From Bacteroidetes bacterium CG12_big_fil_rev_8_21_14_0_65_60_17 (GTDB taxonomy: Bacteria; Bacteroidota; Rhodothermia; Rhodothermales; UBA10348), in NCBI GenBank assembly GCA_002787815.1, contig PCUY01000068.1:1-34329 (forward strand): a DNA stretch of 34,329 nt. The letters are read 5' to 3'. Shown piece after piece: positions 1-34,329 of this stretch. Position numbers and translations under genes: made by a program. The notes beneath the pieces were generated by a model, which did no database searches, was not told where the DNA came from, and was given only the letters and a program-made list of their open reading frames with translations. Position 1 is the stretch's first letter, and each line of letters begins with the position of its first letter.

Positions 1-28
1 TACGGGTTCAACTCCCTGTGCGGCCGAG
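1..28 (+). tRNA. possible 3' end of a tRNA cut by the window edge
   Basis: The first bases contain GGGTTCAACTCCC, which resembles a tRNA T-arm and loop, followed by a seven-base acceptor-like stretch. With the usual seven-base loop only three T-stem pairs form. A five-pair stem with a G-U pair needs an eight-base loop, so this may be degenerate. The anticodon lies outside the window and identity cannot be given. The convergent terminator hairpin immediately after it supports a transcribed gene ending here. Confidence 0.3.
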
Positions 29-33
29 TACAG

Positions 34-75
34 TGAAAAGAGGGCCACCCCCTGTCGGGAGCAGCCCTCTTTTCA
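34..75. terminator. two-way hairpin terminator between convergent RNA genes
   Basis: A perfect 12-bp inverted repeat (34-45 and 64-75, arm TGAAAAGAGGGC) encloses an 18-base loop. Because the arms carry AAAA and TTTT at their outer ends, the hairpin is followed by a U tract when read in either direction. It lies between a possible plus-strand tRNA end and the minus-strand tRNA-Glu 3' end, as expected for a shared intrinsic terminator. Confidence 0.75.
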
Positions 76-78
76 TTG

Positions 79-151
79 TACCGCGTACGGGATTTGAACC
101 CGTGTTACCGCCGTGAAAGGGCGGCGTCCTAGACCCCTAGACGAACGCGGC
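79..151 (-). tRNA. tRNA-Glu (anticodon TTC)
   Basis: The reverse complement folds as a complete cloverleaf. The acceptor stem is GCCGCGT with ACGCGGT (first pair G-U), the anticodon loop is CTTTCAC with anticodon TTC, and the T-arm is ACGGG-TTCAAAT-CCCGT. The 73-base body ends in discriminator A and the CCA end is not encoded. It lies just downstream of tRNA-His on the same strand, with 9 bp between them, so the two are probably cotranscribed and end at the hairpin at 34-75. Confidence 0.95.
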
Positions 152-160
152 ATGAAGTGG

Positions 161-235
161 GGTGACCGAGGGGAATTGAACCCCCGACCTCCAGGGCCAC
201 AACCTGGCGCTCTAACCGACTGAGCTACGGTCACC
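161..235 (-). tRNA. tRNA-His (anticodon GTG)
   Basis: The reverse complement gives a full cloverleaf with acceptor GTGACCG/CGGTCAC, anticodon loop TTGTGGC (anticodon GTG) and a canonical TTCAATT T-loop. Base 235 supplies the extra 5' G (G-1) and base 161 the matching C73, the identity pair recognised by histidyl-tRNA synthetase. G-1 is therefore genome-encoded, as in most bacteria. The CCA end is not encoded. Confidence 0.95.
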
Positions 236-253
236 GTATAGCCATAGACCAGA

Positions 254-283
254 AATATAGGAACTGCCTACCACTCAAGGCAA
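254..283 (-). promoter_or_regulatory. promoter of the tRNA-His/tRNA-Glu unit
   Basis: On the minus strand TTGCCT (278-283) is followed after 18 bp by TATATT (254-259), five of six matches to TATAAT. Read as TATATTTC it also matches seven of eight positions of the Bacteroidetes -7 element TAnnTTTG. The predicted transcript start is about 12 bases before the mature tRNA-His 5' end. No transcript data are available, so this rests on motif and position. Confidence 0.55.
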
Positions 284-336
284 CCGCATAGCAATTGAAC
301 TTTCGGTGGACGCGAAGGCTCTCGGTCAGGCCCTGA

Positions 337-2754
337 TCAGTGGATAATGGCCACCTTTCCGTAGGCCGTACCCTCGTCATTCGTTCCAACGGCCACCACC
401 AGGTACATTCCGGAATCGACCAGGCGCCCGGTTTCATCGCGCCCGTCCCACCGGATGCGTCCACCCCGTCCATCCAATCTCCGCACGAGCGATCCGGTGA
501 GCGTCATGATCCTGATATCGGTCGACTCTACCAGGCCATCGATGAAGATGTCTGTTGGTTGGTCCGAGTCCAGGCGGACCGGATTCGGGAAAACAGTGAG
601 ATCCTGGCTCGACGCTGCGGCGGCGACGGCATCTGACGTCAGCGACAATGCGCCCCTGTCGGTAGCAAAGTAGACTTCCCCACTCGACGCGTCGATGGCA
701 ATCGACAGGATGACATTCGAAAAAAGCGGCGAGTTTCCCACGGTCAATTGTATGACAGGTGCAAAGCCCCCCTCGACCGGCTCAATCAACCACGCGCCTT
801 CGTTTGTCGCAAACCAGACGCGGTTCGCCGGATCGACTGCAATATCATTGATTTCGAGTCCGAACAGAACGAACGTTCCCAGAGAGCGGTCTGCCCATTG
901 CGGCCATATGGCCTGCGAACTCTGGTCGCGGGCTACAATACCGGTATTGATGAAAAATGCCGGACCGGAAGACGTCCCAATCCAGACCAGACCGTCACGA
1001 TCTTCCGTTACGGCCGTAACCGTTGTGGAAGGCAAGCCCAGGCCCGAGCCTCCCTGCGACCCGAAAAACCTGAATTCATCGTCCTGCGCGGCGTCGGGAT
1101 TGCCGGTATCGAGCACCATCAGCCCGCGTACCAGCCGGAAGTTCGTTTCGTTGAGTACAATAATCCACTTCTGCCCGAACGAGTCGATATAGATGGGACC
1201 GTAGGCATTCGAATTTGCCGTCAGGCTTTGGCCAACAACGGGTGTGAATTCCGTCCAACTGCCGTCAGGAGAGCGCCGGTGCAGTGGGAAACCGCTGGCG
1301 CGCGTTGTAGCCCAGATGGAACCGTCACGGTCACCATCTACTCCTGACACCACGACAAAATTACCTGTGCCCGTGGCCGGACGCAGCGACGAGTTCGTGG
1401 CGTCGTAAAGCGTCAGGTCTTCTCCGTTTTCCACCCGCGCAACACCTCCTCCCTGGGACCCGAACCAGGCCGTTCCATCGCCATCCACGTGCACGCTCAA
1501 AAACCGGTTGCGACCGGACAGTTCTGGAAATTCATTATTCGTGAAGTCCGCCCACGACCCATCCGGACGCCGCATGTGAAAACCTGTGTTCGAGGCATCG
1601 GCACCACCTGCCCAGAGCGTCCCGTCAGGACCTGTCTCCAGCGTCGAAAACGCACCGGAAGACGGCCCGTCGGGCACAACCACCTGTTGAGGCGTGACCT
1701 CCGTGACGGCGGTGGGAATGGACCCGATCTGAATGAGGCCCGTGCCCGAATCTGTCATCCACACGTCGCCATCTCCGGTCACGGCAACGCCCGAGGGAAA
1801 AATGAACCCGGGCACAGCCACCTGTCTGGCGCTCCCCTGCGCATCTACCGTCAGAAGACGGAAGCGGTCAATACCCACCAGGCCGCCATCTTTGGCAGCC
1901 AACTGCGGTACCGGCTCACTGGTCACATTGAGAGGCTCCCATCTGTTCGACTGGGGCAACCAGCGAAATACATCCCGTCCGGTACCGGCATAGACACTGC
2001 CCCCCGAGAAGGCCAGCGACTGGACCTCGAGTGCATTTCCGGAGAGCCCTGTCCGATGCAGGGACCAGGCGGAGGGGTCCTGCAAATTCGGCGCCGAGAG
2101 CGGCACACTCACAACGCCCTCCGACACGGCGGCCCAGAGTCGTTCTTCCCCGGATGGCCCCGGGGCAATGAGGACATCGCTGACGGCAATGGCCGGCGGA
2201 ACGGGACCAAGACGCGTGAACGAGTCTTCCACCTCGCCCCGGTCCGGACTGAACACCACGATTCCGAAACTGGTGGCGATATAAAGGACACCCCGGGCCG
2301 CTACAATACGGTTGATTCCGCGCGATGGAAACTGGTCTGCGCGCGCAATATCCCGGAATGCGCGGACATCGCCCGTATCGACATCTATCCGGTCAAGCAC
2401 GCCGTCAGCGTACCCGACCCACACCTCCCGCCGTGCATCGTCCACGGCAATTGACTGCCCCTGGACGCTCGAAAGACCCTCCACAATGGTCAAGCGCGTA
2501 ATTTCCCCGCTCCCCAGATCGTATCCGAACACCCCTCCGTCCGATGCCGCCCAGACCGTATTGCTCCCGGCCGCAATGGCGCGGGCCGTGCGGAATGACG
2601 TGTGAGCCGTCCATTCCGTGAAACCGGCAGGGGAGGTCCGCACCTGTGCCGCGGCCGTGCGGAACGTGGTGGATGCAAAAAAGGCCACCTGTATGACCAC
2701 CAGGGCGGCTGTCACGGCCAGATGGGTCACCGTTCGTTCAGGGACTGTCAACAT
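337..2754 (-). CDS. secreted PorZ-like beta-propeller protein with C-terminal FlgD/type IX sorting-like domain
   Basis: The 805-residue product opens with an N-terminal signal peptide (hydrophobic stretch, then TAAAQ). It continues with many propeller blades bearing the two-component-regulator propeller signature, such as GTLWAGG, GTAWFGSQGGG, GLVWIGTSSG and NRVWFATNEG. The first third resembles the N-terminal propeller of PorZ, a cell-surface type IX secretion component: a WTAH start, a GLSS turn and an INRI...FGIVVF pattern. The last ~85 residues begin FPNPV and contain WDGRDETG, typical of FlgD-like or type IX C-terminal domains. I place the start at 2754 because the signal peptide begins there; an in-frame ATG at 2832 adds 26 residues and directly abuts the upstream stop. 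No Shine-Dalgarno is clear. PorZ identity is inference; the secreted propeller call is firm. Confidence 0.75.
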   Translation of the reverse strand: MLTVPERTVTHLAVTAALVVIQVAFFASTTFRTAAAQVRTSPAGFTEWTAHTSFRTARAIAAGSNTVWAASDGGVFGYDLGSGEITRLTIVEGLSSVQGQSIAVDDARREVWVGYADGVLDRIDVDTGDVRAFRDIARADQFPSRGINRIVAARGVLYIATSFGIVVFSPDRGEVEDSFTRLGPVPPAIAVSDVLIAPGPSGEERLWAAVSEGVVSVPLSAPNLQDPSAWSLHRTGLSGNALEVQSLAFSGGSVYAGTGRDVFRWLPQSNRWEPLNVTSEPVPQLAAKDGGLVGIDRFRLLTVDAQGSARQVAVPGFIFPSGVAVTGDGDVWMTDSGTGLIQIGSIPTAVTEVTPQQVVVPDGPSSGAFSTLETGPDGTLWAGGADASNTGFHMRRPDGSWADFTNNEFPELSGRNRFLSVHVDGDGTAWFGSQGGGVARVENGEDLTLYDATNSSLRPATGTGNFVVVSGVDGDRDGSIWATTRASGFPLHRRSPDGSWTEFTPVVGQSLTANSNAYGPIYIDSFGQKWIIVLNETNFRLVRGLMVLDTGNPDAAQDDEFRFFGSQGGSGLGLPSTTVTAVTEDRDGLVWIGTSSGPAFFINTGIVARDQSSQAIWPQWADRSLGTFVLFGLEINDIAVDPANRVWFATNEGAWLIEPVEGGFAPVIQLTVGNSPLFSNVILSIAIDASSGEVYFATDRGALSLTSDAVAAAASSQDLTVFPNPVRLDSDQPTDIFIDGLVESTDIRIMTLTGSLVRRLDGRGGRIRWDGRDETGRLVDSGMYLVVAVGTNDEGTAYGKVAIIH

Positions 2755-2832
2755 GATCTTGTTCGTGTGCAATGCGGCACAAACGCGGCTTCCGCTGGGG
2801 GGTTCGGATCTGTTTCCAAAAGATGGCGCCAT

Positions 2833-3609
2833 TCAGAATGGCAGTTCTGAAACGCCATGACTTCCGACCGGTGAACTGGCCGGGCCGTGGAAGTCGGACC
2901 CGCCGGTAGCCCCCAGGCCATGTTGGTCCGCCAACCGGTTATAGTAGTCCCGGAGCATGTCGTCATGCGCCGGATGGTCCGTTTCCACACCCCAGAGGCC
3001 CGCCTCAATCAAAGCAAGTACGACACGATGGGGAACGCCGTGACCCGGATGCGCCAATGAGGTTACGCCACCCGCATGCCGAACCAGCTCCACGACATCC
3101 TCACCCCGGGGCAATGGTTTGGGAATGAAAGTGGGCGTCCCCGGCGTCAGAAAGCGGTCAAACGCCTCCGACATGGTCGGTACCGTGCCACGTGCTACCA
3201 GAAGACGGGCCAGATGCGGACGTCCTATCGAGGGCGCATCCGGGAGGCTGGCCGACGCCGGAAGCAGTCCGCGCTCCTGGAAGACATTCAGAAAAGCCTC
3301 CGCTCGCTCACGTCGACGCGCAATCTGTTCCTGGAAGAGCCTCGCCAAATGCGCACTGTCCATATCGAATCCATAGGCCAGGATGTGCACTTCCACGCCG
3401 TCAACGGCACTGCTTATTTCCACGCCAGGCGTGAATACAAGACCCGCCCGCCCGGCCTCCTCGCGAACAACCGCCAGACCCTCCAGCGTGTCGTGGTCGG
3501 TTACGGCCAGACCCGAAAGCCCGGCCGCCGCCGCCATCATGACGACATCCGCCGCCGAGTGCACTCCGTCCGATGCCGTCGTGTGTATGTGCAGGTCGTG
3601 TCTGATCAT
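2833..3609 (-). CDS. PHP-domain metal-dependent phosphoesterase
   Basis: The 258-residue protein has the PHP metal-site motifs in order: DLHIHT near the N-terminus, TDHDT, a GVEI segment, LAHPGHG and a C-terminal GSDFHG. These residues bind a trinuclear metal cluster. The size and motif order fit the RNase AM/YciV (TrpH) branch, which hydrolyses 3',5'-nucleoside bisphosphates or short RNA 5' ends. The exact substrate cannot be read from sequence. The ATG at 3609 is chosen because the conserved first strand (MIRHDLHIHT) starts there; the longer open frame upstream runs antisense over the HIT gene. It faces that gene across 59 bp, and its stop lies just upstream of the propeller gene. Confidence 0.88.
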   Translation of the reverse strand: MIRHDLHIHTTASDGVHSAADVVMMAAAAGLSGLAVTDHDTLEGLAVVREEAGRAGLVFTPGVEISSAVDGVEVHILAYGFDMDSAHLARLFQEQIARRRERAEAFLNVFQERGLLPASASLPDAPSIGRPHLARLLVARGTVPTMSEAFDRFLTPGTPTFIPKPLPRGEDVVELVRHAGGVTSLAHPGHGVPHRVVLALIEAGLWGVETDHPAHDDMLRDYYNRLADQHGLGATGGSDFHGPASSPVGSHGVSELPF

Positions 3610-3668
3610 GTGGAACGCCAAGGCCCCCAACCGGGTTTGCTGACTGAACCCACACCGGACCCGATCCC

Positions 3669-4190
3669 ATGGAACACATGTGGAGCCCCTGGCGCTCCCG
3701 GCACATGACACACAGCACCACGGCCGAATCCGTCGCCGGTGACAATTCCGGAAGCCCGGATGAATCTGTTTTTTCCCGGATTGCCCGGCGGGACAATGAC
3801 GAAGCCGACTATGTACTCTGGCGGGGTACGCATGCGTATGTACTCTTGAATCTGTATCCCTACAACAACGGACACCTTCTTGTTGTGCCCTACCGGCAAA
3901 AAAGTACCTGGCTCGGACTGTCCGATGAAGAGCGTTCCGAGATGACCGATCTCGTAACGCGCTGCATGGCATGGCTTACAGAAGCCCTCCATCCCGATGG
4001 TTACAATGTGGGAATGAATGTGGGCCAGGCTGCCGGCGCCGGAATACCGAACCATATCCACATGCATGTCGTGCCGCGCTGGGCCGCCGATACCAACTTC
4101 ATGCCGACCACGGCAAATACCAGGGTACTCCCCGAGAGTCTGGCACAGACGTGGTCCAAACTCCGCCGGGTCGTCGAGTCCACCAGATGA
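3669..4190 (+). CDS. HIT-family nucleotide hydrolase/phosphorylase
   Basis: The 173-residue protein starts with the WSPWR motif usual in the Ap4A-phosphorylase-like HIT branch. It has NLYPYNNGHLLVVPY in the nucleotide-binding core and ends with the histidine triad NHIHMHVVPRW, whose middle His is the nucleophile. Family members cleave dinucleoside polyphosphates or nucleotidyl conjugates; the substrate here is not determined. A 25-residue Ser/Thr-rich stretch separates WSPWR from the core. The stop overlaps the ATG of the next gene (ATGA), indicating translational coupling in a three-gene unit. Confidence 0.88.
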   Translation: MEHMWSPWRSRHMTHSTTAESVAGDNSGSPDESVFSRIARRDNDEADYVLWRGTHAYVLLNLYPYNNGHLLVVPYRQKSTWLGLSDEERSEMTDLVTRCMAWLTEALHPDGYNVGMNVGQAAGAGIPNHIHMHVVPRWAADTNFMPTTANTRVLPESLAQTWSKLRRVVESTR

Positions 4191-5230
4191 ATAACAGTTC
4201 CGCACCACATATATCCATCATCAATGTGGTGTGGCCCATTCTGCTCGGACTGGCGGTAATGGGACTCATAGCCTATTACACGTGGGACGAGGGCATTCTC
4301 CGGGAAATGGCGCGCGCCGCCGATCCCGTTCTGCTTGCAGGTGCCGTAGCCATTGCCGCCACCCGCGTCGTTGCAGGTGGATGGCGCCTCAGCTTCATAT
4401 CGCGACACGGGCTTTCCTTTGTTCAGGGAATCAAGGCACAGATTGCCTGGGACTTTGCATCGAACGTGAGCCCGTCGGTGGTTGGCGGCGCCCCGCTCTC
4501 CGCCTGGTACATGGTCAGGGAATCAGAACGTGCACCCGGCCGCAAGGGCCCCATGAATACGGGAGATGCGACGGCCGTGATGACGTTCACACTGCTGCTC
4601 GATCAGATCTGGTTCGCGCTGGCCGTTCCGGTCGTTCTTGTCACGGCATTGTTCTGGCCCGTTATTCCACCTGAGGCCGGACGATTCGGCCTGTGGACGC
4701 TCGTCGTGTATTTCCTGGTCTTCACAGGCTACACGGTGGTCTTTGCCTACGCCACGCTCGTGCGGCCATCGGTTCTGGTCCGGATTACCAACCGGGTGTT
4801 TCGACTGCCCCTTCTACGTCGCTACAGCGACAAGGTGGCCCTCGAGATGGATCATTTCCAGGATCGTGCGGCTGTTCTTCGCAGACAACCGAAGGATTTT
4901 TTCATTCTGGGTGTCCTGCTTACGGCGCTGACGTGGGTCGCACGCTACAGTCTCGTCGTCTTCATCCTCTGGAGCTTCGTCCCCGATATTGACCGGGGGC
5001 TGCTTTTCATCCGGTCGGTAGCCATGACCATGAGTTCGCTCATCATGCCCACACCCGGCGGTGCAGGAGGCATTGAGGCACTCTACGCCCTGTTCTACGG
5101 ATCGCTCCTGCCCGATACGGCCTACATTGCTCCGTCTCTGCTCCTGTGGCGGTTCCTTGGATACTACGTATTCATTGCGCTGGGCATTGCCCTGACCACG
5201 AGGTACATTCAGCGACGGGTTGCAGCATGA
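4187..5230 (+). CDS. UPF0104 / flippase-like integral membrane protein
   Basis: The 347-residue polytopic protein has about eight hydrophobic segments. The family motifs include a conserved SNVSPSVVGGAPLSAW segment, in which the lysylphosphatidylglycerol synthase membrane domain family typically has PGRLGE-like residues, and the C-terminal MPTPGGAGGIEALY loop, which is the clearest signature. Members move or modify lipids in the inner membrane; MprF uses this domain to flip lysyl-phosphatidylglycerol. No aminoacyl-transferase domain is present, so only a transport-like role is likely. The start is fixed by the ATGA overlap with the HIT gene, and the stop overlaps the DUF72 start in the same way. 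Confidence 0.82.
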   Translation: MNNSSAPHISIINVVWPILLGLAVMGLIAYYTWDEGILREMARAADPVLLAGAVAIAATRVVAGGWRLSFISRHGLSFVQGIKAQIAWDFASNVSPSVVGGAPLSAWYMVRESERAPGRKGPMNTGDATAVMTFTLLLDQIWFALAVPVVLVTALFWPVIPPEAGRFGLWTLVVYFLVFTGYTVVFAYATLVRPSVLVRITNRVFRLPLLRRYSDKVALEMDHFQDRAAVLRRQPKDFFILGVLLTALTWVARYSLVVFILWSFVPDIDRGLLFIRSVAMTMSSLIMPTPGGAGGIEALYALFYGSLLPDTAYIAPSLLLWRFLGYYVFIALGIALTTRYIQRRVAA

Positions 5231-6330
5231 ACGTACAGCGCACGGATTCATCCGACCCGTACGACGTCCGGAGCGTTCACCCGGATGTCTACCTTGGTAC
5301 GGCCAGTGACCGCTATGCCGGATGGATCGGTACCATCTATTCGGAGTCGTGGCGGGAGAGCGTGACGCATCGAAGCCGGAAGCTCGGCGGTCGCTCATTC
5401 CGCGAAGAACAGGTCCCGATAGCCTCGGCAGCCGAGTATTTCGAGCATTTCCGTTGTCTGGAACTCGATTTCACGTTCTACCGGCCCCTCATCGACCCGG
5501 ACGGTACGCCAGGAAACAATTACCGCGTGCTTTCCGCGTATGCTGAAGCTGCTCCTGGACATGCCCGCTTCTACCTGAAGGCTCCCCAGCAGGTCTTTGC
5601 CCGGCGGCTGCGGGGCGGCCGAACGAGCTCGTACCGTGACAATCCGGACTATCTGAACGTGGGCATGTTCGTGAAAGGCTTCCTGGATCCTGCGCGCGAC
5701 CTGCTCGGTGACCGGCTCGGCGGCGTCATCTGCGAGCAGGAATACCAGCGCCAACGGGACTCCCCGACCGCTGAATCGCACACCAGCGCATTTGCCACGT
5801 TTTTCAGCGAGGTCCAGGAGGCCACCGGACGCCACGCCGGGCGCGACCTGGGATGCCACCTGGAAATACGCTCACCGCATCTGCTCGAATCGCCGTACTT
5901 CGACTGGTTGGAGGCTGCCGGCATTGGCCACGTATTCAGTCACTGGACGTGGCTTCCCCCGATCCGCGACCAGTGGATGCGCTCCGGGCAGCGCCTCACG
6001 TCGGCCCGAAAAGAAGTTGTATCGAGGCTCCTCACGCCGCTCCGCGTGCCGTATGCCGAGGCCTACGCCGCCGCCTTTCCCTTCGACCGGGAATTGAAGG
6101 AAATCGCCGAATCAGAATCTGGAAAAGCCATGGTGCTCGACACCGTCGCACTCAGCCTGCAGGCGCTCCGGCACGATACAGCACCGGTTTTGCTACTCAA
6201 CAACCGCGCCTGGGGCAGCGCCCCGGAACTCGCCCGCCGCATTGCCGAAAGGCTCCGGGCTGAAATCCAGGTCTTATCTGACGGGTTGACTATTCTTCGA
6301 CCCACCACGCTCCCGGATACGTCCCACTGA
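5227..6330 (+). CDS. DUF72 (YecE-like) family protein
   Basis: The 367-residue protein carries the DUF72 N-terminal pattern YLGTASDRYAGWIGTIY, an ELDFTFYR strand, FYLKAPQ and a late HLEIRS strand, as in the TIM-barrel-like YecE family. The biochemical role of this family is not established. At 367 residues it is longer than typical members of about 240-300, the extra length lying in the middle and at the C-terminus. It is ATGA-coupled to the membrane protein upstream. Its last 41 bases overlap the end of the convergent broken lipoprotein gene. Confidence 0.8.
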   Translation: MNVQRTDSSDPYDVRSVHPDVYLGTASDRYAGWIGTIYSESWRESVTHRSRKLGGRSFREEQVPIASAAEYFEHFRCLELDFTFYRPLIDPDGTPGNNYRVLSAYAEAAPGHARFYLKAPQQVFARRLRGGRTSSYRDNPDYLNVGMFVKGFLDPARDLLGDRLGGVICEQEYQRQRDSPTAESHTSAFATFFSEVQEATGRHAGRDLGCHLEIRSPHLLESPYFDWLEAAGIGHVFSHWTWLPPIRDQWMRSGQRLTSARKEVVSRLLTPLRVPYAEAYAAAFPFDRELKEIAESESGKAMVLDTVALSLQALRHDTAPVLLLNNRAWGSAPELARRIAERLRAEIQVLSDGLTILRPTTLPDTSH

Positions 6331-7052
6331 ACCAGTGAACCGTGTCCATCGGAATGGTGTACCACCCCGGAGGCCAAGCCGCAAGATCGGGTGTGTCATC
6401 CACTTCCATGGTTTCAACCCGAAGCAGCCCCACACGGTAGGAGATGAAAGGCCACCTGTCCAGGCCGGGTGAATCAACATAAGGTGTCCCCTCACCCGGT
6501 TCCACGCGCTCATAAAACAGTCTGTTGGGCCAGGGGATCCGCAGCGAATCTATGGCGAACGAATTGCCGTTATGAAAGCGAAGACGGGCCACGTCACCTC
6601 CGAGTGAATCGAGCGCCTCCGGCTGCGCTCGTTGTCCAGATGCCCACCTGTTGCCGATTCCAGCCCGGAAGTTGTTGGTAATGCGGATTGTATGATAACC
6701 GGCGTTGCGCTCCTCGAGGTCAAACCAATCTGCGCCACACGGGCATACTGAGCCGGATCGTTGCCGATGCGACCAGCGCAAGAACACTGTATTGTCCTTG
6801 CGCCGAAGAATGAACCAGTCCGTTGTATCCTTTTCCGACGCCGACAGCGACACCAGATGCGTATCAGCACCTCCGGCAGCCCTCGATCACGATGCGCACG
6901 GCAAGCGAATCTGGCGGTAATGCCCGCCGCCGCTCCGGTTCCGACTCAGCCGTGGCGTCGAAGGATTCAGAATCTGACGAGGCGGGCGAATGCGAATCGC
7001 ATCCGGCAACCACGCAGGTCAGGACCAGCCATATCAGCGAAAGACAGCGCAT
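6290..7052 (-). pseudogene. lipoprotein gene broken by a one-base frameshift
   Basis: The first part (7052-6864) encodes a lipoprotein signal with lipobox VVAGC, a Ser/Glu-rich linker and then LAVRIVIEG before running into TGA. The second part (to 6290) continues in another frame without a good start; its first usable codon is a GTG at 6853. Removing one G from the GGG at 6880-6882 joins them into one frame of about 254 residues reading VRIVIEAAGGADTHLVSL across the junction, which reads as natural protein. The shift must lie between 6866 and 6887, bounded by the two frames' stops. The downstream half has a CPCG motif and many Trp/Tyr residues, and I recognise no family. It could be a real pseudogene or an assembly error. 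Confidence 0.65.
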
Positions 7053-7274
7053 GATGCTGATACCAATCCATTCGGAGCGGGATCGTTCCTGTGCAAATCG
7101 TGCAGGGCATTCTGCATCGTTGGCTGCAGAGAAGTCGGGTTGCCTACCCGTGCCCGGACCATCGCGTACGAGGTGGAGAAATAACGTGGTAGACGGGTGA
7201 CCACGCCCAACGTGCAGCCCCCAGGCGTCCCAACGGTACGGTGATCGACGACTGCGAAAGCACCGAGTTCCAGC

Positions 7275-7628
7275 TCAGGAGCGGCCGTAGTCGTCCTCGA
7301 GCCGCTCAATGTCATCCTCGTCGCAGATGCCAAGCTGCGTCTCGATGATCAGCAGCGGCTCGGACCCGGTATTGGAGATACGGTGCACCCCGCCCACGGG
7401 GATGAACACCGCACTGCCCGTCGCCACCGTCGTCTCCTTCCCGTCCAAATGAAACAGGCCGGTTCCGGCAACAATCACCCAGTGCTCCCTGCGCAACCGG
7501 TGCCGCTGAAGACTCAGCCGCTCGCCAGGCGCAACGAAAATGCGCTTCACGCGGTAGCCGTCTTCATTCAGGTATTCTTCCCAACGCCCCCAGGGGCGAT
7601 CATCGGCATCTATGAAGTTGTCAGGCAT
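7275..7628 (-). CDS. stand-alone cupin, mannose-6-phosphate isomerase type II C-terminal-like
   Basis: The 117-residue protein is a single cupin barrel. RPWGRWE at its start, APGERLSLQRHRLRREHW in the first metal-binding motif and PVGGVHRISN in the second match the C-terminal isomerase domain of bifunctional GDP-mannose pyrophosphorylase/phosphomannose isomerase. The nucleotidyltransferase half is absent, so this is either a free isomerase or a sugar-binding cupin. The ATG at 7628 is chosen because homology starts there, and it overlaps the antiporter stop by 8 bp. It ends the long minus-strand array, followed by 222 bp with no recognised feature. Confidence 0.8.
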   Translation of the reverse strand: MPDNFIDADDRPWGRWEEYLNEDGYRVKRIFVAPGERLSLQRHRLRREHWVIVAGTGLFHLDGKETTVATGSAVFIPVGGVHRISNTGSEPLLIIETQLGICDEDDIERLEDDYGRS

Positions 7629-9564
7629 GCGGATTGGAAATGGGATAGGAATCAGCCTCGCGGCCGATGGTTTTGAGCACGGAGAACAGGATGATAAGCC
7701 CGGCCAAGAGACCAATCCACCACGGGAGACCATATCCGGCCGGGATGATGCCGACAACGATGGCCACGAGGCCAACCAGGAGCGCATACGGGAGCTGTGT
7801 GCGGACGTGCTCTATGTGGTCGCATCCAGAGGCCATACTGGACAGGATGGTCGTATCCGAAATGGGCGAACAGTGGTCTCCCCAGACCGATCCGGCGAGC
7901 ACCGTTGAAATGGTGGAATAGAGAATGTGATAATCATGGATAGCCACCATATCATTGGCCTGCATGACCGCCCAGGCCAGCGGTAGGACGAGCGGAAGCA
8001 GGATGCCCATCGTACCCCAACTCGAGCCGGTGGCAAACGCCGTAGCGGCCGCCAATACGAATACGATGGCGGGTATGAGTGCCGCAGGCACGGTATCGCC
8101 CAGCACGGTCACAAGAAAGTCTGCCGTATGAAGAACACTCGTGATCTCCGAAAGCGACCACGCCATGACGAGGATTATCATGGCGAACAGCATGCCTTTG
8201 AGGCCACTGTACCATGATTCAACGACCTCTGCTATCGTCAAAATGCGCTGGCCGACGGAAAGAAGCGCCGCCGTCAGAACGCCGAGCAGTGAGGCCCACA
8301 TGAGCGACTTGTAGGAATCGGCCGATCCGATGATGTCCCTCAGGTTGTCTCCTTCTCCCGTTACATAGAGACTCACCATGACACCCGCGATAAGCACGAG
8401 CACCGGGAGCAATGCGTTCACCATCCGGTGCGGCACGCCTTCCTTGGGAGCGGTTTCACCACTGTCGGCACCAGCCGCTTCGTCCACATTGGCTCCTTCG
8501 CCCAGGACAGCACCTGTGGTCCGGGCGCGGATCTCAGCCTTCAGCATGGGACCATAATCCCGGCCAGTCAATGAGATCATCAGCACAAAAGCGACCGCCA
8601 GGAGGGGATAGAACGAATACGGTACGGAGGATAGAAACAAGCTATACGCGGACTCGTCGAGTCCGTCCAGATTGCGCACCGACGCCCCGATGAGACCAAC
8701 CTCATACCCGATCCATGTCGTAACAAACGCTATGGCCGCAATGGGAGCAGCCGTCGAGTCAACCAGGTAGGCCAGCTTTTCCCTCGATATACGCAGTTTG
8801 TCGGTGACGGGGCGCATGGTATTACCCACGACCAGGGTGTTCGCATAGTCGTCAAAGAAAATTCCTACACCCAGAAGGCTCGTTGCCACCTGGCCACGCT
8901 TGGCCGTGTTGGCCCAGTCCACAATCCTGTTCACCACGCCCTGCATGCCGCCGTTCTTCGATATTATTCCGACCATGCCTCCAATCATGAACGTGAACAG
9001 GATGATGGATGCATGATCGGGGTTGGCCAGTGCGTTCAGGACAAAAACCTGGAATGAACTCAGCAGCCCCATGAGCATGCCACCGAGTGAGACCTCGATG
9101 GCCAGCATGGCTCCCACCCAGATGCCGAGAAAGAGCGCCGGAACCACGCGCTTGAAGAGCAATGCTATGGCAATGGCCAGAAGGGGCGGTAGTATGGACG
9201 TCCACGGGGGAATTTTCCGGATGGGACGCTCCGAAACGCGTACTCCCTGCCGGACAAGTTCAATGGATACCCGCCCCGTTCCTGCGGAAACGACGTCTTC
9301 AGCCACTGGATTCCCGTCTGAATCGAAGGTGATGGGCCACGTGGTGTCACCCAGGCGCAGCTCATAGGCCGACAGCGCCAGTGTGTCCCGCGAAATCTCG
9401 AGCGTAACAGTGAATGGAATGTCTGCGAGGACCACATCCGGACCCGTGATCTCTGTCACCGGAGGGGGCTGTTGCGCCCTGGAACTCTCCGGAAACAGAA
9501 CAAAAATGAACAGAACGACCAGGAAGTTCAGTTTGGACAAACAGTGGCTTAACATGTGATTCAT
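7621..9564 (-). CDS. NhaC-like Na+/H+ antiporter with secreted-type N-terminal domain
   Basis: The 647-residue protein combines a signal-peptide-like N-terminus (hydrophobic residues 13-25, cleavage near SRA-QQ at 30/31), a predicted beta-sandwich of about 80 residues (35-112), and a polytopic transporter beginning at WTSILPPLLA (~121). The membrane part has the family motifs GIFFDDYANTLVVGN and VDSTAAPIAAIAF and a late SVWGDHCSPISDTT. Members exchange sodium for protons or amino acids in the inner membrane; the ligand is not readable. ATG 9564 follows the upp stop by 2 bp; a TTG at 9570 overlapping that stop would add two residues. Ordinary NhaC proteins are about 450-550 residues and lack the N-terminal domain. 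Confidence 0.85.
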   Translation of the reverse strand: MNHMLSHCLSKLNFLVVLFIFVLFPESSRAQQPPPVTEITGPDVVLADIPFTVTLEISRDTLALSAYELRLGDTTWPITFDSDGNPVAEDVVSAGTGRVSIELVRQGVRVSERPIRKIPPWTSILPPLLAIAIALLFKRVVPALFLGIWVGAMLAIEVSLGGMLMGLLSSFQVFVLNALANPDHASIILFTFMIGGMVGIISKNGGMQGVVNRIVDWANTAKRGQVATSLLGVGIFFDDYANTLVVGNTMRPVTDKLRISREKLAYLVDSTAAPIAAIAFVTTWIGYEVGLIGASVRNLDGLDESAYSLFLSSVPYSFYPLLAVAFVLMISLTGRDYGPMLKAEIRARTTGAVLGEGANVDEAAGADSGETAPKEGVPHRMVNALLPVLVLIAGVMVSLYVTGEGDNLRDIIGSADSYKSLMWASLLGVLTAALLSVGQRILTIAEVVESWYSGLKGMLFAMIILVMAWSLSEITSVLHTADFLVTVLGDTVPAALIPAIVFVLAAATAFATGSSWGTMGILLPLVLPLAWAVMQANDMVAIHDYHILYSTISTVLAGSVWGDHCSPISDTTILSSMASGCDHIEHVRTQLPYALLVGLVAIVVGIIPAGYGLPWWIGLLAGLIILFSVLKTIGREADSYPISNPHA

Positions 9565-9566
9565 GG

Positions 9567-10199
9567 TCAAAGGGTTCCGTACGTCCTGTCACCCGCATCT
9601 CCCAATCCAGGGCGTATATAGGCGTTTTCGTCGAGTTCGCGATCCACTACAGCGGTCACGATATACACGTCCGGGTGCGCCTGGCGAAGGACGCGAACCC
9701 CTTCGGGTGCAGCCACGAGGCACACCATCAGAAGCCGTCGGGCACCTGCCGTCTTGAGATGCGAAATGGCCGAGGACGCACTTCCGCCGGTTGCCAGCAT
9801 GGGATCGACGACAACCACGAGTGCAGTTTCCAGTCCCCGTGGAAGATTGGAATAGTAGTCTACGGGTTCGTGCGTGTTCTCATCCCGGTACATGCCCAGG
9901 TGTCCCACCCGGGCTTCCGGCAGGAACCGGATGAATCCATCGACCATACCGAGCCCCGCACGCAGGATAGGCACGACAACCACGGTTTCATCGAGCGCGA
10001 CGCCCTCGGCTGTTTCCAGCGGAGTACGAACGGATACCGGCCGTGTCCGGACACACCGGAGCGCTTCGTACGCCAGGTACGAAGAAGCACCCGACAGGAT
10101 GTGCCTGAATTGGCCGTGCGTCGTCTTTTCATCCCTGAGCAGCGTAACGTCCCGCTGCAACAGGGGATGACCGACAACCTGGACGCCCTCGATCTCCAT
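9567..10199 (-). CDS. upp: uracil phosphoribosyltransferase
   Basis: The 210-residue product matches Upp in length and motifs. VVVPILRAGLGMVDGF is the conserved substrate region, VDPMLATGGSAS the PRPP-binding loop, and YIRPGLGDAGDRTYGT the C-terminal uracil-binding signature. It makes UMP from uracil and PRPP in pyrimidine salvage. ATG 10199 shares one base with the TGA of the upstream symporter (TGATG), so translation is probably coupled. The HPLLQRD start agrees with the family's usual N-terminus. Confidence 0.95.
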   Translation of the reverse strand: MEIEGVQVVGHPLLQRDVTLLRDEKTTHGQFRHILSGASSYLAYEALRCVRTRPVSVRTPLETAEGVALDETVVVVPILRAGLGMVDGFIRFLPEARVGHLGMYRDENTHEPVDYYSNLPRGLETALVVVVDPMLATGGSASSAISHLKTAGARRLLMVCLVAAPEGVRVLRQAHPDVYIVTAVVDRELDENAYIRPGLGDAGDRTYGTL

Positions 10200-11935
10200 C
10201 AGGATGGGTGGCTGGTGCCCTGCGTACCATCCGTACCTGGCACCTTCTTCTTTCGCCCAGGCTGCGTAAGCCACGGTTGACGCTCGAAGTAGCTGTCTGT
10301 GACCTTTTTGAGCAGTCCGGAGAGCAGGACAAGGGTAATCACGTTGGGTAGCGTCACGAGTGACAGCGCCACATCGCCTATATCCCAGATCGTTGTCACC
10401 GCAAGAACGGCTCCTACGAAGTGGAATATCAGGAATACGACCTTGTACGGCAGAATGGCTTTCTGGCCCCAGATGTAGTTGGCGCACCGGTCCCCGTAAT
10501 AACTCCACGATATGGCCGTTGAAATGGCAAACAGGAAGACGGCAATCAGTACCAGGTACCGCCCGAATGCACCCAGCCCTATGGGATCAAGACCACGCTG
10601 AAAGCCGAGCGATGTCATGGGAGAGGAGTTCAGGACGGCATCGCCATAGAGGACGGTATACTCCGTACCGTCGTCACCCACGGCGCGGGCCTGGGAAGGC
10701 AGAATGGTCCCGGAGAAAATAACCTGCTGGTCGGGATCGACAAAGAACTGGTCAACAGCCACGTCGTAATAAGCCAAGCGCGGCTCGGTCACAGGCACGG
10801 CAGGAGATCCATCGACGATGTCGTAGCTCTCCGGTGGCAATGCAATATCAATGCGGCCTGTCTCGCGCGGAGCCACCCACGAGACGTTGCCGTCCGTGAA
10901 CGAGATCTGCGTCGGAACTTTGGCCACGTTCGCGCCCGTCAGCACAATCACCAGACCGGTCATGGTGCAGATCACGATCGTATCAATGAACGGCTCCAGA
11001 AGCGCCACAACGCCTTCGGAAACCGGCTCGTCCGTTTTTGCAGCCGAATGGGCAATGGGCGCCGACCCCTGGCCTGCTTCGTTCGAGAACAATCCACGCT
11101 GGACTCCATAGCGGAGCGTGAAAATGAAAACACCGACACCCGTACCAGCCACACCGGCCGTCGGGTTGAATGCCTCGGTGAAAATCGTCGCGAAAGCTGG
11201 CAGCACCGCTTCGTAGTTGATGAACAGGATGGTGAGTGCAGCCAGCACGTAGAGACCTGCCATGACCGGCGCGAGGATACTCGTAACACGTCCAATCCGG
11301 CTTATTCCACCAATGATCACGAAACCGACAATACCCGCGGTCAGCAGACCGGTCGCCCACGTTGCGACACCGAATGTGTCGCTCATCTGTGTGGCGATCG
11401 TGTTGGCCTGGATGGCGTTACCCGTCATGAACGACGTGATCATGAGCATGAAGGCGAAAAAGAGTGCCACCGGTTTCCAATTCCAACCGAACACATCCTT
11501 CATGCCCCGTTCAATGTAATACATGGGCCCGCCGGCGACGCTGCCGGCCATGCGCCCCCCATCCATCTGAACACGATAGTGCTGAGCGAGTGTGACCTCC
11601 GAATATTTGGTGGCCATACCGAAGATGGCGGTCACCCACATCCAGAAGAGCGCACCCGGCCCTCCCCAGTGGATGGCAAGCGCAACACCGGCAATATTAC
11701 CGATCCCAACCGTTGCCGAGAGCGCTGTCGTGAGGGCCTGGAAGTGCGACACGTCTCCGGGCTCCTCATCATCGTCGTAACGGCCTGTCGTAACGGCGAA
11801 GCCATGACCAAGACGTCGGATCTGGATGAAACCGAGCCTGAGTGTGAGGAACGCACCCGCGCCGAGAAGTCCCACCACCAGGACAGGTGACAGGAAATGG
11901 TTGATCAGGTCTATGTAATGCGCCAGTAAATCCAT
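10199..11935 (-). CDS. AGCS-family sodium:alanine/glycine symporter with a large inserted loop
   Basis: The 578-residue polytopic protein has the AGCS hallmarks ATVGIGNIAGVA, GGPGALFWMW, GGPMYYIERG, RGLFSNEAGQGSAPIAH and FAISTAISWSYYG. It imports alanine or glycine with sodium. Between the helix ending VIVLTGANV (~347) and the SLGFQRGLDPIG segment (~442) there are about 95 polar, beta-rich residues absent from standard members, which are about 450-490 long. A candidate promoter and palindrome lie in the 98-bp gap upstream, so this gene may begin its own transcript within the array. Confidence 0.9.
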   Translation of the reverse strand: MDLLAHYIDLINHFLSPVLVVGLLGAGAFLTLRLGFIQIRRLGHGFAVTTGRYDDDEEPGDVSHFQALTTALSATVGIGNIAGVALAIHWGGPGALFWMWVTAIFGMATKYSEVTLAQHYRVQMDGGRMAGSVAGGPMYYIERGMKDVFGWNWKPVALFFAFMLMITSFMTGNAIQANTIATQMSDTFGVATWATGLLTAGIVGFVIIGGISRIGRVTSILAPVMAGLYVLAALTILFINYEAVLPAFATIFTEAFNPTAGVAGTGVGVFIFTLRYGVQRGLFSNEAGQGSAPIAHSAAKTDEPVSEGVVALLEPFIDTIVICTMTGLVIVLTGANVAKVPTQISFTDGNVSWVAPRETGRIDIALPPESYDIVDGSPAVPVTEPRLAYYDVAVDQFFVDPDQQVIFSGTILPSQARAVGDDGTEYTVLYGDAVLNSSPMTSLGFQRGLDPIGLGAFGRYLVLIAVFLFAISTAISWSYYGDRCANYIWGQKAILPYKVVFLIFHFVGAVLAVTTIWDIGDVALSLVTLPNVITLVLLSGLLKKVTDSYFERQPWLTQPGRKKKVPGTDGTQGTSHPS

Positions 11936-11989
11936 GGAATGTTGGTATCGAGGGTTTGGGTGCGGTTCATGAAAACATCATGTGCGACG

Positions 11990-12018
11990 AATATAACCTG
12001 TGCCGATTCTGCGGGCAA
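11990..12018 (-). promoter_or_regulatory. candidate promoter of the symporter-upp-antiporter-cupin unit
   Basis: On the minus strand TTGCCC (12013-12018) is separated by 17 bp from TATATT (11990-11995). It nearly repeats the promoter proposed for the tRNAs at 254-283. It sits in the only sizeable gap (98 bp) of this part of the array, about 55 bp before the symporter start. The evidence is sequence match and placement only. Confidence 0.5.
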
Positions 12019-12026
12019 CCGCAGAA
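12007..12026. promoter_or_regulatory. perfect inverted repeat overlapping the -35 box (operator or ftsE-end hairpin)
   Basis: TTCTGCGG-GCAA-CCGCAGAA is a perfect 8-bp inverted repeat with a 4-base centre. It covers the TTGCCC -35 element of the candidate symporter promoter and lies 8 bp after the FtsE-like stop codon. No T tract follows on the minus strand, so it is a poor intrinsic terminator. An operator for a dimeric repressor is the simpler reading, but no regulator can be named. Confidence 0.45.
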
Positions 12027-12033
12027 AAGCGCG

Positions 12034-12723
12034 TCAGCCTTTGAGGCTCGCCGGGTCCACTTCCACGATGCGACGGTTCAGCACGGCAAGCGTCCGGGAA
12101 GGCCACCGTCGTACCAGTCGGTAATCGTGCGTTGCCATGATGACAGTCATACCCTGTTGATTCAGCCCCACCAGTACCTTCTGGATGTCCGACGCCACAC
12201 CTGGATCCAGGTTACCGGTCGGCTCATCTGCCAGAACGACCCACGGCTCATTCACGATGGCACGGGCTATGACAACGCGCTGCTGTTCACCACCGGACAG
12301 CTCATGGGGAAACCGTCGTTGCTTCGGTGTCAAGCCAACCCGGGCAAGCACCTGCAGGACCCGGTTTTTGACTTCCTTGCCGGATTTACCCGTGACGTAC
12401 AGCGCGAAAGCCACGTTGTCGAATACATTCCGGTCAGGCAGCAACTGGAAATCCTGAAAAACAATGCCGATGGCACGTCTCAGGTAGGGGGTATCGCCTG
12501 CGACGCGTCCATCCCACGTGAAGTCCGCGATCCGGACTTCCCCTGATGTGGGTTTGGCGTCCCGGTACAACAATTTGAGGAGTGAAGACTTGCCGCTCCC
12601 GGTTGGCCCCACCAGATACACGAATTCGCCGCGTGTAATACGGAAAGATACATCCTCCAGCACCGGCTTCTGCCCCCCATCGGGAAGTGGCCATGCAATT
12701 GAAACGTCGCGGAACTCAATCAT
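12034..12723 (-). CDS. ftsE: FtsE-like ABC transporter ATP-binding protein
   Basis: The 229-residue ATPase has Walker [10 protein letters not shown] (39-47), Q-loop [15 protein letters not shown], signature LSGGEQQR (142-149), Walker [10 protein letters not shown] (162-170) and switch His in MATHD (199). The Q-loop wording and length are typical of FtsE, which pairs with FtsX to control peptidoglycan hydrolases at the septum. No ftsX is adjacent: upstream is a methyltransferase and downstream an amino-acid symporter. A LolD/MacB-type role is possible. The start overlaps the methyltransferase stop by 8 bp. Confidence 0.8.
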
Positions 12724-13480
12724 GGGATGCTGCCTCTACGACCCAGTGGATCCGCTCTGCACGGTCATCTGCATGGTCCAGCGAAAATCCGTCGTAGGCC
12801 GCAACTACATCAAACCCCGTGGCGCGGAGCATGCGCTGCATCTCGCCCATGGTCCATGCCCGCTCCACGTGAACTTCTTCAAATGAGCCCTCAGGCACGG
12901 TCAGTTCGAAACGGGTCGTGTGTATGGCATCTTTTTCGTCGTACGTGCTCTGCCGCAGCCATGAACCAGCCTCCGATGTGCCCTCATCCTCGAAAAAGTA
13001 TTTATTATTGATGGAGTTGGTTGGCGTTGACTGATCAAAAATGAACACGCCCCCCGGAGAAAGCAGCGCCTTGACCTCAGCGAGCATCTGCAGCACGTCT
13101 TCCTCGTCGAGAAGATAGTTCACACCGTCGAACAGCAGGAATATGACGTCATAGGGCGCACCATCCTGCATGTCATTGAGGAACGATCCACCAGGAAATC
13201 GTACCTCTCGCAGATCGCGTACCCGGCCTTCCAGACGCCGCGCTGCACAGGCCAACATGGTTGCCGATCCGTCTGTCGCCGTGTATTCAAGACGCCGACG
13301 GGCCAGCAGGTGCCAGGCGAACTGTCCCGTACCGCACGCAAGCTCTGCTGCTGTGCGGGGCTCCTTTCCGTGCTCATCAAGGACGTGGTCCACATAGTCG
13401 GCCCACGCTTCAAAGTCCACGTAATCCATGACGTCATCATAGAGCAGGGCGAGCACAGAATACGGGCTGACGTTGATCAT
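12716..13480 (-). CDS. class I SAM-dependent methyltransferase
   Basis: The 254-residue protein starts with YSVLALLYDDVMDYVDFEAW, common in small-molecule methyltransferases of this fold. Motif I is ELACGTGQFAWHL, with an acidic ATDGSATML motif II and YDVIFLLFDGVNYL in motif IV. A late LLSPGGVFIFD strand completes the SAM-binding Rossmann core. The methyl acceptor is unknown. Its ATG overlaps the pdxA stop (ATGA) and its stop overlaps the ftsE start, so the three are probably translated together. Neither neighbour makes its substrate obvious. Confidence 0.85.
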   Translation of the reverse strand: MINVSPYSVLALLYDDVMDYVDFEAWADYVDHVLDEHGKEPRTAAELACGTGQFAWHLLARRRLEYTATDGSATMLACAARRLEGRVRDLREVRFPGGSFLNDMQDGAPYDVIFLLFDGVNYLLDEEDVLQMLAEVKALLSPGGVFIFDQSTPTNSINNKYFFEDEGTSEAGSWLRQSTYDEKDAIHTTRFELTVPEGSFEEVHVERAWTMGEMQRMLRATGFDVVAAYDGFSLDHADDRAERIHWVVEAASHD

Positions 13481-14493
13481 AATCTCGTAACCGTCATATG
13501 ACAGGCCGTCCGAATGGCTTCGCGTGTACTGTCTGCGCGGGCCACTCCACGACCCGCAATACCGAATGCCGTGCCGTGGTCGGGAGACGTGCGAACAAAA
13601 GGCAGCCCGAGTGTCACGTTGACACCCCGACCAAATGAAAGTGCCTTGAATGGAGCCAGTCCCTGGTCGTGGTACATGGCCAGAATACAGTCTACATCCC
13701 CGTGAGAACCGGAGCCGAAAAACCCGTCAGCCGGGAATGGCCCTCTTGCATCGATGCCCTCGGCGCGCGCGCGCTCAATGGCCGGCTCAATACACACGGC
13801 CTCCTCTGTTCCCAGTACGCCACCATCACCCGCGTGGGGATTCAATCCCAACACGGCAATGCGGGGTGATGCGACGGCAAAGCCTGTCCGAAGCCCATGA
13901 TCAATCGTATGCAGGTGCGTCAGAACGAGGTCCGTGGAAAGCGCAGTGGCCACGCTTGATAGCGGAATATGACCGGTCGCAACGGCAACCCGAAGATCAT
14001 CGGAAACTAGCATCATGGTCACGTGTGCAGCCCCCGTCCGCGCAGCCAGAAACTCCGTATGTCCCGGAATGGCGTACCCTCCGAGATGAACAGCCTCTTT
14101 GGAAATTGGTGCCGTGACGATGGCGTCGGCCTCTCCGGCCAGACACAGGTCCACGGCCCGTTCAACAGACCACATGGCACGCTGCCCGGCTTCGGCCGAG
14201 AGCCGACCGGGCTCGGCGGTGAAGGAGGCGTCAGCCGCCGCAGGTTCATTCGTATTCGCCGGCGTGTCCACGGCGGTCAACACTACGCGGATTCCATGGA
14301 GAGAAACCCCTCCGCGCTCCAGTGCTGCGCGTCCGAACTCGGCGGCAAGCACCGATCCTGGGCCCAGCAGAATGAATTCCATCGTACAGGAACGACACAG
14401 CGTTTCGTCCCGGAGCGCCTTGAATACGACCTCCGGACCAATCCCATTGGGGTCGCCGAGCGTGCACGCAATCCGGACGGGCGGTCTGGTCAT
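13477..14493 (-). CDS. pdxA: 4-hydroxythreonine-4-phosphate dehydrogenase
   Basis: The 338-residue protein matches PdxA throughout: RIACTLGDPNGIGPEV at the N-terminus, APISKEAVHLGGYAIPGHTE in the middle, LGLNPHAGDGG, and DCILAMYHDQGLAPFK with metal-binding His and Asp. It oxidises 4-phosphohydroxy-L-threonine in the DXP-dependent pyridoxal-phosphate pathway. I choose ATG 14493, one base after the aminopeptidase stop, because homology begins there; an in-frame GTG at 14520 adds nine residues without conservation. pdxH lies 4.5 kb upstream on the same strand. Confidence 0.95.
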   Translation of the reverse strand: MTRPPVRIACTLGDPNGIGPEVVFKALRDETLCRSCTMEFILLGPGSVLAAEFGRAALERGGVSLHGIRVVLTAVDTPANTNEPAAADASFTAEPGRLSAEAGQRAMWSVERAVDLCLAGEADAIVTAPISKEAVHLGGYAIPGHTEFLAARTGAAHVTMMLVSDDLRVAVATGHIPLSSVATALSTDLVLTHLHTIDHGLRTGFAVASPRIAVLGLNPHAGDGGVLGTEEAVCIEPAIERARAEGIDARGPFPADGFFGSGSHGDVDCILAMYHDQGLAPFKALSFGRGVNVTLGLPFVRTSPDHGTAFGIAGRGVARADSTREAIRTACHMTVTRL

Positions 14494-14494
14494 G

Positions 14495-15988
14495 TCACCG
14501 CTTTGACTCGGCATAGGCACGCATGAACTCTACAAGCAGACGTACGCCGAAACCGGTTCCTCCGATGGGCCGGTATGGCCGTGCCTTGTGTGTGAACGCT
14601 ACTCCTGCTATATCCACGTGTACCCACGGATAGTCCACGAAGTGCTCCAGGAATTTGGCAGCGGTAATGCACCCTCCTTCGCGGCCACCCACATTCCTGA
14701 GATCAGCCACTTCCGATTTCAGCTGTTCCTTGTATTCTTCGTACATGGGGAGCGGGTGCACACGGTCGCCCGATGCCTCTCCCGCCCGGACCATGGCCTC
14801 TATGCGTTCGGCTGCTTTTGAATTATGTGTCGTCAAGACGGGAGCGGCCTGATCGCCCATCGCCACCGCCGCAGACCCCGTGAGTGTGGCAATATCAATT
14901 ACAATGTCGGGAGAAAAATTTGCGGCGTACGACAAGGCATCAGCGAGCACCATGCGGCCCTCTGCGTCGGTATTGAGGACCTCCACGGTTGCACCCGAAT
15001 GCATCTTTATGACGTCTCCCGGCACGTAGGCCTGCTCACCGGGCCGGTTGTCCGTGGCCGGAATGAGTCCCACCACATGAATGGGAAGATCCATCTTGGC
15101 AATGGCCTCGAACGCACCGATTACGGCCGCCGCGCCCGACATGTCCGACTTCATGTAATCCATGGAATCCTTCGTCGGTTTGAGCGAAAGACCCCCCGTG
15201 TCGAACACTATCCCCTTGCCCACCAGCACAAGTGGGCGGTCATTACGGGCATTTTCCGGCTTGAATTCGAGCACATTGAACGTTGGTGGGTCCTGCGAGC
15301 CCATGTTTACGGCAAGCAGGCCACCCATGCCTTCTTCCTCGATCAGTTCCTTGTCCCAGACAGACACCTCGAATCCGTTCTTCTTGCCGGACTTCTCAAT
15401 GGCCCGCGAGAGCAGGACGGGCTTCTTGTCATTGGGCGACATGTTGATCAAATCCCTTGCTGAGCACACGGCCTCGGATACAATGCGGCCACGATCTGCC
15501 CCGCGACGGACCAGTTTGTCCTGCTCCTCGGTCTGGATGACCAATCGCTGGGGTCCATCGTCTTCCGACACATCCGTCTGATACCGTGTAAACCGATAGG
15601 ATCCCAACATGAATCCTTCGACCAGGGCCTGGGAAGCCATATCCCCGTCCAGATCCAACTTCGGTACACCGATGCCTACCGTCTCAGATCGTGTCCTGAT
15701 GGCCACACCGGCACCGACGGCGGCCGCCTGTCGGAGGCGCTCGGCAGTGACGTCCATGGATTCTCCCAGTCCGACAACCAACAGTCTCTTGGCCGTTCCC
15801 TTCTCAGGATAGATAATCAGGGTCTCGCCCGATTCACCGGAAAAATCCGAGCGCGCCCGAACAACGGCATCGCCAAACGATGCGACCAGGGCCTCCAGGC
15901 CATCACCTGACTCTTCTTCCGTTGCCGGAACGACAAGCAGGTCTACGTCCAACTCTGACAGGGCTATGGTCGATACTGATACTTTCAT
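14495..15988 (-). CDS. pepA: leucyl aminopeptidase (M17 family)
   Basis: The 497-residue enzyme has the M17 metal-site motifs: VGKGIVFDTGGLSLKP with the catalytic Lys, MKSDMSGAAAV, the family signature NTDAEGRMVLADAL, and a late GGREGGCITAAKFLEHF. Members are hexameric di-zinc or manganese aminopeptidases that trim N-terminal residues in the cytoplasm. ATG 15988 lies 5 bases beyond the DHH gene stop; an in-frame TTG at 15997 would add three residues. A 20-30-residue acidic stretch is present in the N-terminal macro-like domain. It may work with the M61 protease two genes upstream in peptide use. Confidence 0.93.
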   Translation of the reverse strand: MKVSVSTIALSELDVDLLVVPATEEESGDGLEALVASFGDAVVRARSDFSGESGETLIIYPEKGTAKRLLVVGLGESMDVTAERLRQAAAVGAGVAIRTRSETVGIGVPKLDLDGDMASQALVEGFMLGSYRFTRYQTDVSEDDGPQRLVIQTEEQDKLVRRGADRGRIVSEAVCSARDLINMSPNDKKPVLLSRAIEKSGKKNGFEVSVWDKELIEEEGMGGLLAVNMGSQDPPTFNVLEFKPENARNDRPLVLVGKGIVFDTGGLSLKPTKDSMDYMKSDMSGAAAVIGAFEAIAKMDLPIHVVGLIPATDNRPGEQAYVPGDVIKMHSGATVEVLNTDAEGRMVLADALSYAANFSPDIVIDIATLTGSAAVAMGDQAAPVLTTHNSKAAERIEAMVRAGEASGDRVHPLPMYEEYKEQLKSEVADLRNVGGREGGCITAAKFLEHFVDYPWVHVDIAGVAFTHKARPYRPIGGTGFGVRLLVEFMRAYAESKR

Positions 15989-15993
15989 GCGAG

Positions 15994-17076
15994 TCAATTT
16001 TTTTGTTTCATATCCATGAGAACGGACAGATAGGCAATATCCTCATCGGAAAGATGCTCTGAATCGGGGTCTTCTTCAGGCGTCAGATCCAGGAATCGGG
16101 GAGCCAGTTCGATGGCCCTGCGGACGGTTTCGACCAGCGGCTTGTTGACAAAGGCTCCCGCAGCATTTCGATGCCCACCCCCGCCGAGTGCCTGTGCCCA
16201 GTGGTGTACATGATCATCGGCCTTTGAGCGGAAGCTGATTTTGGTACCCTTTTCAGTTTCCTTGAAGAGCAGGGCAACACGGACGCCTTCAAGCGACAGG
16301 ATCATGTTGGCAATGCCCTCACTTTCTTCGGACGGAGCACCGGTATCGGCGAGCGCTGTCCGGGTGACCACCATCGAGCCCACCTGCCCATTGAAATCGA
16401 GTCGCAATGTTTCCAGGACCCGACCCATGAGACGCATGCCTTCGGGAGAACGTTTGTCATACACCTCGGCGTGGATGTGCGAGGAGTCCAGTTCGCCCCG
16501 CTCCATCAGATCGGCCACATCCCGGTGCAGTTTCGGGGTCACATTCGAGTAGCGAAACGACCCGGTATCGGTCATGATGGCCGTGTACAGACACGTGGCA
16601 ATGGAAGCGTCGACGGCATCCGCATCCCAGGCTGAAATAATTTCCCAGACGAGTTCTCCCGTCGAGGACGCCGTTTCACGCCGATACACCATGTCGAACC
16701 AGGACTCCGGGTCGGTATGATGGTCTATCAGGAGACTCGTGCCCGGTCCCTTCCGAAAAAACGTTCCGTGCTTTCCTATTCTGCTCTCCGAATTGGTATC
16801 CGCCACGATGAGAACATCGGCACGGGACAGCGCATCGAGTTGGGTCACCGAGCCATCATATTCCTGTAGCAGGTCCCGTCCGGGAAGCCAGTCCAGATTG
16901 TAGGGCGGCGGGTCGGCGTTGATCATATGAACACGCTTGCCTTTCTGCTCCAGGAACCAACCCAGCGCCAATTGAGAGCCTATGGCATCTCCGTCGGGAC
17001 GGGTGTGCACGGTAATGGCAACGGTTTCAGCTCTTTGCAGGCAGGACAGGACCTCGGACAGGGATGCATTGGACAT
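15994..17076 (-). CDS. nrnA: DHH-family phosphoesterase (NrnA-like nanoRNase / pAp phosphatase)
   Basis: The 360-residue protein has the DHH subfamily motifs: HTRPDGDAIGS (24-34), VADTNSESRIG (91-101), IDHH (117-120) and TDTGSFRYSN. It ends with the DHHA1 motif GGGGHRNAAG. Together these fit NrnA, which degrades 2-5 nt RNA and converts pAp to AMP. ATG 17076 is chosen because the upstream in-frame residues have no homology and lie after the M61 stop. About 30 acidic residues follow the DHHA1 domain. Specific activity is inferred from family only. Confidence 0.88.
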   Translation of the reverse strand: MSNASLSEVLSCLQRAETVAITVHTRPDGDAIGSQLALGWFLEQKGKRVHMINADPPPYNLDWLPGRDLLQEYDGSVTQLDALSRADVLIVADTNSESRIGKHGTFFRKGPGTSLLIDHHTDPESWFDMVYRRETASSTGELVWEIISAWDADAVDASIATCLYTAIMTDTGSFRYSNVTPKLHRDVADLMERGELDSSHIHAEVYDKRSPEGMRLMGRVLETLRLDFNGQVGSMVVTRTALADTGAPSEESEGIANMILSLEGVRVALLFKETEKGTKISFRSKADDHVHHWAQALGGGGHRNAAGAFVNKPLVETVRRAIELAPRFLDLTPEEDPDSEHLSDEDIAYLSVLMDMKQKN

Positions 17077-17122
17077 GCGGCACACGAAAAATGGACAGTC
17101 CGCATTGAACCCACTGGCGGCA

Positions 17123-18979
17123 TCAATGTTCGGTATCCAGTTGCCACAGCCATGCCTCACGCAGGGACATCATGTCCGGCGTAACCTCCAGCCCTGCATC
17201 TTCAAAGAGCACCACCTCCCGGTCCGTACGTTCGACCGGGGTCAGCATTGTGTCGAATGTCACACCGCGGGAGACTACCCGTATGTGGAGCGTACGTCCG
17301 GGCTCGAAAGTGTCAAGCAGTGCGTCCAGGTATGCCGGATGACTGATTTCGCGTCCGTCCACCCGTGTAATCAGGTCGCCCGTGGCAATCCCTGCAGCGT
17401 GAAGCGGTGTTCCCTCCAGGACAGGCCCCTGGACCCGGAGACCCTCACCGTCTGCGGCCAAACGTCCACCGACGGTAAAGGCACCGGGCTCCGCCGGCCT
17501 GATCAACATGCCGGCATGGGCCAGAAGCGCGTCATAGTCCATGGCATCGTTTCCGAATACATATCGCTCGAAAAACTTCCGGGCGAATGCCGTGCTACCG
17601 GACACATGCGCCAACGCCTGCTCCAGGTCTGACGATGTGATCGGTCTCTCGTTGCGTCCGTATGTCTGCCAGAGGTAACGCATGAGTGCATCGACAGACG
17701 TGTCATATTCACTGCGGAGGGCGAGATCCAACCCAAGTCCCAGGGCACTCCCCCACGTGTAGTAGGAAATGAATGTGTTCGCCGTGTTCATCGGATCGCG
17801 GAAACTTCCCTGATCAGAGAAGGCGGCCCAGCGGCTCATATCGGCAACCGAGCGGTGCATACGCCCCGGACTGTCCAACACTGTATTGATCCGCGCGGCA
17901 AGTCCCACCGCGTAATCGGCCGCGCTGGAAAGCCCTGCCCGGTGGATGGACAGGTCGGTGTAATAGCTGGTGAACCCTTCGGCGAACCAGAGCAGATCGG
18001 TCTGATTGGTCGACGTGAACACAAACGGCTCCAAATCGCGAGGGCGTATGCGCTCCACGTTCCACTGGTGAAAAAACTCGTGCGACATGGTGCCCAGATT
18101 GGCCAGGCCGTCTGGTGCGAGCGGGTTAGTGCTGGTTACCATCGTGGAGTTCCTGTGCTCCATTCCGTCACCATGTACCCAGGGAGTGTAACCGACAATG
18201 AACGTATAACTCCCGTTGTCGTAGTGCGGCATCTCACCAAAGACGCGGTGCTGGGCACGCACAATACGTTCCACGTTGCGTGCAAAAGCGGCACCCTCCT
18301 CGTCCGTACCCTGGTGCCGGAGCGCAATACGGTATGGAATGACGCGGTCTCCATCGGAGATATCCCATGCGTACCAGGTCATCGGCGCAATCACCGTCGG
18401 CGAATCCATGAAATAGGCCATGTCGGGTGCCGTGAATACGTCCGGATGATCCGTTTCAAAGAGTTGTGTCGCTATGTCCCATGAAGGGCCGGGACGGTGG
18501 AACCGGACGCTCACGGGTGCATCCCACAGATCAGGCGCCCACATGAACGTCGCCGGCATGTTCATGTGCGCCTGTGTGCGGTCGAATCCGGAATACGTCC
18601 CGTCGGCACGGTCCGCGAAGAGGGTATAGGCCAGCGTCACGTCACCGCCGCTCGTTGTGATTTCCCAGTTGAACGGATCGGTCCGTTCAACAGCCAGGGG
18701 GCGCCCATCGCGTCCCGTGGCACGGACATCATACACGTTCTTCGCAAATTCGTGCAGTGCATAGCGCCCCGGCGAACTCCTGCTCATGGTAACGCGAAGA
18801 CTCCCGTCGCCCGGTACATCCCGAAACGTGACCGTAATGTGCGCCTCGTGATGGGCAATGTCATCGAATGTGACTTCGTACAGCGTACCGGGCGACGTGT
18901 CCGTGTCGGCCGCGCGCAACCCACCGTTCGCCGGTTGGGCCGCGATCAGCGCGGCCAGCAGTAAAGAATGCAGTCTCAT
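17123..18979 (-). CDS. secreted M61-family metalloprotease with PDZ domain
   Basis: The 618-residue protein has a signal peptide (SLLLAALIAAQPANG), an N-terminal beta domain, a gluzincin catalytic domain with HEFFHQWN (zinc His 300 and 304) and the third ligand Glu334 in FAEGFTSYY. A C-terminal PDZ domain (~530-600) carries AAGIATGDLITRVDG. The family is glycyl aminopeptidase-like and acts outside the cytoplasm. ATG 18979 is chosen because the signal peptide starts there; an earlier in-frame GTG at 19045 would overlap pdxH. A TATAT box lies about 10 bp upstream, but no good -35 is seen. Confidence 0.9.
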   Translation of the reverse strand: MRLHSLLLAALIAAQPANGGLRAADTDTSPGTLYEVTFDDIAHHEAHITVTFRDVPGDGSLRVTMSRSSPGRYALHEFAKNVYDVRATGRDGRPLAVERTDPFNWEITTSGGDVTLAYTLFADRADGTYSGFDRTQAHMNMPATFMWAPDLWDAPVSVRFHRPGPSWDIATQLFETDHPDVFTAPDMAYFMDSPTVIAPMTWYAWDISDGDRVIPYRIALRHQGTDEEGAAFARNVERIVRAQHRVFGEMPHYDNGSYTFIVGYTPWVHGDGMEHRNSTMVTSTNPLAPDGLANLGTMSHEFFHQWNVERIRPRDLEPFVFTSTNQTDLLWFAEGFTSYYTDLSIHRAGLSSAADYAVGLAARINTVLDSPGRMHRSVADMSRWAAFSDQGSFRDPMNTANTFISYYTWGSALGLGLDLALRSEYDTSVDALMRYLWQTYGRNERPITSSDLEQALAHVSGSTAFARKFFERYVFGNDAMDYDALLAHAGMLIRPAEPGAFTVGGRLAADGEGLRVQGPVLEGTPLHAAGIATGDLITRVDGREISHPAYLDALLDTFEPGRTLHIRVVSRGVTFDTMLTPVERTDREVVLFEDAGLEVTPDMMSLREAWLWQLDTEH

Positions 18980-19017
18980 GAGCAAGATATAACGTTTACG
19001 TATCAGACACGGGAAAC

Positions 19018-19686
19018 CTACGGGTATAACCTCTCGACTTCCCATTTCATCTGTTTTTTTTCATCTTCGTCGCGCAGGAACACCAGTCGGTCGTGCAGCC
19101 GGAAGGGCCGTCCCTGCCAGAACTCCATGCGCTCCGGACGTACCAGCCACCCTCCCCAGTACGGCGGAAGGGGCACGTCCTTCCCTTTGAACGCCTCTTC
19201 CTGCTCCCGGACCGCCCGCTCCAGGTCTTTTCTCGACGCAAGCCGGCGGCTCTGCCTCGACGCCCATGCACCAATGCGGCTGCCCCGGGACCGGGACTGG
19301 AAATAGGCATCGGACTCCTCGCGCGAAACCCGTTCCACCCGTCCTTCAATCCGTATTTGCCGCTCCAGGATGGGCCAATGGAAAAGAAGCGCGGCGTGCG
19401 GATTCCCGTCCAGTTCGCGCGACTTGCGCGATTCGTAATTGGTATAGAACACAAATCCACGCTCATCGGCGGTCTTGAGAAGCACCATGCGGGAGGATGG
19501 ACGCCCGTTGGGTGTGGCCGTGGAAAGCGCCATGGCCTCGGGCATGAACAGCCCTGATTTTTCGGCAGCGCGGTACCAGGCATGAAAGAGCTCCATGGGA
19601 TCGCCAGCAGTAGAGACGTCGGGCATGCCGACAACGATGCCCCGTCCGGCCGTCCACAGCGCCCGTAGTGTAGTCAGAATGCTCAT
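19018..19686 (-). CDS. pdxH: pyridoxamine 5'-phosphate oxidase
   Basis: The 222-residue protein contains the FMN-binding segments [18 protein letters not shown] and [20 protein letters not shown], and the C-terminal PdxH signature [17 protein letters not shown] ending in ERLYP. It oxidises pyridoxine or pyridoxamine phosphate to PLP. The N-terminal 20 residues are not conserved, and an in-frame ATG at 19626 is an alternative start. ATG 19686 is preferred because it forms an ATGA overlap with the LolD-like stop. With pdxA it gives two PLP-pathway genes in one array. Confidence 0.94.
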
Positions 19687-20375
19687 GTTTCGTGCAGCGT
19701 CCCCTGATCGAGCCGGACCGTCCGATCGGCCATGGCCGCAAATACAGGATTATGGGTTACGAGGACAAATGTCTGTCCCAACTCACGGCTCAGCCTGATG
19801 AGTTCGTTGTGCAGGACGTCTGCCGTTTTCTCATCCAGGTTGCCTGTTGGCTCATCGGCCAGCACGACATCGGGCGCGTTCATCAGCGCCCGGGCTATGG
19901 CCACGCGCTGTTTTTCGCCGCCCGACAACTCGGACGGCCGGTGATCGAGTCGATCGGACAGACCTACTGTTTCCAGGAGCTCAGCCGCCCGCATGCGCGC
20001 CCCGGATCCATCCCGGCGCGCAATGAGCGCCGGCATGAGGACATTCTCGAGCGCTGAAAACTCCGGCAGAAGATGATGGAACTGGAATACGAACCCGATA
20101 CTCCGGTTGCGGAAAGCGGACAGGGCTTCATCATTTGCCGCGAACATATCCTGCCCTTCAAAAAGAACCGTCCCTCCGTTGGGCCGGTCGAGCGCACCCA
20201 TGATATGCAGCAGCGTACTCTTTCCGGAGCCACTTTCCCCCGTAATGGCCACCACTTCGCCGCGCGAGACGGACAGGTTCGCATCTACCAGAACAGGAAG
20301 TTGCCCGCCCGTTGCCGTCGTATAGGTACGCTCAACATGGCGAACCTCAACTATCGGTAGCGCGCTGGATGTCAT
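19683..20375 (-). CDS. lolD: LolD-like ABC transporter ATP-binding protein
   Basis: The 230-residue ATPase has Walker [10 protein letters not shown] (46-54), signature LSGGEKQR (150-157) and Walker [10 protein letters not shown] (170-178). Its Q-loop [15 protein letters not shown] is characteristic of LolD, which powers release of lipoproteins from the inner membrane with LolC/LolE-type permeases. No permease gene is next to it; pdxH follows directly. The start overlaps the end of the response-regulator gene by 29 bp. This is long, but no later ATG precedes the conserved [11 protein letters not shown] strand. Confidence 0.87.
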
Positions 20376-21738
20376 ACTTGTCCATCTTGTTGTAGAGATG
20401 CGAACGTTGGATGCCGATGGCCTCGGCAGTGCGGGAAATATTCCAGTCGAACTCGCTGAGCTTGTGCTCGATGAAGAGCTTCTCGGCCATGTCCCGGAAT
20501 TCCTGGAACTGATCGAAGCGGTCCATCAGTCCCATGATGGGGTTGACATGGCTTCCCGCGGGTGCCACGTAACGCTCCACATCCAGATGCGTAATGCGTT
20601 CGCCCTGGCTGAGAATGGTCAACCGCTCGACAACGTTGTGCAACTCGCGCACGTTGCCTCGCCATTCACAGGCTTCGAGCGCGGAGAGTGCTTCGGGGGT
20701 GAAAGCCTTCGGCTCCAACCCGTTGCGGCGCGCGAGCCGATCGGCAATGTGTTCCGCAATAATGGGTATGTCGCTGCGGCGGTCCCTGAGCGGCGGAACG
20801 TGCATGAGAATGACCGACAGGCGGTGATACAGGTCCTCCCGAAAACCGCCCTCCCGGGTACGCTCGAGCAGGTCCTTGTTGGTGGCTGCAATTACACGGA
20901 CGTCGACCGGAATGGACCGGTCCCCACCGACACGCGTGATTTCATTTTCCTGCAGCGCGCGCAGCACCTTGGCCTGCGCCGACAGGCTCATGTCACCGAT
21001 TTCGTCCAGGAAGAGCGTACCGCCATGGGCCTGTTCGAATTTTCCGATCCGCTGCTTTGTTGCCCCGGTGAAGCTTCCCTTTTCGTGACCGAAAAGCTCG
21101 CTTTCAATGAGCTCGCCGGGAATGGCCGCACAGTTGACTTCAACCACGGGCCCGTCGGCCCGGCTCGACTGCCGGTGAACCCACTTGGCCACGAGTTCCT
21201 TTCCCGTTCCGGGCTCGCCCGTGATCAGGACACGGGCTTCTGTCGGAGCCACACGGTCAATGGTGTCCTTGATATGGCGGATGGCCGCGCTCTCGCCGAG
21301 GATGGGCGTCAGATCGCTCGCGTGGCGCTCGGAAATGGTTTGGCGCATCCGGCGGTTCTCGGCCTCGAGCTGGCCGCGGTCCATGGCGTTGCGGAGTGCG
21401 ACGAGCAGACGGTTCAAATCCGGGGGCTTCTCGACGAAGTCGAACGCGCCGAGCTTGGTCGCCTCCACCGCTGTTTCAATGGTGCCGTGCCCGGAAATCA
21501 TGACCACGGGCACACCCAGCCCTTCTTTTTCCATGGCCGCCAGTACCTCGAGGCCGTCCAGCTTGGGCATCTTGACGTCAAGCAGAACGACGTCGAACGG
21601 CTGCAGACGCAGCGCCGAGAGCGCCGCCTCGCCATTCTCAGCTTCCGTTACAGCCCAGTCCTCGTATTCCAGAATTTCCCGAAGCGTCCGACGGATGGCC
21701 GCTTCGTCATCTACCACAAGGATGGAGGGTACTGCCAC
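20347..21738 (-). CDS. sigma-54-dependent response regulator (NtrC/NtrX family)
   Basis: The 463-residue regulator has three parts. The receiver domain carries phospho-acceptor Asp54 in LLDVKMP and an early DDE. The AAA+ domain has Walker [22 protein letters not shown] and Walker [12 protein letters not shown]. The C-terminal Fis-type helix-turn-helix is [20 protein letters not shown]. The sigma-54 contact loop reads GSFTGA rather than GAFTGA, a variant found in many NtrX-like proteins. It should activate sigma-54 promoters when phosphorylated. No histidine kinase is adjacent, so its signal is unknown. It starts 14 bp after the TPR gene stop. Confidence 0.93.
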
Positions 21739-21752
21739 GGCGTTGCCCTTCG

Positions 21753-24923
<3,171 letters not shown>

Positions 24924-24930
24924 GGGAACC

Positions 24931-25743
24931 ATGTACCGCATTCCAGCCCTGGTTTTCACGCTCGTCGCCATTCAACTGGCCGCATGCAGCCGGGAAGCGG
25001 CTCCCCGACTCGTCCCGCCCTCCGAGCGCGATGATCGTGCTGCGGAAGCGTTCGGCCCCGACGCGCCGGTGCTGGCCAAGCTCGATGGCTCCTTCCGGCT
25101 GAGCGGGCTGGACGCGGAGACGCTCGGCGCTCCGGTGACCTGGGTGGCGATAGACAGCCTGGGCGACCTGGGCCTCATACAGTTCGAAACCGACGGGACC
25201 GGCGAGTTACCCGGCGCCTTCAATGGACGGCCCCTCCAGCAGGAACAGCTTGCGGGTGGCTTGCGCGTCGCATCTACCCGTACTGAATGGATGCGGGCCA
25301 TTGGGTTGCACCTCACGGGACAGTCCGATGGTGACGGCGTGTCGGGCCGCGCGGACAGCCTGCAGGGCCTGCCGCCCCTGGCGCGGGAGGTGGCTGCGGC
25401 GCCCTCCTGGGTGCTCGTGCGCGACATGGCGCTTGCAGGCCGGGTGGCGCCCCCCGGTATCCGGGACATCCCGCAGATCGGGCAGATCATGGGGCGTTTC
25501 GATGCCATTGCGGTCGGCGTTACGCCGCGTTCCGACACACTTCACGTAGAACTCACAGGGCAGCCCGTTGAGGGAGCATCGGCCACGCAGATCGCTGGTT
25601 TACTCTCTGCCGCGGCTCTCTTCGCAGGAATGCAATCCACGCTGCCCGATCGGATCCGCGACATCATTCGCTCGACGCGTGTCACCACGCGGCGAAACCG
25701 CGTTGTGGTAACGGCAACTGTTGTAAATCAGACGCCGCGGTGA
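24931..25743 (+). CDS. lipoprotein of unknown function
   Basis: The 270-residue product starts with a lipoprotein signal (FTLVAIQLAAC), so it should be lipid-anchored in the envelope. The rest is rich in Ala, Gly and Asp with no motif I recognise. Its layout (APVLAKLDGSF near the N-terminus, VLVRDMALAG in the middle and a C-terminal VVVTATVVN strand) is compatible with a mixed alpha/beta periplasmic domain. It begins 7 bp after pgk and is followed 34 bp later by the amidinotransferase gene, so it is probably in the glycolytic operon. Confidence 0.75.
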   Translation: MYRIPALVFTLVAIQLAACSREAAPRLVPPSERDDRAAEAFGPDAPVLAKLDGSFRLSGLDAETLGAPVTWVAIDSLGDLGLIQFETDGTGELPGAFNGRPLQQEQLAGGLRVASTRTEWMRAIGLHLTGQSDGDGVSGRADSLQGLPPLAREVAAAPSWVLVRDMALAGRVAPPGIRDIPQIGQIMGRFDAIAVGVTPRSDTLHVELTGQPVEGASATQIAGLLSAAALFAGMQSTLPDRIRDIIRSTRVTTRRNRVVVTATVVNQTPR

Positions 25744-25777
25744 ATACATTGCGTCGCCTCCTGATCAACCGACGCGT

Positions 25778-26743
25778 ATGATTTACCGGGATCTGTCTGC
25801 CATTGATTTCAGCACGGAAGCGTGCCTTGGCGTTCCGCGCCCGGAACGCGTTCTGATGACCACGCCCACGCACTTCGACGTGGAGTACGTGATCAATGCG
25901 CATATGGCGGGTAATATAGGATCGGTCGACCGGGACGTGGCGCGCATCCAGTGGGACGAGGTCCGTGCGGCATTTGAACAGACCGGCATGGAGGTCTCGG
26001 TCATTGACGGCGCCGAGGGGTTTCCCGATATGGTGTTCTGTGCCAATCAGTCCCTCCCCGTGCGTCTTCCGGCGGGAACGTCGCCGCCGGCAGCCCAGTC
26101 GCCTCCGGCAGCCCAGTCGTCTCCGGCAGCCCAGTCGTCGTCCTCAGGGGCCGCGCACCGCGTCGTGCTCAGCCGCATGTATGCCCTGCAGCGGCGCCTC
26201 GAGGTGCCGTATTTCCAGCGATTTTTCGCCGGCCAGGACTATGACGTCATAGAAGACGTGGCCATCGCAGACATTGCATTCGAAGGTATGGGCGATGCCA
26301 TGTGGCACCCCGGGCGCTGGCTGCTCTACGGCGGATACGGTTTCCGCACGAATCCGGCCGCCTATGACATCATTGATCGGCAACTCGACGTCCCGATTGT
26401 GCTGCTCTATCTCGATGATCCCGACTTCTACCACCTGGACACGTGCCTCTGCGTGCTGGACGAAGACCATGCGCTGGCCTTTCCGGGGGCGTTCGAGTCC
26501 TGTGGATACGACCTGCTGAAGCATTTCTTCAAGGTCGTGATCGAGACCCCGGAACACGAAGCCCGGGAGCTGTTCGCCTGCAACGCGACCTGCGCCGACG
26601 GCAAACATGTCATCCTGCAGAAGGGCAGCACGGAAACATGCCGTCGGCTTCGGGAACACGGGTTCACCCCGGTCGAAGTCGACACCGGCGAATTCATGAA
26701 GTCTGGCGGATCGGTCTACTGCATGAAACAGCTCTACTGGTAG
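25778..26743 (+). CDS. amidinotransferase/arginine-deiminase superfamily protein
   Basis: The 321-residue protein has the pentein-fold pattern of this superfamily: MTTPTHFDVEYVIN near the start, EGFPDMVFCANQ, FEGMGDAMWHPGRWLLYGGYG, FYHLDTCLCVLD with the catalytic His, and the catalytic Cys315 in SGGSVYCMKQLYW at the C-terminus. Dimethylargininase, arginine deiminase and related CtlX-like proteins share this arrangement, and the exact substrate cannot be assigned. Residues 102-121 are a six-residue tandem repeat (SPPAAQ, SPPAAQ, SSPAAQ) inserted between core strands. It ends in a terminator hairpin before the convergent receptor gene. Confidence 0.82.
   Translation: MIYRDLSAIDFSTEACLGVPRPERVLMTTPTHFDVEYVINAHMAGNIGSVDRDVARIQWDEVRAAFEQTGMEVSVIDGAEGFPDMVFCANQSLPVRLPAGTSPPAAQSPPAAQSSPAAQSSSSGAAHRVVLSRMYALQRRLEVPYFQRFFAGQDYDVIEDVAIADIAFEGMGDAMWHPGRWLLYGGYGFRTNPAAYDIIDRQLDVPIVLLYLDDPDFYHLDTCLCVLDEDHALAFPGAFESCGYDLLKHFFKVVIETPEHEARELFACNATCADGKHVILQKGSTETCRRLREHGFTPVEVDTGEFMKSGGSVYCMKQLYW
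26081..26140 (+). repeat. three 18-bp tandem repeats inside the amidinotransferase gene
   Basis: Three head-to-tail copies of an 18-base unit (26081-26098, 26099-26116, 26117-26134) differ at one or two bases and end with two extra TCG codons. In frame they add Ser-Pro-Pro-Ala-Ala-Gln units, a flexible linker. Copy number could change by slippage without breaking the frame. Confidence 0.9.
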
Positions 26744-26761
26744 CGCGCCGCCGCACCATGT

Positions 26762-26781
26762 GGTTGTTCAACAGCCTTTTT
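26762..26781 (+). terminator. intrinsic terminator of the gap operon
   Basis: GGTTGT-TCA-ACAGCC forms a 6-bp stem (one G-U pair) with a 3-base loop at 26762-26776, followed directly by five Ts and ATT. It lies 19 bp after the amidinotransferase stop and overlaps the last codon of the convergent receptor gene. Confidence 0.5.
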
Positions 26782-29359
26782 ATTGCCAGCGGATGCTGAA
26801 GAACGCGTGACGCGTGGCCAGGGGAAAGTACTGCGGTCCGACGGCGCCCACGTTACCGAACGCAAGTACGCTCCGGTTCAGTACGTTGTTGACGTCGGCT
26901 GCCAGTTGAATGCCGGGCACGGCGCGCGGTGACCAGGCCAGCGTCATGTTGACCATCGTATAGGCATCGAGCGCGGCGACGCGCGGGTCAATTTCCTGCT
27001 CGCCCACGTAGCTGAACTGTGTGGTCAACCTCACGCCGCGCCACTCTGACGTCTGGTGTACATTCGCAGTCGTATTCGGAAAACCGGCAATCGGCGTGCC
27101 GTCTTCAAACTCGTGTCGGGCCCAGGTCAGATTCCCGCCGAGTTCCGTGTGCACCCCGGAAGCTCCCGCAGCGCGTAGCCACGTACCGAGAAGGGCTTCG
27201 CCTTCCAGTTCCACGCCCGTGTGGCGGGAGCGGTCGGCATTCGTCGTGCGGGCCACTCCGAACTGGTCAAGCTCGCCGGTGGGTACTATTTCATCGTGGA
27301 AGTCCATCAGGAAAAGCGTTGTTGTAATTCGGTGACGAAGGCTCTTCCACGCGCCGCCCAGTTCCACATCAAAAACCGTCTCCGGCGTTACGCGGCCAAG
27401 CTGCGGCACGAATCCGGCGCCTGCCTCCTCGCCGTCGTAGAGCGATTTGAGGCGCGGCTCGCGCTGCGTGAGTGCCAGACTCAGGAAGCCGCGCAGTGGT
27501 TTTTCCGGCCGGTAGGTAATGCCCACGGCCGGGTTCAGGAACAGATAGCTCTTTGTGAACTGCGTCCCGAAAAAGTCTTCTTCGTATACACGGTACTGCC
27601 TCCAGGTGGCCTGGGCATCGGCCTGCAGCACCCAGTCGCTCGAGAGCCGCTCCTGGTGACGCACGCCGCCCGATACAATGGCTTTTTCGCCACGAAAGGA
27701 GTAGACCCGCCGGTCGGCGCGGCTGCCCACGACGAGGGAGGTCACGTCATTGGGCAGCCCTTCCGCCTCCTGTATGCGCCCCCAGCGTAGACTGCGGTGC
27801 AGCCGCGCCTCACCATTTATGGTTGTCACGCGGCCATCGCCCCGCCATATCGCCGAGGGAAGGTATCCGATCTGCCACTGGTCGAGCGCGGCCCGGAAGG
27901 TGAGCTGCAGGTCGGGGCGCGTAATGAAGAGCGGCAAATTGCGGGGGTCGTCCGGATCACCGGCATTGCCACCGCTACCGCTGCCATCACCGTCGCCGCT
28001 GCCGCCACCGTCACCGTCACCGGGCACGACGCTCTCGGGTAGCCGCAGGTAGTTGGCGCTCCGGAACGTCCCGCCAAAGTCGAAGTGTCCTATCCCGAGC
28101 ACGCCGAAAATGCGCTGCGTGAACTCCCAGTCACCCCCCGGCGCCCAGGTATGGTGGAGTTCGATGTGCGGCTGGTGGAACCGCTCCGTGTCGCGCGTGT
28201 CGGCAGAAAAATTGTATTTACGGTCAATAGTGCCCCCGAAACCGTCCGGAATGGTCTCCTTGTTTGCCTCGAGCGGAATACCGCTGAAAGCAAGGCCGTC
28301 CTTCTGCGGACCTCCGTAGGCCTGCAGCGTTATGGTATGGTGCGCACCGTAACGCGTTACCCCCACGAACCAGCGCCAGAATTCGGTCCACGACCAGTCC
28401 CGGTAGCCGTCGGACGTGAGGCGGCTTGCGCGTCCATGGAAAACATACTTGTCAGCAAGCAAACCGCTGTTCACGCTTGCCGAGTAGCGCTGCGTCCCGA
28501 AACTGCCCGCACCCACCTCGGCGCTGACCTGGAAATCGGGCCGGTAAGGCATGGCACGGATGCTCACCGCCCCCCCGATACCCTCCGAACCGAAGCGTGC
28601 TCCGGTCGTGCCACGCTGTATCTGGATGTCCTGCGTCGCACCCTGGATGTCAAAAAAATTGATCCAGAACACGTTGAAGTCCTCGGGGTCGTTCTGCGGA
28701 ATGCCGTTGATGGTGACGGCAACCCGGCGCTGGTCGAAGCCCCGCATGCGAAGTGTCGAGTACCCGATGGCATTGCCATTCTCGGACCAGTAGGTAATAC
28801 TGGGCTGGCGCGCCAGATGCACGGGCAGATCTTTCATGTCGGGCTGCCGCGCCAGATCGGTGGCCGAGATGTTCGTGACCGTGACGGGGGCGAGGGCGTC
28901 GTCCGCCCGCTCACCGGTGACGACGACGTCGTCACCGGTGAGGGCCCGCTGGCCGAGGGCCAGCGGGCCCATCTGGACGACGCCCTCGCCCCCGTCGACC
29001 TCAAGACGCGTGCGCAGCGTTCCGAATCCTACGAACCGGATCTCCACCTCATACACCCCGGGATCCACCACAACATGAAAGCTCCCGTCCGGTTGGGATA
29101 CCACGCCGTAGCGGATGAGTCCCGTCGCCGGGCTCCGCAGCGCAATCGTGGCGCCCGACAGCGGCTCTCCGTCCGCATCTGTGATGGCGCCCTCTACGCG
29201 AACCTGCTCCCCGGTGGCCATCTGGTGCGCGTGGGCCGCATCTACCGGCATCATGAAGAGGGCGGACAGGAGCATCGCGAAAAACAACAATGCCGAACGT
29301 TGTGCGGAATAACGATTATCTGGCCGAATATTATTCGACGAAAGGAGAAATAAATGCAT
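26780..29359 (-). CDS. TonB-dependent outer-membrane receptor, TPP-riboswitch controlled (thiamine uptake candidate)
   Basis: The 859-residue receptor has an N-terminal signal (to ~44), a carboxypeptidase-regulatory-like domain (~50-125, VEGAITDADGEPLSGATIAL), a TonB-box-like DDVVVTGER (~143-151), a plug with STLRMRGFDQRRVAVTINGIP and GTTGARFGSEGIGGAVSIR, and a beta-barrel ending in FFSIRWQ. It should import a large or scarce ligand through the outer membrane. The upstream TPP riboswitch suggests thiamine or a precursor; riboswitch-controlled receptors of this kind are known in Bacteroidetes. The barrel has a Gly/Asp/Ser-rich loop at about 445-475. DNA coding residues 122-159 forms a nested perfect palindrome. 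Confidence 0.9.
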   Translation of the reverse strand: MHLFLLSSNNIRPDNRYSAQRSALLFFAMLLSALFMMPVDAAHAHQMATGEQVRVEGAITDADGEPLSGATIALRSPATGLIRYGVVSQPDGSFHVVVDPGVYEVEIRFVGFGTLRTRLEVDGGEGVVQMGPLALGQRALTGDDVVVTGERADDALAPVTVTNISATDLARQPDMKDLPVHLARQPSITYWSENGNAIGYSTLRMRGFDQRRVAVTINGIPQNDPEDFNVFWINFFDIQGATQDIQIQRGTTGARFGSEGIGGAVSIRAMPYRPDFQVSAEVGAGSFGTQRYSASVNSGLLADKYVFHGRASRLTSDGYRDWSWTEFWRWFVGVTRYGAHHTITLQAYGGPQKDGLAFSGIPLEANKETIPDGFGGTIDRKYNFSADTRDTERFHQPHIELHHTWAPGGDWEFTQRIFGVLGIGHFDFGGTFRSANYLRLPESVVPGDGDGGGSGDGDGSGSGGNAGDPDDPRNLPLFITRPDLQLTFRAALDQWQIGYLPSAIWRGDGRVTTINGEARLHRSLRWGRIQEAEGLPNDVTSLVVGSRADRRVYSFRGEKAIVSGGVRHQERLSSDWVLQADAQATWRQYRVYEEDFFGTQFTKSYLFLNPAVGITYRPEKPLRGFLSLALTQREPRLKSLYDGEEAGAGFVPQLGRVTPETVFDVELGGAWKSLRHRITTTLFLMDFHDEIVPTGELDQFGVARTTNADRSRHTGVELEGEALLGTWLRAAGASGVHTELGGNLTWARHEFEDGTPIAGFPNTTANVHQTSEWRGVRLTTQFSYVGEQEIDPRVAALDAYTMVNMTLAWSPRAVPGIQLAADVNNVLNRSVLAFGNVGAVGPQYFPLATRHAFFSIRWQ
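27951..28026 (-). repeat. Gly/Asp/Ser low-complexity insertion in the receptor
   Basis: The reading frame here encodes repeated GDGDGGGSGDGDGSGSGG-type residues, followed by DPDDP, between two barrel strands. The DNA consists of imperfect CACCGTCACCG-like repeats. It probably forms a flexible, perhaps calcium-binding, extracellular loop. Confidence 0.75.
28883..28996. repeat. 114-bp nested palindrome within the receptor coding sequence
   Basis: An outer perfect 22-bp inverted repeat (28883-28904 with 28975-28996) encloses two perfect hairpins. The first has 15-bp arms 28910-28924/28928-28942 with a 3-base loop. The second has 13-bp arms 28942-28954/28958-28970 with loop GAG. As DNA or RNA it would make a three-way junction. 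It spans exactly 38 codons (residues 122-159) and keeps the receptor frame open across the linker and TonB-box region. Confidence 0.92.
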
Positions 29360-29422
29360 TTTATGCGATGGGTTCAGGGTGTATGATTACATCCTGTCGG
29401 GGAGCACCACATCGGCCAGCAG

Positions 29423-29500
29423 TCCGTTTTCCTTCGCCGGAATGACCCGGATCAGGTTCAGAGGGTATGCTCTCAGCCCGCGTGGGGCACCCCTAACAGA
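29423..29500 (-). promoter_or_regulatory. TPP (THI-box) riboswitch
   Basis: The minus strand carries the conserved TPP aptamer blocks in order: GGGGTGCC, GGCTGAGA, ACCC, GAACCTGATC and GGCGAAGGA. The ends close as a P1 stem (29495-29500 TCTGTT with 29423-29428 AACGGA). It lies 63 bp before the receptor ATG. The usual effect is lowered expression when thiamine diphosphate is abundant. No clear terminator follows, so control may act on translation or through a less obvious switch. Confidence 0.93.
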
Positions 29501-29597
29501 AGATTTTCAAGGTAACGTAGAACCAACGATCATGCACACAGTTGTTCATCAAGAGTCCTTGAACCCGACGGCACCAACGACCCGCGACGGAGAAAAC

Positions 29598-30686
29598 ATG
29601 GCACATATCCACACCCGCCCCGATTGGCATATCAACGAACGCGATGCTACGACCGAGGAGACCTACCGGTCGCGCCGCCGGTTCATCCGGCAACTCGGCT
29701 TGGGAGGTATTGCGGCCACCACTATCGGCGTGGGTACGGGTCTTACGACGGGTTGCCAGGCGCAGCCTGCAACGGACGGTCCCGGTGCCCAGGGCACCCT
29801 CCTTCCGGGTACCGATCCGGAGCATCCACTCGACACCATTCCCGAAAACGCACCCCGAACGGGACTTCCCGCGGCGCGCAATGCCAATTTTGTCGTCCCC
29901 GAACGTCCGGAGACGACGCGGATCGCCGCATCTTCCTATAACAACTACTACGAGTTCATCAGCCAGGGTGACCTGAAGACCGTCTGGCCGCTGACGGGCG
30001 ACTACAAGCCTTTCCCGCATACCATTGAGGTGCGGGGCCTCGTCGAGAAGAAAAAGACCTTCGACGTCGACGAGCTCATCACGAGACTGGGACTGGAAGA
30101 GCGGCTCTACCGTTTCCGGTGCGTCGAAGCCTGGTCCATGACCATTCCCTGGGTGGGATTCCCGCTTGCCAAACTGATTGAGGCGTGTGCGCCACTCTCG
30201 AAAGCCACCCACGTGCGCTTCTACAGCGTGGACCGTCCCAAGGAAATGCCCGGTATCCGCAATGCCCGCTGGTTCGATTTCCCGTATTACGAAGCGCTGC
30301 GCATGGACGAGGCCACCCATGAACTCGCTTTTGTCGCCACGGGCATGTACGGCGAGCCACTTCCCAAACAGAACGGTTCTCCCCTGCGCCTCGTACTTCC
30401 GTGGAAATATGGATACAAAGGAGCAAAGGCCATTTCGCGCATCGAGTTCGTGGACAAACAGCCGCCCACCTTCTGGCAGGACCTGTTCCCGAACGAATAC
30501 GGCTTCCTGTCGAACGTAAACCCGAATTTGCCGCACCCGCGCTGGTCCCAGGCGCAGGAACGTCACATCCTGGAGCCGGACCGGCTGGAGCGCATTCCAA
30601 CGCAGCTTTTCAACGGCTATGCCGACATCGTGGGCCGGTTGTATCCGGACGAGCCCACCGAGTTCAAACGAGGGGCAGTACGGTAG
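29598..30686 (+). CDS. msrP: periplasmic methionine-sulfoxide reductase catalytic subunit (MsrP/YedY family)
   Basis: The 362-residue protein has a twin-arginine signal (SRRRFIRQLGLGG, ~25-37). Its molybdopterin fold has the cofactor ligand Cys175 in FRCVEAWSMTIPWVGF, and KYGYKGAKAISRIEFV and PTFWQ toward the end. MsrP repairs oxidised methionine in envelope proteins, receiving electrons from MsrQ. ATG 29598 follows a GGAG and precedes the Tat motif. The frame runs open upstream over the divergent riboswitch DNA, but that part is not conserved. No msrQ gene is next to it. A TTGC at 50-53 could be a weak lipobox. Confidence 0.92.
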   Translation: MAHIHTRPDWHINERDATTEETYRSRRRFIRQLGLGGIAATTIGVGTGLTTGCQAQPATDGPGAQGTLLPGTDPEHPLDTIPENAPRTGLPAARNANFVVPERPETTRIAASSYNNYYEFISQGDLKTVWPLTGDYKPFPHTIEVRGLVEKKKTFDVDELITRLGLEERLYRFRCVEAWSMTIPWVGFPLAKLIEACAPLSKATHVRFYSVDRPKEMPGIRNARWFDFPYYEALRMDEATHELAFVATGMYGEPLPKQNGSPLRLVLPWKYGYKGAKAISRIEFVDKQPPTFWQDLFPNEYGFLSNVNPNLPHPRWSQAQERHILEPDRLERIPTQLFNGYADIVGRLYPDEPTEFKRGAVR

Positions 30687-30714
30687 CGGGACGAGGTGCG
30701 GCCGGGAACCGCGC

Positions 30715-31227
30715 TCAGTGCGTGCGCAGCCACTGGTTCCAGGCCCGGACTCCCCATAGCGCAAGCAGTCCCGCGATAAGCGCCATCGCGGCATTCGAGC
30801 GGGCTATCCAGACCTGCGTCCTTGCAATCGAGTCAATCACAACCTCCTGGCTCGCCTCGAGATCGATCCGTACAAGCAGTGACTCCGCCTCGACGCGGTG
30901 CCCCACCGAGTAGGGAAGCGCGAGGCTGTTGCGCTCGAAAATCGATCCGTCGGGCATACGCGCACGCAGATCCAACTCTACCATAGTGACGTCCTTTCTG
31001 TCGGATCGTTCGTAGCGCACCACTTCGGCCCACACGAGCTTCCCGGAAGCCCGCGTATCGGCCAGATCGAGTGCAGCCTTGAGTTGATGCCCCGACAGCA
31101 GGAACAGCACAGCAGGCACGATCCAGGCTACGCGGGCCAATGTGCGTGCCGATGCGCTTTCGAGTTGGGTCGCGGACCCTTCGGCGTTGTTGTCAGAATC
31201 CGGATGCGGGGCAGAATCGTGGGCCAT
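30715..31227 (-). CDS. small membrane protein, DUF3592-like
   Basis: The 170-residue product has a transmembrane segment in its first half (ARVAWIVPAVLFLLSG), a beta-rich soluble middle (WAEVVRYERSDRKDVTMVELDLRA...YSVGHRVEAESLLVRID) and a second helix near the end (AALIAGLLALWGVRAW-like). This order fits DUF3592 proteins, whose function is unknown. ATG 31227 is chosen over an in-frame start 17 residues upstream because a promoter-like TTGACA/TAGAAC pair lies about 90 bp upstream. It is convergent with msrP. Confidence 0.65.
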   Translation of the reverse strand: MAHDSAPHPDSDNNAEGSATQLESASARTLARVAWIVPAVLFLLSGHQLKAALDLADTRASGKLVWAEVVRYERSDRKDVTMVELDLRARMPDGSIFERNSLALPYSVGHRVEAESLLVRIDLEASQEVVIDSIARTQVWIARSNAAMALIAGLLALWGVRAWNQWLRTH

Positions 31228-31316
31228 GGCGATTGCAATATTCGGAATGATCGGTGGGTGTCCCGGACCCCGGCGCAATTACCGGGATCATACGCAAACC
31301 TGCCCGGCGCTCCCCG

Positions 31317-31346
31317 GTTCTATGGCAGCTCCCGCTGTCGTGTCAA
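31317..31346 (-). promoter_or_regulatory. candidate promoter of the DUF3592-like gene
   Basis: On the minus strand TTGACA (31341-31346) is a perfect -35. After 18 bp it is followed by TAGAAC (31317-31322), four of six matches to the -10 consensus. It lies in the 168-bp gap between the HNH stop and the DUF3592-like start. The evidence is motif match only. Confidence 0.4.
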
Positions 31347-31395
31347 TAATTCGCACAATCGGCGCGGACAGGTCCGTCACGACGCGCTGCCTACT

Positions 31396-31920
31396 CTACG
31401 ACAGGAACAGGTACGGCTTCCAGGTGTCGTCCATCGAGCCGACAAAATCCCGGATATACATAACATAGCTCGGCCGGAACGGCTTCCGGCTGAGCGTCAG
31501 CCCTGCCTCTTCCGGCGTCCGGTTGCCCTTGCGGTTGTTGCACGGAACACAGGCGGCCACCAGATTCTCCCACGTATCGCGTCCACCCCGGGATTTCGGA
31601 TATACGTGATCAATGGTCAGTTTCTCCCGACTTCCACAGTACTGGCACCGGTCCTGGTCACGCCGGAACACGTTGCGCCGCGTCAGCATGATGCGTTTGT
31701 AGGGCACATGCACATACCGTTTGAGCCGTACTATACTCGGCCACGGAACGGCATGGCTCGGCGAATGCACGAACCGATTGTCTTCGGCCACCACGAGTTC
31801 CGCTTTCTTGAGCAGAACAAGCACAATGGCCCGCTGCACACTTGTGATCGTGATGGCGCGGTAGTCCTGGTTCAGAACCAGGACGTGACCACTGAAAAAT
31901 CCGGAACGGGGTACTTCCAT
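31396..31920 (-). CDS. HNH endonuclease-family protein
   Basis: The 174-residue protein has an HNH core with two zinc Cys pairs (CQYC at 92-95, CVPC at 124-127), the catalytic DH in LTIDHVYPKSRGGRDTWENLV, and CNNRKGNRTPEEAG. The N-terminal half resembles the common bacterial HNH protein family that begins VLVLNQDYR. The cellular target is unknown. ATG 31920 is preferred; an in-frame TTG at 31959 would add 13 residues. There are no intron, inverted-repeat or phage features around it, so it is probably a chromosomal gene. Confidence 0.87.
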   Translation of the reverse strand: MEVPRSGFFSGHVLVLNQDYRAITITSVQRAIVLVLLKKAELVVAEDNRFVHSPSHAVPWPSIVRLKRYVHVPYKRIMLTRRNVFRRDQDRCQYCGSREKLTIDHVYPKSRGGRDTWENLVAACVPCNNRKGNRTPEEAGLTLSRKPFRPSYVMYIRDFVGSMDDTWKPYLFLS

Positions 31921-31992
31921 GGACAATAACGGCAATTGGTTTTCGCCGGGCTTCCCCAAGAAACGGAATTTGAAGATTAACCGAAAGTCTCT

Positions 31993-32865
31993 TTATCCTT
32001 TCATAACGGTCATTCGCACATCCGCCGGGCTGATCGGTCCCGGTTCGGGCCCGAATGGCGCCCGGTCGAGCGGCACATCAAGCTCCACATACACGCCAAA
32101 CGCCACCCCTCCCTCGACGCGCCGCTGCCGGGCAAGCGCCGCGAGCGGCTCTTTCGTCTGGTCACCAGAGCGCGGGTTCACACCGGGCACGCTGCACCGC
32201 AGGCAGGGCCCTTCGACGCGGAAGCGCACGCCGCCGCGCGTCTCCAGATGTGTCCACATATCCTCTTCCCACGGAACGTCCGATTCGACCACGATATTCG
32301 GCCTGAACCGCTCCATGGCATGCGCGCCGGGTATCCCGCCGGCCGTTCCGCGATCCAGCGCCTCAAGACTTGCCGTCGTAGTGACAAGCAGGGGCGCCGC
32401 ATCCACATAATGACCCGGCTGCGAACTGGAAGAGACCAGCCGCATCCGCCGGCCCATGACATCTGACAGCCATTCGGCGGCTTCATCGCCCGCATCCACG
32501 CCGGATACGGGCCGGCCAAACACATCCAGCGGACGCTCGTGTCCGTCAGGGGGAGGCACAACAGTCGGAGGCACGACAAGCACGGACCGTTCGGCGCTTG
32601 GCCCATCCAGCGTATCCCAGGTGAGTTCGAGTCCGCCGCCAGAGAGCAGCCTCGGCACAATGCGCGCAATCCACGGCGCGTTGCGCTGCGACACGAACCT
32701 GCCATCCGCATCCACAACCATCCACGTGCGGTCCCCGACGACTCCGCGCGGCGTGACCTCGAACTGCTCGACCGACAGACCGCGCGCCCCCTTCACGGGA
32801 TGGATGTGGAGCGACACCACCCGTGGCCGGGCGATGCGTACTCCCTCTCCCTCACTGCGCCGCAT
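31993..32865 (-). CDS. MOSC domain-containing protein
   Basis: The 290-residue protein has an N-terminal beta-barrel (VVSLHIHPVKGARGLSVEQ, then GDRTWMVVDADGRFVSQR) and a MOSC domain with HYVDAAPLLVTTTASLEAL, ERFRPNIVVES and the conserved Cys in GPCLRCSVPGVNP. It resembles the YcbX/mARC group, which use molybdenum cofactor to reduce N-hydroxylated compounds. A link to the nearby MsrP, also a molybdoenzyme, is possible but not shown. The start overlaps the end of the M28 peptidase gene by 14 bp. Confidence 0.88.
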   Translation of the reverse strand: MRRSEGEGVRIARPRVVSLHIHPVKGARGLSVEQFEVTPRGVVGDRTWMVVDADGRFVSQRNAPWIARIVPRLLSGGGLELTWDTLDGPSAERSVLVVPPTVVPPPDGHERPLDVFGRPVSGVDAGDEAAEWLSDVMGRRMRLVSSSSQPGHYVDAAPLLVTTTASLEALDRGTAGGIPGAHAMERFRPNIVVESDVPWEEDMWTHLETRGGVRFRVEGPCLRCSVPGVNPRSGDQTKEPLAALARQRRVEGGVAFGVYVELDVPLDRAPFGPEPGPISPADVRMTVMKG

Positions 32866-33826
32866 CGAACTCCGAATCGAACGCCTCCAGGACGCGTGGA
32901 ATGAACGCCCCGACGGCCCGGTAGAACGCGGGCGTAATGTGCTCAAAATCGTCGCTCGGGTCATGGTAACCGTCGTGGTCTTCCACCCCGAAGTACACGA
33001 ACGGAATCCCCGCCCGGTGGAACGGAGCATGATCCGACGCAAACGTCCAGTCGTCGCTTCCCGTCCCGGGCTCATCGTGGCCATATTCCAGATGCATCCC
33101 GTCCGGCACGTCAACCGACTCGAGCACGGGGCGCAGCTCCGGCCAGTGACGTGTTCCAGAGGCAAAAAGCACGCCCTCCTCGCTGCGGCTCACCATATCC
33201 AGATTGATGTTGAGCACGATCTCGCCCTCGCCGCACGGGGCCTCGACAAAAGCGCGCGACCCGCGCAGCCCCCCCTCCTCGTAGTCAAAAAATGCAAACA
33301 CTACCTCGTGCCCGAGCGGATTCCCCGCCACATACCTCGCCAGCTCAAGCAGCAGCGCCGTCCCCGACGCATTGTCGTCGGCACCGTTATACACCTCGCC
33401 ACCCCGCACGCCAAGGTGGTCATAATGGGCCGACACCACGATCCGCGGGCCCTCTCCCGGCACCACGGCGAGGATATTCACGAGCGCCGCATCCGTATCC
33501 TCGCCGGCAGACGCCATGTGCTCCCAGGCGGAGAGGCTGTCGGGCTGCGGCCGCGAGGGCATACACGGCACGGCGCCACTCTTATCAAGATGCCGGGTCA
33601 GGTAGCGCCGCGTACGCTCGGCGGCCGGCGTTCCGGTGAGCCGCCCCTCGTAGCGGTCCGATGCCAACTCGCGGACGTGCTCCAGCATACGGTCGGCGTC
33701 CAATTCGGCGACAGCTGCCACCTCGTCTGCTTCAGCCGCGCCCCCGTCACCACCCGTGCCACACGCAGTCACCGCCGCCGACAGAAAACAAATCGCGAGA
33801 AGCTCAAAAGGGGAGATGCGACGCAT
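32852..33826 (-). CDS. M28-family lipoprotein aminopeptidase
   Basis: The 324-residue product has a lipoprotein signal with lipobox VTAC (Cys22) and an M28 catalytic domain: His134 in AHYDHLG, Asp150 in NGADDNASG, Glu183-Glu184 in FDYEEGG, Asp in NINLDMV, and a late FASDHAPF. It should be a zinc aminopeptidase anchored in the envelope. ATG 33826 is chosen for the signal peptide. A TATATT box lies about 30 bp upstream in the short gap shared with psuG, without a clear -35. Confidence 0.9.
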   Translation of the reverse strand: MRRISPFELLAICFLSAAVTACGTGGDGGAAEADEVAAVAELDADRMLEHVRELASDRYEGRLTGTPAAERTRRYLTRHLDKSGAVPCMPSRPQPDSLSAWEHMASAGEDTDAALVNILAVVPGEGPRIVVSAHYDHLGVRGGEVYNGADDNASGTALLLELARYVAGNPLGHEVVFAFFDYEEGGLRGSRAFVEAPCGEGEIVLNINLDMVSRSEEGVLFASGTRHWPELRPVLESVDVPDGMHLEYGHDEPGTGSDDWTFASDHAPFHRAGIPFVYFGVEDHDGYHDPSDDFEHITPAFYRAVGAFIPRVLEAFDSEFDAAQ

Positions 33827-33867
33827 ATCTTGAACCAGTTGGTTGATACCTGAATATAGCACGCTCC

Positions 33868-34260
33868 ATGCCCGAACACCCACCTGCCCACCCACCTGCG
33901 CCTGCCCGCGGACCGGACGTCCCCACGCCACGCCCCCGCGTCGCGCTTGAAACAACCGTGCTGTCGCACGGCCTCCCGTGGCCCGCCAACCGCGATCTGG
34001 CCCGGGACCTGCATGCCATCCTGTCCGACATGGGGGTAGATGCGGCGACCGCCGGTGTCCTCGGCGGCGCGCTGCGTTGCGACCTGACGCTCGAGGAGAC
34101 ACTGCAGTTCTGCGACGCGCCAGGCATGTTCGCGCCCGTCAAAACCTCCCTCGCCAATTTGCCGGGCGTCCTGGCCCAAGGCGACGCGGGCGCAACGACC
34201 GTGGCTACGACCATGCTGGCGGCCCACCGGGCCAGCATCCGCGTCATGGCAACTACGTGA
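33868..34260 (+). pseudogene. psuG: truncated pseudouridine-5'-phosphate glycosidase (psuG) N-terminal part
   Basis: The 130-residue frame matches the start of PsuG: VALETTVLSHGLPWPANRD, a CDLTLEE segment, the Lys-containing PVKTS and the ATTVATTM block, then SIRVMATT. PsuG is about 300 residues and normally continues TGGIGGVHRG, but here a TGA follows and no forward frame restores that motif in the remaining 69 bases. The gene therefore appears broken at about 34255, by insertion, deletion or an assembly join. Intact PsuG converts pseudouridine phosphate to uracil and ribose-5-phosphate, the former usable by Upp. The N-terminus is Pro-rich. Confidence 0.7.
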
Positions 34261-34329
34261 GGTGCTACATCCTTCTGCCTCTTGATGAGTTCGCGGCTTC
34301 GAGCGGGTTTGGCTGCATACTTCCATGCG

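Follow-up and report, generated by a model that had tools for sequence, protein, structure and literature searches.

An in-frame compound palindrome in a TonB-dependent receptor gene belongs to a lineage-wide set of in-gene inverted repeats, probably made by fold-back template switching

Three perfect inverted repeats lie within 114 bp of a TonB-dependent receptor gene in the window, that is, in the whole stretch of 34,329 nucleotides analysed here. This raises the question of how such a structure arose in a protein-coding sequence and what keeps its arms identical. The gene, its upstream element and the parts of the palindrome are as follows.

26780–29359, minus strand: TonB-dependent receptor ORF of 859 residues, with CarboxypepD_reg, Plug and beta-barrel
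29412–29504, minus strand: TPP riboswitch (RF00059, 68.4 bits), directly upstream of the receptor gene
28975–28996, minus strand: 5′ arm (in the mRNA) of the outer stem, coding for DGGEGVV(Q); the variable linker arm, probably the copied or derived one
28883–28904, minus strand: 3′ arm (in the mRNA) of the outer stem, coding for (A)DDALAPV; the protein-conserved arm, probably the source
28942–28970, minus strand: inner hairpin 1, with 13-bp arms and a 3-nt loop; its tip pair C-G is compensated to G-C in the congener G003
28910–28942, minus strand: inner hairpin 2, with 16-bp arms and a 1-nt loop; it codes for LTGDDVVVTGE, a TonB-box-like stretch

The two short repeats (perfect arms at 28910–28925/28927–28942 and at 28942–28954/28958–28970) are adjacent to each other within the 70-nt loop of the long repeat, whose 22-bp arms (28883–28904/28975–28996) are also perfect, so that a single strand would form a three-way junction rather than concentric stems. 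The initial annotation had described three perfect repeats with arms of 22, 15 and 13 bp nested in this segment. The three repeats, their perfection and the arms of 22 and 13 bp were confirmed, but the middle arm is 16 bp long, and the two short repeats sit side by side inside the long one. The 114 bp begin at codon offset 363, in phase, and span exactly 38 codons, as had been stated. This exact phasing is incidental, because the outer arms begin and end elsewhere in the congeners.

Our Pfam analysis placed the palindrome segment (about residues 122–159) from the end of CarboxypepD_reg (55–126) to the start of Plug (157–264), which is the linker/TonB-box stretch of the receptor to which it had been assigned earlier. 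The riboswitch, also noted earlier, suggests uptake of thiamine or a thiamine precursor; because it precedes the gene, the receptor is probably one for a thiamine compound. It was the only Rfam family found between 26000 and 30000 at gathering thresholds, and none was found at the palindrome.

The structure is far beyond chance, in agreement with the initial annotation. In protein-preserving codon shuffles of 350 kb of coding sequence, the mean number of perfect arms of at least 16 bp was 0. The comparison of folding energy with shuffled codons that had been proposed gave −111.8 kcal/mol for the RNA of this structure against −56.3 ± 7.0 (SD) for synonymous-codon shuffles of the gene (z = −7.9), and the observed value was below all 500 of them.

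The locus in the genome under study (G000) was compared with that in its nearest genomes, G002 and G003 of the same genus, and in a more distant congener, G001. G002 and G003 match the Bacteroidota MAGs OFTM240 and OFTM130, and further close relatives carry the labels Rhodothermales or Rhodothermia. The congener alignment showed that the palindrome segment has the same length in G000, G002 and G003, with zero insertions or indels. This indicates that the site was rewritten and not inserted into. The outer stem is 19 bp in G002 and 18 bp in G003, with a 66-nt loop, and in G001 the corresponding position has a 16-bp outer stem that carries three double changes (GGGGGCGAGCGCCTGG vs GGGGGCGAGGGCGTCG, each with its complement) and a different interior. 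An outer stem was thus found in all four genus members sampled, and no such structure was found in the orthologous gene of most other family members. In G021, which belongs to another genus, other long repeats occupy the same receptor position, and a separate palindrome arose there in that genus. Lineage specificity, for which a check on orthologues had been suggested, holds only in part: at this locus the palindrome is shared throughout the genus, G021 has its separate one, and similar repeats are spread over the genomes.

Although their bases differ, the inner stems stay perfect in G002 and G003: three pairs are compensated and none is broken. In inner hairpin 2, one pair reads A-T, C-G or T-A across the three species, and the tip pair reads C-G or T-A. 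Each compensated inner pair is synonymous on one side and changes the amino acid on the other: GGT/GGA/GGG vs ACC/TCC/CCC (T/P/S), GAC/GAT vs GTC/ATC (V/I), and GCC/GCG vs GGC/CGC (G/R). This split is as expected if a silent change was copied into the partner arm. The protein encoded by the ADDALAP arm is conserved across the congeners, whereas the linker-side arm is variable and differs in length between species; in G000 it matches the conserved arm at its outer end over 4–6 more bases than in G002 or G003. Structures slid along the three-species alignment fared far worse than the real one. In a shuffle control on this alignment, 4–34 of 500 shuffles reached the observed values, which is a modest result from three sequences only. 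A further repeat of 14 bp with a 75-nt loop is private to G003; it lies at offset 281–383 of the receptor ORF, upstream of the main palindrome, and is absent in G000 and G002.

The receptor palindrome is one visible member of a lineage-wide set of in-gene inverted repeats. When about 370 kb elsewhere in G000 were scanned, many long inverted repeats were found, mostly within ORFs. In-CDS repeats with a near-perfect score of at least 16 occur at 3.4–4.0 per 100 kb in G000, G002 and G003 vs about zero in codon shuffles, densities that refer to about 382, 330 and 438 kb of coding sequence, respectively, and not to whole genomes. Their arms are 14–25 bp long and have few internal mismatches. The genome search for similar arms that had been proposed thus returned many in-gene inverted repeats, a scale which the initial annotation had missed, but the arm sequences are unrelated: blastn among the repeats found only orthologues and chance 12–16-mers, with no arm sequence common to loci. 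Beyond GC-richness, no motif was shared at the arm edges or in or at the edges of the loops. One further member of the set lies in the window.

18805–18897, minus strand: second in-gene inverted repeat, with 13-bp arms and a 67-nt loop, in the ORF at 17123–19045

This repeat is degraded, not kept, in G003.

Among repeats with loops of at least 10 nt (arm score at least 13), the loops cluster at 31–38 nt and, above all, at 60–85 nt, with a mode of 70–71 and few at 41–59. Both clusters are near zero in codon shuffles. Repeats with loops of 0–9 nt are a separate group, which probably includes terminators inside spurious ORFs. Fewer long-loop repeats were found in G001 (65 and 73 nt), G011 (68 and 70 nt) and G021 (68, 83 and 83 nt). 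The idea that all in-gene repeats are three-way junctions was rejected, the mean loop z being −1.1; strong structure inside the loop was confined to a few loci, such as the receptor (z −4.7 to −6.9) and one other (−3.4 to −5.9).

How these repeats evolve was followed among the three congeners. In conserved repeats (27 pairwise comparisons, not independent of one another) the arms differ by 4.5%, the loops by 13.0% and the flanks by 19.1%. Degraded repeats were seen in 8 comparisons among the congeners, and several that are intact in one species have decayed in the next. The conserved set has 4 compensated vs 30 broken pairs, and the outer arms of long-loop repeats are mostly conserved unchanged, so that re-templating is clearest only for short-loop stems. 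Construction of the palindromes by synonymous tuning, which would pair third with third codon positions, is disfavoured by the register counts, this register being the rarest among loops of 10–160 nt (11/54).

Covariation in the three-species alignment, with compensated changes at the right pairs, is what a functional mRNA would leave. In that case the three-way junction would slow the ribosome, or would control mRNA decay or the attenuation of the receptor gene under its riboswitch, and selection on pairing would produce the compensated changes. The very stable fold, the poor performance of slid structures, the greater conservation of arms than of flanks and the genus-wide outer stem all agree with this. 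Under selection for pairing in the mRNA, however, G-U mismatches should be tolerated and A-C mismatches not; those in conserved repeats were 7 G-U, 6 A-C and 17 other, with no G-U preference across the in-gene repeats. This strand symmetry points to a DNA-level process and argues against selection on mRNA structure. At the receptor itself, the stems in the three-species alignment are Watson-Crick only, except in G002, where the outer end has one T-G. Since similar repeats also occur in many unrelated genes, no Rfam family covers the palindrome and the orthologues of most other family members are without it, we regard an mRNA function as unlikely. The earlier suggestion that the fold affects receptor expression downstream of the TPP riboswitch gained no positive evidence from these comparisons.

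We consider it probable that recurrent fold-back template switching during replication creates and re-perfects the in-gene repeats; that copying occurred, in which direction and with which enzymes, we infer from the sequences. A segment would loop out, and across it the growing strand or its template would pair with complementary sequence nearby. It would be extended on that sequence as template and would then return, so that one site would be replaced by the inverse copy of another with no net gain of sequence. In-frame events that spare the protein would survive. A later mutation in one arm would be re-templated from the other, giving a perfect stem with paired changes. In the receptor, the conserved arms coding for ADDALAPV and TGER would mainly be the source, and the free linker arms the recipient. 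We take the conserved arm (ADDALAPV, VVVTGER) as the source because relatives conserve the protein at this arm but not at the linker arm, so the direction of copying is read from protein conservation.

Inverted copying of the ADDALAPV segment into the linker, which the initial annotation had proposed, is likely on this comparison of sequences, and it fits the conserved source arm, the variable linker, the lack of indels and the differing arm length. Both the extension of 4–6 bp in G000 and the compensated pairs are clustered changes that equal the inverse complement of the partner arm. Fold-back switching explains the insertion-free rewriting, the arbitrary arms, the paired changes, the strand symmetry, and the gain and loss of repeats. 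Template switching has been reported to create and maintain perfect stems and hairpins (PMC8794818) and to homogenise inverted-repeat arms in yeast coding DNA (PMC8604942). The loop peak at 70 nt would need a further assumption, because known template switching favours short spacers (PMC8604942). E. coli SSB has site sizes of about 35 or 65 nt wrapped per tetramer (PMC4652220). Because the loop clusters at 31–38 and 60–85 nt are close to these sizes, we propose that the looped segment may be bound by a single SSB tetramer that wraps either ~35 or ~65 nt, which would give the preferred loops. Alternatively, the loop sizes may reflect survivorship, short-loop palindromes being cut or deleted and long-loop ones rarely forming.

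In E. coli, mutation by template switching is limited by ExoVII and ExoI; ExoVII removes displaced 3′ ends, and SbcCD cleaves hairpins. Our search for xseA (ExoVII large subunit) detected it in none of the four genus members and in none of the genera g2, g4, g5, g6, g7 and g9, but found it in g3, g8, g10 and four order outgroups. Canonical SbcD passed the cut-off in all four outgroups and, within the family, in G012 alone. Every sampled genome carrying long-loop in-CDS repeats lacks xseA, and the genomes carrying them also lack canonical SbcD; long-loop repeats were not seen in G012, G010 and the four order outgroups, where xseA is present. With loops of 25–140 nt and a score of at least 14, 53 in-CDS repeats were counted in 1,542 kb from eight xseA-lacking genomes vs 0 in 504 kb from xseA-bearing ones (six genomes and E. 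coli K-12). Without G000, G002 and G003, the counts are 6 in 392 kb vs 0 (p = 0.007, uncorrected for shared ancestry). No long-loop case was seen in the 68 and 93 kb sampled from G007 and G015, which are without xseA. More widely, most genera of this Rhodothermales family lack both xseA and canonical SbcCD, with RecJ and MutS present. Loss of RecJ or MutS was rejected as a cause, as both occur throughout except in a few incomplete assemblies.

Loss of ExoVII together with loss of canonical SbcCD may therefore be what permits fold-back copying. The weak points here are the limited genome sampling, the non-independent species comparisons, the indirect basis of the SSB idea, and an enzyme link that is correlational. 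The absences follow the phylogeny, with few independent losses. We suggest only tentatively, as a possibility short of even chances, that a lineage without ExoVII and SbcCD rewrites its protein genes at a high rate via SSB-held fold-back, leaving self-correcting in-frame palindromes with a preferred loop.

Defined loop sizes, strand-symmetric mismatches and conserved arms could also mark sites that fold as ssDNA or cruciforms for a putative protein of recombination, uptake or the nucleoid, the protein setting the loop size. We find this improbable, as the arms are unrelated in sequence and share no motif at their edges or in the loops, and several repeats are intact in one species and degraded in the next. 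Intragenic invertons, in which the repeats would be recombination sites flipping the loop of ~70 bp, resemble this set in arm length and in-gene position, but they are a highly improbable explanation: the receptor loop is oriented alike in three species, arms that differ at each locus would not all be served by a single site-specific recombinase, and the loop is shorter than expected for recombinase-driven inversion. An assembly or amplification artefact, in the form of inverted chimeras in metagenome data, is very unlikely, to the point of being negligible; the relatives with record titles are all metagenome assemblies, but the repeats are seen in several assemblies, in frame, at conserved positions and with species-specific compensated changes.

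Palindromic elements of Rickettsia (RPE) belong to a sequence family whose copies have been inserted and bring in additional residues. They are likewise kept in frame inside genes, but the repeats studied here involve no insertion and no shared sequence. A mobile or Rickettsia-type element, with which the initial annotation had compared the palindrome, was rejected because the segment is of equal length in G002 and G003, without added codons, and blastn found no shared arm sequence.

The closest parallel described is found in Nematomorpha, whose mitochondrial genes contain coding palindromes (Mikhailov et al. 2019, PMC6649704). Common to both are many perfect in-gene inverted repeats with few imperfect ones, gain and loss between species, depletion of the third-with-third register among long repeats, and arms apparently kept identical; those authors also suggest template switching or conversion. 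Here, too, perfect in-CDS repeats were far above chance and imperfect ones few, and arms diverged much less than flanks (4.5% vs 19.1%). In contrast to the passages on those palindromes, in which arms reach 284 bp and the size of spacers is left aside, the present repeats lie in a bacterial chromosome, have arms of 14–25 bp and loops clustered at about 70 nt, number dozens of cases in about 1.5 Mb, show compensated changes between congeners, and have a candidate genetic cause. They are similar in kind to the Nematomorpha palindromes but are not members of that class, being bacterial and not mitochondrial.

Quasipalindrome correction in E. coli and yeast (PMC8794818, PMC8604942, PMC7202029) has in common with our repeats that imperfect repeats become perfect, that several bases change together, and that compensation comes about when one arm is copied into the other. 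Template-switch events, however, are enriched for four-nucleotide loops (PMC8794818) or have short spacers (PMC8604942), as against the 60–85 nt found here. Bacterial surveys have likewise counted inverted repeats genome-wide, but allowed spacers of at most 10 nt (PMC10434271) or 8 nt (PMC13155455), so that repeats with loops of 60–85 nt were outside their reach and in-gene cases of this kind would be missed. No report of a bacterial inverted-repeat class with such loops was found in the open-access literature, which is not proof of absence.

These results suggest that recurrent fold-back during DNA copying rewrites protein sequence in this lineage. If true, the coding palindromes of hairworms would have a natural counterpart in bacteria, and a new, identifiable mutational mode would connect the loss of repair genes with change in proteins. 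The preferred loop sizes would then point to a physical mechanism, and the missing ExoVII and SbcCD would be the candidate cause. It would also mean that compensatory changes, the usual proof of functional RNA, can arise in coding DNA without RNA selection.

In G003, three repeats (L122 9219–9765; arms of 17–18 bp, loops of 37, 60 and 71 nt) lie in one ORF of 411 aa, which we take, from identification by eye, to be Fe-type alcohol dehydrogenase-like; its loop-71 repeat is fully kept in G002. In G000, nested perfect repeats of 19 and 18 bp lie within 130 bp (L113, C10, 17446–17575) and are comparable to the receptor palindrome; the ORF there is short and may not be a gene. Another G000 locus (L108, ORF 15842, offset 591–717) and its G002 orthologue (L214) have loop z values of −5.9 and −3.4 and a compensated outer pair, and this locus is the second-best candidate for a conserved complex palindrome.
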